Assembly (NCBI GenBank): GCA_031082285.1
Contig: JAVHLK010000009.1
Coordinates: 1 to 64,000, forward strand
Origin: Desulfomonilaceae bacterium
GTDB lineage: Bacteria; Desulfobacterota; Desulfomonilia; Desulfomonilales; Desulfomonilaceae
Reading direction: 5' to 3'
Length of the DNA stretch: 64,000 nt
Part shown: piece after piece, positions 1-64,000 of the stretch
Numbering within the stretch: position 1 is the first letter of the stretch
How the letters are laid out: every line of letters starts with the position of its first letter
The notes under the pieces: model-generated
Database searches by the model: none
Seen by the model: the letters and a program-made list of their open reading frames with translations, nothing else
What the model was told of the DNA's origin: nothing
Position numbers and translations under genes: made by a program

Positions 1-314
1 GCGAAGCAATCTCAGCTCACCGGAATCCGCGACCGAATTTAGGAAACGGAGCACTAAGTAATTTGCCGTAGCCCGGGCCTCAGTGGCCGGAGTTCTCACA
101 TTCCCGGTCGCAGGCTCGGGAACGAGACAAGTTCGGTACCGCATTTTCGGCAGCCTTCGTAGGATCCGGCGAGCACACCCTCACCCGTAAATGAATAGAT
201 ACCAGGGGCCTCCGGGTGAACTACTCCATTGTACGTTTCAATGCATGGGTCTTCTTGTGGTAAAGTCGACGTTGCGCAGCAAGCGTGTGACACGAAGTCA
301 GGAGGACCCGCCGC
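1..314. other. Leader region with no confident gene; partial dispersed repeat
   Basis: No convincing gene. A partial copy of the dispersed repeat called R1 here lies at about 67-105 (core cgtagcccgggcctc). Bases 1-20 resemble the 'gcgaagcaatctc' repeat seen elsewhere in the window. On the minus strand an open frame ends at 96 with a CxxCG motif (residues GCRKCGTE), but it lacks a convincing start and ribosome site; it may be a gene remnant. Confidence 0.5.
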
Positions 315-1277
315 GTGCCCATCATTTCCCAATCCTCGTATCAACCACATTGGCCGTTTACCAATCCGCATGTACAAACGGTCTTCCCAACACTGTTCCG
401 CAAGGTCACTGGGGTCCGCTATCGCAGAGAGAGGATCGAGACTCCGGACGGAGATTTCATAGACCTCGACTTCTCCGAAACGGCCGCGGACAAGGCGGTC
501 GTCATTCTCCACGGCTTGGAAGGCGATTCGTCACGGAATTACGTGCTCGGCATGGTGAAGGCGTTCAATCAGAGCGGCCGGGATGCCGTTGCCATGAATT
601 TCAGAGGTTGCAGCGGCGAGTGCAACGGAAAGTTGCGCTTCTATCACAGCGGGGACACTGCGGACTTGCACACCGTCGTCACTCACTTGTCGGAGCAGTA
701 CCGTTATTCCCAGGTTGCACTCATTGGGTTCAGTCTCGGCGGCAATGTGGTTCTCAAGTATCTTGGAGAACGGGGCGACTCCGTGTTGCCGGAAATCCGC
801 AAGGCCGCGGCGTTTTCGGTGCCCTGCGACCTGGCATCGAGTTCGAATAGGATTTCGGAACCGTCCAACCGGATTTATCTCAAGCGGTTTCTGCGGATGC
901 TCAGGAAAAAGATCCGGATGAAGATGCAGGTAATGCCGGATTTCATAGACGACCGCGGCTATGAAACGATCAGGTCCTTCAAGGAATTCGACGACCGGTA
1001 CACCGCTCCCATGAACGGGTTCAAAAACGCGGAGGATTACTGGGAAAAGTCTTCGTGCAAACCGTTTCTCACGTCCATCGCGGTGCCGACGATTCTGATC
1101 AGTGCCGCGGACGACCCGTTCCTTCCCGACTCGTGCTATCCCCGAATGGAAGCCCTGGAAAATCCCTTCCTGTCGCTGGAAATTCCCGGGCACGGCGGCC
1201 ATGTGGGGTTTGTGGCTTTCACCGAACAGGGACGATATTGGTCCGAGTCCCGAGCGGTGGAGTTCGTCAACGCATGA
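315..1277 (+). CDS. YheT-family alpha/beta hydrolase
   Basis: Predicted cytoplasmic alpha/beta-fold hydrolase of the YheT/EMB8 family (COG0429), 320 aa, the usual length. The N-terminal NPHVQT signature, the oxyanion-side HGLEG motif and the nucleophile elbow GFSLGGN are all visible; the C-terminal part holds the expected acid (ADDPF region) and the catalytic histidine in the GHGGHVGF segment. The GTG start at 315 is preceded by AGGAGG with 9 nt spacing, which fixes the start. The physiological substrate of the family is uncertain (esters or lipids have been suggested), so no specific reaction is claimed. It is followed after about 100 bp by an NTP_transf_5 gene in the same direction. Confidence 0.85.
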   Translation: MPIISQSSYQPHWPFTNPHVQTVFPTLFRKVTGVRYRRERIETPDGDFIDLDFSETAADKAVVILHGLEGDSSRNYVLGMVKAFNQSGRDAVAMNFRGCSGECNGKLRFYHSGDTADLHTVVTHLSEQYRYSQVALIGFSLGGNVVLKYLGERGDSVLPEIRKAAAFSVPCDLASSSNRISEPSNRIYLKRFLRMLRKKIRMKMQVMPDFIDDRGYETIRSFKEFDDRYTAPMNGFKNAEDYWEKSSCKPFLTSIAVPTILISAADDPFLPDSCYPRMEALENPFLSLEIPGHGGHVGFVAFTEQGRYWSESRAVEFVNA

Positions 1278-1375
1278 CGGAGGCATAACAGACCATTACT
1301 GATAAGATTTCCGAAACACGGTCTCTCATAGTCGATACGGTTCACGGTCGTGATCCACGACCCGGTGCCGTCCCG

Positions 1376-2383
1376 ATGTGGACCGATGGGCATGTTGAGG
1401 TCGCGCGGGCACACCTGCTCGGCCCGTGGCTGTACCATGAACTCCTCAACAGTCACCGGTCCGGCGTTTCGGACGGAATGTTATCGGTTCTCCGTAGAGA
1501 CTACCTGCATTCCTCCCTGGCTTCCATGGAGCGGGATGCTCGCCTGAAACGGCTGCTTGCTTCCTTTGATGCCCGCGGAATCCGCGTGGTGCTCCTGAAA
1601 GGGGCTTACCTGGGAAGGATCGTGTACCGGAACCCCGCACTCCGTCCGATGGACGACGTGGACATTCTCGTTGCGGAAGACAAATTTGAAGAAGCCAAGA
1701 ATGTGCCGGCATCGCTCGGGTACGTATTGCAGGTGGACGCGCTCGATCCGATGCACCGGGAACTCCATCCCGCACTGGCCTATGTTCACAAGAGCCGGCC
1801 TCGTGACGCAGTGGACCTGCACCGTGGATTATGGTTTATGGATTACTATCGTCTGTCGTCTTCGGTGGTTCACCAGGAGTCTTCGGAAACCGAGCTGGAG
1901 GGCCGGCGCGTCTCTTATCTCTCACCTGAACTCAACTTCATTCATGTTGCCCTGCACAACCTTACCCACTCGGGGGGGCTGCGAGATTGGCTCGACCTGG
2001 TGCTGTTGGTGACCCGATTGAGTATTGATTGGGACAGGCTTCTCGCGCTTGGTCAAACCCTGGACGTACTCCGACCGCTTCACTGGGTGCTCAAGGAGTT
2101 GTCGAGACATTGGGGAGTTGCGGTCCCGCCCCACGTGCGACAGGCCGTGGCCGAGTATGAACCTCATTGGCTTGAAGACCTGGTCATTCGGCACAGGCTC
2201 CGGTACCTATGGCGATTTGCCTCGAGATTCAGGTACATCGACGACCGCCGCGATAAGCTGGCCTATTTGCGGGTGAGTCTGTTTCCCTCTGCCGCGTACC
2301 GCAATGCGGTCGTGGGGACTACGGCGTGGGTGCCGTACCTGAGAGCCAAGTTTCGGTTGTTCGTGCATCTCGGCAGATGCTGA
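1376..2383 (+). CDS. NTP_transf_5-type nucleotidyltransferase-fold protein
   Basis: 335-aa protein with the pattern of the uncharacterised nucleotidyltransferase family PF14907: LLKG around residue 74, followed by RPMDDVDILV carrying the paired acidic residues of the Pol-beta nucleotidyltransferase fold. The C-terminal half has the helical segment with HNL and conserved Trp and Arg typical of the family. Members are often found near polysaccharide or PqqD-like genes; here it stands alone after the YheT hydrolase. The ATG at 1376 has no clear ribosome site. The frame stays open back to 1289 without an ATG, GTG or TTG, while a GGAGG lies at 1279-1283, so the start is doubtful. Substrate unknown. 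Confidence 0.7.
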   Translation: MWTDGHVEVARAHLLGPWLYHELLNSHRSGVSDGMLSVLRRDYLHSSLASMERDARLKRLLASFDARGIRVVLLKGAYLGRIVYRNPALRPMDDVDILVAEDKFEEAKNVPASLGYVLQVDALDPMHRELHPALAYVHKSRPRDAVDLHRGLWFMDYYRLSSSVVHQESSETELEGRRVSYLSPELNFIHVALHNLTHSGGLRDWLDLVLLVTRLSIDWDRLLALGQTLDVLRPLHWVLKELSRHWGVAVPPHVRQAVAEYEPHWLEDLVIRHRLRYLWRFASRFRYIDDRRDKLAYLRVSLFPSAAYRNAVVGTTAWVPYLRAKFRLFVHLGRC

Positions 2384-2461
2384 GCCGTCCCGGTTCGTTA
2401 TTCGATTTGCCGTATGCGCCCCGGCGTGCCCTGAGTTGACATTGCTCGAGCATGGATGTCC

Positions 2462-2495
2462 GGGGAAGGGACGTTTCTTTCCACGCCCCTTCCCC
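2462..2495. terminator. GC-rich hairpin between convergent genes
   Basis: GGGGAAGGG (2462-2470) and CCCTTCCCC (2487-2495) form a perfect 9-bp stem around a T-rich loop. It lies between the 3' ends of two convergent genes, so a bidirectional terminator is plausible, but no U-tract follows on either strand. Confidence 0.45.
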
Positions 2496-2521
2496 CCGTG
2501 CCGTCCTCGTGTAAACCCTTT

Positions 2522-2809
2522 CTAGAGCGCCTTAAGGAATGACTTCCATTCCGTGGCCGGCATGGTTTCGGTCTCACTTTTTCCATAGGCACGAATGAGC
2601 ATTGCCGCGCGGCCCACCTGCTGTGGGTCGTCCGATTCAACGATGTCCACGACATCGAATCGTCCCATGGTGACAAAGCTCTCTTTCCATTTCACCGCGG
2701 GACATTGAGTCTTGATCTTTTCGGACACGGCGTCGGCAAGTTTCTTGAAGCCGTCCGGGTCGTCGAACGCGTGCGGTGAAATCCGACTGAGTATGATATA
2801 CGTTGCCAT
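2522..2809 (-). CDS. GYD domain protein
   Basis: 95-aa protein matching the GYD family (PF08734), small ferredoxin-fold proteins of unknown function common in bacteria and archaea. The family-typical segment MGRFDVVDIVE lies in the middle, and the C-terminal KSETETMPA stretch corresponds to the conserved end. The start at 2809 is chosen over an upstream in-frame ATG because AAAGGAGGA lies just upstream; the upstream extension looks non-coding. It is monocistronic, convergent with the NTP_transf_5 gene and in the same direction as the upstream hisF. Confidence 0.85.
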   Translation of the reverse strand: MATYIILSRISPHAFDDPDGFKKLADAVSEKIKTQCPAVKWKESFVTMGRFDVVDIVESDDPQQVGRAAMLIRAYGKSETETMPATEWKSFLKAL

Positions 2810-2962
2810 GGCACATTCCTCCTTTGGATTTTCGAATCGGCACGGATCAGGCATCAACGTATACATTACTCATCCTGCAACCGCTTGACCATGGTTGCGG
2901 ATTCATTTTCACCCTCTTGAATGAGCCGACGTAAGAAAGGTTTTCTTGATACCGGCCCGTCT

Positions 2963-3727
2963 CTACGAGGCCACGGTAAGGCCCCTGCTCTTCAGGTACT
3001 CCTTGACCTGCCCTACGGTAAACGTGCGATAGTGGAAGACCGATGCCGCCAACAAGATGGATGCGCCTCCCGTGACTACGGCATCATAGAAATGTTCGAG
3101 CTTGCCTGCCCCGCCGGACGCGACCACCGGGACACTCACGGCATCGGAAACGGCCTTTGTAAACTCCAGATCGTAGCCGGCCAGCGTCCCGTCACCGTCC
3201 ATGCTCGTCGGAAGGATGATGCCGGCCCCCAACTCCTCACATTGCGCGGCCCATGCGATTGCGTCCTTGCCGACCGGCTTCGTGCCGCCGGCAACGACCA
3301 GTTCAAAGCCGGACGGCATCTCGGGGTTGCGCCGAGCATCCACTGCTACCGTGATGCGCTCGGATCCATACTTCTTGGCGGCATCACCGACCAGCGACGG
3401 CCGTTTCACCGCAGCGCTATTCATCGACACCTTGTGAGCCCCCGCTTCCAGAAGCAGATCGATATCCTCCAGGTCCGAAATGCCTCCCCCAACCGTCAGC
3501 GGTATGTCGATGACCGAGGCTACGTTCTTCACCCACTCCAGCCTTGTCTTTCTATTCTCAAGGGTCGCGGCGATGTCGAGCATGGCCAGCTCATCCGCTC
3601 CCTCTTTCCGGTAAAGGTCCGCGTTTTCCACGGGATCTCCTGCATCCTTCAGGTCCACGAAGTGAACGCCTTTAACGACGCGTCCGTCTTTCATGTCCAG
3701 GCACGGCATGATCTTGATGGCTTTCAT
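2963..3727 (-). CDS. hisF: Imidazole glycerol phosphate synthase cyclase subunit HisF
   Basis: 254-aa (beta/alpha)8 barrel. HisF, with the glutaminase HisH, turns PRFAR plus ammonia into IGP and AICAR in histidine biosynthesis. The catalytic aspartates are present: Asp11 in PCLDMKDG and Asp130 in AVDARR. The two phosphate sites (VGGGIS and ASGGAG) are also visible. The start has GGAGG six bases upstream. Two oddities: no hisH or other his gene is adjacent, and the usual TSMDRDGT motif reads TSMDGDGT, preceded by a proline (ILPTSMD) where leucine is common. The call is firm for the family; whether it is the main histidine enzyme or a paralog cannot be decided here. Confidence 0.88.
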   Translation of the reverse strand: MKAIKIMPCLDMKDGRVVKGVHFVDLKDAGDPVENADLYRKEGADELAMLDIAATLENRKTRLEWVKNVASVIDIPLTVGGGISDLEDIDLLLEAGAHKVSMNSAAVKRPSLVGDAAKKYGSERITVAVDARRNPEMPSGFELVVAGGTKPVGKDAIAWAAQCEELGAGIILPTSMDGDGTLAGYDLEFTKAVSDAVSVPVVASGGAGKLEHFYDAVVTGGASILLAASVFHYRTFTVGQVKEYLKSRGLTVAS

Positions 3728-3921
3728 TGATACCTCCTTCGTTTCACGAACTCCCGGAGTTTACCTCAAGTCCGACCCCATATGGGAAACTTTCATCACG
3801 TTTCCCGCCACGGCAATCATGGGGGAACCCCGATGCGGGGTCTGCTCGGAAAACCGGGAAGCCGCGTCATATCTCCCCCGAAGTCCCCGACACCATCCAT
3901 GAAGCCGACCACACCATTTCC

Positions 3922-3945
3922 CCCTAATATTAGGGCGAGCGCTCG
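3922..3945. promoter_or_regulatory. Two abutting perfect palindromes in a divergent intergenic region
   Basis: CCCTAATATTAGGG (3922-3935) is a perfect 14-bp palindrome and is followed directly by the perfect 10-bp palindrome CGAGCGCTCG (3936-3945). They lie in the 400-bp gap between the divergent hisF and metallo-hydrolase genes, where an operator would be expected. No regulator gene is adjacent. The rest of 3728-4127 shows no gene. Confidence 0.4.
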
Positions 3946-4127
3946 TTCCTCCGTCCGATTTCCGGAATTGGCTCGAAGTACACATTGACCGAGTCTCTCC
4001 GGGTGAGGTAGGTTGAACACTGCATTTCACCAGGACGCGTGCGAAGTCCTTGAAACAGACTATCGAGGAGTCGGCCGACCGTGGCGCATTGGCCTCTGTT
4101 GGACGACCATTCAAAGGAGTGACGTTG

Positions 4128-5009
4128 ATGGAGCGTAGATTCGGACCTGTATTGTTCGTTCCCGGAAGAAATTCGGGCAGATATCCGTACTGTAATTCAC
4201 TTTACGTTGAAGGGGAACTGCGTGTGGTCATCGATCCCGCATCGGACAGGAAACGCCTTCAGAGTCTACTGGAAAGCCCGGGAGTCGATGTCGCGTGGCT
4301 TTCCCATTGGCATGAGGACCATATGATGCACCTGGACTTGTTTGATGACAAGGAGTTGTGGATATCCAGGGCGGATGCACAAGCCATAGGTGATCTGAAC
4401 AGCTTCTGCGCGGCATATGGGATGACTGAATCGGAAAAGGAGTACTGGGCGCCCATGATGGTCGATCAGTTTCATTTCCGCAATCGAACGCCGAACAGGC
4501 TGATCGAACCGGAACAGCACGTCGACCTCGGCGGCGTAACGGTCGAGGTGATCTCGACTCCGGGGCACACCCCCGGCCACTGCTCTTTGTTCTTCAGGGA
4601 GCAGGGAGTCCTGTTTCTGGGCGATTACGACTTGACTCCTTTTGGGCCCTGGTACGGAGACGTTGGTTCCAGTATCGACCAAACCATGGAATCCGTGAAC
4701 CGGCTCCGATCAATTCCTGCGAGAGTGTGGATAGCAGCGCATGAGGAGGGGGTTTTTGACACGGATCCCGGCGAGCGCTGGGACAACTATCTCAAGGTCA
4801 TCGACACGCGCGATGAGAAGCTGCTGGAGTTCCTTGCGGAACCCAGGACCATGATCGACATCGAGAACGAGGGATTGGTGTACGGCAAGAACCGGGAGCC
4901 TCGGGAGTTCTTTGTTTTCGGCGAGCGTCGCCTTATGGGCAAGCACTTGGAAAGACTCGTGAAGAGGGGACTGGTAACCTCCGATGGGGTGACTTATCGA
5001 CGCGTTTGA
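4128..5009 (+). CDS. Metallo-beta-lactamase-fold hydrolase
   Basis: 293-aa MBL-fold enzyme. Zinc-binding motifs are visible in order: HWHEDH (HxHxDH) near residue 69, the histidine in STPGHTPGHC, the bridging aspartate in GDYD, and the C-terminal histidine in AAHEEG. The C-terminal ~70 residues form the winged-helix-like segment that many glyoxalase II/LACTB2-type members carry. The start at 4128 is chosen because AAAGGAG precedes it; the frame is open further upstream but lacks a ribosome site. Substrate unknown; a thioester or lactone hydrolase is possible. It stands alone, divergent from hisF. Confidence 0.85.
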   Translation: MERRFGPVLFVPGRNSGRYPYCNSLYVEGELRVVIDPASDRKRLQSLLESPGVDVAWLSHWHEDHMMHLDLFDDKELWISRADAQAIGDLNSFCAAYGMTESEKEYWAPMMVDQFHFRNRTPNRLIEPEQHVDLGGVTVEVISTPGHTPGHCSLFFREQGVLFLGDYDLTPFGPWYGDVGSSIDQTMESVNRLRSIPARVWIAAHEEGVFDTDPGERWDNYLKVIDTRDEKLLEFLAEPRTMIDIENEGLVYGKNREPREFFVFGERRLMGKHLERLVKRGLVTSDGVTYRRV

Positions 5010-5463
5010 TGCTCCATTACACTTAGGCACGGTCTTCTCGAGACCGACAACAAAGCTCATTGCGTAGGGCTCTTGGGTCCTGAGGAAGACCTGCACGTCA
5101 TGCGTGCCTCCGGCGGCCGGGGAGTCCTCGCATCTGTGAAAGGAGAAGGGGAATCCACGCCCGCATGGGTGAGCCGTCACCGTTTCCAGTCTCGTCGGCT
5201 GGTATGTTTCCTTGCTGATAACAGCGCCCCCGCGCCTGAGTTTCTTGACCAACAAATGGTAACCCCCGGCTTTGCCGGGCGCCATTTAATTCGCATGGTC
5301 TGAGAGTCCTGCAGACGTGAAGGCAATGCATTGCCTTCAGAGCAAACCCGGGGGCGATCGGGGTCAATACGACGGATCAACCGGAAGGACGTCGCCAATA
5401 TCTTGACAACTACCGGGACGAACCGGCGCAAGCCGGGAAGATGAATACGCATGTCACTACCTC
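5010..5463. other. Intergenic region with a 22-bp perfect palindrome
   Basis: No gene is seen in this 450-bp stretch. Its one striking element is a perfect palindrome at 5318-5339 (listed separately). Confidence 0.5.
5318..5339. promoter_or_regulatory. 22-bp perfect palindrome upstream of an ABC permease gene
   Basis: The bases from 5318 to 5339 (half-site tgaaggcaatg) read the same on both strands with no spacer. They lie about 150 bp upstream of the MacB-type permease gene. This could be a dimeric regulator site; the zero-length spacer makes a transcript hairpin unlikely. Confidence 0.4.
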
Positions 5464-5484
5464 ATGCCGGGAGAAGAAGTCACC

Positions 5485-6678
5485 ATGTTGGCGAGTGATT
5501 TCGCTTACGTCTGCATGCGGCAGATTGTGCGACACGGATCTCGCTATCGCGGGGTCATTGCCATCTTAGCCCTTGGAATCGCAGGACTAATAGTCCTCGC
5601 CACGCTTGGCAGATCCGTGGAACTTGCCGTCGGACGAAACCTTGAAATTCTCGGACGAGCCTGCCTGATTCAGGTGGAATGGAGTACCGACGGCAAAGCT
5701 CAGTTGGAGAAATACGGATTCGACAGGAAGGATCTGGAAAGACTCAGACAATTGCCTCTTGCCCTGCACGTGACACCCTTCGTGTCAAAGTCGTCTCAGC
5801 GATTCTTCTCTGAAGATAAAGTGATATACGGTCGGATACTGGGAGTGGAACCCTACTTCTTTGATTCACTCGACGTCCGCCTTGCGTCGGGTAGGCGGAT
5901 TACTGAAGCCGATGTGGCGGAAAAGAAATCCGTAGGTGTCATTGGTTCGACCGTCCTGGGAGAACTCTTTCCGGGCAACGGCAACGAGACGGATCGCACC
6001 CTCTGGATGGAAGGGCTGTCCGTAGAGGTGATCGGCGTCGTAGGAGGAATTGAAGACAGATCCATGGCGAGGAGCGTGATATTGCCCATTTCCGTCGCAC
6101 TGACCCGCCTCGCAGACGTAAACGGGTTCAATGGCTTCTTCGTGAGAGCCCGACATTGGAACGATGTGGAGAAATTGAAGACGCACGTCTCGTACGTACT
6201 GCTCAGCGACCACCTGGGGTATCGGGACTACATCAAGGTCCAACACTTCCCTCACATAGTCAAGACGATCAAGAAGTCCGTATTCCTGGTGAAAAGTCTC
6301 TTGGTAATTGCTCTGATCGTGATACTTCTCCTTGGCGGTCTGGGAATCATGAACATGATGTTCAATGCGGTACAGGAACGGACGCGAGATATCGGACTTT
6401 GCAAAGCGGTGGGTGCTACAGAGCATTGGATCACGATGCAATTTCTGGTGGAAGCGATCGTGATCAGCCTGACGGGGGCGCTCCTGGGAGTGGTCGCAGG
6501 CATTGTCACCGTGGAAACCCTTAAGCGGGCTCTGCACACCGTTCCGGATTACGGAGTTCTGTTGCTGAGTATAGCCGGCGGCCTGATATTCGGAATTGCC
6601 TTAGGTGCCGCTGCCGGTCTCTTTCCTGCACGGAAGGCCGGTGATCTCGATCCCGCCCAGGCCATGAGATTCGAATAG
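5485..6678 (+). CDS. MacB/FtsX-type ABC transporter permease
   Basis: 397-aa inner-membrane permease with the MacB architecture: one N-terminal membrane helix (AILALGIAGLIVLATLG region), a large periplasmic MacB_PCD domain, and a C-terminal FtsX domain with three helices. The FtsX-typical segment RTRDIGLCKAVGA follows the second helix. ATG 5485 is preferred over the in-frame ATG 5464 because a GGAGAAG lies upstream. Such permeases act in lipoprotein or peptide export with a MacB/LolD-type ATPase, but no ATPase is encoded nearby. A paralog lies convergently at 7165-8412. Confidence 0.82.
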   Translation: MLASDFAYVCMRQIVRHGSRYRGVIAILALGIAGLIVLATLGRSVELAVGRNLEILGRACLIQVEWSTDGKAQLEKYGFDRKDLERLRQLPLALHVTPFVSKSSQRFFSEDKVIYGRILGVEPYFFDSLDVRLASGRRITEADVAEKKSVGVIGSTVLGELFPGNGNETDRTLWMEGLSVEVIGVVGGIEDRSMARSVILPISVALTRLADVNGFNGFFVRARHWNDVEKLKTHVSYVLLSDHLGYRDYIKVQHFPHIVKTIKKSVFLVKSLLVIALIVILLLGGLGIMNMMFNAVQERTRDIGLCKAVGATEHWITMQFLVEAIVISLTGALLGVVAGIVTVETLKRALHTVPDYGVLLLSIAGGLIFGIALGAAAGLFPARKAGDLDPAQAMRFE

Positions 6679-6885
6679 AACTCCATTTCCTACGAATACT
6701 CCGGGAATGAGAGATTTTCGGCATGTTTCGTAAGAAATCATCGATATTTCGAGTCCGGTACCCAGGACTTGAAAAGATAAGGTACTCAGGAATTTTCTTT
6801 GTCTCACAGCGGGCGTGGACGCTTGGAGGTTCCGCCTCTTCCGAGTTGCAGCATCGCTCCTTGAGTTGGGGAGGCCATCACGCTT

Positions 6886-6990
6886 GTCATTGCGAGCACG
6901 ACCGAAGGGAGCCAACGGCAATGCCGGCCCTTCGTGAAGCGTTGAGATCGTCTCGTCGCTGCGCTCCTCGCAACGACAAGGGCGACCAGT
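6886..6990. repeat. Dispersed 'tcattgcgag...cgcaacgac' palindromic repeat
   Basis: Imperfect palindrome with ends resembling tcattgcgag and ctcctcgcaacgac; related sequences occur near 15736, 28096, 36490 and 62436. It lies in the 490-bp gap between the two convergent permease genes. The rest of 6679-7164 shows no gene. Confidence 0.6.
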
Positions 6991-7164
6991 GCGCGTGTTG
7001 AAGAACCGGGTTGGATTACCGCGAAATTCAATGCGCGGCAGTATAGTTCGTTGCTTGTTGGAGAGATGGGGTTTGCTTGGGAGCGGCCCTGCTCGAATTT
7101 CGGACTACATGGATAATTGCCGTCTGTGACGATATCGGTACGTCGCGACTTCCCAGCGGCGTGG

Positions 7165-8412
7165 TCACTCTTCGCGCATCGAGGTCACGGGATCGGCGGC
7201 GCATGCCAGCATGGCAGGATATATCCCCGCAACCAGGCCCAACGTTACCGCTCCCACCATCGCCAACGGAATACTGAGCGCAAAGATGGGGACGGACATT
7301 GCCGTTCCAAGCATAAACTGAAGGCCCAGACAGCAGATAAATCCTGCAATTATCCCGGCGATGCCTCCACGACAACTCACGATCACGGCCTCGAAAAGGA
7401 ATTGCAGGAGAATGTCCGGGTCTTGGGCACCGAGGGCCTTTCTCAATCCTATTTCACGCCTCCGATCCCTGACGGCGGCCAGCATGAGCATCGCGACACC
7501 CCCCCCACCTATGAGCACAGTGACCGCAGAAGCAAGAACCGCGAGGATCCGGACCATGGTCACCGTGTCTTGAACCTTTTGTATGCGGTCCGGGTAGTAA
7601 TATACCCGAATCGATCGGGCAGTGTGTATTCGATGGTGCGCGCGCAGAATTTCCGCGACTTTTGTCGCGATGGCGGGAACATTCCCCCAATGATCCGCGC
7701 GAAGACGGATTGCTTTGAGGTCGTACAGTCCTTGAAGTCGATGACGTGCCGTAGAGAGAGGTATGAACGCTGTGTTCCGACTGTCCAGGCCCTGTATCCC
7801 GCCGAGGGTCCCTATGACGACACAGCTCATACCTCCGAGCAGGATATGTTTGCCCACAGGATCCGTCCCTTGGAACAGGGTTTCCACCAGAGTTGATCCC
7901 AAAACGCACACAGGAGCCTTGCTGTGTTCGTGTGAGGCGTTCGTGAGGCTTCCTTCCAGAACCGAGGCCATGATGGTGCTCCAAAAGGCATAATGTACTC
8001 CCGTGACCGTGACGACCATGCTCTCCTGATAGAAGCCGGCTTCAAAATTTCCCAGAGATACATGCGGAGCCACGACCATCACATGGGGGATCCGGCCGAG
8101 AGCATCTACGTCTTCATCGGTAAAACTGCCCGGATGGCGGCTTCCGTCTTCGACCATCTCCACGTCAACTATGGTGGACCGTCCCAAGATAGTCAGATGA
8201 CGTCCCATCTCCTGTTCCACCGAATCGCCGATGTTAACCACGACAATCAGTCCGGCAACCCCGCAGGCAACCGCGACGATAACGCTCCGGTACCTTCGCC
8301 TGTTCCTGAGGACCAGAAGAATACTCATCCGTAGCAGGTCACGATAGCGAGGTCTGAGTGTTGTCAGCTGCACGTCCAAGATTAATCCGTTACGTGACAA
8401 GCTTAATTTCAC
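7165..8412 (-). CDS. MacB/FtsX-type ABC transporter permease (paralog)
   Basis: 415-aa permease with the same layout as 5485-6678: N-terminal helix (VACGVAGLIVVVNIG), periplasmic MacB_PCD domain, and C-terminal FtsX domain with RRREIGLRKALGA. The two proteins share recognisable stretches after helix 1 (GRxLxILGR). The GTG at 8412 is chosen because AAGGAG lies upstream at good spacing; the frame is open to 8592, but that extension is arginine/proline-rich without family support. The protein lacks an ATPase partner in the window. The convergent placement of two paralogs suggests an inverted duplication, which is inference. Confidence 0.8.
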   Translation of the reverse strand: MKLSLSRNGLILDVQLTTLRPRYRDLLRMSILLVLRNRRRYRSVIVAVACGVAGLIVVVNIGDSVEQEMGRHLTILGRSTIVDVEMVEDGSRHPGSFTDEDVDALGRIPHVMVVAPHVSLGNFEAGFYQESMVVTVTGVHYAFWSTIMASVLEGSLTNASHEHSKAPVCVLGSTLVETLFQGTDPVGKHILLGGMSCVVIGTLGGIQGLDSRNTAFIPLSTARHRLQGLYDLKAIRLRADHWGNVPAIATKVAEILRAHHRIHTARSIRVYYYPDRIQKVQDTVTMVRILAVLASAVTVLIGGGGVAMLMLAAVRDRRREIGLRKALGAQDPDILLQFLFEAVIVSCRGGIAGIIAGFICCLGLQFMLGTAMSVPIFALSIPLAMVGAVTLGLVAGIYPAMLACAADPVTSMREE

Positions 8413-9139
8413 GGGTATTCGTTTCTCCTTCCACGGAATCAAGGACGGCCGAGGCAATAAGGTCCTTCCTCCAACATTCGTCGCCATCAGCATTCGGGCC
8501 AGGAAAGCCACACCTGTCCCACGAGGCACGGCAAGGCACGCGGCCCGCGATTCTTGGCCCTTATTATGGTTATTACCTGAAAAGACATGCAATTGTGAGC
8601 ACTGCCAAGCCTCATCGGATTGGAAGAGCGCACGGCCGGCCGGTATTGGCTCAGAGGACGTTTCACCGCACCACCTCTTGGGGAAACGATTGACTTGGAC
8701 CTTTCGGAACTGGTCTAAGACAATTCTTGCATTATCTTACAAGACTTCGTATGGTGTCAACGCTCCGATAGCGTGTGTTCAGGCGGGGCAAGCCATTGCT
8801 TGTGCAATCCCGATGTGCTTCGGATAATCACCTCGCTCACTTCGTTGTCAGGCATGGGGGCCTTTCCAAATCCTGGAATTGGACACGACGAAGATCATTG
8901 AAAAACCGTGTATGCCGTGCTAAGTAAGCTGGACCCATGGCATCGGGTGTGGGGACCGCTTTCGGAAGGGATGACGCTCCGGGCAAGTCTCATTTGAACA
9001 CGGCATTAGCGTACCGGGGCTGAGGCGGCTGCATACGCGATGTGGGATCGGGGCACGGAATCTCTCGCGTATCGTGACTTGGACGGCTTGTGTCGGACAC
9101 TGTGCACTGCAACGAGAACGCCCCATGAGAGGAGGACGG
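8413..9139. other. Intergenic region, divergent promoter space
   Basis: About 730 bp between the minus-strand permease and livK. I see no gene, repeat or convincing promoter beyond scattered weak matches. It should hold the promoters of both flanking genes. Confidence 0.5.
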
Positions 9140-10318
9140 ATGCGCAAACTATCCCTGTGCTTGGTTTTTGTAACGGCCGTCATCACGGCGGTCTCAGTTG
9201 ACGTGTGGAGCCGCAGTCGCGCGATCGCGATCAAGGTGGGACTCAATGTGCCGCTTACGGGCGATATTCCCAAGGTGGGAGAGGGCTCCAAATTCGCGGC
9301 TCAGATGTGGCTGGAAGACATCAATAAGGCCGGCGGCTTGGAAGTGGGCGGGAAAAAATATCCTGTCGAACTGGTCATCGAAGACAATGAGTCCAAGGCC
9401 GAATCGGCCGTCAAGGCGCAAACCAAGATGATCACCGAGGACGAAGTCATCGCGATCGTAGGGCCCCAGGCTTCCAGCCAGGCCGTACCGGCAGGAGGGG
9501 TGGCTCAAGACTATGAGACTCCCATGATCAGCCCGTGGTCCACCAATCCCAACACCACCAAAGACCGGCCGTACGTGTTCCGGGGCTGTTTTCTGGACCC
9601 CTTTCAGGGGCCGGTGGTGGCCAACTTTGTCAAAGAAAAATTTGGTTTCACGAAAGCCGCAGTCCTCTTCGACGTGGCGAGCGATTACCCCAAAGGCCTT
9701 GCCGAAGTGTTCCGAGAGGCATGGGAGAAGCTCAACGGTCCCGGGTCGGTGGCGGCGTACGTAAGCTTTACCACGAAGGATACGGACTTCAGTTCCCAAC
9801 TTACGAAGATCATCAACTCCGGAGCCGAGTTCATCTTCACTCCCCAGTATTACAATGAAGTGGCGCTGATCGTGAAGCAGGCCCACGAACTGGGATGGAA
9901 CAAGCCCATCGTGGGTAGCGACAGTTGGGGATCGGCCGAAACCGTGGCCCTGTGCGGTAAGGACTGTTACGGTCTCTATTTCAGCACCCATTTCGCTGCC
10001 GCGGGAGCGCAAGGCGCCACCAAGGAGTTCATCGATCGTTACAAGGAAAAGTATGGGTACGTACCGGATGACGTGGCCGCATTGACATGGGATTCCCTGT
10101 GCCTGGTCCGTAAGGCGATTCAGGATGCCGGCGTCATCACCGGCAAACCGAAGCAGGATCGCAAGGCCGTGCGTGACGCCATGGCCGGGATCAAGAACTT
10201 CAAGGGCATCACCGGCGACATGACTTTTACGGAGGACGGCGACCCCCGTAAATGCGCGGTGATCGTGCGCATCAACGAAAAGGGCGAGTTCGAATTCCAT
10301 GAATCGGTGTGTCCTTAG
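9140..10318 (+). CDS. livK: Branched-chain amino-acid ABC transporter, substrate-binding protein
   Basis: 392-aa periplasmic binding protein of the Leu/Ile/Val (HAAT) family. An N-terminal signal peptide (MRKLSLCLVFVTAVITAVSV) precedes the family start VGLNVPLTGDIPKVGEG. Family-typical segments AIVGPQASSQA and SWSTNP-like (SPWSTNPNTT) are visible. The start at 9140 has a strong AGAGGAGG upstream; upstream in-frame ATGs (9074, 9125) lack one. It delivers substrate to the LivHMGF complex encoded downstream, although a 615-bp gap with a dispersed repeat separates them. The true ligand (branched-chain amino acid, amide or aromatic) cannot be read from sequence. Confidence 0.88.
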   Translation: MRKLSLCLVFVTAVITAVSVDVWSRSRAIAIKVGLNVPLTGDIPKVGEGSKFAAQMWLEDINKAGGLEVGGKKYPVELVIEDNESKAESAVKAQTKMITEDEVIAIVGPQASSQAVPAGGVAQDYETPMISPWSTNPNTTKDRPYVFRGCFLDPFQGPVVANFVKEKFGFTKAAVLFDVASDYPKGLAEVFREAWEKLNGPGSVAAYVSFTTKDTDFSSQLTKIINSGAEFIFTPQYYNEVALIVKQAHELGWNKPIVGSDSWGSAETVALCGKDCYGLYFSTHFAAAGAQGATKEFIDRYKEKYGYVPDDVAALTWDSLCLVRKAIQDAGVITGKPKQDRKAVRDAMAGIKNFKGITGDMTFTEDGDPRKCAVIVRINEKGEFEFHESVCP

Positions 10319-10334
10319 AAGCCTCGTTTCCTGA

Positions 10335-10590
10335 ATGCGGTCGCACATTCCCGTATACGCTCGGTAGCGTCCCGTCCCGCGCGGAACGCGGGACCCCTAC
10401 CAAACCGGCACAGAGACGCAGAAGATGACGGGCACGGAGGCCCGTCCCACGAGAGTGGTTTGAGACACCGCACTTTCTTTCGTAGCCCGGGCCTCCGTGC
10501 CCGGAAAGCTCTGGTTCCAGATATCAGACTCGGTAACGGGAGCAGAATGTGTCACCGGACTTACGCCATGAAGCATCAGCGTCTGTGACA
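10335..10590. repeat. Dispersed repeat R1, copy 1
   Basis: About 255 bp sharing long stretches with copies near 31421-31612 and 40352-40850 (cores ctttcttcgtagcccgggcc-like and gagcagaatgtgtcac). It holds a perfect 16-bp inverted repeat: CGGGCACGGAGGCCCG (10429-10444) and CGGGCCTCCGTGCCCG (10488-10503). Its left (gcacattc) and right (gaatgtgt) ends are also weakly inverted. It lies between livK and livH, so it may shape readthrough of the operon. Confidence 0.75.
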
Positions 10591-10933
10591 AGAATAATCA
10601 TTACAACTGTGTCGGTCGGCGGATCATCGTGAAACTGCTCGCTGGGCCTTTGACCCGGCACTGAAGAGAGTGTCTCGAAAACCGGCGTGCAGCAAGAATC
10701 GTGGCACGATTATTAGGTATTACGGTTCTTTTTCAGACTCTTTCTGAAGTTCCGGGCTGATTTCAGCGGCCCCCAAGGCCTGAGAGGGTGTTCATTCCTG
10801 AGGGACTGCATGAGAGTAGACCGGTCTTTCAAGGCCGGAAGGGACGCATTATCGCTCTGAGTCAGCGCCTCTAGGGGTGAGAGCAGCTTCCTCCCTTGAA
10901 CAAGGGGAGGTCCCCCGCAAATGGAGCCCGTCC
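10591..10933. other. Leader of livHMGF
   Basis: No gene is seen. Around 10672-10720 the sequence (tgtctcgaaaac ... tcgtggcacg) weakly resembles one end of the MITE-like element at 40531 and could be a decayed copy. Confidence 0.3.
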
Positions 10934-11857
10934 ATGGAGTTCTTCCTGCAAAACGTGGTCAATGCCCTGCAGTGGGGCAGTTTCTATGCCCTTATCGCCC
11001 TGGGCTACTCCATGGTGTACAGCATCATGATGGTGTTCAATTTTGCCCATGGCGATGTCTTCATGACCGGAGCATACATCGGTTTCGGCACGGCCTCTTT
11101 GCTCTTGGCCCTTTCCGCCGCGTTGGGCCTCGGGTTGCCGGGGTGGACCATCCTTTCTCTCACCATTGCCGTTTCCATGGTGTTGACCGCGTTTCTCGGC
11201 GTCCTGGTCGAGCGAGTCGGGTACCGGCCCCTGCGCGAGGCTCCCAGAGCCTCAGCCGCAATCACCGGCCTGATGATCGGCATCATCCTCGAGACCGGCA
11301 ACCTGGCTCTTCTCGGCGCCAGACGTCTGAGCTTTCCCGATCTGATCCATTCCACCACCTACAACCTGGGCGGCGTGTTCGTCACCAACAAGAAGATCCT
11401 CATCGTCGCGGTCTCACTGGCCCTCATGTATGCCCTGCATCAGTTTATCCGGAAAACCCGCTGGGGGATGGCCATGCGAGCCATGTCCTATGATTTTGAA
11501 GTGGTCCCCTTGATGGGAGTTTCGCTCAATGTCATCGCACCCTTGACGTTTGCCGTCGGTTCCGGTCTGGCGGCCGCCGCGGGGATTCTCTATGGATTGG
11601 CCTATCCGGTGCTCGATCCCTATATGGGAGTGTTGCTCGGCTGGAAGGCCTTCGTAGCCGCGATCCTCGGCGGACGCGGGTCCATCCTCGGTGCGGCCCT
11701 GGCAGGATTTCTTCTTGGTTTCATCGAAATCTTCGTGCCCATGATCTTTCCATCCACTCTGCGGGATCTGATCGCCTATTCCATCATTTTGCTCATTTTG
11801 ACCTTCAGGCCCTATGGTTTTTTCGGTCAGCCCCACAGCACCCAACTGAGATTGTAA
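10934..11857 (+). CDS. livH: Branched-chain amino-acid ABC transporter permease LivH
   Basis: 307-aa inner-membrane permease with about eight hydrophobic segments. Family-typical features include YSIMMVFNFAHGDVFMTGAY-like text near the N-terminus and GWKAFVAAILGGRGS in the C-terminal third (the ATPase-coupling loop). ATG 10934 has GGAG seven bases upstream, and the family start (FFLQNVVNALQWGS) follows at once, so the open upstream frame is ignored. It is the first gene of livHMGF; livM follows after 21 bp. Confidence 0.9.
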   Translation: MEFFLQNVVNALQWGSFYALIALGYSMVYSIMMVFNFAHGDVFMTGAYIGFGTASLLLALSAALGLGLPGWTILSLTIAVSMVLTAFLGVLVERVGYRPLREAPRASAAITGLMIGIILETGNLALLGARRLSFPDLIHSTTYNLGGVFVTNKKILIVAVSLALMYALHQFIRKTRWGMAMRAMSYDFEVVPLMGVSLNVIAPLTFAVGSGLAAAAGILYGLAYPVLDPYMGVLLGWKAFVAAILGGRGSILGAALAGFLLGFIEIFVPMIFPSTLRDLIAYSIILLILTFRPYGFFGQPHSTQLRL

Positions 11858-11878
11858 TACGATGAGGAACACACGTTC

Positions 11879-13228
11879 GTGAGACACGACGACCAACCTC
11901 CCACGGATTCAAAGACACCCATGGTCGAGTTTGCAGTGAGGGCCCAAACTCCTCCTTCGGCAATGCAACGCATTCGCTCATCGTTTTCCGTAATCCCCAT
12001 GCTCGGATGGCTCACGGGAATTCTCTGCGCGGTATTCATCGAACGCTTCTTTGGGGATGAACTCGCATACCGTCTTTATCTCCCGAAACTGCCGGTACTG
12101 TTCGGCTGCCTCATCATGTTCAAGACCCCCGTGCTTATTCCCAGTGCCCTGGCCTATGTGATCCTGGTCTATGTGATTCCCGTGACCGCGACGGCCCGTC
12201 TTACCGCGGGGTTGACCAATCGTCTGGCCGCGATCCTGGATCGAGGGCCCATCGCGGCGTCGTGTCTCATTCACCTGGGGCTGCTGTATCTTGCTCTCCA
12301 TTACTGGACCGATCTGAGCGACTATCGACTCCTGGTGCTCAAGCTGACCATGATCGCAGTCATGCTCACCTTGAGCCTCAATCTCATCAACGGCTACATG
12401 GGGGAATTCTCGTGCTCCCACCCGGGTTTTATGGCCTTGGGAGCGTATTCCGCGTCCACGGTGACGCTGCTTCTTTTCAGCAATGATCGCCTGTTTGGAG
12501 CTGCGGTCTTGCCGGCGGCTTGGGGCTCCTATTGCTTTCCATTGGCTTTGATATTCGGGGGGATCTCGGCCGCGGCGGGGGCCCTTCTCGTGGCCATCCC
12601 CTCCTTTCGCACGCGAGGGGACTACCTGGCCATCATTTCTCTGGCCTTCATGTTCATTGTGAAGAGCCTTATCGAAAACCTCGAGTGGTTGGGAGGTCCC
12701 AGAGGCATGTCGGGCCAGCCCGACTGGTCCTCTCTGCCGGTGGTCTATGCGTGGATGGTCGCGTGCATCTGGGTGGTCAACAACTTTGTGCGCTCCATAT
12801 ACGGCAAGGCCCTCAATGCGCTGCGAGACAACGAAATGGCTGCCGAAGCCATGACGGTCAACACCCGCAAGACCAAAATTACCGCGTTCATGCTCGGGGC
12901 CTTCTGGGCCGGCGTGGCGGGCGGACTCTTTGCGCACGTCATGCGGTTCGTAAACCCGGGCACATTCGGCATTCAGCGTCTGGCCGAGGTCCTGGCCATG
13001 GTGTACTTCGGAGGGCTCAATTCGGTCGTGGGGTCCATTTTCGGCGCGGTAAGCATCAACCTCATCAGCGAGATGTTACGCCCGCTGGAAATCTATAAAT
13101 GGATCGTGATTCCCGTCATATTGATCCTGGTGATGATCTATCGCCCTACGGGCCTGCTCGCGTTCAGAGAATTCGACGTCAAGGCCATTCTCCGGCCCAA
13201 ACACTCCGGGACCGGACAAGGAGCGTAG
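11879..13228 (+). CDS. livM: Branched-chain amino-acid ABC transporter permease LivM
   Basis: 449-aa permease, partner of LivH. The N-terminal third carries extra hydrophobic segments before the core, as in long LivM forms. The core shows LNLINGYMGEFSCSHPGFMALGAY and, later, the coupling segment ALRDNEMAAEAMTVN. The start is a GTG at 11879 with GATGAGGA upstream. The end is 3 bp before livG, so the genes are certainly co-transcribed. Confidence 0.88.
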   Translation: MRHDDQPPTDSKTPMVEFAVRAQTPPSAMQRIRSSFSVIPMLGWLTGILCAVFIERFFGDELAYRLYLPKLPVLFGCLIMFKTPVLIPSALAYVILVYVIPVTATARLTAGLTNRLAAILDRGPIAASCLIHLGLLYLALHYWTDLSDYRLLVLKLTMIAVMLTLSLNLINGYMGEFSCSHPGFMALGAYSASTVTLLLFSNDRLFGAAVLPAAWGSYCFPLALIFGGISAAAGALLVAIPSFRTRGDYLAIISLAFMFIVKSLIENLEWLGGPRGMSGQPDWSSLPVVYAWMVACIWVVNNFVRSIYGKALNALRDNEMAAEAMTVNTRKTKITAFMLGAFWAGVAGGLFAHVMRFVNPGTFGIQRLAEVLAMVYFGGLNSVVGSIFGAVSINLISEMLRPLEIYKWIVIPVILILVMIYRPTGLLAFREFDVKAILRPKHSGTGQGA

Positions 13229-13231
13229 TTC

Positions 13232-14002
13232 ATGCCTCTGCTTCAAGTCTCGGGGATGACCCACTACTTTGGCGGCCTCAGAGCGGTCCATCGCTACCAC
13301 CTCACCCTGGAACCGGGAGAGATCCGAGGGCTCATCGGTCCGAACGGGGCCGGAAAAACCACCGTGTTCAACCTTATTACCGGAATCCACACCCCCACGG
13401 AAGGGAAGGTGGAACTCGAAGGCCGCAGTATAGTCGGGCGCAGGCCTCATCAAATTGCAGCTCTCGGATTAGGTCGCACGTTTCAAAACCTCCTCCTGTG
13501 GCGCCACATGACCGTTGGAGAGCACGTAAGAATGGCCCACTATTCCCAGCTCGGGTATGGGTTGATCGGAGCCCTTTTCGGCACCCCCCGGCGAATTGCG
13601 GAAGAAAGACGGGTCGCGGAGAACTCCATGCGACTCATGGAAATGTTCGATGTGGCGAGGTACCGAGACTTCCTCGTGGGCAATCTACCCTACGGTGCAC
13701 AGCGTCGCGTCGAAATGGCCCGTGCCATGGCCATTGATCCCAAGGTCCTGTTGCTTGACGAACCCACCGCGGGCATGACCCCCGAAGAACTGGTCACGAT
13801 GATCGGCACCATACGTCAGGTGCACAGGGATTTTGGAGTGGCGATCCTGCTCATCGAGCACCGGCTGAAGTTCGTCATGGAACTCTGTCGGCGAATCCAA
13901 ACGCTCGTCTTCGGCGAGGTGATTGCGGAAGGCACACCGCAAGAGATCCAGCGCAATCCACACGTGATTGAAGCCTACCTGGGCAAGGAGGAGATTGCCT
14001 GA
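13232..14002 (+). CDS. livG: Branched-chain amino-acid ABC transporter ATPase LivG
   Basis: 256-aa ABC ATPase. Walker [10 protein letters not shown] lies near residue 38, the LivG-type signature [14 protein letters not shown] lies near residue 151, Walker B is LLLDEPTAG, and the H-loop histidine is in [14 protein letters not shown] precedes the ATG. Its stop overlaps the livF start by one base, so translation is probably coupled. It energises import together with LivF. Confidence 0.92.
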
Positions 14003-14715
14003 TGCAATTGCTGGTGGAACGGCTGCGAGTCTCTTACGGAAACATCAGGGCGTTGCACGGCAGCGATTTTGCCGTCGACACGGGGGAAATCGTCTGCATA
14101 ATCGGCGCGAACGGAGCCGGCAAGAGCACGACTCTGCGGGCCATCTCGCGCATGGTGCCCGTCGAGGCCGGTTCCCACATGACGTTCATGGATCGAGACC
14201 TGCTCGGGTTTCCTGCCGACAAGGTGGTCAGTCAACTGGGCATTTCCCATGTCCCTGAAGGCCGGCGGCTGTTCGGCAACCTCACCGTCATGGAGAATCT
14301 GCTACTCGCCACATTTGCCCGTAAAGACAGACACAAGGTTTCAGGAGACATCGATCGGGTTTTTTCCATCTTTCCCCGCCTCCGGGAACGTCAAACCCAA
14401 GCGGCCGGTACCCTCAGCGGCGGGGAACAACAGATGCTCGCCGTGGGCAGGGCGTACATGAGCGGCCGCCGGATGATGCTGCTGGACGAACCGTCCATGG
14501 GGTTGGCGCCGTTGCTCATGCTCTCCATGTTCGAGGCCCTCCAGGAAATCAACACGGCCGGCACGACCATCTTGCTCGTGGAACAGAACGCCCGCCTGGC
14601 CCTGAAATTCGCTCAACGTGCGTACGTAATGGAAAACGGTCACATCGTCCTGGAAGGCGAATCCCGTGACTTGCGGGAAGATCCCCAAGTCAAGACCGCA
14701 TACCTTGGAGGGTGA
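14002..14715 (+). CDS. livF: Branched-chain amino-acid ABC transporter ATPase LivF
   Basis: 237-aa ABC ATPase, the second nucleotide-binding subunit. Walker A is GANGAGKST, the signature is LSGGEQQM, Walker B is MLLDEPSMG, and the switch histidine position holds Gln (VEQNA), as is normal for LivF. The ATG overlaps the livG stop (TGATG). It is the last gene of the operon; no clear intrinsic terminator is seen in 14716-14953. Confidence 0.92.
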   Translation: MQLLVERLRVSYGNIRALHGSDFAVDTGEIVCIIGANGAGKSTTLRAISRMVPVEAGSHMTFMDRDLLGFPADKVVSQLGISHVPEGRRLFGNLTVMENLLLATFARKDRHKVSGDIDRVFSIFPRLRERQTQAAGTLSGGEQQMLAVGRAYMSGRRMMLLDEPSMGLAPLLMLSMFEALQEINTAGTTILLVEQNARLALKFAQRAYVMENGHIVLEGESRDLREDPQVKTAYLGG

Positions 14716-14953
14716 CCGCGGCCTCCGCACGACGAAACCTTGATTCGGTCAGTATCACAACGCAAGAATAACCCGGTCATCGAAATCAGCGTCAATAACC
14801 CGCGGTGGTTATCAGGATATCGTTATCGGCAATGCGATCCGATATTCACCTCCCGAACGGAGCGAATCAGGAATCGTGAGCTCTGCCGACATTTTGCAAG
14901 CTTATCAGTACCCCGAAGTGTATTGTTCGCGTGGACCGCGGGGCCCCTCCGCA

Positions 14954-15583
14954 TCATTTCACGGCCGGCCTCTCTTGCTCGGAAGACCCCCTCGAGTACG
15001 TCCGGATGATCTCATTTCTTCGAAAACACTCGATCGTATGATCGTTCACCATTCCCGTTGCCTGCATATGTGAATAACACACAATTGATCCAACGAATTT
15101 GAAGCCTCTTTGACGCAGATCTTTGCTCAACGCATCGCTCTGTCGACTCGTGGCCGGGTAATCCGCCAAGTCTCTCAGCTCGTTGACGATCGGCTCACCG
15201 TCCACGAACCTCCATACGTACGAATCGAAGCTCCCGAATTCTTCCCGGATCTCCAGAAAGCGTTGAGCATTGTTGACTGCCGCACGTATCTTGGCTCCGT
15301 TGCGGATGATGCCGGGATTTTCGAGAAGTTCCCGTACCTTTTGCTCGTCGTACTTCGCGACCTTCTCAGGGTCGAAGCCGTCGAACGCGCTGCGATAATT
15401 CTCTCTCTTTCGCAGCACGGTATACCAACTCAACCCCGCTTGCGCCCCTTCCAGGATCAGGAATTCGAACAGGCGTCGATCGTCATGGACAGGGACGCCC
15501 CACTCCTTGTCGTGATATTCGACGTAGTCCGGTTTCCGCAGGTCGAGCCAGGGGCAGCGTCGGATTGTGTGGTTTTTCGACAT
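14954..15583 (-). CDS. tag: DNA-3-methyladenine glycosylase I
   Basis: 209-aa TagI family protein that removes 3-methyladenine from alkylated DNA in base excision repair. The zinc ligands of the family are visible: Cys in RRCPWL, His in YHDKEWG, and the His and Cys in NDHTIECF. The aromatic base-binding segment SWYTVLRKRENYR is also present. The start at 15583 is set by GGAGC with 4 nt spacing and by the family N-terminus. It is monocistronic and convergent with livF. Confidence 0.92.
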   Translation of the reverse strand: MSKNHTIRRCPWLDLRKPDYVEYHDKEWGVPVHDDRRLFEFLILEGAQAGLSWYTVLRKRENYRSAFDGFDPEKVAKYDEQKVRELLENPGIIRNGAKIRAAVNNAQRFLEIREEFGSFDSYVWRFVDGEPIVNELRDLADYPATSRQSDALSKDLRQRGFKFVGSIVCYSHMQATGMVNDHTIECFRRNEIIRTYSRGSSEQERPAVK

Positions 15584-15735
15584 ATTTGCTCCGAATGATG
15601 CGGTACTGTAGTTATTCCAACTGGAGATCCGGACGCCTCTCCTACCGTGTTGCGTCCTCCTCGGAACGTGCTCAGGGTGCCGGAGAAGATCATGGGTGTC
15701 AAGAGGAAGCCGGGTCGCAGCCTTCCGGCAACTTG

Positions 15736-15830
15736 TCATTCCGAGGAACGAAGTGAAGAAACAATCTCGACGTGTCTGGGACGGATCACTCTCACGTGCG
15801 CAGAGATTGCTTTATCGTGCTCGTAATACC
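15736..15830. repeat. Dispersed 'tcattccgaggaacgaagtg...caatctc' repeat
   Basis: A copy of the common repeat type that reads tcattgcgagg-agcgaag-caatctc in many genomes; related copies are at 6886, 28096, 36490 and 62436. The 490-bp gap 15584-16075 holds no gene that I can support. Confidence 0.55.
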
Positions 15831-16075
15831 GGCTCCGGGGTACAGCGCCCTCGTCGCGTACCGGAAAGGTCGCCGAGGGTCGAGGATTGGCATGGCCTCA
15901 GTGAGGTCAATGTGATATCGTCTCCGATGCCGGGCCGTTGACCGCGCCCACGCAACGGTTTGGCCGGACGGCTTCCGGTGTGCCTCGGGAATTCTTGCGG
16001 TCATCGAAAACCGCGGCCTTCCCGAAGCCCGAATTGCATGACCCACTTACTATCCCATGTTGGAGGAGCCTTGAG

Positions 16076-17260
16076 ATGTCCTGCGCGGACCGTTTACCAT
16101 TTTTTATCTTGGCCGTTCTGATGCTGTGCTTTGTGTCGGCCTGCGGGTCACAGCCGGCCAAGAAAACGCCGCAATTGCCGGAAGTAACCGTGATTCAACC
16201 GGTACAGAAGGATGTTACGAGAAATTTGGAGTACACGGGGCAAACCGCGGCCCTGCAGTCGATTGATATCCGCGCACGGGTGCCCGGGTTCTTGCAGGAA
16301 ATGCATTTTGAGCCGCGTGCCAAGGTCAAGGCAGGCGACCTTCTATTCGTCATTGACCCGCGGCAATATGAGGCTTCGGTCAAAGAGGCCAAAGCCAAAT
16401 TGGACGGCCGAGAAGCATCGTCAAAACTTGCCCAGACCGAAGTTCAGATCGCCCAACAGTTGGAGAGCAAGGAGGCCATAAGCGTATTCAAACTGGACAA
16501 GAGGATAGCGGAGCGGGATCTTGCCGCAGCCGATGTGGAACTTGCCGAGGCAGCGTTGGACAACGCGAAGCTCAATCTCGAATGGACGAAGGTCACTTCT
16601 CCCATCGACGGCCGAGTAAGCCGAAACAAAGTCGACATCGGCAACCTGGTTGGGGCCACCGAGAAGACCCTGCTGACGACGGTGGTCAACGACGACCCTA
16701 TCTATGCCTACTTCAACGTAAGCGAGTTGGATCTTCTGCCCATAATGAGGCGCTACTCCGAGAAGAAAGCCGATCGGTCTTCGGAACCGACCGAAAAGAC
16801 CCCGATTTTTCTCGGTCTTGCAGACGAGAAGGGGTACCCGCACAAGGGACATTTGGACTTCACGGAAACAACGGTGGATCCGTCCACGGGAACAATTCAG
16901 GTGCGAGGCATATTCCCCAACCCCGACGGGCTTCTCCTGGCCGGAATGTTTGTGCGCGTCCAGGTACCGGTGGAGAAGCAAACGGCCTTGCTCATTCCCG
17001 ACATTGCCGTACAGTTCGACCAGGGCGGCACGTACGTCCTCGTGGTCGACGGGGAAGACGTGGTTCAGCACAAGCGCGTAAAGACCGGGATGCAGGTCGG
17101 CGACATGAGAGTGATCGAAACGGGCATTTCTCACGAGGATCGGGTCATTACCACAGGGGTTCTGAGAGCGAGACCCGGTTCCAAAGTCAAGCCGACGGCG
17201 GGCCCGACGAGCGATCTTAGACCAGGTTCCTCAGAGCAGGAAAAAAGGAGAGACAAGTGA
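16076..17260 (+). CDS. RND efflux periplasmic adaptor (lipoprotein)
   Basis: 394-aa membrane fusion protein of the AcrA/MexA type. The signal peptide ends in a lipobox (LCFVSACGS), so it should be a lipoprotein. Then come the beta-barrel start, the split lipoyl motif (ARVPGFLQEMHF and TSPIDGRVSRNKVDIGNLV), an alpha-hairpin of about 80 residues, and the C-terminal membrane-proximal domain. The start at 16076 has GGAGGAG upstream. The gene is 15 bp upstream of its RND pump; no TolC-type channel follows, so one must be supplied from elsewhere. Confidence 0.9.
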   Translation: MSCADRLPFFILAVLMLCFVSACGSQPAKKTPQLPEVTVIQPVQKDVTRNLEYTGQTAALQSIDIRARVPGFLQEMHFEPRAKVKAGDLLFVIDPRQYEASVKEAKAKLDGREASSKLAQTEVQIAQQLESKEAISVFKLDKRIAERDLAAADVELAEAALDNAKLNLEWTKVTSPIDGRVSRNKVDIGNLVGATEKTLLTTVVNDDPIYAYFNVSELDLLPIMRRYSEKKADRSSEPTEKTPIFLGLADEKGYPHKGHLDFTETTVDPSTGTIQVRGIFPNPDGLLLAGMFVRVQVPVEKQTALLIPDIAVQFDQGGTYVLVVDGEDVVQHKRVKTGMQVGDMRVIETGISHEDRVITTGVLRARPGSKVKPTAGPTSDLRPGSSEQEKRRDK

Positions 17261-17275
17261 TCGGGGGAAACCGGA

Positions 17276-20200
17276 ATGCTTAGCCGCTTCTTCATCAATC
17301 GACCGGTTCTCGCCTCCGTGATCTCCGTCTTGATCATGCTTGCAGGCGCCGTGGCCATAATCTCTCTTCCGGTTTCTCAGTTTCCGGAGATCGCCCCGCC
17401 AACGGTCCAGGTAACGGCTTCCTACCCGGGAGCCGACCCACAGGTTGTGGCCGACACCGTTGCCGCACCCATCGAGCAGCAAGTCAACGGCGTCGACAAC
17501 ATGATCTACATGCAGAGCACCAGTGCGCGGGACGGATCGTACACGCTCCGCGTGACATTCGAGTTAGGGACCGATATCGACATGGCAACGGTTCTTGTAC
17601 AGAACCGCGTGAACTGGGCCATGGCGTCATTACCTCAGGACGTCCAACAGCTGGGCGTCACGGTCAAGAAGGCCTCTACCGCGTTTGTGACCGTATTCTG
17701 CCTTTATTCTCCGGACGACCGTTGGGACGATCTGTTTCTCGTGAACTATGTAACCACGAGCATCAAGGATCGGATAGCCCGCCTTAAAGGGGTGGGTGAC
17801 GTCACGGTGATTCCTGCCAAAGACTACAGCATGAGAATCTGGCTGAATCCGGACAGGCTCCAGTATTACAACCTGACCAGCAACGACCTGGTCAACGCGG
17901 TGAGGAGCCAAAACGTCCAGGTCGCCGCAGGCCGCCTCGGGCAGGAGCCCGTACCCGAAGGACAAACCCTCGATCTGACGGTCAACACACTGGGGCGATT
18001 GACCGAACCCGCACAGTTTTCGGATATTGTGGTCAAGGTCAGGCGGGACGACGGTACATCGGATGCGGAAAAGGGCAAGAGCACGGCACAACCGACCATG
18101 GACGCCGGAATCGTGCGCATCAAGGATGTGGGACGGGTGGAACTGGGAGCGCAGAATTACGATACCCGATCCTATCTTAACGGCCGGCCCGCGGTCACCG
18201 TCATTGTGTACCAGACGCCCGGTTCAAATGCCCTGGATGTGGCCACTAAAGTGTACGGGACCTTGGAAGATCTCAAGAAGAGCTTTCCGCAGGGCGTCGA
18301 TTACAAGATCGTGTATCAGGCCTCGGACTTCGTGAAAGCCTCCATTCACGAGGTGGTCCTCACGCTCATCATCGCATTCATTCTCGTGTTCATCGTTGTG
18401 TTCATCTTTCTTCAGGACTGGCGCGCCACGCTGGTACCGGCAACCACCGTCCCGGTGTCCATCGTGGGGGCCTTTGCACTGATGTACCTCATGGGCTTCT
18501 CCATCAACATGCTGACTTTGTTCGGTTTGGTGCTGGCAATCGGCATCGTGGTGGACGATGCGATCGTAGTGGTGGAAAACGTCGACCGCAACATGAGGCA
18601 GCACGGCTTGGGAGCCAAGGATGCATCCATTCGCGCCATGAATGAGATTACCGGCGCGATCATCGGCATTACGCTCGTCCTCATGGCCGTGTTTATCCCC
18701 GCGGCATTTCTCGGTGGGATCGCGGGTCAGATGTACCGCCAGTTCTCCTTGACGATCGCAGGAACCACCCTACTCAGCGCGGTCAACGCGATGACGCTCA
18801 AACCGGTGCAGTGCTCACTGTGGCTCCGTCCTCGTGACGAGACACGCAAGAACGTGTTTTTTCGCCGGTTCGACACGGTCTTCGACATGATCACGCGGGG
18901 CTATACGAGGGTAGTGGAGTATCTCGTCCGGCACGTGCCCCTCATGCTGCTTATATGGGCGGTTGCCATGGCCGCGACCTATTACGGTTTTTCCAAGCTT
19001 CCCTCCGGTTTTCTTCCCGACGAGGACGACGGTCTTATCATGATCAACGCCCAGCTCCCGGACGGTGCGTCGCTCCAGCGGACGGACGCCACGATGAAAC
19101 AGGTTATGGGCATCCTGAAGTCGACCGAGGGGGTTGCCGACTTTTCCGTTATGCCGGGAAATTCAATTATCGACGGAGCCGGGCCGACCATGGGCTCGGG
19201 CTTCGCGGCCCTGGAACCGTGGGATGAAAGGCTCAAGAAAGGTCGAAACAAGTCCGTCATCCTGGCAGAACTGACCGAGAAGTTTTCAAAAATCCAGGAC
19301 GGCGTAGTATTTCCGTTCTCTCTACCCCCCATCGTGGGGCTCGGCAAGAGCGCGGGAAGCGAAATGTGGATCGAGGATCGAAGCGGGCTTGGCCTGGCCA
19401 AGTTGGATCAGGCCGTCGGAGAGATGGTGCGGCATGCGGGCGCCGAACCGGAGTTCCGTGCTTTCAACTCCACGTTCAGGGCAAGTGCGCCCACGGTTTT
19501 CGCGGATGTGGATCGTGTCAAAGCCATGAGCCTCGGAGTTCCGTTGCAATCGGTGTTCGACACCCTGCAGGCGTACCTCGGATCCGCGTACGTCAATGAT
19601 TTCAACGAATTCGGCCGCACGTGGCACGTGACGGTCCAAGCGGACGGCAGGTTCCGAACAGATCCGGAGGACATCAAGAAGCTCCAGGTGAGAAACAACC
19701 GAGGGGAGATGGTTCCGATCGGTACCCTGGCCCAGGTGGATCTGTCAACCGCACCGCTTCGGATAGATCGATACAACATGTACCCGGCTATCCGTGTGGT
19801 GGGCGAAGGCGCACCGGGTGTCAGTTCGGGTCAGGTCATGACCGCGATGGAGAACCTGGCGGAGGAAAACCTTCCGCCGGGAACGGGTTACGAGTGGACC
19901 GGCGTGGCCTTCCAGCAGAAGAAGATCGGCGGACAAGTCTTTCTGGTCTTTGCCATGGCCGTGCTCGTGGTGGTCATGATCCTTGCCGCGCAGTACGAGA
20001 CCTGGATCGATCCCATAGCGGTGGTGATGGTTGTTCCGTTGGCGGTGCTGGGAGCGGTGATCGGTCTGACCATCCGAGGACTTGACAACAGCCTGTACAC
20101 ACAGGTGGGATTGGTTCTGCTCGTAGGTTTGTCCGCGAAAAACGCCATCCTTGTCGTGGAGTTCGCCCGGGACAAGCAGGCCGAGGGCAAATCCGCGCTC

Positions 20201-20470
20201 GAGGCCGCTGTTGAAGGTGCAAAGCTGAGATTCAGGGCCATTATCATGACATCCTTCGCATTCATCATCGGGGTGTCGCCTCTGGTGATCGCCACGGGTG
20301 CGGGGGCTGCCGGCAGGCAGGCCGTCGGCACCGCGGTATGTTTCGGCATGCTGGGAGTCACCATGCTCGGAGTCTTCTTTACCCCGCCGATGTACGTGCT
20401 TATGCAGAAGTTCAAGAAAGGGAAAGTCGCGAACGCGGGTTCTCACACGGAGCACCTGACGAAGGGGTGA
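17276..20470 (+). CDS. RND multidrug efflux pump, AcrB/HAE-1 type
   Basis: 1064-aa inner-membrane proton-driven transporter of the AcrB/MexB class, the normal length. The N-terminus (FFINRPVLASVISV) is typical. The proton-relay residues are intact: the Asp pair in GIVVDDAIVVVEN (TM4) and the Lys in GLSAKNAILVVEF (TM10). RBS GGGGGAA precedes the ATG. It pairs with the adaptor upstream and is followed by a small exported protein. Substrates are unknown. Confidence 0.93.
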   Translation: MLSRFFINRPVLASVISVLIMLAGAVAIISLPVSQFPEIAPPTVQVTASYPGADPQVVADTVAAPIEQQVNGVDNMIYMQSTSARDGSYTLRVTFELGTDIDMATVLVQNRVNWAMASLPQDVQQLGVTVKKASTAFVTVFCLYSPDDRWDDLFLVNYVTTSIKDRIARLKGVGDVTVIPAKDYSMRIWLNPDRLQYYNLTSNDLVNAVRSQNVQVAAGRLGQEPVPEGQTLDLTVNTLGRLTEPAQFSDIVVKVRRDDGTSDAEKGKSTAQPTMDAGIVRIKDVGRVELGAQNYDTRSYLNGRPAVTVIVYQTPGSNALDVATKVYGTLEDLKKSFPQGVDYKIVYQASDFVKASIHEVVLTLIIAFILVFIVVFIFLQDWRATLVPATTVPVSIVGAFALMYLMGFSINMLTLFGLVLAIGIVVDDAIVVVENVDRNMRQHGLGAKDASIRAMNEITGAIIGITLVLMAVFIPAAFLGGIAGQMYRQFSLTIAGTTLLSAVNAMTLKPVQCSLWLRPRDETRKNVFFRRFDTVFDMITRGYTRVVEYLVRHVPLMLLIWAVAMAATYYGFSKLPSGFLPDEDDGLIMINAQLPDGASLQRTDATMKQVMGILKSTEGVADFSVMPGNSIIDGAGPTMGSGFAALEPWDERLKKGRNKSVILAELTEKFSKIQDGVVFPFSLPPIVGLGKSAGSEMWIEDRSGLGLAKLDQAVGEMVRHAGAEPEFRAFNSTFRASAPTVFADVDRVKAMSLGVPLQSVFDTLQAYLGSAYVNDFNEFGRTWHVTVQADGRFRTDPEDIKKLQVRNNRGEMVPIGTLAQVDLSTAPLRIDRYNMYPAIRVVGEGAPGVSSGQVMTAMENLAEENLPPGTGYEWTGVAFQQKKIGGQVFLVFAMAVLVVVMILAAQYETWIDPIAVVMVVPLAVLGAVIGLTIRGLDNSLYTQVGLVLLVGLSAKNAILVVEFARDKQAEGKSALEAAVEGAKLRFRAIIMTSFAFIIGVSPLVIATGAGAAGRQAVGTAVCFGMLGVTMLGVFFTPPMYVLMQKFKKGKVANAGSHTEHLTKG

Positions 20471-20523
20471 TTCTCGAGATGCTCGATCCCTTGCCATACG
20501 CTCTAAAACCGAAAGAGACCGTC

Positions 20524-20931
20524 ATGACGAAATCGACACTATGTTTCACGGTAGGATTGATCTGCCTGAGCCTCATTTCCACGGTCGCGGCACAGCAAGA
20601 TTCCGCCCGACGGAAGACTCCGCGTTCCCTGCCCACTGAGGTATGCAGGGCCATGGAACAGTACATCGCGACCGTGGAGGCTGCCAGGTCCGTGAAGGAC
20701 GGGGACGACAGGAAGGCACGGTACGCCGCGGCGGAAAAAAAGCTCGCGGAAGTCCTCAAGCGATACGGCAAGACTGCATTGTTGACGGAAATAACCGAGT
20801 ACGCCCATTATTCGGAAAGGGCCGCAACCGCGGGTGCGAGAGACCCGGACCTTACCAAGATACTCGCCGACCAATTGAAGATACGTACCAAACTGTTGGA
20901 GTGGTGCACGTCGGACGACGAAGGTAACTAG
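20524..20931 (+). CDS. Small exported protein of unknown function
   Basis: 135-aa protein with a clear signal peptide (hydrophobic TVGLICLSLISTVAA, cleavage near AAQQ). The mature part is helical, charged and has two cysteines. I recognise no family. It begins 53 bp after the RND pump gene in the same direction, with AAAGAGA upstream of the ATG, so it probably belongs to the efflux operon. The start at 20524 is chosen over the open frame upstream, which overlaps the pump gene and lacks a signal peptide. Confidence 0.65.
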   Translation: MTKSTLCFTVGLICLSLISTVAAQQDSARRKTPRSLPTEVCRAMEQYIATVEAARSVKDGDDRKARYAAAEKKLAEVLKRYGKTALLTEITEYAHYSERAATAGARDPDLTKILADQLKIRTKLLEWCTSDDEGN

Positions 20932-21065
20932 TTTGGGACTTGTTTTATCACGGCACGCGTAAAGGTTCCTGAACGAGCGGATCTGTTTCGGGCTATGATG
21001 GTGGGTTTGGCGGGAGATGCAGTCTCACTCAACCTTAGCACGCCATTTCATAAGTACGGTCGCGT

Positions 21066-21165
21066 TTGAGTACCTTCTTCCCGGCGGAGGCCGGGATCCA
21101 GAAAAGCGAGGCTGGGCCCCGGCCTTCGCCGGGGAGACGGCGGACATCCCGCGGAGAACGCGTGT
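21066..21165. repeat. Dispersed 'cccggcggaggccgggatccag' type repeat
   Basis: Two inverted GC-rich segments (cggaggccgggatcc and ccccggccttcgccgggg) resemble the widespread intergenic repeat that reads ttcccgc-aggcgggaatccag. Nothing else is seen in 20932-21221. Confidence 0.5.
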
Positions 21166-21221
21166 CCCTTACAACAGCCGGGACGGTGAAGAATGTGCGA
21201 CCGAACTTACGAATCGAAGCA

Positions 21222-21605
21222 CTAGTCCTCGTCCAGCCACGCCTCCGCTTCTTGTCGGTTGAAGAATGATCGCACGGGGAATTTGGTCTCCTTCGTCAGT
21301 GTATCCATCTGGTGCTTTGCGAAGGATTCTTCGTCGTATACCCTCGCTGCCTTGCGCAAGCCGCCCTTTACCGCTATTTCCTGTGCCTTTGCGATGTAGT
21401 CCGTGAGCAGAATGGCTTTGGAACCGGTCCAGTCGATGAGTTCGGTGAAACCCGGAGAACAGAGTCTTACCGCCTCGGCTACGTGATTGGGCCAGTCCTG
21501 AACCTCCTTCTCCTTTATCCACGAGCCGCGCATGGTGAAATAGATTCGGTTCTTGGCCGGGTCCACGGCCACAGTGTAGAAATCGTTTGAGACTATCGTC
21601 TTCAC
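21222..21605 (-). CDS. SpoIIAA/STAS-like protein
   Basis: 127-aa protein resembling the SpoIIAA-like (STAS/SEC14) family: alternating strands and helices, and the family-typical end RSFFNRQEAEAWL. It lacks the phosphorylated serine pattern of true anti-anti-sigma factors as far as I can tell. The GTG start at 21605 is fixed by AAGGAGGAG upstream. Function is unknown; it stands alone. Confidence 0.6.
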   Translation of the reverse strand: MKTIVSNDFYTVAVDPAKNRIYFTMRGSWIKEKEVQDWPNHVAEAVRLCSPGFTELIDWTGSKAILLTDYIAKAQEIAVKGGLRKAARVYDEESFAKHQMDTLTKETKFPVRSFFNRQEAEAWLDED

Positions 21606-21890
21606 GGCTTCTCCTCCTTACCACACGGTATTTGTGAAGTTCAAAGCGCCACTCAGCGCCTCACAACACCACGTGACGCGCGCCCGACCAAGTCGTCCCC
21701 CAGGTACGCATGCGTGTGTCGCTCTCCTCCCGGTCATGCCGAAACCATTCATCAATTTCGGACTTCCAATATGTTCGATCTGTTGGAGTCGCGGTCAAAC
21801 CCGATCGTGCGTTTTTTCTCCCCTTCTTATGTGCAGGCTGAGAGCCGACGTGACGCCTTTCGACTCCCGTGTCCGCTTCGTGAAGATGTA

Positions 21891-22940
21891 TCAAAAATAC
21901 ACCAAAGCGGAAACTCCTCCAGATATTATGGATCTCGTGTACGTTGCCGTGCCTCCGGCGGAATCGCTCTCACTTATATTAACCAGAGGAATGCCCAGAA
22001 TAGACACAAAGAGATGCCCGAGTTCATCCACATTGCCGCGCCCGCGAAGCTGCATCCACGAGCCCGAGGACCACAATCGACAGACAAAATTGCTGCTCAC
22101 ATGGAAATCATACTCAGAGTAAAATTCAAAAAATTGGGACGGCTTACGGACCTTATACTGCAGGTCGAAGCCCTCCAGCACCCTGATATCTCCGGGGATC
22201 ACGAAAAGCGACAAGAAAAACCTATTGGGAACTTTTATGTCCGCCCATGCGATCGGACTGTACAGGAGGGAGGTTCTGAAGCGATGGCCGGTGAATTCTA
22301 GCCCAAGGTACGGTATCCAGAGCTTTGAAGAGAAATCACCAAAATACGTCTCGGAAAATTCGACCAATCCGGGAATGGAAAAGACAAAATCCAGGGGCTG
22401 ACCTTCTGCATCCCTTGGATTGGTAAGCCCCACGGACATTTGGTCTCGCCTCAGTCCCACAAGGGCCGACAAGGAGGATGAAATCCGATAGCCCAGGTCG
22501 CCCTCAAGGGTCCACCATTGCAGTTTCGAACCGTCCCAATTACGCGCATCGAACGCCTGCTCCGCCGTTTCGATACCTATCCGCCTGGAGGCGTTGGCTT
22601 GGGCTTTCAGAGCGATAAGAACACCGGACGACGATTCAAACCGAGCGCCAAGAGCCCCTATCCACACATTGGCATCCCTGAACGACAGGTCCAGGTTGGT
22701 GAAAAACGGAGTCGGCAAACTGAAGTTGAGGCCGACGCGACCGTAACCAACTCGGGCATCCAAGGTCAGCGGACCGAGGCCGCAGTCCTTACCGGAGATG
22801 CACGTTCCACCCGGAACAGTTAACCCTTGGAAGCCTGGGCCGAAAAATCCCTGAGCGGTGACGGATGTCACGAATGTTGTCAGAAGGAATACCGGCAAAG
22901 CGACAGACATGAGCCTGGACAGAGAAAACTTCCGAACCAT
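21891..22940 (-). CDS. Predicted outer-membrane beta-barrel protein
   Basis: 349-aa protein with a signal peptide (cleavage near VTAQG) and a mature part rich in alternating hydrophobic/aromatic strands, for example LGYRISSSLSALVGLRRD and FFEFYSEYDFHVSS. It ends in Phe (ALVYF), the C-terminal aromatic signal typical of BAM-inserted barrels. No specific family is recognised. Two cysteines occur early in the mature part (GTCISGKDCG). It is monocistronic. Confidence 0.6.
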   Translation of the reverse strand: MVRKFSLSRLMSVALPVFLLTTFVTSVTAQGFFGPGFQGLTVPGGTCISGKDCGLGPLTLDARVGYGRVGLNFSLPTPFFTNLDLSFRDANVWIGALGARFESSSGVLIALKAQANASRRIGIETAEQAFDARNWDGSKLQWWTLEGDLGYRISSSLSALVGLRRDQMSVGLTNPRDAEGQPLDFVFSIPGLVEFSETYFGDFSSKLWIPYLGLEFTGHRFRTSLLYSPIAWADIKVPNRFFLSLFVIPGDIRVLEGFDLQYKVRKPSQFFEFYSEYDFHVSSNFVCRLWSSGSWMQLRGRGNVDELGHLFVSILGIPLVNISESDSAGGTATYTRSIISGGVSALVYF

Positions 22941-23218
22941 ACCGTCCCCACAATCTCACCCAAGGCCTCGAACGGCGTAATCCAGGGCTTATACACTGGG
23001 GGTGCCGTGCGAGGGTGACAATGATAATAGATCAAAACGATGGACAAAACATAGCCTGCACGAGCTCAAAAAGTCAAGAAAATTCCGGGCTTCTCTGTCG
23101 ATCATAAGCAGGGCTGATGCAGCCGCCCATGCCGTTGAAACGGTCCCGCTGTGTCGGATTCTTTTCCAAACCGTTGCCGCAACCGGGATCGAGGAGATCC
23201 GACGTCCCCAGAGAAGGG

Positions 23219-23764
23219 CTATTCAACAGCTCCATGTTGCTTCAACAGTTTCGCAATTTCAGGGGTTGCGGCCACGCACAGCGCCGTCATACAGCACTTC
23301 TCTCCTTCACACAGATCTTCTACGGCGGCCAATCTCTCCAGATCCACGCAGTCCACTCCGGTGAGCGGCAGGTCTGTCCAGATATACGTCGCCTCCGCGT
23401 TGACGTCCGCGCCTTGCTCGAGCAAGAGACGCACCATCTCGACGTTTCCCGCCGCCGCGGCCTGCATGAGGGCTGTAGGCCCCTGCCTGGACTTGTTGTT
23501 GACGTCGGCGCCCTCTGCGAGAAGGTGCTTGACAATATCCAGTTGACCCTTGGCCGCCGCGGCGATCAGCGGGGTAAGACCTCCACAGGAATGATTGATG
23601 GCCGCTCCCTTCGCGGTCAATACCTTTACCGCGGCAAGATCGCCCTTTACCGCCGCCATGAGCAGGTCGAAATTGGAGTCGGCCCTTACCGCATCAATCC
23701 TACCCCCAAGGATCCCGAGCGCAATCGTAAAGAGAATCGGGGTCGTCATCTTGGCTCGGTTCAT
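23219..23764 (-). CDS. Exported ankyrin-repeat protein
   Basis: 181-aa protein with a signal peptide (cleavage near AVRADS) and four or more ankyrin repeats, with TPLIAAAAKGQLDIVKHLL-type and TALMQAAAAGNVEMVRLLL-type units. The third-fourth repeat is interrupted by a Cys-containing insert (VDCVDLE ... CEGEKCC). GGAGG precedes ATG 23764. Exported ankyrin proteins usually mediate protein contacts; the partner is unknown. Confidence 0.8.
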   Translation of the reverse strand: MNRAKMTTPILFTIALGILGGRIDAVRADSNFDLLMAAVKGDLAAVKVLTAKGAAINHSCGGLTPLIAAAAKGQLDIVKHLLAEGADVNNKSRQGPTALMQAAAAGNVEMVRLLLEQGADVNAEATYIWTDLPLTGVDCVDLERLAAVEDLCEGEKCCMTALCVAATPEIAKLLKQHGAVE

Positions 23765-24108
23765 GTGTTCCTCCAGTATGTGTAGCGCCTTGACATGTTC
23801 CAAATCTCATAACGGTCTTCCCGGGGCCGTCTTAGAGGCCCCTGTCCGGGTTGAAGAAAGTCGGTTTCTTTGGTTCCACCGGCGTTTCACCGCGGGGCAC
23901 GGAGTTGCCCATGGTGCGACCCTCGCGTTCCTGAAACCTCGAGATCTACATCTCCGTCTCTCGCTACGATCCGTCGAGGTGGAGAGCCTCGGTCATTGAG
24001 CCGAACACGGCGTGCGACATCTCAGGTCTTTTTCCAACGGGAAACGGGAGTGCCCGCGCACGCGCGTGAAGAGGTCGGTCTCATTCATTGCCTTGATCGA
24101 AGCAGGGT
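23765..24108. other. Intergenic region without recognised features
   Basis: No gene, repeat or terminator can be supported in this stretch between the ankyrin gene promoter side and the HU gene 3' end. Confidence 0.4.
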
Positions 24109-24393
24109 TCACGCGGGCTTCTTCACCGCATCTCTCAGAGCTTTTGCCGCGGCAAATCGAGGAACGTCGGCCGCCGGGATCTTGATTTTCTTTCGAGTCT
24201 GCGGGTTCACGCCGGTCCGGGCTTTTCTTCGCACCACTTTAAAGGACCCCAGATCCGCTATTCGGATCGTGCCGTCCTTCTTTTTCAGTGACGAGTAAAT
24301 AGCCGTTACGATAGCCTCCAGCGCAGCGGAGGCCGCTTTCTTGGTGATACCGGCTTCTTCTGCGATCATGCCGACCAGTTCAGCTTTTGTCAT
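24109..24393 (-). CDS. HU-family DNA-binding protein
   Basis: 94-aa histone-like protein of the HU/IHF family. It begins MTKAELVGMIAEEAG and contains the beta-arm region (GSFKVVRRKARTGVNPQTRKKIKI) with the typical Arg-Asn-Pro tip that intercalates DNA. The usual start is ATG 24393; a GTG lies directly before it. A G-rich stretch (GGTGGGGG) may serve as the ribosome site. HU bends DNA and organises the nucleoid. Confidence 0.9.
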   Translation of the reverse strand: MTKAELVGMIAEEAGITKKAASAALEAIVTAIYSSLKKKDGTIRIADLGSFKVVRRKARTGVNPQTRKKIKIPAADVPRFAAAKALRDAVKKPA

Positions 24394-24522
24394 CACATAC
24401 CCCCACCAAATTCAGAAGATGAAGACAGCCTGAGGCCGCTAGATTAGCGAGCTGAGGCTGCATTGTCAAGGGATTCGACCCGCCGCTCTCCGGTCCGTCT
24501 TGCCGCGGTGAATCCAATTTCA

Positions 24523-24552
24523 TTGACATTTCTCACCGTATTGAAATATCTT
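24523..24552 (+). promoter_or_regulatory. Candidate sigma-70 promoter
   Basis: TTGACA (24523-24528), an 18-bp spacer and TATCTT (24547-24552) lie about 60 bp upstream of the histidine kinase start. The -35 is perfect and the -10 matches 4 of 6. Confidence 0.45.
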
Positions 24553-24609
24553 CTTAAACGTGACATGATGTAAAAACTGGTGTCCACTCATGGTGGTGAA
24601 TACGGGGGG

Positions 24610-27141
24610 ATGATGAAGGACCGGGATAAGACGAGACGGCAACTCATCAAAGAGCTTGTTCAATTGCGTGAAGTACTGGCCGAGATACGGGGAGTACCGG
24701 TAGATTCGCTGCAATTGGGAGATTACGAGGAACTCCCGGATCAGACAAGGAACTCACGCGACGCCACCCAAACCATCGATCTCAAGGGCCTCTTTACTGA
24801 CGACATTACCACCTCGGGGAGCTTCGATATACGGGGAGACATATGGGCGACCACTTTCGGAAAGCTGCTCCAGGCTCTTCCTATTCCTGCCTTCCTGATT
24901 GACGAATCCCAAAGGATTTCCGTTGCAAACCAAGCGTGCGCGAGAATTAATCCCACCTATGTAAGCGTCGTCGGCTCGCCTTTTTCCAATCTGTTCCCGG
25001 ATCGGTCCGAAGCCGTCGCGGCCGACGCACTGCTGGGAGCCGTATTCGAAGATAGAAAGCCGAGAATTCACGAGTACAAAATAGAGATTGGGAAGAACGT
25101 CGTGTGGGGGCGAATGACCTTCAGGTCCATGAGAATCATGAACGAACGGTACATTCTGGTGCTGATGGAAGACCTCACCCGAGAGAGAAAACAGAACCAT
25201 CTCAGTCAAGCTCGTCGGCAGCGACTCACCAAAGAAATAGCCCTTCGCAAGAAAGCGGAAAACGAGTTGCGGGAAAGGGAGGAAGTCCTGAGAAACGTGT
25301 TGAACGCCTCACCGGTCGGGATCGGTTATGTCGAGGGAAGGACGATGCTCTGGGCTAACCGTCGAATGGTCGAAATGTTCGGGCTTGAAGACGACACAGA
25401 CTACGGAGGCGGAAGCACCAGAGTCTTGTATGCATCCGAAGAAGAATACACACGTGTCGGCAAGACCCTCTACGAGGGTCTCAGTTCCGAATCACATGCG
25501 AGCACCGATGCACTGTTCAAGAAGAGAGACGGGTCGGTATTTCACGGCCACATCGGGATCAGTGCGTTGGATGCAACGAACCCGATGAAGGGGGCCGTGG
25601 CGACCATTCTGGACATATCGGAACGGAAAAGGGCCGAGCACGCGTTGAAAAACAGCGAGAAGCGGTTTCGCGCGATTTACGATAACGTACCCATAATGAT
25701 AAACGCGTTCTCCCCGGAAGGGAAAATTCTATTGTGGAATCGTGAGATTGAAAAGAGACTGGGGTGGTCTTTGGAAGAAGCGCAAACGGTTGATGTCCTT
25801 GCCCTGTGCTATCCCGACCCCCAAGCATATCGCGTCGTAAAGGAGTCCATTGACGCAGCCGACGGCCAATTTCGCGAATTCACACCCTTGGACAAGAATG
25901 GATCCCAACATACCCAGTTGTGGGCAAACTTTCGCCTACCCGACGGCAGCGTGATTTCCGTCGGGCACGACGTTACCGAGCTCAGGCGATCGGAACGGAA
26001 GCTTGAGGTGCAACAAAGGCGATTCGAGACATTGGCCCGATACGCTCCCTTTGGATTGGTAATGGCGAGTGAGGACGGAACATACTTGTACGTCAACCCC
26101 AAGTTCAAGGAACTGTTCGGATATGATTTGAGCGAGATCGGAAATGGACGGGAATTCTGCAGATTGGCCTTTCCGGATCCCGCGTACCGTCACGAAGTCA
26201 TTTCACTGTGGAAGCATGACTTGGAGAAAGCCGAAGTGGGAGAATTGAGACCGCGTATTTGTCGTGTCAAGTGCAAGGACGGTACGCACAAAGAGATACT
26301 GTTCAGACCCGTTCAATTGGAATCGGGCGAGCACTTCATCACATGCGGGGACGTTACGGAGCAGAAGCGGGCGGAAGAAGAAATTAGAAGTGCGCTGGAA
26401 CTCTCGGTGCGCCTCCGTCAAGAAGCAGAGGCGGCCAATACGGCCAAGAGCAGATTCCTCTCCAACATGAGCCATGAGATACGGACACCCTTGAATGCCG
26501 TAATCGGGTTTTCACAGATCCTGGAAGATCAGTCCTACGGGGAGTTGAACGATCAACAGATTAAGTTCGTCAGATACATTGCGGAAAGCGGGGCACATTT
26601 GCTCCATCTGATTAACGAAATCTTGGACCTGGCCAAGGTGGAGGCCGGGAAGATGGCGCTTCAGGACGACTATGTGGATGTGGAGAGACTCCTGCGGTCC
26701 AGCCTGGAAATGATCGATCAGACGGCTCGACGGAAAGGCATCCGAATTGACATTGATTTCGACAAAGGCCTTTCCGGCATGAAGATTAAGGCGGATGAAG
26801 TGAAACTGCGGCAGATCATATTCAACCTTCTCTCCAATTCGGCCAAGTTCACGCCCGATGGAGGAACCATCACATTGAAGGCCGTGGTACAAGGCAAGTC
26901 TTTGCTTGTGGGCATCTCGGACTCCGGTGCCGGTTTCAGACCTGAAGACAAGGAACGAATTTTCGAGGCCTTCGAACAGGGCGACAACTCCCTGATCCGT
27001 AAGCACGGTGGAACAGGTCTGGGGCTCGCGTTGACTCGCAAACTGGTTGAACTCCACGGGGGTACGATCCGGGCGGAGAGTGAAGGGCTGAACAAAGGGA
27101 GCACGTTCTCATTCACCATTCCGATGGTGGAGCAGGACTGA
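24610..27141 (+). CDS. Multi-PAS sensor histidine kinase
   Basis: 843-aa soluble kinase without predicted membrane helices. After a short N-terminal coiled segment there are four PAS-like domains (about residues 85-200, 225-350, 350-465 and 470-600), joined by the usual ERKRAE/EQKRAEEE helices. HisKA follows, with phospho-acceptor His622 in NMSHEIRTPLN. HATPase_c has N box NLLSNSAKF, G1 DSGAGF, F box FEAFEQ and G2 GGTGLGLAL. All catalytic motifs look intact. The start may also be ATG 24613. No response regulator is adjacent, so it is an orphan; the signal is unknown but should be sensed in the cytoplasm. Confidence 0.9.
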   Translation: MMKDRDKTRRQLIKELVQLREVLAEIRGVPVDSLQLGDYEELPDQTRNSRDATQTIDLKGLFTDDITTSGSFDIRGDIWATTFGKLLQALPIPAFLIDESQRISVANQACARINPTYVSVVGSPFSNLFPDRSEAVAADALLGAVFEDRKPRIHEYKIEIGKNVVWGRMTFRSMRIMNERYILVLMEDLTRERKQNHLSQARRQRLTKEIALRKKAENELREREEVLRNVLNASPVGIGYVEGRTMLWANRRMVEMFGLEDDTDYGGGSTRVLYASEEEYTRVGKTLYEGLSSESHASTDALFKKRDGSVFHGHIGISALDATNPMKGAVATILDISERKRAEHALKNSEKRFRAIYDNVPIMINAFSPEGKILLWNREIEKRLGWSLEEAQTVDVLALCYPDPQAYRVVKESIDAADGQFREFTPLDKNGSQHTQLWANFRLPDGSVISVGHDVTELRRSERKLEVQQRRFETLARYAPFGLVMASEDGTYLYVNPKFKELFGYDLSEIGNGREFCRLAFPDPAYRHEVISLWKHDLEKAEVGELRPRICRVKCKDGTHKEILFRPVQLESGEHFITCGDVTEQKRAEEEIRSALELSVRLRQEAEAANTAKSRFLSNMSHEIRTPLNAVIGFSQILEDQSYGELNDQQIKFVRYIAESGAHLLHLINEILDLAKVEAGKMALQDDYVDVERLLRSSLEMIDQTARRKGIRIDIDFDKGLSGMKIKADEVKLRQIIFNLLSNSAKFTPDGGTITLKAVVQGKSLLVGISDSGAGFRPEDKERIFEAFEQGDNSLIRKHGGTGLGLALTRKLVELHGGTIRAESEGLNKGSTFSFTIPMVEQD

Positions 27142-27360
27142 CCACATTCTTGGACGGCCCAAAACCCGCCGCTCGGAACTGAAAGGGTCTGATAGCGTTA
27201 CGAAAGAGTCGGCAAGTCGGCATCCGGTTTTTCGCTTCGGTCAATACGGGCTCCATGCCGCCGAATATAGTGGATTCCTGGAGCCTTAATCGAGTATAAT
27301 CTCTTCAAATCAGTGACGATTCTTCGTGATTCGCAAGATCCCGGATATGGTGACGCGGAA

Positions 27361-28023
27361 ATGAAGCGCAGGATTGACGGCAGGGGAATTCTCAAGGACC
27401 TTACGGGCGGAATGACCGAAGAGGACCTGAGGAAGAAGTACGATTTGTCGGCCGCGCAACTTCGCTCGGCCTGTAAGTTGTTTCTGGAAATTCGAATGCG
27501 AAGATTGCAGGCGATTTTCGATGACATTCACTTGGGGATGACCGATATCCAGCTCATAGAGAAGTACCAGCTCTCTCGGGAGGGATTGGCCGGAGTCAAG
27601 GAAGAGTACGCCCGGCCCGACGGATCGGTATTCTGTGACGGAAAGGTTTCACGCGCCTCACGCGACGGCCGAGCGAAAAGGGTGGATTTCCGAAAAGCAT
27701 TGAGAAACTTCCCCAGTGTACTCGTGTCTGCGAGTGAAGCGGGGAGGGCAGGTACGCCATACCAACTCAACGACATCACGGAGACGGGCGTAGGAATATC
27801 CGGAATTGTCGTGCGAGTTGGAGACGTGAAGACCATCATTGTCCTGGGAGATGAAACGGGGCTGGTGGTTCCGTTCGAATTCGAGGCCGAATGTCGTTGG
27901 ACGGGGACGCAAGAACCACACGGGGATCCTTGCGCGGGATTTCGCATCACCCGGATATCGAACAAGGACTATGAGTTTCTCAGACAGTTCATCGGGCAAT
28001 ACACGTTTGCCGTGGAGATTTGA
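27361..28023 (+). CDS. PilZ-like protein with tandem N-terminal helical module
   Basis: 220-aa protein. Residues 1-85 hold two copies of a short helical module (GMTEEDLRKKYDLS and GMTDIQLIEKYQLS) that also starts the next gene and the protein at 50955. The C-terminal ~115 residues look like a PilZ domain: RKALR fits RxxxR, and DITETG sits where DxSxxG is expected (Thr for Ser), followed by AECRWT. c-di-GMP binding is therefore possible but not certain. The start is uncertain: GTG 27313 is an alternative. It is 240 bp upstream of a related gene. Confidence 0.6.
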   Translation: MKRRIDGRGILKDLTGGMTEEDLRKKYDLSAAQLRSACKLFLEIRMRRLQAIFDDIHLGMTDIQLIEKYQLSREGLAGVKEEYARPDGSVFCDGKVSRASRDGRAKRVDFRKALRNFPSVLVSASEAGRAGTPYQLNDITETGVGISGIVVRVGDVKTIIVLGDETGLVVPFEFEAECRWTGTQEPHGDPCAGFRITRISNKDYEFLRQFIGQYTFAVEI

Positions 28024-28095
28024 TTTATCGACGGGCACGTCCCCTCCCGTGTCCCTCTCATGAATCTTGCGCTCCCCTGAAGTGGGGGCGTCCCC

Positions 28096-28130
28096 GGAGC
28101 GACGAAGCAATCTCGGCGCGAAAAATGCGT
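28096..28130. repeat. Short dispersed 'gacgaagcaatctcg' repeat
   Basis: The segment gagcgacgaagcaatctcgg matches the arm of the repeats at 6886, 15736, 36490 and 62436. Confidence 0.45.
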
Positions 28131-28263
28131 AACCGAACCGTTGAAAGAGGGTGCACGGTCTCTTTCGAGAAAAGCGTTTCCAACCGGACCGACCGATATT
28201 CGGAACTCTGATTGCATTTCCGAACCGTGCACACCCTTCGGAAGTCCTTTGAGGGGGAATCTC

Positions 28264-28842
28264 ATGCCTCGCAAAATCAATGCCAACCGACTGGTTGCCG
28301 AGATACGGTCCCGAGCGTCAGATTTCGAGTTGATGGAGAAGTACGGCCTGTCTTTCGTGCTCTTGCAAAGAGTACTGGAAAAACTTGTACACAGATGTGC
28401 GCTCAGACCCGAGGAGCTGATGGAACGAGGAGCGTACTTCGACGATCCCAAGAATCGGGTCCAAACCCGTCGTGAGCCCAGAACATACCTGAGAATTCCC
28501 CTCCGGGTGGAAGTGATAGGAGATTCGTCGGCATCCGGCGTAATTATTGACCTGTCCGAACGTGGGTTCCGGACGAGGGGTCTTGAAATCGGCGCGTTTG
28601 ACAAAAAGTTGTTCGCGATGCGAACCGGTAAGGAGCCAATCCCGTCAATGTTCCAACTGGAGGCCGTGTGTAGATGGACACGAATTGATCTGGCCGAGGT
28701 AATGTTGAGTGAGGCCGGATTTGAAATCGTCAAAGTCTCCGAGAGAGACTTCCGTGAGATGCTTCAAATCATGGAACGTCTCGGTGCGGGAGATCGCAAT
28801 GTCATGAGGCCGAAGACCGACTCACACGGCCACGACAAATAG
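28264..28842 (+). CDS. PilZ domain protein
   Basis: 192-aa protein. The N-terminal ~50 residues carry one copy of the helical module (SDFELMEKYGLS ... LRPEEL). The PilZ domain follows with both c-di-GMP contacts: the RxxxR motif RREPR near residue 70, and DLSERG (DxSxxG). It should be a c-di-GMP receptor. GGGGGAA precedes the ATG. It follows a paralog at 27361, with which it probably arose by duplication. No diguanylate cyclase is nearby. Confidence 0.82.
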   Translation: MPRKINANRLVAEIRSRASDFELMEKYGLSFVLLQRVLEKLVHRCALRPEELMERGAYFDDPKNRVQTRREPRTYLRIPLRVEVIGDSSASGVIIDLSERGFRTRGLEIGAFDKKLFAMRTGKEPIPSMFQLEAVCRWTRIDLAEVMLSEAGFEIVKVSERDFREMLQIMERLGAGDRNVMRPKTDSHGHDK

Positions 28843-29064
28843 GTGACTTCTCCTCTGCATTCCGTGAGAGTTTCCACCATTGAAACGGACTTTGGAGAAA
28901 ACTTCCGTCATATGCCTACAAGCACGGTGGTCGGCAGTGAAGAGGGGATGAAGAGACGCAGCGAACGACGGGAAGCGACTGCCCCGTGGCGTCTCCGACA
29001 ACGTGCGCATGTCTCGCGATTGCTTCAATCCGCCACGGACTACCCCACGGCGAATGCCTCCCCA

Positions 29065-30375
29065 CTATTTCACGCGTATCCACAGCAGCTTGGCCACGGC
29101 CGGGCCTTCGTTGTGCCATTGGGTGGGGATGTCGGATTCCAGGTAGACCACGTCGCCCGGACCGAGCGAATATCCCTCCTTGTCGATCGACATGGTGATC
29201 CTGCCCGCGATTACGTAACCAAGCTCCGCACCCTTGTACACGAAGAAATGCGACGGGAGCTTCGTGTTCGGAGCAATTTCCAGCAGGAAGGGTTCGGCCC
29301 TCGTCTCCAAATCAACCGGTGTGAGAGCTTTCGCGAAGAGCCCCTCGGAATTCAGATCGGGAAACCTGATCTCCGTCGCGTCGGACGCGGGAAACACGAG
29401 CTTCTTGGACATGTCGGTCTTGGCCTGGAAAAACGAGCTGACGTTCACGGACAAAACTTCCGCCATCTTGAGCAACGCGGGTATGGAAGGAAAAATAAGG
29501 CTGCTCTCTACCTGAGAGATGGTGCTGGGAGTAACTCCCACGAGTCTTGCCAGTTCAGTCTGGGAGAAGCCGCGCTTGGTCCGTATTTCCTTGAGCCTGC
29601 GACCCAATTCAATTCGCCCGGACGCTCCGGCTTCGTCTTCAATGTTGATCTCAAGGTCCTTTGTCCAGTAGGTAAACGGCTTGTGCTGATTATCGAGGCT
29701 CCTTTTTTCGGCCTTCAGGATGGTCAGGGAAGTGGTGCCTCGCTTGATGGAAAGGTCGATCGCCACCTGGGCTATCTGGTTGATTTGGGCCTTTTGGCGA
29801 GGTGAGTGAGCGTCCTTTTCCATGATCCAGTAGGCGATGGTGTTCAGTTCATACAGCCGGGGACACGAGTGGGAATAAAAGTGCAATAACTCTTCCTCGC
29901 CCCCCCAGAGCTCTTGCATGCCGGTCATGCTCTCGAAGACGAAGCGGACTTCTCCCGTGAGCGAGGCATGAACTCCGTACAAGGCGTCCATCACTTGATT
30001 CGGGTGGCGGGGATCGTCGACTCTCACGATTCGGCACGGCCATTCCGGACGATCCTCATAGTAGAATCGCAGAAACACGTCCGATCCCGCGCCTTTGCCC
30101 CAGGTGAAGCAGTCCAGTATGGTCAGGCCGGGGTACTCGGCAAGAGGCCCCAATTTCTCGAGAAGATTTCGCGGGGAGCGGTCGAAGGTCGCATAGATGA
30201 TAGGTTGATTCTCACTTCTGCAGGTCTGGGCAAAGTTGAGGCAAAATGCCGAAGCGAGACTTCCCGCATCATCGTACCAGATGACGTTGTCGCCTATGAA
30301 CAAGCCGCCCAGCAAGCGGTCCAGTTTCTCGATGCCTGAGGACACAGGCTGCTTTCGTGTGGTCGGCTTTGCCAT
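29065..30375 (-). CDS. KaiC-like ATPase domain fused to XRE HTH and cupin
   Basis: 436-aa three-part protein. Residues ~10-225 resemble the KaiC/RAD55-type RecA fold (SSGIEKLDRLLGG start, YATFDRSPRNLLEKL strand-helix), but the P-loop reads YDDAGSLAS with no Lys, so ATP hydrolysis is doubtful. Residues ~257-312 are an XRE helix-turn-helix (RRLKEIRTKRGFSQTELARL). Residues ~365-436 are a cupin (SHFFVYKGAELGYVIAG, PGDVVYLES). The XRE-cupin half alone is a common regulator layout (PuuR/SutR type). The KaiC-like half suggests nucleotide- or partner-dependent control of DNA binding, which is inference. It is monocistronic and may autoregulate. Confidence 0.8.
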   Translation of the reverse strand: MAKPTTRKQPVSSGIEKLDRLLGGLFIGDNVIWYDDAGSLASAFCLNFAQTCRSENQPIIYATFDRSPRNLLEKLGPLAEYPGLTILDCFTWGKGAGSDVFLRFYYEDRPEWPCRIVRVDDPRHPNQVMDALYGVHASLTGEVRFVFESMTGMQELWGGEEELLHFYSHSCPRLYELNTIAYWIMEKDAHSPRQKAQINQIAQVAIDLSIKRGTTSLTILKAEKRSLDNQHKPFTYWTKDLEINIEDEAGASGRIELGRRLKEIRTKRGFSQTELARLVGVTPSTISQVESSLIFPSIPALLKMAEVLSVNVSSFFQAKTDMSKKLVFPASDATEIRFPDLNSEGLFAKALTPVDLETRAEPFLLEIAPNTKLPSHFFVYKGAELGYVIAGRITMSIDKEGYSLGPGDVVYLESDIPTQWHNEGPAVAKLLWIRVK

Positions 30376-30443
30376 TGGGGGTCACCTAACCGTGTTTCGT
30401 CTTACTCTGGCCGTTCTTGCTTCACGATTCGTGTGCAGGCGGT

Positions 30444-31193
30444 TCAATGGAGTAATGGATTCCTCTCATTGAGTTTATCGGGGCGAATATCGTCGTCACC
30501 CGGATCCGCGGACGTGTTCGGAACGAGGACGTCCAACTCCGATCGAGCCTCCCGTATCAAGCGTTCCGTCTCCATCATGAGGCTCTCGAGTTCCGGACTC
30601 GGCCTACCAGATTTCCTGGTGTCCGCGCCTATCTTACCTACCAGTTCGGACAGCCGGGTCAATCGGATCAAAAAGGACTCAGCGGGTGAGTCAAGCAATG
30701 CGTCGCGGTGGGGGGCCGCCGGAGCCTCGCGGCGCCGGCCGAAGAACCACGCACAGACGGGAAAGCTCGCGACCATGGCCACAAGGACTCCGAGAAGAAG
30801 GTAGGGATTAAGGGAATGTCCCCAGATCAACCCCGATCTGTCGTGGACGAATCCCGTGAGGTTCCCGTTCACGTCTTTCACTTGGGTGCCGACGTGAACC
30901 ACTTCTTGGCCGACCCGGCCGACATGCCGATCGACTTGGGACACCTGCCGTTCCAGTCCGGATATGCCGCTCTTGATCTCGATGGCCTTTTTCGAGATGT
31001 CGGACAGGTCCTTCCGGATCCCGGGGAACACTTCCTCCATCATGACACCGGTTCTTTCCAGGAGCGTACGGTCTCGCTCCATTCTGTCCGAGGCGAATCG
31101 AATCACCAGCCCAATGGCCACGGCCTGGAGTACCACGAGGAGGATCACGAGACCGTACAACTTTCTCATCAGCTTGCCCGGTTCAAAGGCCAT
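30444..31193 (-). CDS. Membrane protein with periplasmic coiled coil
   Basis: 249-aa protein with two membrane helices: one near the N-terminus (LYGLVILLVVLQAVAIGLVI) and one mid-protein (YLLLGVLVAMVASFPVCAW). Between them lies a ~90-residue heptad-rich coiled coil (ISKKAIEIKSGISGLERQVSQ region). The cytoplasmic tail is helical and acidic. The layout recalls an MCP-like sensor without a signalling domain, but no family is recognised. The start at 31193 is chosen for GGAAGG upstream; ATGs at 31226 and 31244 are alternatives. Confidence 0.6.
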   Translation of the reverse strand: MAFEPGKLMRKLYGLVILLVVLQAVAIGLVIRFASDRMERDRTLLERTGVMMEEVFPGIRKDLSDISKKAIEIKSGISGLERQVSQVDRHVGRVGQEVVHVGTQVKDVNGNLTGFVHDRSGLIWGHSLNPYLLLGVLVAMVASFPVCAWFFGRRREAPAAPHRDALLDSPAESFLIRLTRLSELVGKIGADTRKSGRPSPELESLMMETERLIREARSELDVLVPNTSADPGDDDIRPDKLNERNPLLH

Positions 31194-31420
31194 CCCGGCA
31201 CCTTCCCCAAATTGATCCCTTTCCATAAGGGTCCGATGGGTCATTATTACCAGACTTCGGCAGGGTCGGGAAAGCAAAAATCGCTGATACACAACGTCAT
31301 TCGGTTACGGGCCGTGCTCCGTGTCTCATGTCTCCTCGCGGTTCCCGCCCCGGGGCTGTGGGGAATGTGTGTAGGGGCACCCCCCTGTGGGTGCCCATGG
31401 GTAGGCACAGAGGCCTACCT

Positions 31421-31612
31421 CTACCAGACCGGCATGGAGGTGCAGGCGATGACCGGCATCCCGCGCAGAACGCGGCAGTCCCACAAGAGTGGTTTGAGGC
31501 TCCGCACTTTCTTTCGTAGCCCGGGCCTCCGTGCCCGGAGTGCTCCGGTTCCGGTTATCGGGCTGGGTAACGGGAGCAGAATGTGTCACAGAATCTACGC
31601 CATGAAACACTT
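31421..31612. repeat. Dispersed repeat R1, copy 2
   Basis: It shares with copies 1 and 3 the core cacaagagtggtttgagg, the segment cgtagcccgggcctccgtgc, and the end gagcagaatgtgtcac followed by tacgccatgaaacac. Its right end runs directly into the stop codon of the selenoprotein gene at 31611. The bases before it (31366-31420) hold a separate GC hairpin (gtaggggcacccc/gggtgccc). Confidence 0.75.
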
Positions 31613-32183
31613 AGTCGATCAGACGGTACGGATGGGCCTTCTTGGTCCATTCACTGTCGGGATACTCGGCATTGAGTTTGTCGTACACCTCCCGCAACGG
31701 CTTGGGATTGTTCGTGTGCTTGTAGGTTGCGACCCCGCGATAGAAGATCGCTTCGGGTGCCGCTTCACTCCCGGAATGGTCTTCAAGGAGCTTATCGAAC
31801 GCGGAAATGGCACGGTCGAACCGGCCCGCCTCGAAGTGCGCCTTCCCGATCCCTAGTTGAAGAGCGGGAATCAATTCGTCAGTAGCAAGGAACCCCACCG
31901 ATCGATGACTCTCTTGACCGTCGGTGTCCAACACAATAATGGTCGGAGTCCATTTTATTTTGTAATTCTCGGCGTGAGTCTTGTCGTCGAATTGGAGTCT
32001 CAACGGAATCAGGTTGGCGTTAATATACCCGGAGACCTTTTCGTCGGGATACGTAACCGCATCCATCTGTTGACAGCCGATTCAACCGGGGTTGTAAAAA
32101 TCGAGCAATACCTCTCTGCCTTCGGATTTCGCTCTTGCAAGAGCCTTGTCCATGTCCGTTTCCCATTCAATTTTGGTTGCCAT
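31611..32183 (-). CDS. Thioredoxin-like selenoprotein (UxxC) with TPR-like tail
   Basis: 190 aa if the in-frame TGA at 32082-32084 is read as selenocysteine. AGGAGG precedes ATG 32183; the frame then reads EVLLDFYNPG-U-IGCQQMDAV, so Sec34 occupies the first position of a thioredoxin CxxC (here UIGC). The rest of the fold continues without a break (TPTIIVLD with the cis-Pro region), then a TPR-like helical tail (AHFEAGRFDRAISAF). A 7-bp hairpin starts 18 nt after the UGA. A conventional reading gives only a 33-residue stub and a fragment from an internal ATG at 32066. Likely role: thiol redox enzyme, probably cytoplasmic, since no signal peptide is seen. The stop codon touches repeat R1. Confidence 0.85.
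32047..32064 (-). promoter_or_regulatory. Candidate bacterial SECIS hairpin
   Basis: Read on the minus strand, GGATGCG-GTTA-CGTATCC forms a 7-bp stem (one G-U pair) with the loop GUUA. It starts 18 nt after the UGA and the loop begins with G, which matches the known bacterial SECIS layout. No folding program was run. Confidence 0.65.
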
Positions 32184-32213
32184 GGCATGCCTCCTAGGTG
32201 CAATTGACTCGAC

Positions 32214-32233
32214 GTACGTCTATTACGACGTAC
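32214..32233. promoter_or_regulatory. Inverted-repeat operator candidate in a divergent promoter
   Basis: GTACGTC (32214-32220), spacer TATTAC and GACGTAC (32227-32233) form a perfect inverted repeat. It lies in the 84-bp gap between the divergent selenoprotein and aminopeptidase genes, next to TTGACT (32204) and TATGAT (32235). A dimeric regulator could control both genes. Confidence 0.45.
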
Positions 32234-32267
32234 TTATGATATAGTAAGCATCCACGGGGAGCGGTCA

Positions 32268-35096
32268 ATGGTCGGACGTGCGAGACCGAGTCGGCGCCCG
32301 TCCGGACGCATAAATCAACGTGATGTGAAGCGAAAGGCCGTGCCGGAAATCCGCTCGTACCCGGGCCGCTCCATGTTTCGTGACCTACGTGCGTATCGGT
32401 CCCCGCCTATCCGACGGAAGGAGATTGTAGAATTGGTTGAGCAAGCATACAAGTATCGCCGTGAGGATTTTCCTCCTCTGCCCGTGAAACTCAATCATAT
32501 TACCCTGTATATTAATTTCCTCGATGACGTGGTCGAGGTTGCCAATCTGTTGGATATGACCGCGGTTGAGGAATTGGCCGACTTGGCTCTGGACGCAAAG
32601 GAACTGGACATTCGACAGGTACGCCTGCTCGAAGACCCCACCGTAAGCGACGACCCAGGGCAGCCTATGGAATATCAATACCTTGAGGATGTGAACCGGC
32701 TCGTCGTGCGCCTTCCGAAAAGAATGCGTCCGGGGCAACGCTTCGGGATACGGACGGTGACGCTGTGCATCCCTTCCGACCACATTCTGGAGGGCATCTA
32801 TAAGGATTCCACGCCCCCGGGAGCGCCTCAGCAGTTCATGTCACAGTGCCAGCAATGGGGTTTTCAACGGATAGCTCCCATCTTGGACGATTGCCGCGCC
32901 AAGTGTACCATGACAACCACCATCGAAGCCGATGCGTCCTATGGACGGATGATCAGCAACGGCAACATCAGTGCGGACCTCAATCCCGACGGCAACCCCG
33001 TTCCCAAGCCGGACGATCCCTTCCGCCAAATCATCCGATACGAAAACAGTATTCCCATGCCGCCGTACCTCTTTCTGGTCTGTGTGGGAACATGGGACAC
33101 GCTGACCGACTTCGTAACGTTTGATACCGGTCGAACGGTGCGGTTGGAATACTTGGTACCGCCCGGACGAATCGACGACGTGCGAATTCCCATGGCCATA
33201 CTCAAGGACGCGGTGCTCTGGGTCAAGAAGACTCAGGATTACGAGTACCCGGCGGACACCTACAGAACGATCTGCATGAACAAGTCCAATTTCGGCGGTA
33301 TGGAGAACATGGGCAATACGACCATCGTGACCGATTCCGCTCTGGTGGACGAGCACACATTGGATCAGACGCTGCTCTACGTTCACGCGGTTATTGTCCA
33401 CGAGTTCGAGCACAACCAATGCGGAAGTGAAACCACCATGGAGACCCCGTTCGACGTGTGGCTCAATGAAGCGTACACGGTGGACGTCGAACGACAATAC
33501 ATGGCCGACATGTTCGATCCCGCGTTCATCCGACTCAACCAAGTGGACGCGATTAGGAGTCCTCTGCTCGGTCCCCTGGCAATAGAAGACGGGGGCAGAG
33601 CGGGTCGGATCGTGCGGGAAGGCTTCAACGACCCGGATGAACTGATCGACGGAGTCACCTACGTCAAGGCAGCCGAAGTGATCGGAATGTTGCGGCTCAT
33701 CATTGGTGCGGACAAGTTTGATGCAGGCAAGACGCTCTATTTTTCCCGGTACAAGTACTCCAATGCGGACACGGAACAGTTTTTCGCTTGTTTCGAGGAG
33801 GTCTCGGGACGGGATCTGAGCCGGTTCAAACAGGGTTGGCTCTACACCAGAGGCTATCCGAAGGTTGCCGCAACGACTCGGTATGATGCGGAGGCCGGAA
33901 GGTATCTGATAGATTTCTCGCAGGATTTTGGTAACGCCCCGGCGCCGTTTCACCTGCCGATCCAACTTGCCCTGGTCGCCAAAGACGGTACGGTCGTTCC
34001 GGGGAGCGAGCAGGTGTTCGAATTCGATCAAGAGAAGGCCACCCTGTCCATTTGGGTCGGCGACGAAGAACCGGCCTTTGCCTCCATCAATCGTGACTAC
34101 TCATTCTACGGGACCTTCGCGCTCCACGGCGTTTCGCCGCAAAGTCTCGCCTTGCAGGCTCGCAGGGACACCAACCCGTTCAACAGGGTCGAGGCCATGC
34201 GACAACTTACCGACATCCAGCGAGTTGGACTGATGCACGATCCGGGGGAGGAAATCGACCCGGACTGGTTGTCTCTGTATCGGACCATTCTGGAAGACCG
34301 CGACCTGCCGCCAGGGTTGCAGGCGTTCTGTCTGCGAATTGACGAGCAGCCGCTGGATAGAGACTACATCGGCTGGTATCGAGAAATGGTCGCCGCGAGG
34401 GAACTTCTCATGGCCGCGGTGAATCGTTCCTTCAGAGACCTCCTCGTGAGCCGTTTTCACGATTTGGACACCTATCGTCCACGACAATCGCCCAGAGAGG
34501 GAATCGAAGATCGGATCCCGAAGAATGTGCTCCTGGAACTTATTGCGATCGACGACACTCCCGAGTCACATCGACTGATTCTGGACCATCATCGCGCGGC
34601 GACCTCCGCCACGGACCGTGTTGCTTCACTCATCGCGTTGAACAGGAGTTCCGCTTCGGAGCGAAGAAGGATTCTCGAAGATACGTACGCAGCCTGGCAT
34701 GGTCACCTCAGCGCGTACGCCAACTATCTGCGCGTCGTTTCGGCAGGCACCCGAGACGATGTCTTCGACATGATCGAAGCGGAGAAACGGCGCGCGACCT
34801 TTGACATCAGGAATCCGACCTGGTCAAGAGCCCTGCTGCTCCCCATGGCCGTCAACAACAAGATGGTGTGGACGGAACAGGGGATCGGGTGGGTGGCCGA
34901 TACGGTGATTGAACTGTCCTCGATAAACGGCTACGTCGCATCAAGGCTGCTCAACACCTTTCAGCTGGTCCGGTTGCTCAAGGACGACCTCCGAGCCCTG
35001 GTGACGAAGGCTCTGGAACGAATAGTCCGGGAAGTCCCCGCAACCGTGAGTCCTACGGTTCATGGTCAGGCCAAAGCTTACTTGGGCGCGGCATGA
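32268..35096 (+). CDS. pepN: M1-family aminopeptidase (PepN-like)
   Basis: 942-aa zinc aminopeptidase. The M1 motif HEFEH lies at residues 378-382 with the third zinc ligand Glu401 in LNEAYT (HExxH-x18-E). The substrate-binding GAMEN motif is GGMEN near residue 341. A beta-sandwich segment and a long helical C-terminal domain follow, as in PepN. The enzyme removes N-terminal amino acids from peptides in the cytoplasm. GGGAG precedes the ATG. The basic N-terminal 45 residues are unusual. It overlaps by 4 bp the frame of a following gene whose preferred start is further down. Confidence 0.88.
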   Translation: MVGRARPSRRPSGRINQRDVKRKAVPEIRSYPGRSMFRDLRAYRSPPIRRKEIVELVEQAYKYRREDFPPLPVKLNHITLYINFLDDVVEVANLLDMTAVEELADLALDAKELDIRQVRLLEDPTVSDDPGQPMEYQYLEDVNRLVVRLPKRMRPGQRFGIRTVTLCIPSDHILEGIYKDSTPPGAPQQFMSQCQQWGFQRIAPILDDCRAKCTMTTTIEADASYGRMISNGNISADLNPDGNPVPKPDDPFRQIIRYENSIPMPPYLFLVCVGTWDTLTDFVTFDTGRTVRLEYLVPPGRIDDVRIPMAILKDAVLWVKKTQDYEYPADTYRTICMNKSNFGGMENMGNTTIVTDSALVDEHTLDQTLLYVHAVIVHEFEHNQCGSETTMETPFDVWLNEAYTVDVERQYMADMFDPAFIRLNQVDAIRSPLLGPLAIEDGGRAGRIVREGFNDPDELIDGVTYVKAAEVIGMLRLIIGADKFDAGKTLYFSRYKYSNADTEQFFACFEEVSGRDLSRFKQGWLYTRGYPKVAATTRYDAEAGRYLIDFSQDFGNAPAPFHLPIQLALVAKDGTVVPGSEQVFEFDQEKATLSIWVGDEEPAFASINRDYSFYGTFALHGVSPQSLALQARRDTNPFNRVEAMRQLTDIQRVGLMHDPGEEIDPDWLSLYRTILEDRDLPPGLQAFCLRIDEQPLDRDYIGWYREMVAARELLMAAVNRSFRDLLVSRFHDLDTYRPRQSPREGIEDRIPKNVLLELIAIDDTPESHRLILDHHRAATSATDRVASLIALNRSSASERRRILEDTYAAWHGHLSAYANYLRVVSAGTRDDVFDMIEAEKRRATFDIRNPTWSRALLLPMAVNNKMVWTEQGIGWVADTVIELSSINGYVASRLLNTFQLVRLLKDDLRALVTKALERIVREVPATVSPTVHGQAKAYLGAA

Positions 35097-35149
35097 CGCC
35101 GAAAGGGAACATGACGGGACCATGGTTGCAGCCATGTGAGAGGCAAGCA

Positions 35150-35491
35150 ATGACTCCTCGACTGTTTATCCATACCATGTGCCTGGTTTGGATCCTTGGC
35201 CTCTCGGTAAACGACTCGGCCGGCACGGACCAACCGGGGGTGGGATCAAAGGCCGCTCAGTATCGAGATCGGGCCGAGAAAAGAATGGCATTCAACGAGT
35301 GTTATCGTGCAGGATTGCCGGAATGCTATAAGCAGTTCCAGGACGCGGTCGACTGGTGCAACAAGAACTGGGAACGCTGTTTCCCGTTGATCGAAAGTGC
35401 GGGCGCGCATCCGTCCAGTTTCGGCGGTCAAATATTGCGAGAGTGCAAGGAAAAACTCAAACGGAAATGTCGACAAGAGTCCGGCCTGTAA
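35150..35491 (+). CDS. Small exported cysteine-containing protein
   Basis: 113-aa protein with a signal peptide (LFIHTMCLVWILGLSV) and a mature part with five cysteines (ECYR, ECYKQ, WCNKN, RCFP, ECKEK ... KC spacing), suggesting disulfides or metal binding. I recognise no family. The frame is open to 35093, but ATG 35150 with GAGAGG upstream gives a proper signal peptide. It sits between pepN and rsmA in the same direction. Confidence 0.6.
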   Translation: MTPRLFIHTMCLVWILGLSVNDSAGTDQPGVGSKAAQYRDRAEKRMAFNECYRAGLPECYKQFQDAVDWCNKNWERCFPLIESAGAHPSSFGGQILRECKEKLKRKCRQESGL

Positions 35492-35534
35492 TGGGTCCGT
35501 CTTGGTGCCGCCATAGCTGAACAGGATACGTAAA

Positions 35535-36425
35535 TTGGCCGATGCCCGTCACGTCAGGAAGCTCTTTGAGAAACACGGTCTCAGCCCGAAGAAATGGATG
35601 GGGCAGAATCTCCTTGTCGATCGAGCGTACTTACACAAGATCTTGGCTGCGGCCCGGGTTCAACCGGACGAATGCATCATTGAAGTCGGGGCGGGGCTGG
35701 GGGTGCTCACGGAAGCCCTACTGGACCGCGGGGCCAAGGTGTGGGCGTTGGAACTGGATTCAGGCTTTTTCCGGGTCCTCCAAGAAAAGTTCTCGGACTC
35801 ACAAGGAGTGGTTCTCGTGCATGCCGACGCCCTGACGTACGACTTTCACGCGCTCGCCGGTCAGGTCGGCAGGCTGAAAGTCGTCGCCAATTTGCCCTAC
35901 AATATTTCGAGCCGACTTGTGTTCATGTTTCACGAGAACCGAGACATCTTCCAATCGCTGTACATTCTCCTGCAAAAAGAAGTTGCGCAACGACTTGTCG
36001 CCGAACCCGGGACGAAGGACTACGGTATTCTCACGGTTCTGCTCGGTGTGAGCGCGGAAGTGGAGAGCCTCTTCAACATCCCTCCAAAAGCTTTCTTTCC
36101 CGTTCCCGAAGTGATCTCTTCTCTGGTCCGCATCACGTTCCCATCATCTCTTCCGGTGGGGGTCTCCGACCCGGGGCTGCTCACGCGGTTGGTCAAGGCC
36201 GCGTTTACCGGCAGGCGCAAGACGCTCAAGAATACCCTGAAAAACCTCACCATTCCCGGTATTACGGAGAGCATGGTGCACGTCGCGGCTCAGGATGCCG
36301 GCATTGACCTTGCCAGACGGGGAGAGACGCTGTCTCCCAAGGAGTTCGCGGCTTTTGCCGACGCCCTGTCCGGATTGGCCGGACCGGGAAAACACGATGC
36401 AGATTGCGATCCTGAAGGCGCTTGA
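35535..36425 (+). CDS. rsmA: 16S rRNA dimethyladenosine transferase RsmA (KsgA)
   Basis: 296-aa SAM-dependent methyltransferase that dimethylates the two adjacent adenosines in the terminal helix of 16S rRNA. SAM motif I is EVGAGLGVLT, the acidic motif II position is LELD, and the catalytic NLPYN is present. The Gln/Asn near the N-terminus (WMGQNLL) corresponds to the family LGQNFL. The C-terminal RRKTLKNTL is typical. The start appears to be TTG 35535, followed by about 15 family residues, without a strong ribosome site. Confidence 0.92.
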   Translation: MADARHVRKLFEKHGLSPKKWMGQNLLVDRAYLHKILAAARVQPDECIIEVGAGLGVLTEALLDRGAKVWALELDSGFFRVLQEKFSDSQGVVLVHADALTYDFHALAGQVGRLKVVANLPYNISSRLVFMFHENRDIFQSLYILLQKEVAQRLVAEPGTKDYGILTVLLGVSAEVESLFNIPPKAFFPVPEVISSLVRITFPSSLPVGVSDPGLLTRLVKAAFTGRRKTLKNTLKNLTIPGITESMVHVAAQDAGIDLARRGETLSPKEFAAFADALSGLAGPGKHDADCDPEGA

Positions 36426-36484
36426 CGGGTCCTCAAAGTCTTATGGTGCCGTTTCTCGAATAATGCGAACACCTTCAGTTTATC

Positions 36485-36625
36485 ATTGCCGGCGTTGCAT
36501 CGAGCATTGAGATTGCTTCGTCGCTCGGCTCCTCGCAAAGACGGGAGCGACCGGCGGAACTGTGGAGGAATCGGGTTTCCTCCTCGTTCCCAGGCTCCGC
36601 CCGGGAATGCCTATCCGTCCCGCGT
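36485..36625. repeat. Composite of dispersed intergenic repeats
   Basis: The gap 36426-36732 holds no gene. It contains a copy of the 'gcattgagattgcttcgtcgctcg...ctcctcgcaa' repeat and then cgttcccaggctccgcccgg, a common GC-rich repeat that resembles part of copies elsewhere. Confidence 0.55.
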
Positions 36626-36732
36626 CCCGCGGGATCTGCGGCCCGGAGTTCACGTGGACTTTCATGGTCAGTTGTGATCCGCCGATCATGGGGGTCTAAG
36701 AGATAGAGCGGTGAGTGGGTTCGGGCACGTCG

Positions 36733-37914
36733 TCAGAGTATGTCGGTTACCTGTGTCAGGACCGTCTCCACTTGAGCGGATTTGGCGTACATAAGTGCGG
36801 ATTTCCCCGTAACGTCCTTGACGTGGGGATCGGCGCCCCGCTCGAGCAGATATTCTACGATTCGTGGGTGATCCCTGTACACCGCGATCATGAGCGCAGT
36901 ATGACCGCCTCGATCTCGTACGTTGATATCGGCTCCCTTTTCGAGGAGCAACTTCAGAACCTTGAGATGCCCCTTGAACGAAGCCTTCATCAACGCGGTC
37001 AACCCATTCCTCGTGTCCGAAGCATGCACTGAAGCTCCGGCCTCCAACAGACGCCGGACCACTTCCAGGTGGCCCTTGTATGCCGCTCTCATCAAAGGCG
37101 TGTTGCCGGACTTGTCCCGAACCTCGAAATCCGCGCCGGAATTCACGAGGCGATCCACCACTTCCGCATACCCTCCCCTGGCCGCCACGGTCAAGGCGGT
37201 GTTCCCGCGATTGTCCCTGGCTTCCACTTCCGCTCGGGCGTCAAGCAGCAGTTCAACGACCTTGGTGTACCCACCCCGTGCTGCAACAATCAGAGCAGTG
37301 TTCCCAAAATAATTCTTTGCGTTTTCCGCCGCACCTCCGGCGAGCAGAAGTTTGACGACTTCGAAATTCCCGAGACTCGATGCGGCAATCAAGGGGGTGG
37401 TGCCGTCGTTGTCACGTTCCTCGTAATGCGCGCCGTGATCCAGAAGAATCTGCGCCGCTTTATGGTGGCCGCTCAAGCATGCTTCAATGAGTGCGGTGTT
37501 CCCGTACCTGTTCCTGGCCCGGATATCGGCCCCTTGCTCCAAGAGCAGCTCCACCAGATCGGCGTGTCCCCTGTACGCGGCTCGGAGCAAAGGCGTGTTC
37601 CCGTAGTCGCTCGCCGCGTTGACGTCGGCCCCCTTTTCAATCAACAATCGTGCAACGTCGAGTTTGCCCTCGTAGGCTGCGAGGATTAGAGCAGTGTCGC
37701 CGGCATTATTCCGGGCATGGACATCCGCACCGCTTTCCAACAGCAGGTCCGCTACCTCGGTGTCGCCCTCCAACGATGCCTCCAAGAATGCAGCGTTGAG
37801 ATCCGGACCGGAAGAGCCGCTTTCTTGAAGCGTGCGCGATGTGTCGCTGATTTCGAGATCGCTCAGGTCAAAAAGCCGGGCCAGTCTCGCAATATCAGTT
37901 AAGTCCCCTCCCAA
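36733..37914 (-). CDS. Ankyrin-repeat protein with about ten repeats
   Basis: 393-aa protein made almost entirely of 33-residue ankyrin repeats (GxTALxxAxxxGHxxVVxLLLxxGA pattern, for example GNTALIVAARGGYTKVVELLL). No signal peptide or other domain is seen, so it should be cytosolic. TTG 37914 is preferred as start because GGAGG lies 8 nt upstream; GTG 37923 would leave no spacing. Neighbouring DNA repeats within the gene are expected from the protein repeat. It probably serves as a binding scaffold; the partner is unknown. Confidence 0.8.
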   Translation of the reverse strand: MGGDLTDIARLARLFDLSDLEISDTSRTLQESGSSGPDLNAAFLEASLEGDTEVADLLLESGADVHARNNAGDTALILAAYEGKLDVARLLIEKGADVNAASDYGNTPLLRAAYRGHADLVELLLEQGADIRARNRYGNTALIEACLSGHHKAAQILLDHGAHYEERDNDGTTPLIAASSLGNFEVVKLLLAGGAAENAKNYFGNTALIVAARGGYTKVVELLLDARAEVEARDNRGNTALTVAARGGYAEVVDRLVNSGADFEVRDKSGNTPLMRAAYKGHLEVVRRLLEAGASVHASDTRNGLTALMKASFKGHLKVLKLLLEKGADINVRDRGGHTALMIAVYRDHPRIVEYLLERGADPHVKDVTGKSALMYAKSAQVETVLTQVTDIL

Positions 37915-38160
37915 TGCACACACCTCCGGCAGGCTTCACCATCTATTCTTTCTGCTTGAGTGTAGATCAGATCGCCCCGTTAAGCCAGATTTTTTTGACG
38001 TGAGGGAGCCGATTTCCCGGGGGTGACGGCACCACCGGCATGCTGGGAATTAAACATTTGGGCGCGGTTCCAGTCTAATGTGTAAGGAGACGATTGGGGA
38101 ATCTTCAACGTGGACGGAAACCGATCGCGATCTCCTGACCGAAGAATGGGAGGACGAGTC

Positions 38161-39414
38161 ATGAGAAAAGCATTTTACCGCGGTCTGTTCATCGCGACGG
38201 TAGTCACGGCCTGTGTCGTATGGTCCTTGGGTGCGGAGGCCGCAAACGTCCAGTACGAGGCCGTGGGACCGATTGCAGGAACGGTAGCGGCACCCGACAG
38301 TGCGCGCGGAGCGGTTGTAAGGGCGGGACCTTCGCAGTCGGACCGCGCGCTCGGAGTATTGAGAAACGGAACGAGAGTGAAAAACTACTTGGAGTTCGCA
38401 AACGGTTGGGTGAGAATTCGCACGCCTTTTCACGGAGCCTGGGTCCAGGCCTCTTACATTGTTCCACAGAGCGCTCCCGCCGTCGTGACCGGCGTGGACC
38501 AGCCGGAGAACTGTCTGAGAGTGCGGGAAGGTCCCGGTTCTGAATTCGAGGTGGTCGGGTGTCTCGCTCACGGTGAGACGCTTACGCTCACCGGCTTATG
38601 GTCTGAGAACAATTGGGCCGAGATATCGCATCCCGTCAGCGGCTGGGTTCATGCAGCGCAGATCGGCACGGGCCTGGATCCGTCATATCCCACGCGCACT
38701 TCACCCGTACGGGAAGTCGTGGTCGAAAGCTATCCCACCCTGTACCCGGAAGACTTGATTGTGGACCCGTATTTCTACGACTACAATTACGCCTACCCTC
38801 TGGGCGCGTACATCTACGGCGCATACCCCTGGTACTACATTGGAAAGAGGTTCCACAAGAGGTTCTACACGAATAGATTCCATGGTAAGGACTATTGGCG
38901 CTACGGGAAACCGCGTCATTGGGACAGACGCGCCTGGAGAGTGAACAGAGATCGGAGACCCGTCATCGGTGCGGGCACGCGGGGCGGCAGCCTGCGCGTA
39001 GGCTCGAGACGAGGCGGCAGCGCTCTGGGAGTCGACAGACGAGCAATGACCTCTGCAGTCAGAGGAAGCAATCGCGGCTTCCGCTACGGCGGAGGTAGAG
39101 GCAGTGCAATCAACCTCGGTGCCGCATCCAGAGGCGGCAGCTTCCGTATGGGCGGTTCCAGAGGCCGAAGCGCGGCCTTCGGTTCAGCCCCCAGAGGCGG
39201 CAGCTTCCGTATGGGTGGCTCAAGAGGCGGTAGCTTCCGCATCGGCGGTGGTAGAGTTGGCGGAATGAGCCTCGGTGGGGCGTCCAGAGGCGGCGGCTTC
39301 CGTATCGGCGGCGGAGGGTCCCGCGGTGGATTCTCCGGGCGGATCGGAGGCGGCAGAGGCGGAATGGGAGGATTCTCCCGCGGTGGCGGAGGCCGTGGAG
39401 GCTTCAGACGCTAA
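38161..39414 (+). CDS. Exported SH3 protein with Gly/Arg/Ser-rich tail
   Basis: 417-aa protein. A signal peptide (LFIATVVTACVVWSLGAEA) is followed by two bacterial SH3-like domains (about 45-110 and 115-175, with VRAGPSQSD and VREGPGSEF). Then a Tyr-rich stretch (YDYNYAYPLGAYIYGAYPWYY, ~residues 210-235), a basic WRYGKPRHWDRR segment, and a ~150-residue tail of SRGGSFRMGG-type repeats follow. GGGAGG precedes ATG 38161. Bacterial SH3 domains often bind peptidoglycan; the tail resembles RGG low-complexity segments and could bind polyanions or self-associate, which is inference. Confidence 0.7.
   Translation: MRKAFYRGLFIATVVTACVVWSLGAEAANVQYEAVGPIAGTVAAPDSARGAVVRAGPSQSDRALGVLRNGTRVKNYLEFANGWVRIRTPFHGAWVQASYIVPQSAPAVVTGVDQPENCLRVREGPGSEFEVVGCLAHGETLTLTGLWSENNWAEISHPVSGWVHAAQIGTGLDPSYPTRTSPVREVVVESYPTLYPEDLIVDPYFYDYNYAYPLGAYIYGAYPWYYIGKRFHKRFYTNRFHGKDYWRYGKPRHWDRRAWRVNRDRRPVIGAGTRGGSLRVGSRRGGSALGVDRRAMTSAVRGSNRGFRYGGGRGSAINLGAASRGGSFRMGGSRGRSAAFGSAPRGGSFRMGGSRGGSFRIGGGRVGGMSLGGASRGGGFRIGGGGSRGGFSGRIGGGRGGMGGFSRGGGGRGGFRR
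39129..39316 (+). repeat. In-gene tandem repeats encoding the SRGGSF tail
   Basis: Units of the type agaggcggcagcttccgtat recur about every 30-75 bp (39130, 39194, and shortened forms after). They encode the Gly/Arg/Ser repeats of the SH3 protein and are likely to vary in number. Confidence 0.6.
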
Positions 39415-39520
39415 CGGTGTCGTCTCCGGGGGTAGTGAAGCCCCCGCTTGACCGGGATTGAATCAGAGAGATGGAACTCCTTCGAAAAGCCGGTGTCGAA
39501 TGGTAATATACCTACCTTCA

Positions 39521-39554
39521 GCGAAGAGCCCACAATTTAGCGTGCGCTCTTCGC
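39521..39554. promoter_or_regulatory. Inverted repeat between genes
   Basis: GCGAAGAGC (39521-39529) and GCTCTTCGC (39546-39554) form a perfect 9-bp stem with a 16-nt loop, 90 bp upstream of the selenoprotein start. It could be the terminator of the SH3 gene (no U-tract) or an operator. Confidence 0.4.
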
Positions 39555-39645
39555 CCTACCAATAAGGAAATGAAGCAGCGAGAATCCGGAGAAAATCAAC
39601 CGGCAATGCATGTCGGATCTCCGAGATTCGATTGAGGCGCCCCGA

Positions 39646-40254
39646 ATGAAGATGCGAATATTTTCCGATTTTGTGTGACCGTACTGCTATATCGGCAAGG
39701 GACTTGTCGAAAAGCTCAAGAGAGAGTTCTCCATCCAAGACGAGTGGGTCAGCTATGAACTTCGCCCGGAGACGCCTCCGGAGGGAATTCCCCTAACCCG
39801 ACGATTCTCCCCCGAAGACCTGCACCGGATCTATGAGAACCTCCGCCGAACGGGTGAACCTTTGGGCATAATTTTCGGTGAGGTGAAGGTCACGTCCAAT
39901 TCCCGTTCCGCGTTGCAGGCGGTCGAATTCGCTCGGGACCGAGGGCATTTTCATTCGTTTCACAATCGGGTCTTTTACGCGTATTTCACTGATACCCGTG
40001 ACATCGGAAACGTGGAGGTTCTGCTCGATTTGGCCCAAGAGGACGGCCTCGACCCGGCCGAACTACAGCGCGCGCTTGCCGAGGGGACGTACCTTTCGAG
40101 GCTGTTTCATGCCCGGCGCGACGCAGACGCACTTGGAGTGACCGCGGTCCCGACTTTTGTTGTGGATGGAACGCACAAGATAGTGGGAGCACCGTCGCCG
40201 GATCTCTTCAGGAAGCGCCTGGCCGAGGTTCAAAGCCAAGTCCGACCGGGATGA
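39646..40254 (+). CDS. FrnE/DsbA-like selenoprotein (UPYC)
   Basis: 202 aa if the in-frame TGA at 39676-39678 is read as selenocysteine. The reading starts at ATG 39646 (GAGG 8 nt upstream; ATG 39652 is an alternative) and gives MRIFSDFV-U-PYCYIGKGL, the exact active-site context of FrnE-type DsbA oxidoreductases, where CPYC is usual. The rest follows the family: long helical insert, then GVTAVPTFVVDG with the cis-Pro before Thr, and a C-terminal helix. A hairpin starts 15 nt after the UGA. Without Sec readthrough only the C-terminal two thirds would be called, from 39862. No signal peptide, so cytoplasmic thiol-disulfide chemistry is likely. Confidence 0.87.
39693..39709 (+). promoter_or_regulatory. 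Candidate bacterial SECIS hairpin
   Basis: CGGCAAG-GGA-CTTGTCG forms a 7-bp stem (one G-U pair) with a loop that starts with G. It begins 15 nt after the UGA at 39676-39678, within the distance known for bacterial SECIS elements. Confidence 0.65.
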
Positions 40255-40351
40255 GCCGTCCGGCGGCGATTCATGCGTGCAAAGGCCGGGCCGAAGACGA
40301 CCTGTTGCACGGCACGGCTTGGAACGCCGCCCGGAACTAACTGCTCTGTGG

Positions 40352-40850
40352 CACAAATACGGTCGCATTCCCTTGAGCGCTCGGTCGCGTCCCGTCTCGC
40401 GTTCTGCGCGGGATGCCGGGCGCTCCGGGAGCAGAAACCGGTACAGAGGCGCAGAAGATAACGGGCAGAGACGCCCGTCCCACAAGAGTGGTTTGACGCT
40501 CCGTACTTTCTTTCGTAGCCCGGGCCTCCGGAAATTGTCTCAAAACTCAAATGCAAGCGCAAGTCGTGGCACGCCGCGGTGTAGGGGCGGGTTTTACACC
40601 CGCCCGATTCTGGGTGCTCGATTGTGGGCGGGTATAAAACCCGCCCCTACAGAGGTCTGCAGCAAACGTCCGCAACGAGCCGGCAACCCGTCCCGCATTG
40701 CGTGACGAAAATGAATCCACATCGTGCGACGATTTGTCTCCATGCCGGAGTTTTGAGACAGTTTCTCCGTGCCCGGAATGCTCTGGTTCCGTTGCTCAGA
40801 CTCGGTAACGGCAGTAGAATGTGTCACCGTATGTACGCGATAAACCACTA
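40352..40850. repeat. Dispersed repeat R1, copy 3, interrupted by a MITE
   Basis: The R1 sequence runs from about 40352 to 40530 and resumes at 40766-40850 after a 235-bp insertion. Removing the insertion and one tccg restores cgggcctccgtgcccggaat as in copies 1 and 2. Its right end runs into the stop codon of the gene at 40848. Confidence 0.8.
40531..40765. mobile_element. MITE-like element, copy A
   Basis: 235-bp non-coding element with terminal inverted repeats GAAAttGTCTCAAAACTC and its inverse at the right end (GAGTTTTGAGACagTTTC). It is flanked by an exact 4-bp duplication TCCG (40527-40530 and 40766-40769). The interior holds a palindrome, gtaggggcgggttttacacc ... acccgcccctac (about 40582-40652). 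An inverted copy lies at 57124-57359, about 90% identical by eye. It has no transposase and would depend on one elsewhere. Confidence 0.85.
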
Positions 40851-41642
40851 ACGCACCAGTCCCGGACCCCGGTAGTAGTAACCGCCATAGGGAGCACACC
40901 CGCGGAAGTTCCGGATCTTCTTTTCTTTTTTCTCAGGCTTTGCCGGTCTTGAGACGGGCTGCGGCGGCGTCGGAACCTTGGGTGTCTCCACGGCCGGCTC
41001 TTCCTTGATCTCCACTCGCACAACAGTCTCTTTTGCCGGTGCGGGCAGAGGTCTAGTCTCCACTTTCACGACGGTTTCTTCAGGGGCCGTCCTTCCCTGA
41101 GTCGTGACCACTTCGATCGCCGGTTCTCCGGCGGGTTGATTCGCGTCTCCCGGTTCGACCCTGATGACGATCTCTCGGGGTGATTTCGACTGGGGCTTGG
41201 TTTCAACCTTAACGACGATCTCTCTGGGCCCCGCAGGGCTGCTTTGGAGAACGGGCTGAGACGCACGTTCGGTACCGGGTTTGGAACGTTCCGGTGCGGA
41301 TATGCGTCGAGTCGGGCCGGCGTCATAAGAGCCTCCGGCCCCGGATGTTCTATAAGCCCCGGTGCGCGTGACATGGTGAGTACGGGAATAGTGCGCAGTC
41401 CGATCTCTTGGACCTCTCGGCCAACACTCGACGGGAACGCACTGTTCCGGATAGACGCCGCGAGAGCGGTACGCATGCGGTACCTCTCCCGACAAATGGC
41501 TCAACAAATCTATCGGCGCGGTCACCACCTCAAAGACCAGGTCGAGCAGTCCGTCGGACTCTGCGCGTGCCTCTTGGCAACAGACTCCCGCCATGGGCAG
41601 GAGTGGAAGAAGACAAATCAATGCCGCAACGACTCGTTTCAC
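40848..41642 (-). CDS. Exported protein with Val/Glu and Pro-rich repeats
   Basis: 264-aa protein with a signal peptide (VVAALICLLPLLPMAGVCC). After a ~110-residue Arg/Ser/Thr-rich part come at least four diverged repeats of the type PREIVVKVETKP / PEETVVKVETRP, then a Pro/Lys-rich linker and a Tyr/Gly-rich end (GCAPYGGYYYRGPG). The GTG start at 41642 has GGAGGG upstream. No family is recognised; the Pro/Glu/Lys repeats suggest an extended periplasmic spacer. The stop codon TAG touches repeat R1. Confidence 0.65.
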   Translation of the reverse strand: MKRVVAALICLLPLLPMAGVCCQEARAESDGLLDLVFEVVTAPIDLLSHLSGEVPHAYRSRGVYPEQCVPVECWPRGPRDRTAHYSRTHHVTRTGAYRTSGAGGSYDAGPTRRISAPERSKPGTERASQPVLQSSPAGPREIVVKVETKPQSKSPREIVIRVEPGDANQPAGEPAIEVVTTQGRTAPEETVVKVETRPLPAPAKETVVRVEIKEEPAVETPKVPTPPQPVSRPAKPEKKEKKIRNFRGCAPYGGYYYRGPGLVR

Positions 41643-42034
41643 GATACACCCTCCTCAATAGACAGCCCTATGGAACCACATGCTAGAGGTTGGCAGTCAA
41701 GAAGTCAACGTGTGATCCTGTCCCCGGCGCGGTCCAATGCACCGGCTGACTATTGCGGGCGCCGGGCTGCCGCACTGCTCGCTCGTGTCGGAGACGGCCC
41801 TTCCGGCAGCCGTTGACCTGTCCGAGCCGAGGAACGAGATAATCTCGGAATTCACATTGACCGACTCCGGATACATGGGCTATGCTCGGGTATCAGTGTT
41901 CAATTTCTTGTCTCCTGACTGCTCTCACAGTATATTCTCAGAAATGAGGGGAGCCGATCGTCTCCGATACGGCGTCTCCGTACGGCAATTGTACCGACAG
42001 GCAAGCAATGGAGATCGGTGGAGATCCGTGGATC
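41643..42034. other. Intergenic region with a candidate promoter
   Basis: No gene is seen. It separates the divergent repeat-protein gene and the second RND operon and should hold both promoters. Confidence 0.45.
41857..41886 (+). promoter_or_regulatory. Candidate sigma-70 promoter of the second RND operon
   Basis: TTGACC (41857-41862), 18 bp, TATGCT (41881-41886). It lies about 150 bp upstream of the adaptor gene. Confidence 0.35.
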
Positions 42035-43081
42035 ATGAGAAGAAAGTTGTTTCTCGGCGGGCTGTTCCTGGTCATTCTCATCCTGGCCCTTGTCTGGATG
42101 CAGGGCGGTTTTCACAGGAAAGTGCCGGCAGGCCGTACTGTACCTGAAGATCGAGCGAGCGACGATCTGCGTACCACGGAGGTCGCGGCGAGCCTCTCTA
42201 AAGGCGAGGTCACGGTGACGGGGACGGTTGCGGCACGGGAGACTGCTCGCATAGCCGCCAGACTGCAAGGATTCGTGGTAGAACTCAATGTGGACGCGGG
42301 GACCAAGGTCAAGAAGGACGACGTGCTCCTGCGAATTGACGCCCGGGAGCTCAATGAGCAAGTGGCCCAGGCTGAAGCTCAACTGAACACCGCGAGGGCG
42401 AACGCAGCAGAGAGTGAGAGAGATCTCCACCGATACGAGAAGTTGCATGGAGAACACGCAGTGTCCCAGCAACAGTTCGATCGTGCCAGAACCGCGTATG
42501 ACGTTGCTCGAGCTTCGGTTCGTCAGGCCGAGGGACGGTTGCAGGAAACCCGCGCACTTCTGTCCTACACCGTTGTGACCGCGCCGTTTGACGGCATAGT
42601 GGGTGAGCGGCAAGTCAATGTCGGCGATATGGTGGCGCCGGGTCAATATCTGCTGAACGTGTTTCGCCCCGGAACGGTTGAACTGGCGGCCGCGGTCGGC
42701 GAGCAGTATGCCGAAAGCGTGAAGGAGAACACCCCCGTCGTGGTGGATATTCCCTCCCTGGGATTGAGGCAAGAGACGAAGATTCGCGAAGTGGTTCCCA
42801 TAAGGGAGGAAAAGAGCCGAACCATAACCGTCAAGGCGCCGCTTCCCGATCAACCGGGGCTCCAGCCGGGTCTTTACGGCACACTTACCTTTGACACGGG
42901 GGATGTGGAAGTCGTCCTGATCCCGAAGACGGCACTGCGGACGGTGGGTCAATTGGAGAGCGTTCGGGTGGCGGAAAATGGTGAAGTGAAGACGAGGCAC
43001 GTCAAGACGGGCCGAACGAGAAACGGCAGTATCGAAATTCTTTCCGGCCTCAAGCCCGGAGAAAAGCTGGTAGTGGAGTAG
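42035..43081 (+). CDS. RND efflux periplasmic adaptor
   Basis: 348-aa membrane fusion protein. One N-terminal membrane anchor (LFLGGLFLVILILALVWM) replaces a lipobox. The split lipoyl halves (ARLQGFVVELNVDAGTKV and TAPFDGIVGERQVNVGDMV), a short coiled coil and the beta-barrel and membrane-proximal domains follow. ATG 42035 has GGAG upstream; ATG 42008 in frame is possible. It is 75 bp upstream of the RND pump. It is only distantly related to the adaptor at 16076. Confidence 0.88.
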   Translation: MRRKLFLGGLFLVILILALVWMQGGFHRKVPAGRTVPEDRASDDLRTTEVAASLSKGEVTVTGTVAARETARIAARLQGFVVELNVDAGTKVKKDDVLLRIDARELNEQVAQAEAQLNTARANAAESERDLHRYEKLHGEHAVSQQQFDRARTAYDVARASVRQAEGRLQETRALLSYTVVTAPFDGIVGERQVNVGDMVAPGQYLLNVFRPGTVELAAAVGEQYAESVKENTPVVVDIPSLGLRQETKIREVVPIREEKSRTITVKAPLPDQPGLQPGLYGTLTFDTGDVEVVLIPKTALRTVGQLESVRVAENGEVKTRHVKTGRTRNGSIEILSGLKPGEKLVVE

Positions 43082-43156
43082 GTTTTCCACAGTGGGGTCC
43101 TGTCCCGCGTTTCGCGCGGGACGTAAAGGCTGTTCCGCAATCCCGCGAGCGTACCG

Positions 43157-46100
43157 ATGAGTTCTTCGAGATCGCCTCTGAACCTTTCAAAAAAATACAA
43201 TCTCGGCCTTACCGGAAGGATCGTCGAACTTTTCCTGGTGAGTCGCCTCCCCATTGTCTTCATTATTCTTACCTTGGTCGCGGGAATCGCCGCTCTGCTC
43301 GTATCACCGAGAGAAGAAGAACCCCAGATCGTCGTCCCCGTCGTGGACGTCCTGATTCAGTTCCCCGGTGCGAGTGCCGAGGAGGTGGAAAACCTCGTCA
43401 CGGTGAACCTGGAGCGTAAACTTTGGGAGATCGACGGCATCGAGTACGTGTACTCGGTATCGAGGCCGGGTTCCGCGGTGGTAACGGCGCGTTTCTACGT
43501 GGGTGAAGATCGCGAGAAGAGCCTGATTAAGACCTACGCGAAGATCGAGTCGTACGTCGATCAGGTACCTCCCGGGGTGGCCGGCTGGGTTGTCCGGCCG
43601 GTGGAAATCGACGATGTCCCCATTGTGACCTTTGCACTGTACAGCGACCGGTACTCGGATTACGAATTGCGGCGAGTTGCCGACGAGATCCTCCACAGGA
43701 TTCAGGCGATCCCGGATGCCGGACGGGCTTACGTCGTCGGCGGACGCAAGCGGCAAGTCAAAGTGCTTCTTCAGCCCGAGCGCATGGCTGCGAGACAGGT
43801 CTCGGTCAACGAGATGGTGAGATCGCTCAAAGGAGCCAACGTCAATGTTCGGGCCGGGACCATGGATGTCAAGGACGAGGAAATCGTTGTTGACGCTGGA
43901 CCGTTCATTGAGTCGCTTGAAGATCTCAAGCGGCTGGTGGTGACGGTGAGCGAGGGGAGAGCGGTCTACCTGGCCGATGTTGCGCGGGTGGAAGACGGTC
44001 CCGAGGAGGCGACCTCCTACACACGTTTTACGCCGGGGCCCCGAAGTGCGGAAGGCCTCTCCGACCATAACGGATTCCGATCCTACCCTCAGGTGACCAT
44101 TGCAGTGGCCAAGCGTAAAGGCACCAATGCCGTGGACGTCGCGAAGGGACTGATCGCGAAGGTGGACGAGCTCAAGGAACACGTGATCCCTTCGGACATT
44201 CACGTGGAAGTCACCAGAGATTACGGGGAGACCGCGAACGAAAAGGTCAATGAACTGGTCAAGCACTTGGGCATCGCGGTTCTCTGCGTCATAGCCTTGT
44301 TGACCGTCATGCTCGGCGGCCGAGAAGCGCTGGTGGTGGCCCTGGCCGTGCCCATGACTTTGTCCGTAACGTTGATGTTCAACCTGTTGGCAGGTTATTC
44401 CATCAACCGGGTGACGCTCTTCGCACTGATCCTGTCGCTTGGTCTGTTGGTCGACGACCCCATCGTCGACGTGGAGAATATCCACCGTCACTTCCGGAAG
44501 AAGGAGCATCCCCCTCTCGATGCTACCCTCCTGGCCGTGGACGAAATCAGGCCGCCTACGATACTCGCCACCCTCGCGGTCATTGTCTCGTTCGTTCCGC
44601 TGTTCTTCATTACCGGCATGATGGGGCCTTACATGAGCCCCATGGCCTTCAACGTTCCCATTGCCATGATCATGTCGCTGGTCATAGCCTTTACGGTGAC
44701 GCCCTGGGCCACCTACCGAGCATTGAAAGCCGAGTACGATAAGCCTCACGAACCATATGATTTCAAGACGAGCGCCGTGTACAAAGCGTATCGTCGCATC
44801 ATCACTCCTTTCCTCGAAAGTCGCGGCAGGAGCGGACTATTCCTTGGCGGGGTATTCGTTGCGCTCATCGTATCCGTATCGCTCATTTTCTTCAACCTGG
44901 TGCCGGTCAAAATGCTCCCGTTCGACAACAAGAGCGAACTGCTCGTGCTGGTCGACATGCCCGAGGGGACTACCTTGGAGCGGACCGATGCGGCGGCTCG
45001 TGATCTGGAACGCTACCTGTCCACGGTCAATGAAGTCGAGAACGTTCAGAGTTTTGTCGGGCTGCATTCCCCGATAGACTTCAACGGGTTGATACGCCAC
45101 TACTATCTGCGGAAGGGGAGCAATATTGCCGATATTCGGGTCAATCTCGTGGACAAGCACGCACGGAGCTACCAGAGTCACGGCTTTGTCCTGAGAATCC
45201 GTCCGGATATTGCACGGATTGCCCGAGAGCATGGTGCGAACGTCAAGATTGTCGAGGTGCCGCCGGGACCGCCGGTTCTTTCGACACTGGTCGCGGAAGT
45301 CTACGGACCGCCCGACGCATCCTATGAAGATTTGATCGCCCGGGCTTCTTCGGTTCGGACCGTCATGGAATCCACCGGCAACGTCGTGGATGTGGACGAC
45401 ATGGTGGAAGCGGATCAGACCAGGTACACCTTCGTCGTCGATCGCACTAAGGCCGCGCTGGCCGGACTGAATCAGGACGAGATCGCACATGCCGCGCAAG
45501 TGTTCCTGGGAGGCGACTCCCCAACGATTCTTCACAGGGACACGGAGCGGTCGCCGTTGGAAGTCAACCTCCGGCTCCCCCGCGCGGACAGGTCGCGACT
45601 CCAGGACATGGGTATTCTTCGCATGAAGTCACCCGACGGTACTATGGTTCCGTTTCACGAACTGGGTCGCATTGAGGAGGATGCCGTCGAGAAGTCCATC
45701 TATCGGAAGAACATGCGACGTGTCGTATACGTAACCGGAGATGTGGCCGGCCGCAGTCCGGTGAACGTAATTTTCGACCTGAAGGCCGCGATGGATGAGA
45801 ACCCCTTGCCCAAAGGGTACTCGGTCGATTGGGCCGGGGAAGGGGAGTGGCAGATCACATTGACGGTATTCAGGGATCTCGGCATAGCATTCGCGGGGGC
45901 GCTCCTGCTCATCTACATTCTACTCGTCCAGCAGACGAATTCGTTCGTGATTCCGCTGGTCATCATGATCGCCATTCCCCTCACCCTGCTCGGCATCTTG
46001 CCGGGATTTGCACTCCTCAACGGGGTCCTTGCACAGGATGTGGGGGTGTACAGAGATTCGATCTTCTTCACCGCGACAGGGATGATCGGCATGATCGCCC

Positions 46101-46408
46101 TTGCCGGCATCGTTGTCCGGAATTCAATCATCCTTATTGATTTCATACAAATGCAAGTGGGCAAAGGGGTCGCGCTCAAGGACGCGATCGTCGACTCGGG
46201 CGCGGTGCGATTTACGCCCATACTCCTTACGGCAGGCGCGGCCATTTTCGGTTCATGGGTGATCACGCTCGATCCGGTTTTCTCGGGCCTGGCATGGTCC
46301 TTCATCTTCGGGATCTTTGCCTCCACCGTCTTCACCTTGTTGGTGGTGCCGATCTCGTACCACCTGATCTATGCGAGAAAGCATCGCGCCGGGGCTCATG
46401 AGAGCTGA
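43157..46408 (+). CDS. RND efflux transporter
   Basis: 1083-aa RND pump of a subgroup different from the one at 17276. The N-terminal helix is followed by SPREEEPQIVVPVVDV, typical of AcrB-like pumps with an acidic entry. TM4 keeps the Asp pair (LGLLVDDPIVDVENIHRH), with an extra Asp after it. In TM10 the usual Lys is Arg (AGIVVRNSIILIDFI), a known variant. Full length. It forms an operon with the adaptor; no outer-membrane channel is adjacent. Substrates unknown (drug, metal or lipid cannot be told apart). Confidence 0.9.
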   Translation: MSSSRSPLNLSKKYNLGLTGRIVELFLVSRLPIVFIILTLVAGIAALLVSPREEEPQIVVPVVDVLIQFPGASAEEVENLVTVNLERKLWEIDGIEYVYSVSRPGSAVVTARFYVGEDREKSLIKTYAKIESYVDQVPPGVAGWVVRPVEIDDVPIVTFALYSDRYSDYELRRVADEILHRIQAIPDAGRAYVVGGRKRQVKVLLQPERMAARQVSVNEMVRSLKGANVNVRAGTMDVKDEEIVVDAGPFIESLEDLKRLVVTVSEGRAVYLADVARVEDGPEEATSYTRFTPGPRSAEGLSDHNGFRSYPQVTIAVAKRKGTNAVDVAKGLIAKVDELKEHVIPSDIHVEVTRDYGETANEKVNELVKHLGIAVLCVIALLTVMLGGREALVVALAVPMTLSVTLMFNLLAGYSINRVTLFALILSLGLLVDDPIVDVENIHRHFRKKEHPPLDATLLAVDEIRPPTILATLAVIVSFVPLFFITGMMGPYMSPMAFNVPIAMIMSLVIAFTVTPWATYRALKAEYDKPHEPYDFKTSAVYKAYRRIITPFLESRGRSGLFLGGVFVALIVSVSLIFFNLVPVKMLPFDNKSELLVLVDMPEGTTLERTDAAARDLERYLSTVNEVENVQSFVGLHSPIDFNGLIRHYYLRKGSNIADIRVNLVDKHARSYQSHGFVLRIRPDIARIAREHGANVKIVEVPPGPPVLSTLVAEVYGPPDASYEDLIARASSVRTVMESTGNVVDVDDMVEADQTRYTFVVDRTKAALAGLNQDEIAHAAQVFLGGDSPTILHRDTERSPLEVNLRLPRADRSRLQDMGILRMKSPDGTMVPFHELGRIEEDAVEKSIYRKNMRRVVYVTGDVAGRSPVNVIFDLKAAMDENPLPKGYSVDWAGEGEWQITLTVFRDLGIAFAGALLLIYILLVQQTNSFVIPLVIMIAIPLTLLGILPGFALLNGVLAQDVGVYRDSIFFTATGMIGMIALAGIVVRNSIILIDFIQMQVGKGVALKDAIVDSGAVRFTPILLTAGAAIFGSWVITLDPVFSGLAWSFIFGIFASTVFTLLVVPISYHLIYARKHRAGAHES

Positions 46409-46568
46409 GTCCCATCCAACGTTGTTCGTATCTTCGGTAGCGTTCCGGCGCTGCCGGGTATCAGCGGCTGATAAAGCGTGTTCATGGACGATGCGGGAGG
46501 CGAGACGGGAAAGCCGGGGACTGAGAATCGACGGCCGCGGCTTTCCACAAGACGTCAAGATGAGAACC

Positions 46569-46739
46569 TTACCTCGTGCCGAAAATCAGTTTCGGAACCT
46601 GGAAGGGAATGGGACCGTGTTCTTTAATCCAATCTTGGTTCTTCTCATTCCACTTCTCCTGGTTGGCCAGCCTTGCCGCTTCAAGAGCCTGCGCGGTTTC
46701 CACAAATTTCTCCCTGTCGTACGCTTGCGGTTTCTGCAT
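46569..46739 (-). CDS. Small 56-residue protein
   Basis: 56-aa reading frame with a strong ribosome site (GGAGGGGAG, 4-9 nt upstream of ATG 46739). The composition is that of a real soluble helical protein: MQKPQAYDREKF, then Glu/Ala/Lys-rich helices (ARLANQEKWNEKNQ), and a Pro-containing end (HGPIPFQVPKLIF). No family is recognised. It is convergent with the RND pump gene and divergent from the carboxylase operon. Confidence 0.6.
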   Translation of the reverse strand: MQKPQAYDREKFVETAQALEAARLANQEKWNEKNQDWIKEHGPIPFQVPKLIFGTR

Positions 46740-47171
46740 TGTCTCCCCTCCTCTGGGCTGTTGGGACCGGTGAGTGAGGGCTCGGCTTCACGGAAGCCCT
46801 CGTAAATGGTTAGGAGGTTTTTCAGAGTGCTGAGAGGGAGGAAAAGAGATTACTCAGCGATTTCTTGGCAAGCTTTTCATCACGTGGGACCGCATCGCGT
46901 CATTTCTGAAGCGACTGCGCATGAATTACCCTTTGATACAGAATACCATACCCCTTCGGAAGATCAATGTTTATGTACGGTCACGAGGACATCCTCGGAC
47001 TATTGTGACCCAGGCTCCTCATAGTTGTTGATATTTTGTTGCGCCGCGGGCATACTGCTTCGCCGACCGTGGAAAAGCACCCGAAGATAAGCGAAACGAG
47101 CCGTGAGAAAATCCCCACCGGCTTCACGACGAAGTGTGCTTAGGCTTCCCGGGCGACAACGAGGAAGAGTC
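46740..47171. other. Intergenic region upstream of the carboxylase operon
   Basis: About 430 bp without a supportable gene; it must hold the promoters of the small protein and the carboxylase operon. No clear operator was found. Confidence 0.45.
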
Positions 47172-48776
47172 ATGACACGAACAAGAAGTGAAGATCCGAA
47201 CCCCGCCGGCCGAGTCAACCCGGCCGTATGGCCCGCACGGGACAACCTGGAGAGCCTCCGGAGTATGCGCGATGAGGCCAGGCAGGGCGGCGGAACAAAA
47301 AGGATAGAGGAGCAGCACGCACGGGGAAAACTCACCGCGCGTGAGCGGATCGATCTGTTGCTGGACGAGGGTTCCTTTGAAGAGTTCGACGTCCTGAAAG
47401 CAGGCCGCGGCGGGCACCTGGGCGGTGAGAAATCCTATCTCAGCGACGGTGTTGTCACCGGGCACGGTTCCATCGACGGACGCGAGGTTTTTCTGTTCAG
47501 TCAGGATTTCACCGTCGTGGGCGGATCGCTGGGGGAAGCCCATTCGGAAAAGATCGGGAAAGTGATGGACCATGCCGTGCGCGTGGGCGCGCCGTTCATA
47601 GGGATCAACGATTCAGGGGGGGCACGGATTCAGGAGGGAGTGGACGCTCTGGCCGCGTACGGCTCCATCTTCAACCGCAACGTGCAGGCCAGCGGAGTGA
47701 TACCCCAGATCTCCTGCGTTATGGGGCCGTGTGCCGGCGGCGCGGTGTACAGTCCCGCCATGACCGACTTCACATTCATGGTGGAAAGTGCGTCGTACAT
47801 GTTCGTCACCGGTCCCAATGTGGTGAAGACCGTCATCCACCAGGACATCAGCTTCGAGGATCTCGGGGGCGGCGCGGTGCATGCGGAAAAGAGCGGAGTC
47901 GCCCATTTCGTGCTGCCCAACGATATCCTCTGCCTGAGGGAAGTGCGCCGCCTCATCAATTATCTTCCCTCCAACAACCTCCAGGAGCCGCCTATTCTCG
48001 ACCTGCAAGATCCCATTGACCGTACGGATCCCGCCCTGGACTACCTGGTGCCGGCAAACCCCAACCAGGCTTACGATATGAAGGTGCTCATACGGAGCAT
48101 CCTCGACGGCGCCGAGTTCTTCGAAGTGCACGGCCGATTTGCACGCAATCTACTCATCGGATTCGGCCGCCTCGGCGGAAAGACCATCGGTCTTATCGCC
48201 AACCAACCGGCCGTTCTGGCCGGAGTCCTCGACAGCAACGCGTCCGTGAAAGGCGCTCGGTTCGTGAGATTCTGCGATGTGTTCAACATTCCGTTGATCT
48301 GTCTGGTGGATGTCCCTGGATTCATGCCCGGACCGGAGCAAGAGCACGGCGGCATCATACGACATGGAGCGAAACTGCTGTATGCCTTTATTGAAGCCAC
48401 TGTTCCGAGAATTACCGTGGTGGTCCGCAAAGCGTACGGCGGCGCGTACATCGTGATGAACTCCAAGCATATCGGTGCGGACATCAACTATGCCTGGCCC
48501 ACTGCGGAAATCGCAGTGTTGGGTCCTCGAGGAGCCGCGGAGGTGATCTATCGCAAGGAGATTCGGGAGTCCTCAGATCCCCACGTCGTCCTGTCGGAGA
48601 AAGAGGACTTCTATCGCAAGACGTTTGCCAATCCGTTTCTCGCGGCCAAGAGAGGCTACATTGACGACGTGATCTTTCCCAGGGATACCCGCGGCAGACT
48701 CATCCGAAGTCTCCAAGTACTCGAAGGGAAAACGACCCAAAGACCAAAGAGAAAACACGGGAACATCCCTTTGTGA
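47172..48776 (+). CDS. Acyl-CoA carboxylase, carboxyltransferase (beta) subunit
   Basis: 534-aa carboxyltransferase of the PccB/MccB type. The N-terminal ARGKLTARERIDLLLDEGSF, the oxyanion segment GGARIQEGVDAL and the C-terminal VRKAYGGAYIVMN and AEIAVLGPRGAAEVI are family hallmarks. With the biotin-carrying alpha subunit encoded 9 bp downstream it would carboxylate propionyl- or another acyl-CoA. ATG 47172 has GAGGAAG upstream; the frame is open to 47103 without support. Propionyl-CoA is the likeliest substrate given sucC nearby, but that is inference. Confidence 0.88.
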   Translation: MTRTRSEDPNPAGRVNPAVWPARDNLESLRSMRDEARQGGGTKRIEEQHARGKLTARERIDLLLDEGSFEEFDVLKAGRGGHLGGEKSYLSDGVVTGHGSIDGREVFLFSQDFTVVGGSLGEAHSEKIGKVMDHAVRVGAPFIGINDSGGARIQEGVDALAAYGSIFNRNVQASGVIPQISCVMGPCAGGAVYSPAMTDFTFMVESASYMFVTGPNVVKTVIHQDISFEDLGGGAVHAEKSGVAHFVLPNDILCLREVRRLINYLPSNNLQEPPILDLQDPIDRTDPALDYLVPANPNQAYDMKVLIRSILDGAEFFEVHGRFARNLLIGFGRLGGKTIGLIANQPAVLAGVLDSNASVKGARFVRFCDVFNIPLICLVDVPGFMPGPEQEHGGIIRHGAKLLYAFIEATVPRITVVVRKAYGGAYIVMNSKHIGADINYAWPTAEIAVLGPRGAAEVIYRKEIRESSDPHVVLSEKEDFYRKTFANPFLAAKRGYIDDVIFPRDTRGRLIRSLQVLEGKTTQRPKRKHGNIPL

Positions 48777-48785
48777 GGTGCGCAG

Positions 48786-50795
48786 ATGTTTCATAAGATC
48801 CTCATTGCCAACCGGGGAGAGATTGCACTCCGCATCATACGGACCTGCAGACGCATGGGCATCCATACCGTGGCGGTCCATTCGGAAGCGGACTTCCGCT
48901 CTCGTCACGTTCGCGAGGCCGACGAAGCATGTGTCATAGGAGAGGCTCCTGCAGCGAAATCGTACCTTGACAAGGACAAGATAATCGAAACCGCACTGGC
49001 CCACGGCTGTGCCGCGATTCATCCGGGATACGGTTTTCTCTCGGAGAACGCGGAATTCGTACGCATGGTGGAGGACGCGGGACTGGTCTTCATCGGCCCT
49101 CCTGCGGAAGCGACGGCTCTGCTCGGGGACAAGACGGCTGCCAAGGCCCTGGCGGTCCGTGCGGGCGTTCCGGTGGTCCCAGGTCACCATGAACCAATCG
49201 GTGACTCGGACGACGTACAGGCCATTGCCCATCGAGTCGGATTCCCGCTCCTCCTCAAGCCCGCGGGGGGAGGCGGTGGAAGAGGTATGCGAATAGTCTC
49301 CTCGCCCGACGATCTATTATGCGCCCTCTCAGAGTGTCGTGACGAGACTCGAAAGGGATTCGCCGACGACCGGATCTTCATGGAACGGTACGTGTCGCGG
49401 CCGCGCCACATAGAGATTCAAATCATGGCCGACCGACACGGGAATATCGTCCACATGGGCGAGCGAGAGTGCTCCATCCAGCGCCGGTACCAGAAGGTCA
49501 TTGAAGAGACCCCGTCCCCCGCGGTCCACGGCGACCTTCGCCTAGAGATGGGACGGGTCGCGTGCGCCCTTGCCCGAGAGGCGGGGTACGTAGGCGCCGG
49601 CACGGTGGAGTTTGTTCTCGACGCGGAGAAGAAGTTCTATTTTCTCGAGATGAACACGCGGCTCCAAGTCGAGCATCCCGTTACCGAGCTTGTCACCGGG
49701 TTGGACCTCGTGGAAATGCAGATACGGGTTGCAGACGGCGAGCCTCTCGGAGTCGAACAGAAGGATATCGTCCTCAACGGCTGGGCAATTGAAGCCAGAA
49801 TTTGCGCGGAGGATCCATCGCGGGACTTCTTCCCCACAACAGGGATGATCACTCGGTACGCCATGCCCATGGGGAACAACGTGCGTGTTGACAGCGGTGT
49901 GGAAGCGGGAAGCGTCATTTCGATCTACTATGACTCTCTGCTCGCCAAAGTGGCCGCATGGGGAGAAACCCGAGACAAAGCCCGGAAGACTCTGATCAGG
50001 GCATTGAACGGTTACCACCTGGAAGGCCTGGTCACCAATGTGGACTTTGCCAACGCGGTTCTCGACCACCCGGCATTTGCACGGGGCGATCTCTCGACCG
50101 ATTTCATCGACGATCACTTCGTCGACGGCACGAGCATCCTGCCGCCGGATCCGGAGAAGATCCGCCATATGATCATGGCCGCGGTGCTCGTGTACCACGT
50201 GCGGCAGAGGGTGGTGAGGGAGTCTCTGAAAATGATGGCGCCCCATGTGGGCGGCACGCCGGTTCGACCAAAGTCGCATCAATATGTGGTTCAAGTCGAT
50301 TCCGAAGTCTTTGAGGTCCACCTTGAAGGCGACCGGCTGACCAAGATGTGGAACATCATGGTGAACAACCATTCCTACGAGGTGGTCACCCCTGATTTCG
50401 AGTTTTACCGGCGACGTCTCAAGCTTCAGATCGACGGCTCCTACCGAATGTTCCGCTTGAATTACCGAGAAAAACACATCCAGGCGGCATACTGCGGAAT
50501 CATCCGAACCTTTGAGATCTACTCTCCCCGGGAGTGGAGCCTAGCCCACTACATGCCGCGACGCAAGACGGCGGTAGTGGAAAACGTCCTGAGATGTCCC
50601 ATGCCGGGTCTGGTGGTCGCGGTGAACGTTGCCGAGGGGACCTTGGTGCGCCGCGGACAAGAACTCCTTCGCATTGAATCCATGAAGATGGAGAGCGGGA
50701 TCGGATCCCCCGGAGACCTCCTCGTGGAAAAGGTCCTCGTGCAGCCGGGGCAAGCGGTGGAAACCGACGAGGTGCTGGTGGTTTTCGGCACCTGA
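48786..50795 (+). CDS. Acyl-CoA carboxylase, biotin carboxylase/carrier (alpha) subunit
   Basis: 669-aa protein: biotin carboxylase domain first (MFHKILIANRGEIALRII, the ATP-grasp glycine loop KPAGGGGGRGM, EMNTRLQVEHPVTE), then a linking domain, then the biotinyl carrier with SMKMES near residue 640, whose Lys is biotinylated. It performs ATP- and bicarbonate-dependent carboxylation of biotin for the beta subunit. It follows that gene by 9 bp (RBS GAGGTG region), so the two are co-translated units of one complex. Confidence 0.92.
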   Translation: MFHKILIANRGEIALRIIRTCRRMGIHTVAVHSEADFRSRHVREADEACVIGEAPAAKSYLDKDKIIETALAHGCAAIHPGYGFLSENAEFVRMVEDAGLVFIGPPAEATALLGDKTAAKALAVRAGVPVVPGHHEPIGDSDDVQAIAHRVGFPLLLKPAGGGGGRGMRIVSSPDDLLCALSECRDETRKGFADDRIFMERYVSRPRHIEIQIMADRHGNIVHMGERECSIQRRYQKVIEETPSPAVHGDLRLEMGRVACALAREAGYVGAGTVEFVLDAEKKFYFLEMNTRLQVEHPVTELVTGLDLVEMQIRVADGEPLGVEQKDIVLNGWAIEARICAEDPSRDFFPTTGMITRYAMPMGNNVRVDSGVEAGSVISIYYDSLLAKVAAWGETRDKARKTLIRALNGYHLEGLVTNVDFANAVLDHPAFARGDLSTDFIDDHFVDGTSILPPDPEKIRHMIMAAVLVYHVRQRVVRESLKMMAPHVGGTPVRPKSHQYVVQVDSEVFEVHLEGDRLTKMWNIMVNNHSYEVVTPDFEFYRRRLKLQIDGSYRMFRLNYREKHIQAAYCGIIRTFEIYSPREWSLAHYMPRRKTAVVENVLRCPMPGLVVAVNVAEGTLVRRGQELLRIESMKMESGIGSPGDLLVEKVLVQPGQAVETDEVLVVFGT

Positions 50796-50954
50796 GCGAA
50801 AGACGGTGCGGGTGTCGTCACATGCGGGACGCCGGCAAGGAGCGAGTGAACGGTTCAGGACATTGACCTCGCCCCACGCATCGGTGGGCTTGCACTCGGA
50901 TGGGCGTGAACGGTATGATAAGTTCAACAACTGAAGATATCTCCGAGGTCGGAA

Positions 50955-51965
50955 GTGTCGGCACGTACCAACAGGAAGAGGGTCAAACTCAAAGCTTTTC
51001 TGGCTGATTACGTCCGGGGTGCGTCGGAAGAAGAGCTGCGTGAGAAACACGATTTGCGCCATTCGCAGGTCGGCCGTGTGGTAGGCATACTCAAGAAACG
51101 GGGAGAAATAACAAGCAAGGAGGAGGCCCTGCGGGTCGAGAACCTCAAGATCCGCTTCGGCAGATCGGAGAATCTCCCGAGCAGCGCAACCTACCGCAAG
51201 AAGAGCGTAGAGCTCGATTCAGGTCTGGTTCTTCACTGTCCATCGTGTGGGGCGGCTGTTGAGAGAGGCGCGGTAGACTGCGCGTACTGTGGATCGCGCC
51301 TTGACTTCTCGTTCAAGGGAAAGACCATTCACTGCCCCCACTGCTTCAAAACCACCACCGCGGAGGGGAAGTTCTGCGTCCACTGCGCCAGGCCGGTGAA
51401 AGGTCTTGTGACTCACGGCAAGGTACTCGAGGATAGGCCGTGCCCTCGCTGCTCCGTTCCAATGTACGGTTTGAACATGGGGGACTTCTCGGTCATCCAA
51501 TGTGACGAGTGCAAGGGAGTTTTTGTGCCTCACGAGACATTTGAGACGATGCAGGAGACCAGAGACGCCGTCATTGTCTCCTCTCAGGGCGTCTCGCGCG
51601 TTCCGGCCGAACCTGAGAAGCAAGTCGCTTACGTTCGCTGCCCGATATGCCTCAAGATGATGAACCGGACCAACTTTGCACGCATTTCAGGAGTGATCAT
51701 TGACACGTGTCGGGATCATGGGATCTGGTTCGATCACGGCGAGGTCGAGAAGGTCATGGACTTTGTCGCAAGAGGGGGCCTCCAAAAGGCCAAAGCGGTG
51801 GAAATGGAACGGTTGAAACACCAAGACGATCTCAGACGGATTCGCAACTTACCGACCGGGCAACGGGCTGAGGGGCGTTTCCATTTCGATCCTGCGGACG
51901 ACCCCATGGCGGGCGTAAGCCTGTTCGACGTGGTGGGACGGCTCTTCAGTGTATTGCGTAAGTAG
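50955..51965 (+). CDS. Zinc-ribbon protein with N-terminal helical module
   Basis: 336-aa cytosolic protein. Residues ~10-55 carry the helical module shared with the PilZ proteins (GASEEELREKHDLR ... GEITSKEEA). Four or more zinc ribbons follow: CPSCGAAVERGAVDCAYCG, CPHC ... CVHC, then two TFIIB-type ribbons (CPRCSVPM ... CDECKGVF and CPICLKMM ... CRDHGIWFDHGE). The start is GTG 50955 with GAGG upstream. It is 160 bp after the carboxylase and 20 bp before a DUF362 gene. Function unknown. Confidence 0.75.
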   Translation: MSARTNRKRVKLKAFLADYVRGASEEELREKHDLRHSQVGRVVGILKKRGEITSKEEALRVENLKIRFGRSENLPSSATYRKKSVELDSGLVLHCPSCGAAVERGAVDCAYCGSRLDFSFKGKTIHCPHCFKTTTAEGKFCVHCARPVKGLVTHGKVLEDRPCPRCSVPMYGLNMGDFSVIQCDECKGVFVPHETFETMQETRDAVIVSSQGVSRVPAEPEKQVAYVRCPICLKMMNRTNFARISGVIIDTCRDHGIWFDHGEVEKVMDFVARGGLQKAKAVEMERLKHQDDLRRIRNLPTGQRAEGRFHFDPADDPMAGVSLFDVVGRLFSVLRK

Positions 51966-51985
51966 GGCCGGTGAAAGAGATATCC

Positions 51986-53077
51986 ATGACGGAAAAACCC
52001 ATAGTTGCAGTGAAGAGAACCAGGCCGGAAACCGTGCTCGACGATATCGCGGAGACGATGGAACGGGCTCGGTTCAGAGAGTTTCTCGATCCCGCGGCCA
52101 CCGTGATACTGAAAGACAACATTTCGTGGCACTTCCCGTTCCTGAGCGCGAATACAACCCCTTGGCAGCTGGAAGGGGTTATTCGGGCCCTCAGGGACGC
52201 AGGCTATCACGACATCGTCTGCGTGCAGAACGAGACGGTGGTGACCAATGCGTTCAAAGGCGAACGCATGAACAAGTACGTGCCGATCCTCGAGAAGTAC
52301 AAGGTTCCCGTCCTCTACAATTTCAGGGAATCGGACATGCGCTGGATACGGTATGCTCCCAAGGCCAAAATGCGTGTTCTCGGAGACATTTTTCCCGACG
52401 GAATACGCATTCCCGAATACTTTATAGGCAAGAACATCGTCCACCTGCCCACGGTCAAGTGTCACATCTATACGGGCACCACCGGAGCCATGAAAAACGC
52501 GTTCGGCGGTCTTCTGACCACAAGAAGGCACTACACCCATTCGGTGATTCACGAAACGCTGAACGATTTACTTGACATCCAGAAAGAGATTCACGCGGGC
52601 ATTTTCGCGGTGATGGACGGAACGGTGTGCGGCGACGGCCCTGGTCCAAGGACCATGAGGCCGGTAGAAAAGGATCTCATGCTGGCTTCCGCAGACTGCA
52701 CGGCAATCGATGCCGTTGCGGCCAAGATGATGGGATTCGATCCGATGAACCTCGATTTCATACGCATCGCTCACGAATCCGGACTGGGCAAGGGACGTCT
52801 CGAAGAGATCGACGTGGTCGGGGAAGATATCTCTCGTGAAAACTGGGAATTCACCGTGGGGAACAACACGGCTTCCCGAGTCGGCAACTTCATCTGGTTC
52901 GGGCCGCTTAAGCCGTTGCAGAATCTGTTCTTTCGGACGCCCCTGGTCTACCTGTTCGTCTTCGGATCTTTCTTCTACCACGACTACATCTATTGGCCGC
53001 TTAGAGCAAAACCCCAAATGGAATCGTTCAAGAAGACCGGGAAATGGGGAAGACTTTTCGATTCCTACCCAGCCTAG
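51986..53077 (+). CDS. DUF362 domain protein
   Basis: 363-aa protein of family PF04015. Family-typical parts are VILKDNISWHFPF near the N-terminus, GGIRALRDAG-like VIRALRDAGY, PTVKCHIYTGTTGAMKNAFG in the middle, and DCTAIDAVAAKMMGFDP. There are no ferredoxin CxxCxxC motifs, unlike many DUF362 proteins. A C-terminal hydrophobic stretch (LVYLFVFGSFFYHDY) may touch the membrane. The start at 51986 has AAAGAGA upstream; GTG 51971 is possible. It is 20 bp downstream of the zinc-ribbon gene, so they are probably co-transcribed. Function unknown. Confidence 0.8.
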   Translation: MTEKPIVAVKRTRPETVLDDIAETMERARFREFLDPAATVILKDNISWHFPFLSANTTPWQLEGVIRALRDAGYHDIVCVQNETVVTNAFKGERMNKYVPILEKYKVPVLYNFRESDMRWIRYAPKAKMRVLGDIFPDGIRIPEYFIGKNIVHLPTVKCHIYTGTTGAMKNAFGGLLTTRRHYTHSVIHETLNDLLDIQKEIHAGIFAVMDGTVCGDGPGPRTMRPVEKDLMLASADCTAIDAVAAKMMGFDPMNLDFIRIAHESGLGKGRLEEIDVVGEDISRENWEFTVGNNTASRVGNFIWFGPLKPLQNLFFRTPLVYLFVFGSFFYHDYIYWPLRAKPQMESFKKTGKWGRLFDSYPA

Positions 53078-53105
53078 TCATACCACGCACGTGACGTCGG
53101 CCGAA

Positions 53106-53534
53106 TTAGGTGTCGTGGAAAAACTCGCCTTCGAGGTGGTCGTTCAGTTCCTTCTGGACTTGTGCGCGAATTGTCTGAACGTCCGCACGCCATTGTTCGA
53201 TTTTCTCAAGGGCCTCTGTTTCCCAAGGGAGCCGCTCCTCAGGAGATTTGGCGAGAATGTCCCGTTCCAGTTCATGAGGCACGGGGCACTGCAGCAATCT
53301 TTGATAGCGCGTCTTGATCCTCCTGATGGTATGGAGAAGCCTGAGAAGATCGTCTTTGGAAAGTTGCTTGGTCTGGGTGTGGGAAGAATGTTTGGGAATA
53401 AGATGCAGGTCCTCGAGTGGTGTTCCCTCCTTGAGGGCCTTATTAATGATTTGTTTCAACAGCTTGTAGTTATTCTTGAAGTCCCCGGGAGGTTCGGAAA
53501 CTCCAGGAGTCGAATCGGAAAAAGGAAATAACAT
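53106..53534 (-). CDS. Hypothetical soluble helical protein
   Basis: 142-aa charged, mostly helical protein (LLKQIINKALKEG, LLRLLHTIRRIKTRYQRLL). No motif is recognised. ATG 53534 is chosen because GGAGG lies 7 nt upstream; ATG 53540 would overlap that site. A candidate promoter lies at 53605-53633. It is convergent with DUF362. Confidence 0.6.
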   Translation of the reverse strand: MLFPFSDSTPGVSEPPGDFKNNYKLLKQIINKALKEGTPLEDLHLIPKHSSHTQTKQLSKDDLLRLLHTIRRIKTRYQRLLQCPVPHELERDILAKSPEERLPWETEALEKIEQWRADVQTIRAQVQKELNDHLEGEFFHDT

Positions 53535-53604
53535 TACCATACCTCCTACCAGGAAATCTGACAACCGGGCGGGTCCGACAGCCCAACGCCCGGAAAACAA
53601 TTGG

Positions 53605-53633
53605 CTGATAACAGGTCCAGGAATGTTAGTCAA
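53605..53633 (-). promoter_or_regulatory. Candidate sigma-70 promoter
   Basis: On the minus strand TTGACT (53633-53628), 17 bp, TATCAG (53610-53605), about 70 bp upstream of the hypothetical gene. The region 53535-53901 is otherwise non-coding and contains an A/T-rich stretch (53640-53690). Confidence 0.4.
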
Positions 53634-53901
53634 GAAATAGTTGATGATTTTTATATATGATCCTGATCAAAAAGAAGAAAAAGGTGGATACACGAGAGGC
53701 GGGACGAACCCTGGAATGAACCGTTTCGCGCGGTCCTTGTCTATCTTATTAATTTGATTAGCACTTACGAGAGAGCTTTGCTTTCCGGATCTGTTGTTGA
53801 TAAGCTTTGATCGATGGAACTGGGGAGTTCGAAGCGGTCGCTCCGCGTCACAGGCGGTCAACGGCCCGAATCGACAAGAGAATCGAGGATTAGGATCAGC
53901 C

Positions 53902-56874
53902 GTGGGATCACGAAAGATAGTCATCCGGGGGGCGAGGGAACATAATCTCAAGAACATAGATCTGGACATCCCGAGGGATAAACTAGTTGTAATAACAGGT
54001 CTTTCCGGTTCCGGAAAGTCGACTCTGGCCTTCGATACCATATACGCCGAAGGGCAACGACGCTACGTGGAGTCCCTCTCCGCGTACGCGCGTCAATTTC
54101 TGGAGATGATGGACAAGCCCGACGTCGATCTCATAGAGGGCTTGTCGCCGGCCATCAGCATCGAGCAGAAGACCACGTCGAAAAACCCTCGGTCTACCGT
54201 GGGAACCGTTACCGAGATCTACGACTACTTGCGCTTGTTGTACGCGCGATGCGGAATACCTCACTGCTGGGAGTGCGGAAGGCCGATCAGTTCCATGACC
54301 ATACAGCAGATGGTCGACCAGGTGATGGAATTTCCCGACGGATCCAGGATTCACCTGATGGCGCCCGTCGTGTCGGGGAGAAAAGGAGAATATCACAAAG
54401 AGCTTCAGAACCTCGCTCGGGAAGGTTTTGTGAGAGTGAAGATCGACGGCGAGATGCGAGATCTGTCCGAGGAGATAAGGCTGGACAAAAACAAGAAGCA
54501 CACCATTCATGTGGTGGTGGATCGTCTTGTCGTCAGAGAGGGAATCCGGAAGCGACTCGCGGATTCCATGGAAATCGCCGTGAGGATGGGGCAGGGGACC
54601 TGCATGGTGGAGGACGTTGAGGGGACCGTTCATCTCTTCAGTGAGAATTTCGCGTGCCCGGACCACGGAGTTTCCATCGGCGAGATGTCCCCTAGGCTGT
54701 TTTCCTTCAACAACCCGTTCGGCGCGTGCGAAACCTGCAGTGGTCTCGGCGTGCAAGTACGGTTCGATCCCGACCTGGTAGTCCCGGACATGAGACTCTC
54801 CATCAAGGACGGTGCGATCGCGCCATGGGCGAACCGCAATTCAATCTTCTACCACCAGATGATCGAATCGCTCGTGAACCACTTTGGTTTCGAGGCGAAC
54901 ACCCCGTTCGGGAAACTCCCTCAGGAAATCCAAGAGATGCTCTTGTACGGTTCCGGCCACGAGGAGATAGACTTCTCCTATGAGAGGGACGGAAGGCGTC
55001 ACTTCTTTCGCAAACCGTTCGAAGGAGTGTTGCCGAATCTGGAGCGACGGTATCGAGAATCAGACCGAGAGGATTTCACCGAGGAATTCGGTCGCTACAT
55101 GAGCGCCGTTCCCTGTCCCTCGTGTGAAGGGGCTCGTTTGAAGAAAGAGGCTCGGCATGTTCTTGTCGGGGGCATGCCCATCCACAAGTTGACGGCCCTG
55201 TCCGTGCGTGAGGCCGCGGAGTTCGTCGAGAACCTCGAGATGGACGAGCGCCGCATGGAGATCGGTCGCCGCGTGATTAAGGAAGTACGAGATCGAATAG
55301 GATTCCTGGAGAAGGTGGGGTTGGGATATCTCACGTTGGACCGATCGTCGGCAACGCTTTCCGGCGGGGAGTCTCAGCGAATCAGGTTGGCAACCCAAGT
55401 CGGATCCTCCTTGGTTGGGGTACTCTACATACTGGACGAACCCAGCATCGGTCTTCATCAGCGCGACAATCAGAGGCTGCTCGCGACCTTGCAGGAACTT
55501 CGCGACCTGGGGAATTCGGTTTTGGTGGTCGAGCACGACCCCGAAACCATCCTGAGCGCGGACCATGTCATCGACATGGGACCCGGAGCCGGGCGGATGG
55601 GCGGAGAGGTGGTGTTTTCAGGGAAGCCCGAGGACATTCTGACCTCTGATGCGTCACTGACCGGTATGTACCTCTCCGGCCGGGAGCACATTCCCATCCC
55701 GGCCGCACGGCGCAAGCCGGGCAAGAAGAAGCTCGTAATCAGGGGGGCACGCGCGAACAACCTGCGCAATATCGACGTTTCCATCCCGTTGGGACTCTTC
55801 ACCTGCGTCACGGGCGTATCAGGCTCGGGCAAGAGCACGCTGGTGGTGGACATCCTGCACAAGGCGTTGTCTCAGCGACTGTATCGCAGTAAGGAGAAAG
55901 CGGGTGAAATGGATGGATTGGAGGGCGTATCGTTCATCGATAAGGTCATTGACATCGACCAGAGCCCGATTGGGAGGACCCCTCGATCCAACCCTGCGAC
56001 CTACTCGGGCGTCTTCACCTTCATACGGGATCTGTACGCCAATCTGCCCGAATCCCGTATGAGAGGATACAAGGCGGGACGGTACAGTTTCAACGTCAAG
56101 GGCGGTCGCTGCGAGGCATGCCGCGGAGACGGCATCATCAAGATCGAGATGCACTTCCTCCCCGACGTATACGTGAAATGCGATGTGTGCAACGGCAAGC
56201 GATACAATCGGGAGACGCTGGACATCAGGTACAAGGGGAAAAATATCTCCGATGTTCTCGACATGACCGTAAACCAGGCCGCTGAGTTCATGGAGAACAT
56301 CCCGTCGATCTACAATAAATTAAGGACAATACAGGCGGTAGGCCTCGGGTACATCAAATTGGGACAACCGGCCACGACCCTCTCCGGAGGTGAAGCCCAG
56401 CGGATTAAACTGTCAAAGGAATTGTCCAAGAGGGGCACCGGTCGAACCATGTATATCCTGGACGAGCCCACCACGGGGCTGCATTTCGCCGACGTACGCA
56501 AGCTGCTGGATGTCCTGCTGAGTCTGGTGGAAGCGGGCAACACGGTGGTGGTGATCGAACACAACATGGACGTGATAAAGATGGCCGATCACATCGTCGA
56601 CCTTGGGCCCGAAGGCGGCAGCGAGGGTGGAGCGGTCATTGCCGAGGGTACCCCGGAGCACGTCGCCGAGACTCGGGGATCGTACACGGGACTCTACCTC
56701 AAGGAAGTGCTCGGCAATGAAAAGGGATATCACCAGTTCACGGTGGATCCTTCACGAGCGCGCGGTGTCCGTGAACCGGTCGTCATGCCTCACACACGAG
56801 CGGAAGAGGTTCCCAAGACCACCGCGAAAAACTCCGCCCGTACGAGGAGAGGCTCCAAGAGGGCTGTTGGGTGA
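53902..56874 (+). CDS. uvrA: Excinuclease ABC subunit A
   Basis: 990-aa UvrA, the damage-sensing ATPase of nucleotide excision repair. Two ABC ATPase halves are present (Walker [10 protein letters not shown] and GVSGSGKST; signatures [10 protein letters not shown] and [10 protein letters not shown]). Zinc modules are intact: [15 protein letters not shown] ... CETCSG, and CEACRGDG ... CDVCNGKRY. The C-terminal ~65 residues after GLYLKEVLG form a variable basic tail. GTG 53902 is preferred over a start at 53794 because family similarity begins right after it ([15 protein letters not shown]). Confidence 0.93.
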
Positions 56875-57123
56875 AGCCGGGAACGCGGATGCCCGGCGTC
56901 GGTCGCGTGGTCACATGAGCCCATCGGTGTGGCCGGACCACACCTCAGAGCCCGTTCTCTCGGTTTGCTGCCCATGGCCTCAGACACAAGACTCCTCACT
57001 TTCAGGCTTCCGACTTGGCCTGACCTGGGGAAGGAAAAATTTCTCTTTCTTCGTGTCTTGTGGTGAGATCCGGTCTTCTTTATGTTCTATGAACCTTTGT
57101 GGTGAACCCAGGGCGGACACAGA

Positions 57124-57359
57124 GAAACTGTCTCAAAACTCCGGCATGGAGACAAATCGTAGCACGATGCGGATTCAATTTCGTTACGCAATGCACGACG
57201 GGTTGCCTGCTCGTCGCGGACGTTTGCTGCAGACCTGTGTAGGGGCGGGTTTTACACCCGCCCGCAATCGAGCACCCAGAATCGGGCGGGTATGAAACCC
57301 GCCCCTATCACCGCGACGTGCCACGACTTGGGCGTATATTTGAGTTTTGAGACAATTTC
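57124..57359. mobile_element. MITE-like element, copy B (inverted)
   Basis: 236-bp element in reverse orientation to copy A at 40531-40765, with the same ends GAAACTGTCTCAAAACTC and gagttttgagacaATTTC. It is flanked by the exact 4-bp duplication CAGA (57120-57123 and 57360-57363). The central palindrome (tgtaggggcgggttttacac ... acccgcccctat) is kept. It sits between the convergent uvrA and acyl-CoA ligase genes; the rest of 56875-57414 shows no gene. Confidence 0.85.
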
Positions 57360-57414
57360 CAGAGGTCCGCCCCTACAAGCATCTTCTTATGTCCTGACGG
57401 TTCGACGTTTCTTT

Positions 57415-59085
57415 CTATTTCTCTTTCTTGGACAACTCCATGGCCCGAAGTTCTTTCCGAAGGATCTTTCCCACCGCGCTTTTCGGGAGATCGTCAACAA
57501 ACTCCACATACTTCGGCACCTTGTACTTGACGAGATTCTCCTTGCAGTAATCGATGATTTCCTCAGCCGTCGCGGTCTCCCCTTTCTTGAGCACCACGAA
57601 AGCCTTGATCCTTTCTCCCGAATACGCGTCGGGCACGCCGATCACGCACGCCTCGACCACCTTAGGATGTGTAAAGAGCACCTCGTCCACATCTCTTGGG
57701 TAGATGTTGAAGCCTCCCGAGATGATCATGTCCTTCTTCCGGTCCACGATGCTGAAGAACCCGTCCTCGTCGAACACTGCGATGTCTCCCGTGAGAAACC
57801 ATCCGTCTCTTAAGGACGCGGCCGTTTCGTCCGGTCGGTTGATGTACCCCTTCATGACCTGGGGACCTTTGATGCAAATCTCGCCGGGTTCACCCGGAGT
57901 GTTGATCTCTCTATCGTAATTGTCGACATCGACGAGTTTCACATCGGTGTTCGGTATCGGCAAACCGATGGTTCCCGCTTTGGTAGTCGCACCGTAAGGA
58001 TTGATATGGGTTACCGGGCTTGTTTCGGTGAGCCCGTATCCCTCGCAGATCTGGGCGCCTGTGAGGCTCTCGAAATTGCGAATGGTTTCCATGGGGAGTG
58101 GTGCGCCTCCGGAGAAGCATCCCTTCAGCGACTTGAGACTGTATTTCTTGAGATCCGGAAAATTAATCATGCCGTTGTACAGTGTCGGCACCGCGGGCAT
58201 GTAGGTTGCCTTGTACTTGTCTATGGCATCGAGGATCGGTTTCGGCTCCGGCTTGGGTATGAGAATGGTTGCCCAGCCGTTCCAGATGCTGATGTTCATG
58301 GCCGTGGTCATGCCGAAGGAGTGAAAGAAGGGCAGGCACCCCACCGCGATCTCCTCGCCCTGATCGAAGCCCGGGAACCAGACAGTACTTTGCTGGCAGT
58401 TACTGGAGAGGTTGCCGTGGGTCAGCTGAACGCCCTTGGACACCCCCGTCGTGCCGCCGGTGTACAAGAGACATGCCGTATCGTCCCACTTCGGTTGGTA
58501 AGGCGCGTCAATGGGGGGGTACTTCTTGATGCACTCCATAAACTCGAGAACGTCCGCGGATGTCGCAACCTTCTTATGCATGTCCTTCTTCACGAATGGA
58601 AAGAGCTGCTTGAGAGGGAACGGCAGGAAGTCGCGGATGTGGCAGACAACGATCTTGGTTATGCCGGTCTTTTTTCGCAGCTCGATCATTCGAGGGGCCA
58701 GCAGATCCAATGAGATGAGGAAGGTGGAACCTGAATCGTTGAACTGGTGTTCCAGTTCTCGGTCGGTATAGAGCGGGTTATTCAGGGCGACGGTTGCGCC
58801 GGCCCTGAATGAACCGTATATTGCCACCACGTGCTGGACCAGGTTGGGTAGGAGCGTTGCCACTTTATCCCCGGGCTTGACCCCAATTGCCTTGAGCGCC
58901 GACGCAAATCGCGAGACCATGTCGTCGAGATTTCTATAGGTGATGGTCGCCCCCTGGAACAAGAGGGCCGGTCTGTCGGGGAAACGCTTGGCCGTTCTGC
59001 TCAGGGCTTCGGGCAAAGTGACTTTTTCAAAGTCCAGTTCCTTGGGAACCGCTTCATAGTACGATTTGAACCATATCTTTTCCAT
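57415..59085 (-). CDS. Long-chain acyl-CoA ligase (FadD-like)
   Basis: 556-aa AMP-forming acyl-CoA synthetase. The ATP/AMP signature LLYTGGTTGVSKG, GYGLTETSP, the hinge DRKKDMIISGGFNIYP and the C-terminal lysine region (LPKSAVGKILRKEL) are all present, so it should be active. It activates fatty acids with ATP and CoA. ATG 59085 has AAGGAG upstream; the open frame above it is unsupported. Monocistronic, convergent with uvrA. Confidence 0.88.
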   Translation of the reverse strand: MEKIWFKSYYEAVPKELDFEKVTLPEALSRTAKRFPDRPALLFQGATITYRNLDDMVSRFASALKAIGVKPGDKVATLLPNLVQHVVAIYGSFRAGATVALNNPLYTDRELEHQFNDSGSTFLISLDLLAPRMIELRKKTGITKIVVCHIRDFLPFPLKQLFPFVKKDMHKKVATSADVLEFMECIKKYPPIDAPYQPKWDDTACLLYTGGTTGVSKGVQLTHGNLSSNCQQSTVWFPGFDQGEEIAVGCLPFFHSFGMTTAMNISIWNGWATILIPKPEPKPILDAIDKYKATYMPAVPTLYNGMINFPDLKKYSLKSLKGCFSGGAPLPMETIRNFESLTGAQICEGYGLTETSPVTHINPYGATTKAGTIGLPIPNTDVKLVDVDNYDREINTPGEPGEICIKGPQVMKGYINRPDETAASLRDGWFLTGDIAVFDEDGFFSIVDRKKDMIISGGFNIYPRDVDEVLFTHPKVVEACVIGVPDAYSGERIKAFVVLKKGETATAEEIIDYCKENLVKYKVPKYVEFVDDLPKSAVGKILRKELRAMELSKKEK

Positions 59086-59401
59086 GTAACGCTCCTTACT
59101 GTCGTATACGAGGTGGTTGCAGCCGGGGGCCGCCACAGGGTCCACCGAACCGTCGCCCTGGTGAAATCACGAAGGGTTCCAATCGAGAGCGATCTCCGCT
59201 TCCCCACGTAAGAGCGGCTGGATCGGGTAAATCTGTCCGGGGTTTTCGGTGATTGGACTTCCCTCGGTCATCACGACGTCGACGATGTACCGTGGAACAT
59301 TCCGAAACACTAATTCTACACTAACATCGAAGAATATCCCAGGGAAAAAGCTGGGAAGCGGCATGCGTTTTGATAATGAATTCTGAGGCCCGGATGCTAT
59401 A
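59086..59401. other. Intergenic region
   Basis: About 315 bp between the divergent acyl-CoA ligase and membrane-protein genes; no further feature is recognised. Confidence 0.4.
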
Positions 59402-59914
59402 ATGCTCGCCATGCTTCGCATCATCATCCGCGAAATCATTGTGCTGGCCCTGTCTCTGGCAGTGTTTCCGGCCGTGGCCATCGTGCTGCTGTACTACACT
59501 GATTCTCTCGGGGCCGGGCTATCGGTGTTTTCTCACAGGCTGGATCTGGGAAGGACAGGGCCTGCCGGGATACCCATGGAGTTGTGGATCAGGATCGTCG
59601 CGCCGTACGCAATCGTCCAGGCCGTCCGAGCGTACGGATGGGCCCGCAGAAGTGAGACGGGAAGAAAATGGGCCAACCTCTATTTCGCCATGATCCTCGC
59701 GCTGCTCGGTGCGCGGTCTCTGTCCGAAGCGTGGGATTTGTTCTATTTCATGCATGCCATGGGCGACATGCCCGGAGAACTCGCGCAGTTCGTGCAACTG
59801 GAAGCGGTGAACCTGGTCATCGCCGTAGTCGCGTTCTCTCTGGGACTCCACTGTCTGTACGTCTTTGTGACCGGGGGGAAAAGACCACGGCCTCATGCCG
59901 GCCGGGTCGAATAG
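59402..59914 (+). CDS. Predicted inner-membrane protein
   Basis: 170-aa protein with about four hydrophobic segments (IIVLALSLAVFPAVAIVLLYY first; ANLYFAMILALLGA; NLVIAVVAFSLGLHCLYVFV). No family is recognised. The start may also be ATG 59411. It is divergent from the acyl-CoA ligase. Confidence 0.6.
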   Translation: MLAMLRIIIREIIVLALSLAVFPAVAIVLLYYTDSLGAGLSVFSHRLDLGRTGPAGIPMELWIRIVAPYAIVQAVRAYGWARRSETGRKWANLYFAMILALLGARSLSEAWDLFYFMHAMGDMPGELAQFVQLEAVNLVIAVVAFSLGLHCLYVFVTGGKRPRPHAGRVE

Positions 59915-59963
59915 CACGGTAGTACCGTGTCGGTTCCATCCGATGGTGGGGTCAGGCTGTAAC

Positions 59964-60033
59964 GTAGGGCGCGGGGTTTATCCCCGCCCGTTTCTCAGTT
60001 CCAAGGCGGGCGGGGGTAAACCCCGCACCCTAC
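59964..60033. repeat. Dispersed GC palindrome
   Basis: The 70-bp segment from gtagggcgcggggtttatcc to ggtaaaccccgcaccctac is an imperfect palindrome. It resembles the palindrome inside the MITE-like element (gtaggggcgggttttacacc) but has no such termini around it. Confidence 0.6.
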
Positions 60034-60103
60034 CCCGGCAGTGTGAGCCGGCAATGGATGTCGAGATGTCCTACAACAATTGTGACACTTATTCTGGGAC
60101 AGT

Positions 60104-60162
60104 CCCTAAGGGGGAGCCGGCTCTTTTCCCCCTTTGACTAAAGGGGGAGCAGGGGGATTTTC
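60104..60162. repeat. 'Aagggggagc' inverted repeat
   Basis: The segments aagggggagccggctctttt, cccccttt and aaagggggagcaggggga form an imperfect stem, a widespread intergenic repeat type. The gap 59915-60216 has no gene. Confidence 0.5.
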
Positions 60163-60216
60163 ATTCGCATCCACTCCATCCCGCGTTAGCCGCGGGACTT
60201 GTGTGCTCAAGTGAGA

Positions 60217-62340
60217 TCACAAGATCGCAAGCTTCTCGTTGATGAGCCTGATCATTGCGATGTTTTCCGTGTGGCCGGTCTGCTTGGCAATGATCTTTCC
60301 GATGAAGGGGCGGCCCAACAGATAAAAGTCTCCGATGATGTCAAGAATCTTATGACGTACAAATTCGTCGGAAAATCTCAAGGGTGGATTGATGACCTTT
60401 TCGTCATCGAGGAGCACCACGTTTGAGAGTCTGCCGCCGCCGGCCAATCCCATTTCGTCCATCATTCTCATGTCCTTGACAAAGCCGAAGGTTCTTGCCG
60501 GGGCTATCTGTTCTTTGAAGTACTCCGGATCGCTGCACGGAAAGACCATGTGCATCTTACCCACGGGAGGCGGGTAGTCCAGGTAGTACTCGATCTCCAA
60601 GCAGTCCGAAGGTTCGATGCGCATGCTCTTGGGGCTGCCGGGGGGGAGGGGCAACTCTATGGGCTCCGTGATCCGGATCTCCTCAACGAGCTCATCCTGA
60701 TGCATGATTTCGGCGCTCTCTACCAGGCGGCAGAACTCAAGCGCGGATCCGTCCATAATGGGCACTTCGCCCGATATCTTCACCAGCACGTTGGTCAGAC
60801 CGTAGACGTGAAACACGGCCATAAGGTGCTCGATGGTCTTGGCAAGCGAGCCGTTGCTTCTCAGGCTTGTGGAATAGTCCGTCGATTCCACATTGTGTAC
60901 GATGGCGGGAACCGTCTCGGTGGAGGTGATGTGCCCAAAAAGGATCCCCGCGCTGGGGGGAAGCGGCAACAGGGTCAGGCCGGTCTTGTTGCCGGAGTGC
61001 AGCCCTTGACCGTACATCACGACCCGTCCCCGCAAAGTCTTTTGATGACGGAAGGGCGTCCCCACGGTCGATTCCGTCGCCGTCCCGGCGACCGTGCGGG
61101 GTTCGCCGGCCGAGCCTGCGTCATTGGCTCCGGACGTGGCGTGAGAAACGGGTTCCGGTTCCGATTGGGACAGTTTCCGGCTGCCCGCAGCGTCATCTTC
61201 TCCGGGGATGAGCAGATCGTTTACGGTAATGAGAGGACCCGGGGCCGTCATTACCACGTGCTCGATCAATATCTTCAGTTCCTTGACATTTCCGGGCCAG
61301 GAATAGGCAAGGAGCCGTTTCATGGCTTCTTCGTCCGTGCCCGCGATATCTCGCTCGAATTCCTCGACGGCCTCATTCAGAAAATGTTCGACGAAAAGCG
61401 GTATGTCTTCGGACCGTTCCCGCAGGGTCGGCAGCCTTACGATCCGTGTACTCAGCATGTCGATAAATTCCTGAGGGAATCCGGTCTTCCTGAGCAGAGT
61501 GTCCGGGGGAAGCTCCGAGGTTGAGATGATCCTGGCAGGTCCGCCCGGAAGTTGGAAAGCCCTGGAAGATCGTTCGAAGTGATCTCGAAGAATCTCGCCG
61601 AGTCGAGGCCTGAGACTCTTCTCGAGGCGATCCACTCGTACGAGAAGGAGCGTACCGCCGGCAGCCTGGGCGATCTTGCCGGGTCGCGCTTTCGCGGTGC
61701 CGTTGTCTTTGCCGAGCAACTCCTCGTCAATGGTATCCCGGGTCAGATCGGCGCAGCGAACCTTGATGAGACTGTTCCGATCCTTGCCCGATTTGGCGTG
61801 AATGATTCCCGCGGCGAATTCCTTACCGGTGCCTTTGTCCCCCGCGAGCCATACGGAACTCTCTTCCGCGACGGCATTGGCGAGTGCTCTCCGGAGACCC
61901 GCCGCCTTCTCGGAAAGACCTATGATCTGCCTCTGCACGACACTTGCGTCGGTTGCTACGGCGCCGGATGGCGTGCGAGCGGAGATTGCCTTTTCAACCA
62001 GGTGGAGTACGTCTTCCAAATTCAGAGGCTTCTCGAGGTAATCCCCGGCACCCAGTTTGATGGCTTTGACCGCGGTCTCTATCGTTCCGTGACCGCTCAT
62101 CATGATGACGGTGCATTGCGGGTCGATTTTCTTGATCGCCTTGAGGGTCTGCATTCCGTCAATGCCGGGGATCCAGACATCCAGGAACACGACGTCCGGG
62201 GAATCGCTCTGAACGATATGAAGGGCTTCCTGGCCTTCCCGCGCGAGGATGGTTTCGTGGCCCTCGTCGGCCAAAACGGCCTGGAGGGAGTCGAGAATTT
62301 CCTGCTGGTCGTCAACTATAAGTATTCGTCCCTTATCCAT
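60217..62340 (-). CDS. lpxC: Response regulator / degenerate AAA+ / LpxC fusion
   Basis: 707-aa fusion. Residues 1-120 are a receiver with all key residues (Asp10-Asp11 pair, phospho-acceptor Asp54, Ser82, Lys104). Residues 140-385 resemble the sigma-54-activator AAA+ domain: Walker A GDKGTGKE is intact, but GAFTGA is replaced (NGTAKA) and Walker B has lost its acidic pair (LLLVRV). A Ser/Gly-rich linker (385-428) leads to a full LpxC domain (429-707) instead of a Fis-type HTH: zinc ligands His505, His663, Asp667, and catalytic Glu504, Asp671 and His690 all present. LpxC deacetylates UDP-3-O-acyl-GlcNAc, the committed step of lipid A synthesis. Phosphorylation-controlled LpxC is an inference. 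Same strand as no neighbour; monocistronic. Confidence 0.9.
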   Translation of the reverse strand: MDKGRILIVDDQQEILDSLQAVLADEGHETILAREGQEALHIVQSDSPDVVFLDVWIPGIDGMQTLKAIKKIDPQCTVIMMSGHGTIETAVKAIKLGAGDYLEKPLNLEDVLHLVEKAISARTPSGAVATDASVVQRQIIGLSEKAAGLRRALANAVAEESSVWLAGDKGTGKEFAAGIIHAKSGKDRNSLIKVRCADLTRDTIDEELLGKDNGTAKARPGKIAQAAGGTLLLVRVDRLEKSLRPRLGEILRDHFERSSRAFQLPGGPARIISTSELPPDTLLRKTGFPQEFIDMLSTRIVRLPTLRERSEDIPLFVEHFLNEAVEEFERDIAGTDEEAMKRLLAYSWPGNVKELKILIEHVVMTAPGPLITVNDLLIPGEDDAAGSRKLSQSEPEPVSHATSGANDAGSAGEPRTVAGTATESTVGTPFRHQKTLRGRVVMYGQGLHSGNKTGLTLLPLPPSAGILFGHITSTETVPAIVHNVESTDYSTSLRSNGSLAKTIEHLMAVFHVYGLTNVLVKISGEVPIMDGSALEFCRLVESAEIMHQDELVEEIRITEPIELPLPPGSPKSMRIEPSDCLEIEYYLDYPPPVGKMHMVFPCSDPEYFKEQIAPARTFGFVKDMRMMDEMGLAGGGRLSNVVLLDDEKVINPPLRFSDEFVRHKILDIIGDFYLLGRPFIGKIIAKQTGHTENIAMIRLINEKLAIL

Positions 62341-62435
62341 AATCGACTCATATTATCTTCTTCGTCCGGTCCAGGCAACCAAAAATTGAACGAACGCTAA
62401 GTACAGGATTTTAGAGTTTTAGTTACGTGTGTTGC

Positions 62436-62545
62436 GCGATGAGATTGCTTTCCCGCGTTCTTCGCGGGATTCCACTCCTCGCAATGACATGGTACGCGTT
62501 GTCATTGCGAGGGCGAAGCCCGCGGCAATCTCGACGGACAAAGAA
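62436..62545. repeat. Long inverted repeat of the 'cattgcgag' type
   Basis: tgagattgctttcccgcg ... ctcgcaatgaca is followed by tgtcattgcgag ... gcggcaatctcga, making an imperfect inverted repeat of ~50-bp arms. The gap 62341-62802 shows no gene. Confidence 0.7.
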
Positions 62546-62802
62546 TGCGAAACCGTATTCACGAAATCGACTACTCAGCATTCCGTGTCACGAGGGAGAA
62601 CAGTTTTCCGGTGCCCGACGGCGCGAGCGACCTGAAGCAACCGCGTTGCTTTGACCGTGCACGAAGAGTGATTACTTCGTCGCTCCTTTTCACGCAATGA
62701 CGAGTTGGACGTTGCCGGCTTTCAGCGCACGAGCCGACGGCCACACCATCCGATGTGCGGGCCTGCATGCTCGCCTGCGATGTCCGATCCCCGTACGTAC
62801 GG

Positions 62803-63162
62803 CTATTTCACGCTCGTGTCCGCGTCATGGCTCTTCTCGGGGGCCAGCCCGTGATTGCCGGGCGTACTCTGGAGAATGTGTTGAAATCTCCGATACCCCC
62901 TTACCGTCCGAGACTGCGCGGAAATGTGTCCGAACACGGCGTCGCCGTCTCCGTTGATCTGCGCCGGGAACACGGTTTCGTCCGGCGGTCCGACAGTCGA
63001 AGCCACGACGCGTTCGATGTTCGCCGAAGGTCCGACCTGCGGGGACGATTCCACCGCCGGACACGCATTCGGCCTCATCCACATGAAGAGGACTAATACG
63101 GCGATAGTTCCTCCAAGCCTTGCCGTTGAGCAGTGAGCCTTAAGACGGGAAAAATCCATGAA
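62803..63162 (-). CDS. Possible small exported protein
   Basis: 119-aa frame with a plausible signal anchor (LGGTIAVLVLFMWM) and an AAGGAT upstream of ATG 63162. The mature part has no recognised motif. Open frames occur on the other strand as well, so this may be a chance frame; coding is only moderately likely. Confidence 0.35.
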   Translation of the reverse strand, partial: FMDFSRLKAHCSTARLGGTIAVLVLFMWMRPNACPAVESSPQVGPSANIERVVASTVGPPDETVFPAQINGDGDAVFGHISAQSRTVRGYRRFQHILQSTPGNHGLAPEKSHDADTSVK

Positions 63163-63686
63163 CAAGATCCTTATTTCGCTCTCCGGGATGTTCCGACGAT
63201 CCGGGATGAGGCCGACCGTTGAAGAGGCTGCCGAGTCCGTTGCGCACCGGCTCGCTCTCGGCCGCATGCATGCGGCAGCCGCGGTATATCACATTTTCAT
63301 AGTTATAAAAGGAAAAACGCATCGACCGAGTATGCATTCAGTCACGAACCGCAGGTCGAATAGAATGTGTTGATTATAAGGAGCGGAGCGACCCCGCGAT
63401 CCTTTCTTCCTCCCGCATAAGACTTTTTCACTCCGTTCGCAACGACGGTTGCACGAAAGATCTTTTCTCGGGCGAGGCAAAATGCCGGCAAGAGAGGATC
63501 CGCTCGAAGCCCTGTCGAGTATCTTTTCCTCTTGCAAATCCTCGTTTGCACAAGTAAGATTCGGTTTCTGCCGGCGTTCCCGTTAAAATCCTGTCTTGAA
63601 ACACGTACTGAGGAACCTTCAGGTTCCGGAATCTTGCTCGGTGTGTGGCAAATCTGCGAGCCGAAGGGATTGGAGGCAATCGTTCT
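63163..63686. other. Intergenic region upstream of sucC
   Basis: Contains a hairpin at 63612-63627 (GGAACCT-TC-AGGTTCC) and an AT-rich patch (63290-63310, ttttcatagttataaaagg). No gene can be supported. Confidence 0.45.
63612..63627. promoter_or_regulatory. Short inverted repeat upstream of sucC
   Basis: GGAACCT (63612-63618), TC, AGGTTCC (63621-63627): perfect 7-bp arms, 60 bp upstream of the sucC start. Possible operator or leader hairpin. Confidence 0.35.
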
Positions 63687-64000
63687 ATGAACCTTCACGA
63701 GTATCAAGCGAAACAGTTGCTGGCCGCGAAGGGAGTGTCCATTCCAAGAGGATCGGTGTGCTATGATCCATTGGAAGCGCTCATCGGCGCTCGGGCTCTG
63801 AAGACCGACAAGGTGGTTCTCAAGGCACAGGTACATTCGGGAGGGAGAGGCAAAGCCGGCGGGATACGGGTGCTCTCCATGGATGACGACATCCGCGGAG
63901 CTGCTGCGGAAATATTGGGAAAACGCCTCGTTACCAATCAGACCGGTCCCCAGGGAAAACCGGTCAGCTCACTTCTGGTCGAGGAGGTGTTGCCGATCGA
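63687..64000 (+). CDS. sucC: Succinyl-CoA ligase beta subunit (5' part)
   Basis: First ~104 codons of SucC, cut by the window end. MNLHEYQAKQLLAAKG and KAQVHSGGRGKAGGIRV are the hallmark ATP-grasp N-terminus. GGAGG precedes ATG 63687. With SucD it converts succinyl-CoA to succinate with formation of ATP or GTP. In this context it could serve propionate or fatty-acid metabolism together with the acyl-CoA carboxylase. Confidence 0.93.
   Translation, partial: MNLHEYQAKQLLAAKGVSIPRGSVCYDPLEALIGARALKTDKVVLKAQVHSGGRGKAGGIRVLSMDDDIRGAAAEILGKRLVTNQTGPQGKPVSSLLVEEVLPI

Follow-up and report, generated by a model that had tools for sequence, protein, structure and literature searches.

DsbA-like selenoproteins carrying a UxxC motif were described in a 2005 study of the Sargasso Sea, which reported nine sequences and assigned them to COG2761 (PMC1088965). 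In 2006, DsbA-like selenoproteins were listed for Anaeromyxobacter, Desulfovibrio and Desulfotomaculum, deltaproteobacterial hosts thus being already included (PMC1794560), and the Global Ocean Sampling analysis of 2008 counted 63 sequences of the UxxC type DsbA 1 (pfam01323) (PMC2398784). A 2016 paper gives 45 genes in 41 organisms, if the columns of its table stand for organisms and genes (PMC5029168), and a 2026 inventory names the group DsbA-like protein form 1 (PF01323, UxxC), with NIP15863.1 as one example of a member (PMC13188914). Two Cys-type proteins give an idea of function. The FrnE protein of Deinococcus radiodurans has been described as a disulfide reductase of the cytoplasm that also acts as an isomerase and reduces insulin (PMC8945050), and a Listeria protein of the DsbA family reduces GSSG via its CXXC motif and protects against diamide (PMC10715225). 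Literature searches for FrnE with selenoprotein returned no paper that, judged by title, was evidently on a bacterial FrnE selenoprotein, and those for Desulfomonile with selenoprotein and for selenocysteine with DsbA-like and Desulfobacterota found none.

The gene analyzed here lies in a window of 64,000 nucleotides, the first stretch of contig JAVHLK010000009.1 of a Desulfomonilaceae bacterium (assembly GCA_031082285.1). Its coding sequence (39646..40254, + strand, terminal stop TGA at 40252-40254 included) yields 202 residues when an in-frame TGA at 39676..39678 is translated as selenocysteine (Sec11), and the protein then starts with MKMRIFSDFV-U-PYCYIGKGLVEK... The TGA occupies the first position of a C-P-Y-C motif; Sec11 and Cys14 (39685..39687), the predicted resolving Cys of the U-P-Y-C pair, are the sole Sec or Cys residues in the translation. 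The initial annotation had read the TGA, within SDFV-U-PYCYIG, as lying at the CPYC site of FrnE proteins, a reading borne out by the homologs described below, and had rightly noted that the frame stays open to 40254 and contains the cis-Pro segment AVPTFVV. It had also called the gene hidden, which is fair: a standard listing of open reading frames shows only 39862-40254 of the frame. Pro169 (40150..40152), the expected cis-Pro of the thioredoxin fold (AVPTF), is invariant with L052, the one locus returned by a genome-contig scan for homologs. A probable ribosome-binding site, GAGG, can be read at 39634..39637 (+ strand), 8 nt 5' of the ATG at 39646, and this start matches the starts of three homologs (L023, L024 and L052). 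The Pfam family PF01323 (DSBA) covers residues 5-193 and scores 102.3 bits (cut-off 25.6; E=3.7e-29). The top solved-structure relatives, 5cp1 and 5cnw (E=3.9e-23, residues 2-201), are FrnE entries, which we take to be those of D. radiodurans, and we likewise assume that COG2761 is the FrnE group. The next match among solved structures was the DsbA-like SCO1869 (3gl5). An AlphaFold2 model computed from an alignment of only two sequences had a mean pLDDT of 53.5 and a pTM of 0.47 and was set aside. The product of the upstream gene (38110-39414) ends in a long tail of repeats rich in Gly, Arg and Ser (D2 family). Directly downstream are intergenic repeats (40435-40847), which belong to a dispersed set of about 75-195 nt in length, 63-92% alike, with further copies at 10402-10575 and 31436-31609 and an inverted one at 57114-57369.

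Matches to the protein were found in 35 genomes among 148 relatives and, phylum-wide, in 107 genomes among 395. From these searches we assembled 89 loci in 89 genomes (30 loci from the 148-relative search, 19 new ones from the 395-genome search and 40 stretches fetched by hand), and at the codon for residue 11 there are 72 TGA, 16 Cys and 1 Ser. This proportion covers the closer homologs and not every DsbA-like protein of the phylum, because weaker and second matches were left out, among them five with one TGA each (G075:C26, G387:C272, G352:C59, G265:C3 and G174:C96); many stop-free matches were left out as well, for instance those in G280 and G405, extra copies in G159, G186, G255, G296, G315 and G334, and partial C-terminal matches. 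A Cys codon follows three residues after the TGA in all 72 TGA forms. Additional TGAs in the aligned core occur in five loci, always at its very end, where they are the terminal stops. The five nearest TGA-bearing relatives are 51-61% identical to the window protein over nearly its full length, and two close relatives (L029 and L081) have Cys at the position of residue 11. The VPTF segment is present in 52 of the 89 homologs, most of the remainder having other xP motifs. A phage search gave four records and a plasmid search 750; the phage records and the ten plasmid records listed are all below 60% identity.

Downstream of the TGA, and separated from it by 13 nt, is a SECIS-type hairpin (39692..39710, + strand) with a 7-bp stem (arms 39692-39698 and 39704-39710) and a 5-nt loop (39699-39703, GGGAC). 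The stem length had been given correctly beforehand, but not its distance from the TGA, which had been put at 15 nt. RNAfold closes one extra pair in the window hairpin (8 bp, 3-nt loop), and RNAalifold recovered exactly the same helix from the first 26 TGA forms. In all 72 TGA forms, 92.3% of the 504 pair cells are kept, with 97 cells changed on both sides, and the covariation score of 0.508 (0.203 for shuffled alignments) was reached by none of 500 shuffles. The number of double-changed pairs was reached by 26 of 500 shuffles, and the number of pair types is ordinary (127 of 500 shuffles as high). The register of the hairpin was the best of 600 slid placements. By contrast, the same columns in the 17 non-TGA forms are paired in 45.4% of 119 cells, compared to 45.8% after shuffling, and RNAalifold found no consensus structure in these forms. 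To obtain an expected level of pairing, we redrew the synonymous codons of each gene and compared the result with the observed pairs. Of the 72 TGA forms, 71 lie above their expectation (on average 6.46 versus 4.47 pairs; 45 of 72 at p<0.05), but only 6 of the 17 non-TGA forms do (3.18 versus 3.35; none at p<0.05). Selection therefore acts on the RNA, and only where the UGA is used. The window gene on its own is mildly unusual by this test (7 pairs versus 4.87 expected, p=0.036). Folding energy alone proved a weak test, with a mean z of -1.0 over 26 TGA forms (24 of them negative), and within the window gene the hairpin does not stand out in stability, 11 of 30 other stretches folding at least as well. 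Bacterial SECIS elements follow a loop rule, a small apical loop bearing a G (PMC1088965), and a G is present at alignment column 25, in the apical loop, in 24 of the first 26 TGA forms and in at least 90% of the 72. Six TGA forms keep no more than 5 of the 7 pairs in the shared register (L034, L042, L103, L117, L136 and L137); L034 and L042 keep 3 each, but when folded individually both form a longer hairpin that is displaced by roughly one base. A search of Rfam families gave no match at the hairpin.

The machinery for selenocysteine insertion is present in the same genome (5.6 Mb in 314 contigs, rated 99.9% complete). We detected selA (598.2 bits), selB (393.9 bits, over the cut-off) and selD (366.4 bits), the latter with an in-frame TGA of its own within SGUAAKMGPGD, as well as a tRNA-Sec (RF01852, 71.4 bits) to which ARAGORN assigns the anticodon TCA (UCA in the RNA). 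The RF01852 score is unspecific by itself, because the other match over the cut-off in this genome (47.4 bits) is a tRNA-Leu according to ARAGORN. The initial annotation had named two findings that would speak against a selenoprotein, a genome lacking selB or selC and a related genome with unrelated sequence before the TGA; the genome has both selB and tRNA-Sec, and the relatives keep the sequence on both sides of the TGA.

These results leave little room for readings in which the codon does not specify selenocysteine. The TGA could be a plain nonsense mutation or a sequencing error that turns a Cys-type FrnE gene into a pseudogene, an explanation that gains some appeal from an assembly in 314 contigs, of which the window is one, and from the fact that Cys-type FrnE-like genes are common, L029 and L081 among the close relatives included. 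Its probability is negligible, as it is already refuted by a TGA that is conserved in many of the phylum's families: an error or a decaying gene does not fit 72 of 89 loci sharing this TGA codon with the other in-frame core TGAs terminal only, the nearly full-length identity to the five nearest TGA-bearing relatives, or a covarying hairpin specific to the TGA forms. Decoding of the UGA as some other residue, such as Trp, through a general code change or leaky decoding is also very improbable. That a frame opens up under a changed code is, taken alone, no evidence for selenocysteine. Yet TGA terminates this gene and 40 of the 89 homologs (a script count that may be off by a few, since five alignments overran the terminal TGA), so there can be no general reassignment. 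Furthermore, the genome has a tRNA-Sec (UCA) and the whole set of sel genes, and the position alternates with Cys only, except for the single Ser. Selenocysteine at residue 11 is thus predicted with high confidence from the conserved UGA, the covarying hairpin confined to TGA forms and the full machinery.

Less remote, though still unlikely, is a selenoprotein with a different chemistry, such as that of an HCCA-isomerase-like, kappa-GST-like or peroxide- or metal-handling enzyme. One of the solved-structure matches, 3fz5 (E=8e-5), is a possible 2-hydroxychromene-2-carboxylate isomerase, and the window protein has no CX4C tail, a pair that in D. radiodurans FrnE aids regeneration (PMC8945050). 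Nor does operon context fix the substrate: when we clustered the ORFs around 20 loci (up to 12.6 kb) and the window by blastp, every cluster was confined to at most 3 of these 21 loci, and the neighborhood supports no particular partner or substrate. However, the FrnE and DSBA families score far better than the isomerase, and the resolving Cys in every TGA form points to a redox pair rather than to the single-nucleophile chemistry of an isomerase of that type. We consider it very probable that the product of the gene is a selenoprotein whose active site reads Sec-Pro-Tyr-Cys, most likely a cytoplasmic thiol/disulfide reductase or isomerase. SelB bound to the downstream hairpin would deliver Sec-tRNA-Sec to UGA codon 11, and translation would run past it to give a 202-residue, single-domain protein of the DsbA/FrnE type. 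With U11 and C14 as the only such residues, the likely cycle would start with the attack of Sec11 on a substrate disulfide, Cys14 would resolve it by forming a selenenylsulfide with Sec11, and that bond would be reduced by the thioredoxin system or another such donor of thiols. By analogy with the characterized relatives, a role as thiol/disulfide reductase or isomerase is the most likely, and the exact reaction is predicted with moderate confidence. A cytoplasmic location is inferred because no leader precedes Sec11, and we saw no room for a signal peptide before this residue.

How the Sec and Cys forms relate to the machinery can be followed across genomes. The selA gene is over the cut-off in 71 of the 72 genomes with a TGA form versus 14 of the 17 without (Fisher p=0.02), an association that gives modest support, given how common selA is in general (131 of 148 relatives). 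The best single case linking lost machinery to the Cys form is G074, which has neither selA nor selB over the cut-off and no tRNA-Sec, its best RF01852 match being a tRNA-Ser; its locus (L029) has Cys at the residue 11 position and 5 of 7 pairs, below the synonymous expectation of 5.39. Two genomes of the same family (G110 and G142) have the machinery and the Sec form. Cys is used even where the machinery persists, however, as in L081 (53% identity), a Cys form in a genome, G326, that keeps selA and selB over the cut-off. An unexplained result runs counter to the pattern of machinery and TGA: G233, rated 100% complete, has a TGA form (L120; G233:C37, 525-584) with a perfect hairpin (7/7), but selA is sub-threshold (18.7 bits) and no selB is over the cut-off. 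The GC content of contig C37 (0.553-0.554; six other stretches, 0.539-0.568) neither shows nor excludes contamination as the reason. On a quick maximum-likelihood tree with SH-aLRT support and midpoint root, parsimony requires at least 7 changes of the Sec/Cys state, 5 of them forced by well-supported branches, and the tree does not give their direction. A tentative and rather speculative history would have the Sec form old and prevailing in the phylum, with Cys arising several times, usually with the machinery kept (G326 and the Cys-bearing genomes of f29 and f37) and once with its loss (G074), and G233 perhaps holding a stranded UGA gene whose hairpin is intact after loss of selA and selB. 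The 72 Sec and 17 non-Sec forms are in any case a clean natural experiment on the upkeep of a SECIS element under coding constraint and its decay after the loss of selenocysteine.

The window contains a second candidate (31611-32183, minus strand), a thioredoxin-like gene whose product has a TPR-like tail; its in-frame TGA lies within NPGUIGCQQM. Among the 148 relatives, the best 34 matches listed carry an in-frame TGA, one of them together with a TAA, and the next match has none; several genomes have more than one copy. This, too, looks like a real selenoprotein gene. That two selenoproteins 7 kb apart make chance stop codons unlikely, as had been proposed, is a weak argument alone, and what lends it substance is that the second gene is also conserved. 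The same genome holds another thioredoxin-like homolog of this gene (G000:C42:2545-3066), which has two in-frame TGAs.

Gene calling that treats TGA as a stop would truncate or miss the FrnE/DsbA-like gene in relatives bearing the TGA form, and the reading given here corrects that annotation. Compared to the FrnE protein of D. radiodurans, the window protein matches over its full length, has the CPxC-type site, CP(W/F/Y)C in the FrnE subfamily, at the same place and consists of a single DsbA-like domain; it differs in having Sec for the first Cys, in its length (202 versus 260 residues) and in the absence of the C-terminal CX4C pair. Some FrnE proteins also lack this pair (PMC8945050), so its absence does not exclude membership in the subfamily. 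The DsbA 1 proteins of the Global Ocean Sampling share the Pfam family and motif and differ in their marine metagenome origin, as far as their published description allows a comparison (PMC2398784). With the DsbA-like selenoprotein form 1, the window gene shares PF01323 above the cut-off, the UxxC motif and a SECIS-type hairpin directly after the UGA, and a comparison by description rather than by sequence alignment revealed no difference in kind. The window organism is not among the hosts named in the portions of the three reports that we consulted (PMC1088965, PMC1794560 and PMC13188914). As the testable features of the DsbA-like UxxC kind were all found, we file the gene as a further member rather than as a discovery: such selenoproteins have been known since 2005, and the window gene is a well-supported addition to them.

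Follow-up and report, generated by a model that had tools for sequence, protein, structure and literature searches.

Judging from sequence, the two inverted copies of a short element in the window (the whole stretch of 64,000 nucleotides analysed here) are likely to belong to a MITE family mobilised in trans by a DDE transposase of the IS1182 family that targets the loops of REP hairpins. The transposase would bind the 18-bp TIRs and pick a REP-type palindrome, probably extruded as a hairpin or cruciform, or else recognized via the GG..CC top of its stem. Joining of the strands on either side of the 4-nt loop, followed by gap filling, would then produce the duplication of the loop that is observed at the insertion sites. 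The MITE encodes nothing functional, and its consequence is that REPs in intergenic DNA are broken and spread. Compared with the earlier note, which had recognized the MITE, the present analysis adds the REP-loop target rule, the affiliation with IS1182, the REP doublet in the core and a related shell carrying REPs and a RAYT gene. The two copies, their ends and their duplications are as follows.

40531 to 40765, forward strand: MITE copy A, 235 bp, TIRs and TSD read in the sequence, one of about eight full-length copies in the genome
57124 to 57359, reverse strand: MITE copy B, 236 bp, inverted relative to copy A
40531 to 40548, forward strand: left TIR of copy A, GAAATTGTCTCAAAACTC, identical to an end of the IS1182-type IS of the relative G005 except at position 5
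40748 to 40765, reverse strand: right TIR of copy A, GAAACTGTCTCAAAACTC, 18/18 identity to the left end of the G005 IS
40527 to 40530, no strand: left TSD of copy A, TCCG, the loop of the target REP, whose intact form is present elsewhere in the window
40766 to 40769, no strand: right TSD of copy A, TCCG, read in the sequence
57120 to 57123, no strand: left TSD of copy B, CAGA, read in the sequence
57360 to 57363, no strand: right TSD of copy B, CAGA, read in the sequence

Over their full length the copies share 92% identity, and both have 18-bp TIRs GAAAxTGTCTCAAAACTC and exact 4-bp TSDs. On rereading, both elements described in the earlier note, with their common ends and the flanking TCCG and CAGA duplications, were found as it had reported them. 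Its claim that they lack coding capacity also held, nothing beyond chance ORFs being present in either copy.

The draft of the window genome (5.6 Mb) contains approximately eight full-length and many partial copies, and the end pattern has 45 matches there at no more than one mismatch. The 13-bp end, again allowing one mismatch, occurs 58 times in this genome vs two occurrences of the reversed control pattern, and therefore chance is excluded. Many contigs terminate within a MITE copy, hence the assembly breaks on this repeat. The termini recur in other members of the family: the MITE end was found in 9 of the 60 genomes searched, nearly all of them Desulfomonilaceae. An Rfam scan of the window matched no family. 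In the wider contig collection, the TIR scan yielded 49 contigs, nearly all with lone chance matches and none with a pair having a perfect duplication; one 161-bp pair had flanks matching at three of four positions. Classification as a MITE is upheld by the small size (below approximately 600 bp), the lack of a transposase, the multiple copies, the conserved TIRs, the 4-bp TSD specific to each copy, the empty sites, and an IS with the same TIRs in the relative G005.

The earlier note held that copies lacking duplications or ending differently would speak against its reading; most complete copies have both the ends and the TSDs. A minority have discordant flanks (TGAA/TTCA in L004, TGAC/GCAA in L163, and L007), which could stem from decay or from copies recombining with one another. 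As a separate observation, L163 (G005:C1:5128700-5132500), L004 and L007 combine intact ends and REP-like flanks with unmatched TSDs, suggesting recombinational inversion or exchange between copies.

Copy A had been said to interrupt a repeat, R1, that is restored by excision of the element together with one TCCG, and intact R1 targets at 10482 and 31516 bear this out. What copy A struck in R1 is a palindrome of the GTAG-tagged REP type, with the insertion point exactly in the loop. The interrupted and the intact REPs are located as follows.

40515 to 40776, forward strand: GTAG-tagged REP GTAGCCCGGGCC-TCCG-TGCCCGG, split by copy A and folding into a hairpin whose loop holds the TSD
57111 to 57376, reverse strand: GTAG-tagged REP (GTAGGGGCGGACC-TCTG-TGTCCGCCC) interrupted by copy B, near-intact relatives, hairpin fold
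10482 to 10504, forward strand: intact (empty) target REP of copy A, exact match
31516 to 31538, forward strand: intact (empty) target REP of copy A, exact match

The empty site of copy A, GTAGCCCGGGCCTCCGTGCCCGG, has 18 exact copies in the genome (these two and 16 more) and 27 at no more than two mismatches. Since it is intact at 18 places, the insertion of copy A is demonstrated. Near-intact relatives of the copy B target were found at 14 places.

In each case the TSD forms the loop of a palindrome, both for copy A (GCCCGGGCC-TCCG-TGCCCGG) and copy B (GGGCGGACA-CAGA-GGTCCGCCC) and at other MITE sites such as CCCGGCGA-TGAA-TCGCCGGG, GCCCGGTAC-TTCA-GTGCCGGG and GACCGGCA-GGGA-CGCCGGTC. When folded as single-stranded DNA, the sites have the TSD as the hairpin loop; in both window copies the loop measures 6 nt, with the TSD as its inner part.

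For the quantitative comparison, elements were selected by TIR pairs and TSD alone, the palindromes not being used in the selection. In seven genomes, at least seven of the eight arm positions on the two sides of the central TSD were complementary at 46 of the 73 MITE sites and 16 of the 17 IS sites, and at 1.3% of 4500 control positions taken no farther than 300 bp from these sites. The binomial p-value for the MITE sites is about 3e-68 and is indicative only, because the controls, as well as the sites and genomes, are related. All eight complete sites of the window genome have at least six of eight pairs, and six of them at least seven. Pairing is weak (five of eight or fewer, the control level) at 17 of the 73 MITE sites. 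GTAG or CTAC adjoins the stem at 47 of 90 sites vs 3.2% of controls. As about half of the stems carry this tag, the targets count as GTAG-tagged REPs as PMC3733652 uses the term. Such REPs are high-copy palindromes of 20–40 bp with a terminal GTAG, and the MITE cores belong to them too.

Were REPs simply the commonest intergenic sequence, neutral insertion and selection against hits in genes would mimic a preference. Copy B would fit such an explanation, lying between the convergent uvrA and AMP-binding enzyme genes, where an insertion does little harm. However, the elements are in the loop at base resolution and not merely close to REPs, and the nearby controls rarely reach the same pairing, so we consider a neutral origin of the pattern very improbable.

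The sequences of the stems differ between sites and co-vary across the arms. Within sites, 7.0 of 12 arm positions pair on average vs 4.8 ± 0.25 when the right arms are permuted (61 distinct sites); therefore the pairing exceeds what a shared consensus gives. From this pattern we infer recognition of structure rather than sequence. Alternatively, the same DDE element may read the REP sequence itself, that is, the GTAG tag and the GG..CC stem top, a possibility that differs from the hairpin reading only in the mode of target recognition. Positions 3–4 of the stem top are mostly G-C, and therefore we take sequence recognition of REPs as a serious contender, albeit at less than even chances. It is also consistent with the common GTAG tag and with the behavior of IS1397 and IS621, which target REPs; the target choice of IS1397 and ISKpn1 is credited to their transposases (PMC1525189). 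On the other hand, several unrelated REP classes and stems are used, with the arms compensating (CCACGGGT/ACCCGTGG, CCGTGGGT/ACCCACGG, CCCGGCGA/TCGCCGGG, GGGCGGAC/GTCCGCCC), the loop sequence is nearly free, and the arm pairing is above that of the permuted control, all of which argues against reading of the REP sequence.

A transposase gene flanked by the same TIRs and 4-bp TSDs was sought and found in the relative G005, whose complete chromosome (6,500,104 bp) contains 19 near-identical ISs of 1681 bp with the ends of the MITE, starting with GAAACTGTCTCAAAACTC and finishing with AGGTTTTGAGACGCTTTC. The product is a 479-aa IS1182-family DDE transposase (one copy is broken) scoring 368.8 bits with the IS1182 model NF033551 (cut-off 270) and also matching PF13751 and PF05598. 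It matches PF01609 as well, and the motifs VDGTK, ADGGY and EPPFAWIK, candidates for the DDE catalytic residues, are readable in it. The TSDs are perfect 4-bp duplications in 17 of the 19 copies, match at three of four positions in one and are discordant in one. After removal of the IS and one TSD copy, with the TSD as the loop, 18 of the 19 sites are exactly in CCACGGGT-NNNN-ACCCGTGG or CCGTGGGT-NNNN-ACCCACGG, two of these being one base off.

Since TIR, TSD length and target are common to both elements, we infer that the window MITE is mobilised by a transposase of the G005 type, and an IS of this type is its likely autonomous partner. We rejected a simple internal deletion of the G005 IS as the origin of the MITE, because the two have only the TIR in common. 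The window's own draft genome, which is broken at many MITE copies, yielded no intact IS1182 element bearing these ends, and the 16 other family genomes examined, drafts among them, yielded no IS1182 transposase gene bounded by them. The IS1182 matches of the window genome are weak or belong to a different group with CTAGGAGCCTGTCG ends. Matches in G000:C11 and in G006, G010 and G012 were considered as partners and discarded, given that they have CTAGGAGCC(T)GTCG ends, characteristic of a different IS1182 group, or run into contig ends. None of the PF01609 transposases of G000 (the window genome), G003, G010 and G012 is flanked by MITE ends, and a scan of the wider contig collection with the back-translated transposase revealed no relative. 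Two distant IS1182 copies (L178 and L190) have 4-bp TSDs but no palindrome.

Two other groups of ISs were encountered. L172 (G017) and L179 (G000:C11), with CTAGGAGCCTGTCG / CTAGGAGTCTGTCG ends, represent a separate IS1182 group with CTAGGAG ends in the same bacterial family. G005 also contains a second DDE IS of 1514 bp (L090 and 13 other copies) with ends CAATGCTGTTGA and a 466-aa frame matching PF01609; most of its copies lie in GTAG REPs (GTAGCGCCGGCCTCCGTGCCGG), where 11 bp (GGAGGCCGGCG) appear to be duplicated.

The MITEs consist of a shell, formed by the 18-bp TIR and a TCGTGSCACGA-like box approximately 30 bp inside most ends, and a core. These parts are positioned in the window copies as follows.

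40564 to 40573, forward strand: subterminal box TCGTGGCACG of copy A, common to most shells with differing cores
40721 to 40733, reverse strand: subterminal box ATCGTGCGACGAT towards the right terminus of copy A, read in the sequence
40580 to 40651, no strand: core of copy A, an inverted doublet of a GTAG-type REP (TGTAGGGGCGGGTTTTACACCCGCCC ... GGGCGGGTATAAAACCCGCCCCTACA)
57238 to 57308, no strand: core of copy B, the same REP doublet as in copy A

The strong internal palindrome of the earlier note is thus real and consists of the two inverted REP hairpins. Inverted REP hairpin pairs form most of the MITE cores inspected, and the REP class differs between MITE families (GTAGGGGCGGGT/ACCCGCCC in the window, GTAGGGGCGCTTCGAGAAGCGCC in G003, CCCTCACCC...GGGTGAGGG in others); the G001 element has no obvious REP pair in its core. 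In addition, a 331-bp element in G003 (L217, G003:C10:330700-331600) resembles the 131-bp-type MITE and has a second TIR-like sequence in its REP core, which may reflect one insertion nested in another. A 715-bp shell in the window's genome (G000:C233, 25785-26499; L333:986-1700), with TSD GGAA, encloses GTAG-type REPs and the gene for a 162-aa REP-associated tyrosine transposase (RAYT; 97.2 bits with NF047646, cut-off 80; PF01797).

The latter shell invites the explanation that RAYT (HUH/Y1), and not a DDE enzyme, moves the shells as TIRtron-like elements; RAYT genes flanked by TIRs ('TIRtrons') and TIR repeat families have been described (PMC3733652). We regard this as improbable. IS200/IS605 enzymes are reported to act without TIRs or larger target duplications (PMC2817692), whereas a 4-bp TSD is the rule here, in place of the absence of TSDs expected of RAYT-mobilised REPINs and TIRtrons. 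Moreover, in the 19 G005 copies it is a DDE transposase gene that lies between these TIRs, the loop target being the same, and of the RAYT loci fetched only G000:C233 has the shell.

With mobilisation by the DDE transposase as the preferred reading, every new copy would bring new REP palindromes, because the core inside the shell is a REP pair; that such cores in turn serve as insertion targets is only a suggestion. Shells of this kind, holding REPs in their cores and in one case a RAYT gene as well, would give a DDE transposase a concrete way to multiply REPs, which bears on the question of how REPs spread. A broader proposal, which we advance tentatively and ourselves find rather doubtful, is that the transposase reads DNA shape, inserting at a hairpin or cruciform apex whatever its sequence and duplicating the loop, while the MITEs, by carrying REP pairs and once a REP-RAYT unit, multiply their own landing sites, so that REPs and MITEs spread each other.

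Palindrome targeting by the IS1182 family is already known. The staphylococcal IS1272 and TnSha1 target inverted repeats or hairpins with little conservation of primary sequence (PMC5678879, PMC4923244) and resemble the elements studied here in the IS1182-family DDE transposase (NF033551), the IS length of about 1.7–1.9 kb and the TIRs of 16–18 bp. For IS1272, however, the reported outcome is replacement of the stem-loop (PMC5678879), with deletion and no duplication (PMC4923244), whereas here both stem arms are kept, the 4-nt loop is duplicated, the insertions fall mainly into REPs and non-autonomous derivatives are numerous. Loop duplication was previously only a drawn alternative, 'pathway c', that was not observed (PMC5678879). 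Natural evidence at base resolution for the loop-duplicating outcome of IS1182-type stem-loop transposition is now available from 17 of the 19 G005 ISs and from dozens of MITEs. We found no description of loop duplication at REPs in the openly searchable literature; an earlier description elsewhere, for example in subscription papers or ISfinder, is possible. ISPse1 of Paracoccus (IS1182 family, 1653 bp, 16-bp perfect IR) likewise generates 4-bp direct repeats (PMC3281130), but a palindromic target, as seen here, is not reported in that paper.

REPs or PUs are also specific targets of IS1397 and ISKpn1 (IS3), IS621 (IS110), ISRm22 (IS4) and ISPpu9 (PMC1525189, PMC8450116), which, unlike the present elements, have transposases of other families and other ends. 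Tobes and Pareja listed IS3, IS110, IS4, IS256 and IS5 as REP-targeting families (PMC1525189); IS1182, absent from this list, now joins them. The GTAG palindromes, the cores of inverted REP pairs and the single shell with RAYT are shared with GTAG-tagged REPs, REPINs, RAYT REPtrons and TIRtrons (PMC3733652), but here a DDE shell encloses the REP pairs, whereas REPINs have no DDE-type TIR or TSD. QMITE2 of Coxiella burnetii is similarly a MITE tied to a GTAG REP that is itself an IS target; in the passages cited from the review (PMC10969869), the IS is IS1111 and loop-duplicating MITE insertion is not described.

Another repeat in the window, at 38966-39327, consists of imperfect direct repeats of 56–63 nt in a reading frame of 434 aa that includes bacterial SH3 domains (PF08239).

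Follow-up and report, generated by a model that had tools for sequence, protein, structure and literature searches.

The window analyzed here, a 64,000-nt stretch of Desulfomonilaceae DNA, contains a gene in which an NtrX-type receiver is joined to a complete LpxC. The gene is a single unbroken ORF of 707 aa (positions 60217-62340) on the minus strand, a strand left unstated in the sequence-only reading of this DNA, and its product consists, from N- to C-terminus, of a receiver, a degenerate NtrC-type AAA+ domain, a disordered linker and a full LpxC. LpxC, a target of antibiotics, catalyzes the committed step of lipid A synthesis, and the controls known for it so far are proteolysis, protein partners and transcription. 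The NtrX::LpxC fusion is genuine and not an assembly artefact. It probably belongs to a two-component system that has this enzyme as its output and in which the fused protein would be phosphorylated by the kinase NtrY. The features of the gene were as follows.

60217..62340, minus strand: the fused gene in full, its 707-aa product running from an NtrX-type receiver through a degenerate AAA+ and a linker to LpxC (ORF, Pfam); shared by all same-family genomes in which an LpxC was matched
61996..62325, minus strand: receiver of NtrX type, residues 6-115, with Asp10/11, Asp54, Ser82 and Lys104 (Pfam, residue scoring)
62179..62181, minus strand: codon of the phospho-acceptor Asp54 (translation, alignment)
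61423..61926, minus strand: degenerate sigma54-type AAA+ core, residues 139-306 (Pfam, motif scoring)
61822..61842, minus strand: intact Walker A, GDKGTGK, residues 167-173 (translation, alignment)
61633..61653, minus strand: former Walker B strand, residues 230-236, with the acidic pair gone and GAFTGA missing just ahead (alignment; model strand 230-234)
61213..61422, minus strand: AAA+ lid, residues 307-376 (Pfam)
61057..61200, minus strand: disordered linker, residues 381-428, where a Fis-type DNA-binding domain would stand (pLDDT, identity, no HTH)
60235..61044, minus strand: full LpxC deacetylase domain, residues 433-702 (Pfam, NCBIfam, PDB fold matches)
60826..60828, minus strand: zinc ligand His505, invariant in 105 aligned fused LpxC domains
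60340..60354, minus strand: zinc ligands His663 and Asp667, invariant in the same 105 domains

The Pfam scan of the 707-aa protein returned Response_reg at residues 6-115 (8e-30), Sigma54_activat at 139-253 (3e-16), AAA_lid_14 at 307-376 (2e-21) and LpxC at 433-700 (3e-78), and it detected no DNA-binding domain (HTH). The residues picked out in the sequence-only reading were all found again. Translation and alignment showed the receiver with Asp54, Ser82 and Lys104, to which Asp10/11 can be added; the AAA+ domain kept Walker A (GDKGTGK) and was without GAFTGA and the Walker B acids (the Walker B position reads LLLVRVDR); and the LpxC domain was complete, with Glu504 and His690 besides His505, His663 and Asp667. 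In the window genome (99.9% complete) a search for a stand-alone lpxC found no second LpxC, the fused protein being the only one, and LpxB and LpxK were also present. Each of the 16 further same-family genomes with an LpxC match likewise had an ORF of ~700 residues as its only LpxC. Because the fused gene recurs in all genomes of the family that gave an LpxC match, a sequencing error joining two genes, the refutation feared earlier, is excluded. The same joined reading frame recurred in independent genomes of many genera and several phyla, nothing was found in favor of an artefact of assembly or sequencing that merges two genes, and the chance of one is negligible. The fused gene adjoins a probable membrane protein of 170 aa (59402-59914, plus strand) and an acyl-CoA-ligase-like gene (57415-59145, minus strand), both kept in most same-family genomes; the ~0.9 kb upstream of it (62400-63300) holds no convincing gene and offers space for a promoter region of its own.

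The LpxC domain of the window protein scored 263 bits with PF03331 (cut-off 27) and passed the NCBIfam equivalog TIGR00325 (209 bits vs. a cut-off of 187). Residues E504, H505, T617, H663, D667 and H690 correspond to E. coli E78, H79, T191, H238, D242 and H265. No zinc ligand and none of the catalytic Glu, Lys, Asp and His residues was replaced in any of the 105 fused LpxC domains aligned; a divergent member of this set, L227, differs at Thr617 and His448 (GLHSG motif). The model of the domain matched LpxC entries of the PDB (TM up to 0.91 by target length, rmsd ~2.5). Because the catalytic residues are present and the fused gene is the sole LpxC of its genome, the fused LpxC is predicted to catalyze deacetylation. 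After a fixed anchor, the C-terminal tail had a median of 17-18 residues in fused LpxC vs. 44 in stand-alone LpxC. L227 and L087 represent a divergent branch without an AAA+ domain (REC-LpxC), with GLMSG/GLLSG in place of GLHSG and ARSFNTF in place of ARTFGF. Two genomes of this branch (G242 and G284) also hold a stand-alone LpxC, and its fused proteins may therefore serve another role. Another genome (G418) contained two separate fused REC-LpxC genes.

All 94 fused receivers scored kept the acidic pair, the phospho-Asp and Lys104, residue 82 was Ser or Thr in each of them, and the residue set of a phosphorylatable receiver (acidic pair, phospho-Asp, Ser/Thr, Lys) was complete in the window protein. 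In all 44 fused receivers compared, identity to an NtrX exceeded that to the four other regulators of the comparison set (mean identity 51 vs. 38%). An NtrX receiver profile was also run on the surroundings of the regulators and receivers that scored best in the window genome (loci L276-L335); among the 59 frames it matched, the fused protein ranked first (148.5 vs. 112.1 bits for the next). For the N-terminal half of the model, Brucella NtrX was the structure in the PDB that matched best by fold. The NtrX equivalog was the best NCBIfam match by bits, at 250.9 bits and below its cut-off of 600, and the Fis-type C-terminal DNA-binding domain of NtrX was missing in the window protein. By these sequence comparisons the fused receiver is of the NtrX type. 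A tree of receiver plus AAA+ put the fused proteins on one branch side; it was distorted by the fast divergence of AAA+ and was rejected as proof of NtrX, so that the assignment to NtrX is based on the percent identity of the receiver, its profile score and the gene linkage.

An LpxC-domain profile made from fused proteins (A1) was run on 395 genomes of the phylum, 362 of which had a match, and it split the LpxCs of the phylum into two populations. High A1 scores, nearly all in ORFs longer than 410 residues, were found in approximately 90 of the 362 LpxC-bearing genomes sampled (hand count), and most of the remaining genomes showed lower scores in ORFs of ~300 residues. Beyond the phylum, a profile scan of genome contigs found fusions in MAG records named Acidobacteriota, Thermoanaerobaculia, Nitrospinota, Binatota and Thermodesulfovibrionia. 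Environmental bacteria of several groups carry the fusion. In a quick tree of 102 LpxC domains, made without bootstrap, the 65 fused domains formed one clade vs. the 37 stand-alone domains (SH-aLRT 100). The fused forms with AAA+ (22) and without it (43 REC-LpxC) were interleaved on this tree, and therefore a single fusion event followed by repeated loss of AAA+ would be the simplest reading, not a proof. The very long ORFs at L202, L217, L223 and L073, which at first sight suggested extra fused domains, are better explained as out-of-frame sequence ahead of the true start; at L202 and L217 the NtrY gene overlaps the extension. In a phage collection, tblastn with the window protein gave no match covering 80% of the query, and the matches listed were ordinary regulators. 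In part of the REC-LpxC group (L051, L168 and relatives), an HTH-like gene of ~140 aa followed the fusion on the same strand.

At 33 fused loci, two of which are apparently one contig, the gene of an NtrY-like kinase immediately preceded the fused gene in the same orientation, in most cases at a distance of no more than ~140 bp. The one kinase scanned (L050) had HAMP, PAS, HisKA and HATPase domains and was preceded by a DUF4390 gene. In unfused genomes, the kinase and a stand-alone lpxC were at most 2.2 kb apart in 27 of the 37 lpxC-ntrY pairs among the matches listed, a non-random sample. Most of the 20 unfused loci fetched had lpxC, often DUF4390, ntrY and often ntrX consecutively; a sister family in the class of the window had the order lpxC-ntrY-ntrX, and lpxC-ntrY pairs were also present in Rokubacteria and Acidobacteria. 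Loci L254-L271 show the conserved lpxC-(DUF4390)-ntrY-ntrX cluster, which recurs in many genomes whose LpxC stands alone. The link between NtrYX and lpxC may predate the fusion, and the gene order suggests the lpxC-ntrY-ntrX cluster as its source. Neither this cluster nor the specific identity of the regulator had been noticed in the sequence-only reading. In the family of the window, ntrY was unlinked to the fused gene, which does not stand next to it there, and for this reason we infer the partnership of NtrY and the fusion in that family. One NtrY ortholog scored far above the next kinase in all six same-family genomes tested (856 vs. 188 bits in the window genome), and no receiver/AAA+ gene matching the fused protein was found within ~8 kb on each side of this orphan NtrY in the six genomes. 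Because most genomes of the phylum have NtrY, whether their LpxC is fused or not, co-occurrence with NtrY does not discriminate and was dropped as evidence.

Gene linkage and receiver type together point to NtrY as the kinase of the fused protein. According to the mechanism proposed, NtrY, a membrane sensor kinase encoded elsewhere in the window genome, would phosphorylate Asp54, and the phosphorylated receiver would alter the activity of the attached LpxC (its stability being the less likely target), either by docking on LpxC or by shifting its oligomeric state. The AAA+ part would be a leftover in decay, at most a bridge between receiver and LpxC. The idea that LpxC behind the receiver replaces a DNA-binding output was supported, with the receiver residues kept in all proteins scored and a partner kinase, NtrY, identifiable. 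An effect of phosphorylation on LpxC appears probable, and by analogy with NtrYX of Rhodobacter phosphorylation may restrain the enzyme: loss of NtrYX there raised the lpxC transcript 8.8-fold and LPS approximately two-fold (PMC7240162, PMC12444477). The effect of NtrX on lpxC in Rhodobacter is at the transcript level and apparently indirect (PMC7240162), which counts against the mechanism proposed, and the conserved receiver residues could also serve dimerisation or localisation. The full-length model of the 707-aa protein had a pTM of 0.47, and therefore no domain orientation was readable for the window protein and only single domains were compared by fold. The model of a REC-LpxC protein (L060) reached a pTM of 0.85 and is compatible with a preferred mutual orientation of its two domains. 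A wider reading, about evenly balanced between right and wrong, is that an envelope-sensing NtrY would set lipid A synthesis by direct allostery without a transcription step, and that an NtrX::LpxC of single origin would have spread through several phyla and shed its AAA+ and DNA-binding parts to leave a minimal REC-LpxC switch.

Two alternatives assign a function to the middle of the protein. The sequence-only reading had suggested that nucleotide binding to the AAA+ domain sets LPS synthesis, the degenerate domain sensing ATP/ADP and gating LpxC. Walker A was indeed retained in nearly all AAA+-containing fusions, and Brucella NtrX has been solved structurally with ATP and with ADP; the Walker B acids, however, were gone in the family of the window. 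Mean pairwise identity within this family fell from 84% in the receiver and 76% in LpxC to 64% in the AAA+ lid, 42% in the AAA+ core and 12% in the linker; judged by these values, the receiver is the most strictly conserved domain and the AAA+ core is the fastest-changing folded part. When the window genome was scanned with PF00158, the fused AAA+ scored 64 bits and the 52 other matches scored 200-250 bits. Because most fusions (43 of the 65 on the tree) are without the domain, nucleotide sensing by AAA+ is very improbable as the mechanism common to the fusions. Still less credible is that the fused protein remains a DNA-binding regulator with LpxC as a second function. In one homologous AAA+ fusion (L067) an HTH_8 of the Fis type still scores between AAA+ and LpxC, and sequence resembling a Fis-type helix, judged by eye, precedes LpxC in L049 and L050. 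Against this stand the linker of the window protein, which has no HTH and is disordered (pLDDT <50 at residues 383-427 in the 707-aa model), and the marks of a functional NtrC-family sigma-54 activator, GAFTGA and the Walker B acids: both were absent in the window protein, and GAFTGA was found in none of the AAA+-containing fusions scored.

The two other alternatives concern what the receiver does. It might set the amount of LpxC, phosphorylation exposing the fusion to a protease or hiding it, in place of the LapB/FtsH-type control of E. coli. Stability control is a live rival because the fused enzymes are without the tail of most stand-alone LpxCs, and the C-terminal end of E. coli LpxC is needed for degradation by FtsH according to a reference cited in PMC3333781. 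The disordered linker of the model could hold a degron, but no degron was identified in the fused protein, some stand-alone LpxCs are equally short after the anchor (19 residues) and the REC-LpxC form is modelled at high pTM; on balance this explanation is unlikely. Slightly less likely again is a constitutive receiver, a module for dimerisation or membrane recruitment that keeps LpxC close to NtrY or to further enzymes of the Lpx pathway, with phosphorylation incidental. The receivers of NtrC-type regulators dimerise and NtrY is a membrane kinase, both of which fit such a module. Nevertheless, Asp54, Ser/Thr82, Lys104 and the acidic pair were invariant in all receivers scored, and because the receiver is also the most conserved domain within the family of the window, retained phosphorylation chemistry is indicated.

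Response regulators with enzymatic outputs exist (CheB, GGDEF and HD-GYP types), and the outputs known so far are mostly signalling enzymes. The fusion resembles these types in that a catalytic output takes the place of the DNA-binding one behind the receiver and differs from them in that its output is a committed biosynthetic enzyme; LpxC as output domain is what is new, and response regulators whose output is an enzyme are of a kind already known. With stand-alone LpxC of E. coli, Pseudomonas and Aquifex it shares the full domain, the fold, the zinc ligands and the catalytic residues, whereas the fused LpxC sits behind a receiver, is without the C-terminal tail and forms its own clade. LpxC-FabZ also has LpxC inside a larger polypeptide, but there the partner, FabZ, is a metabolic enzyme and here it is a signalling domain (the LpxC-FabZ model NF009667/PRK13188 matched the window LpxC domain at 175 bits, under its cut-off of 465). 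The NtrY/NtrX systems of Brucella, Rhodobacter and Caulobacter share the receiver type, the AAA+ fold, the NtrY operon in relatives and the link to lpxC and LPS; known NtrX, in contrast, is a DNA-binding protein that affects the lpxC transcript, apparently by an indirect route (PMC7240162), whereas the fusion has LpxC within the regulator. DVU2934, a two-component regulator of Desulfovibrio vulgaris, had a single DAP-chip target, lpxC, and in Syntrophobacter fumaroxidans lpxC adjoins the operon of the orthologous regulator (PMC3333781); unlike an LpxC fused to a receiver, DVU2934 works on the lpxC promoter as a DNA-binding protein of its own. No description of a receiver-LpxC fusion was found in the open-access literature on LpxC, response regulators and NtrX/NtrYX, and domain databases may list the architecture uncommented; in a 2025 review of lipid A regulation, no mention of fusions or response regulators was found.

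As a gene fusion that has been conserved, it is evidence for joint action of NtrY/NtrX and LpxC, a partnership that, if true, would help to explain the altered LPS of NtrYX mutants elsewhere. REC-LpxC, with two domains in ~430 residues, makes the question of this partnership directly testable. Because LpxC and the NtrX receiver share one protein, a sensor of the envelope could adjust the synthesis of the outer membrane without a detour, which would bypass both genes and protein breakdown.
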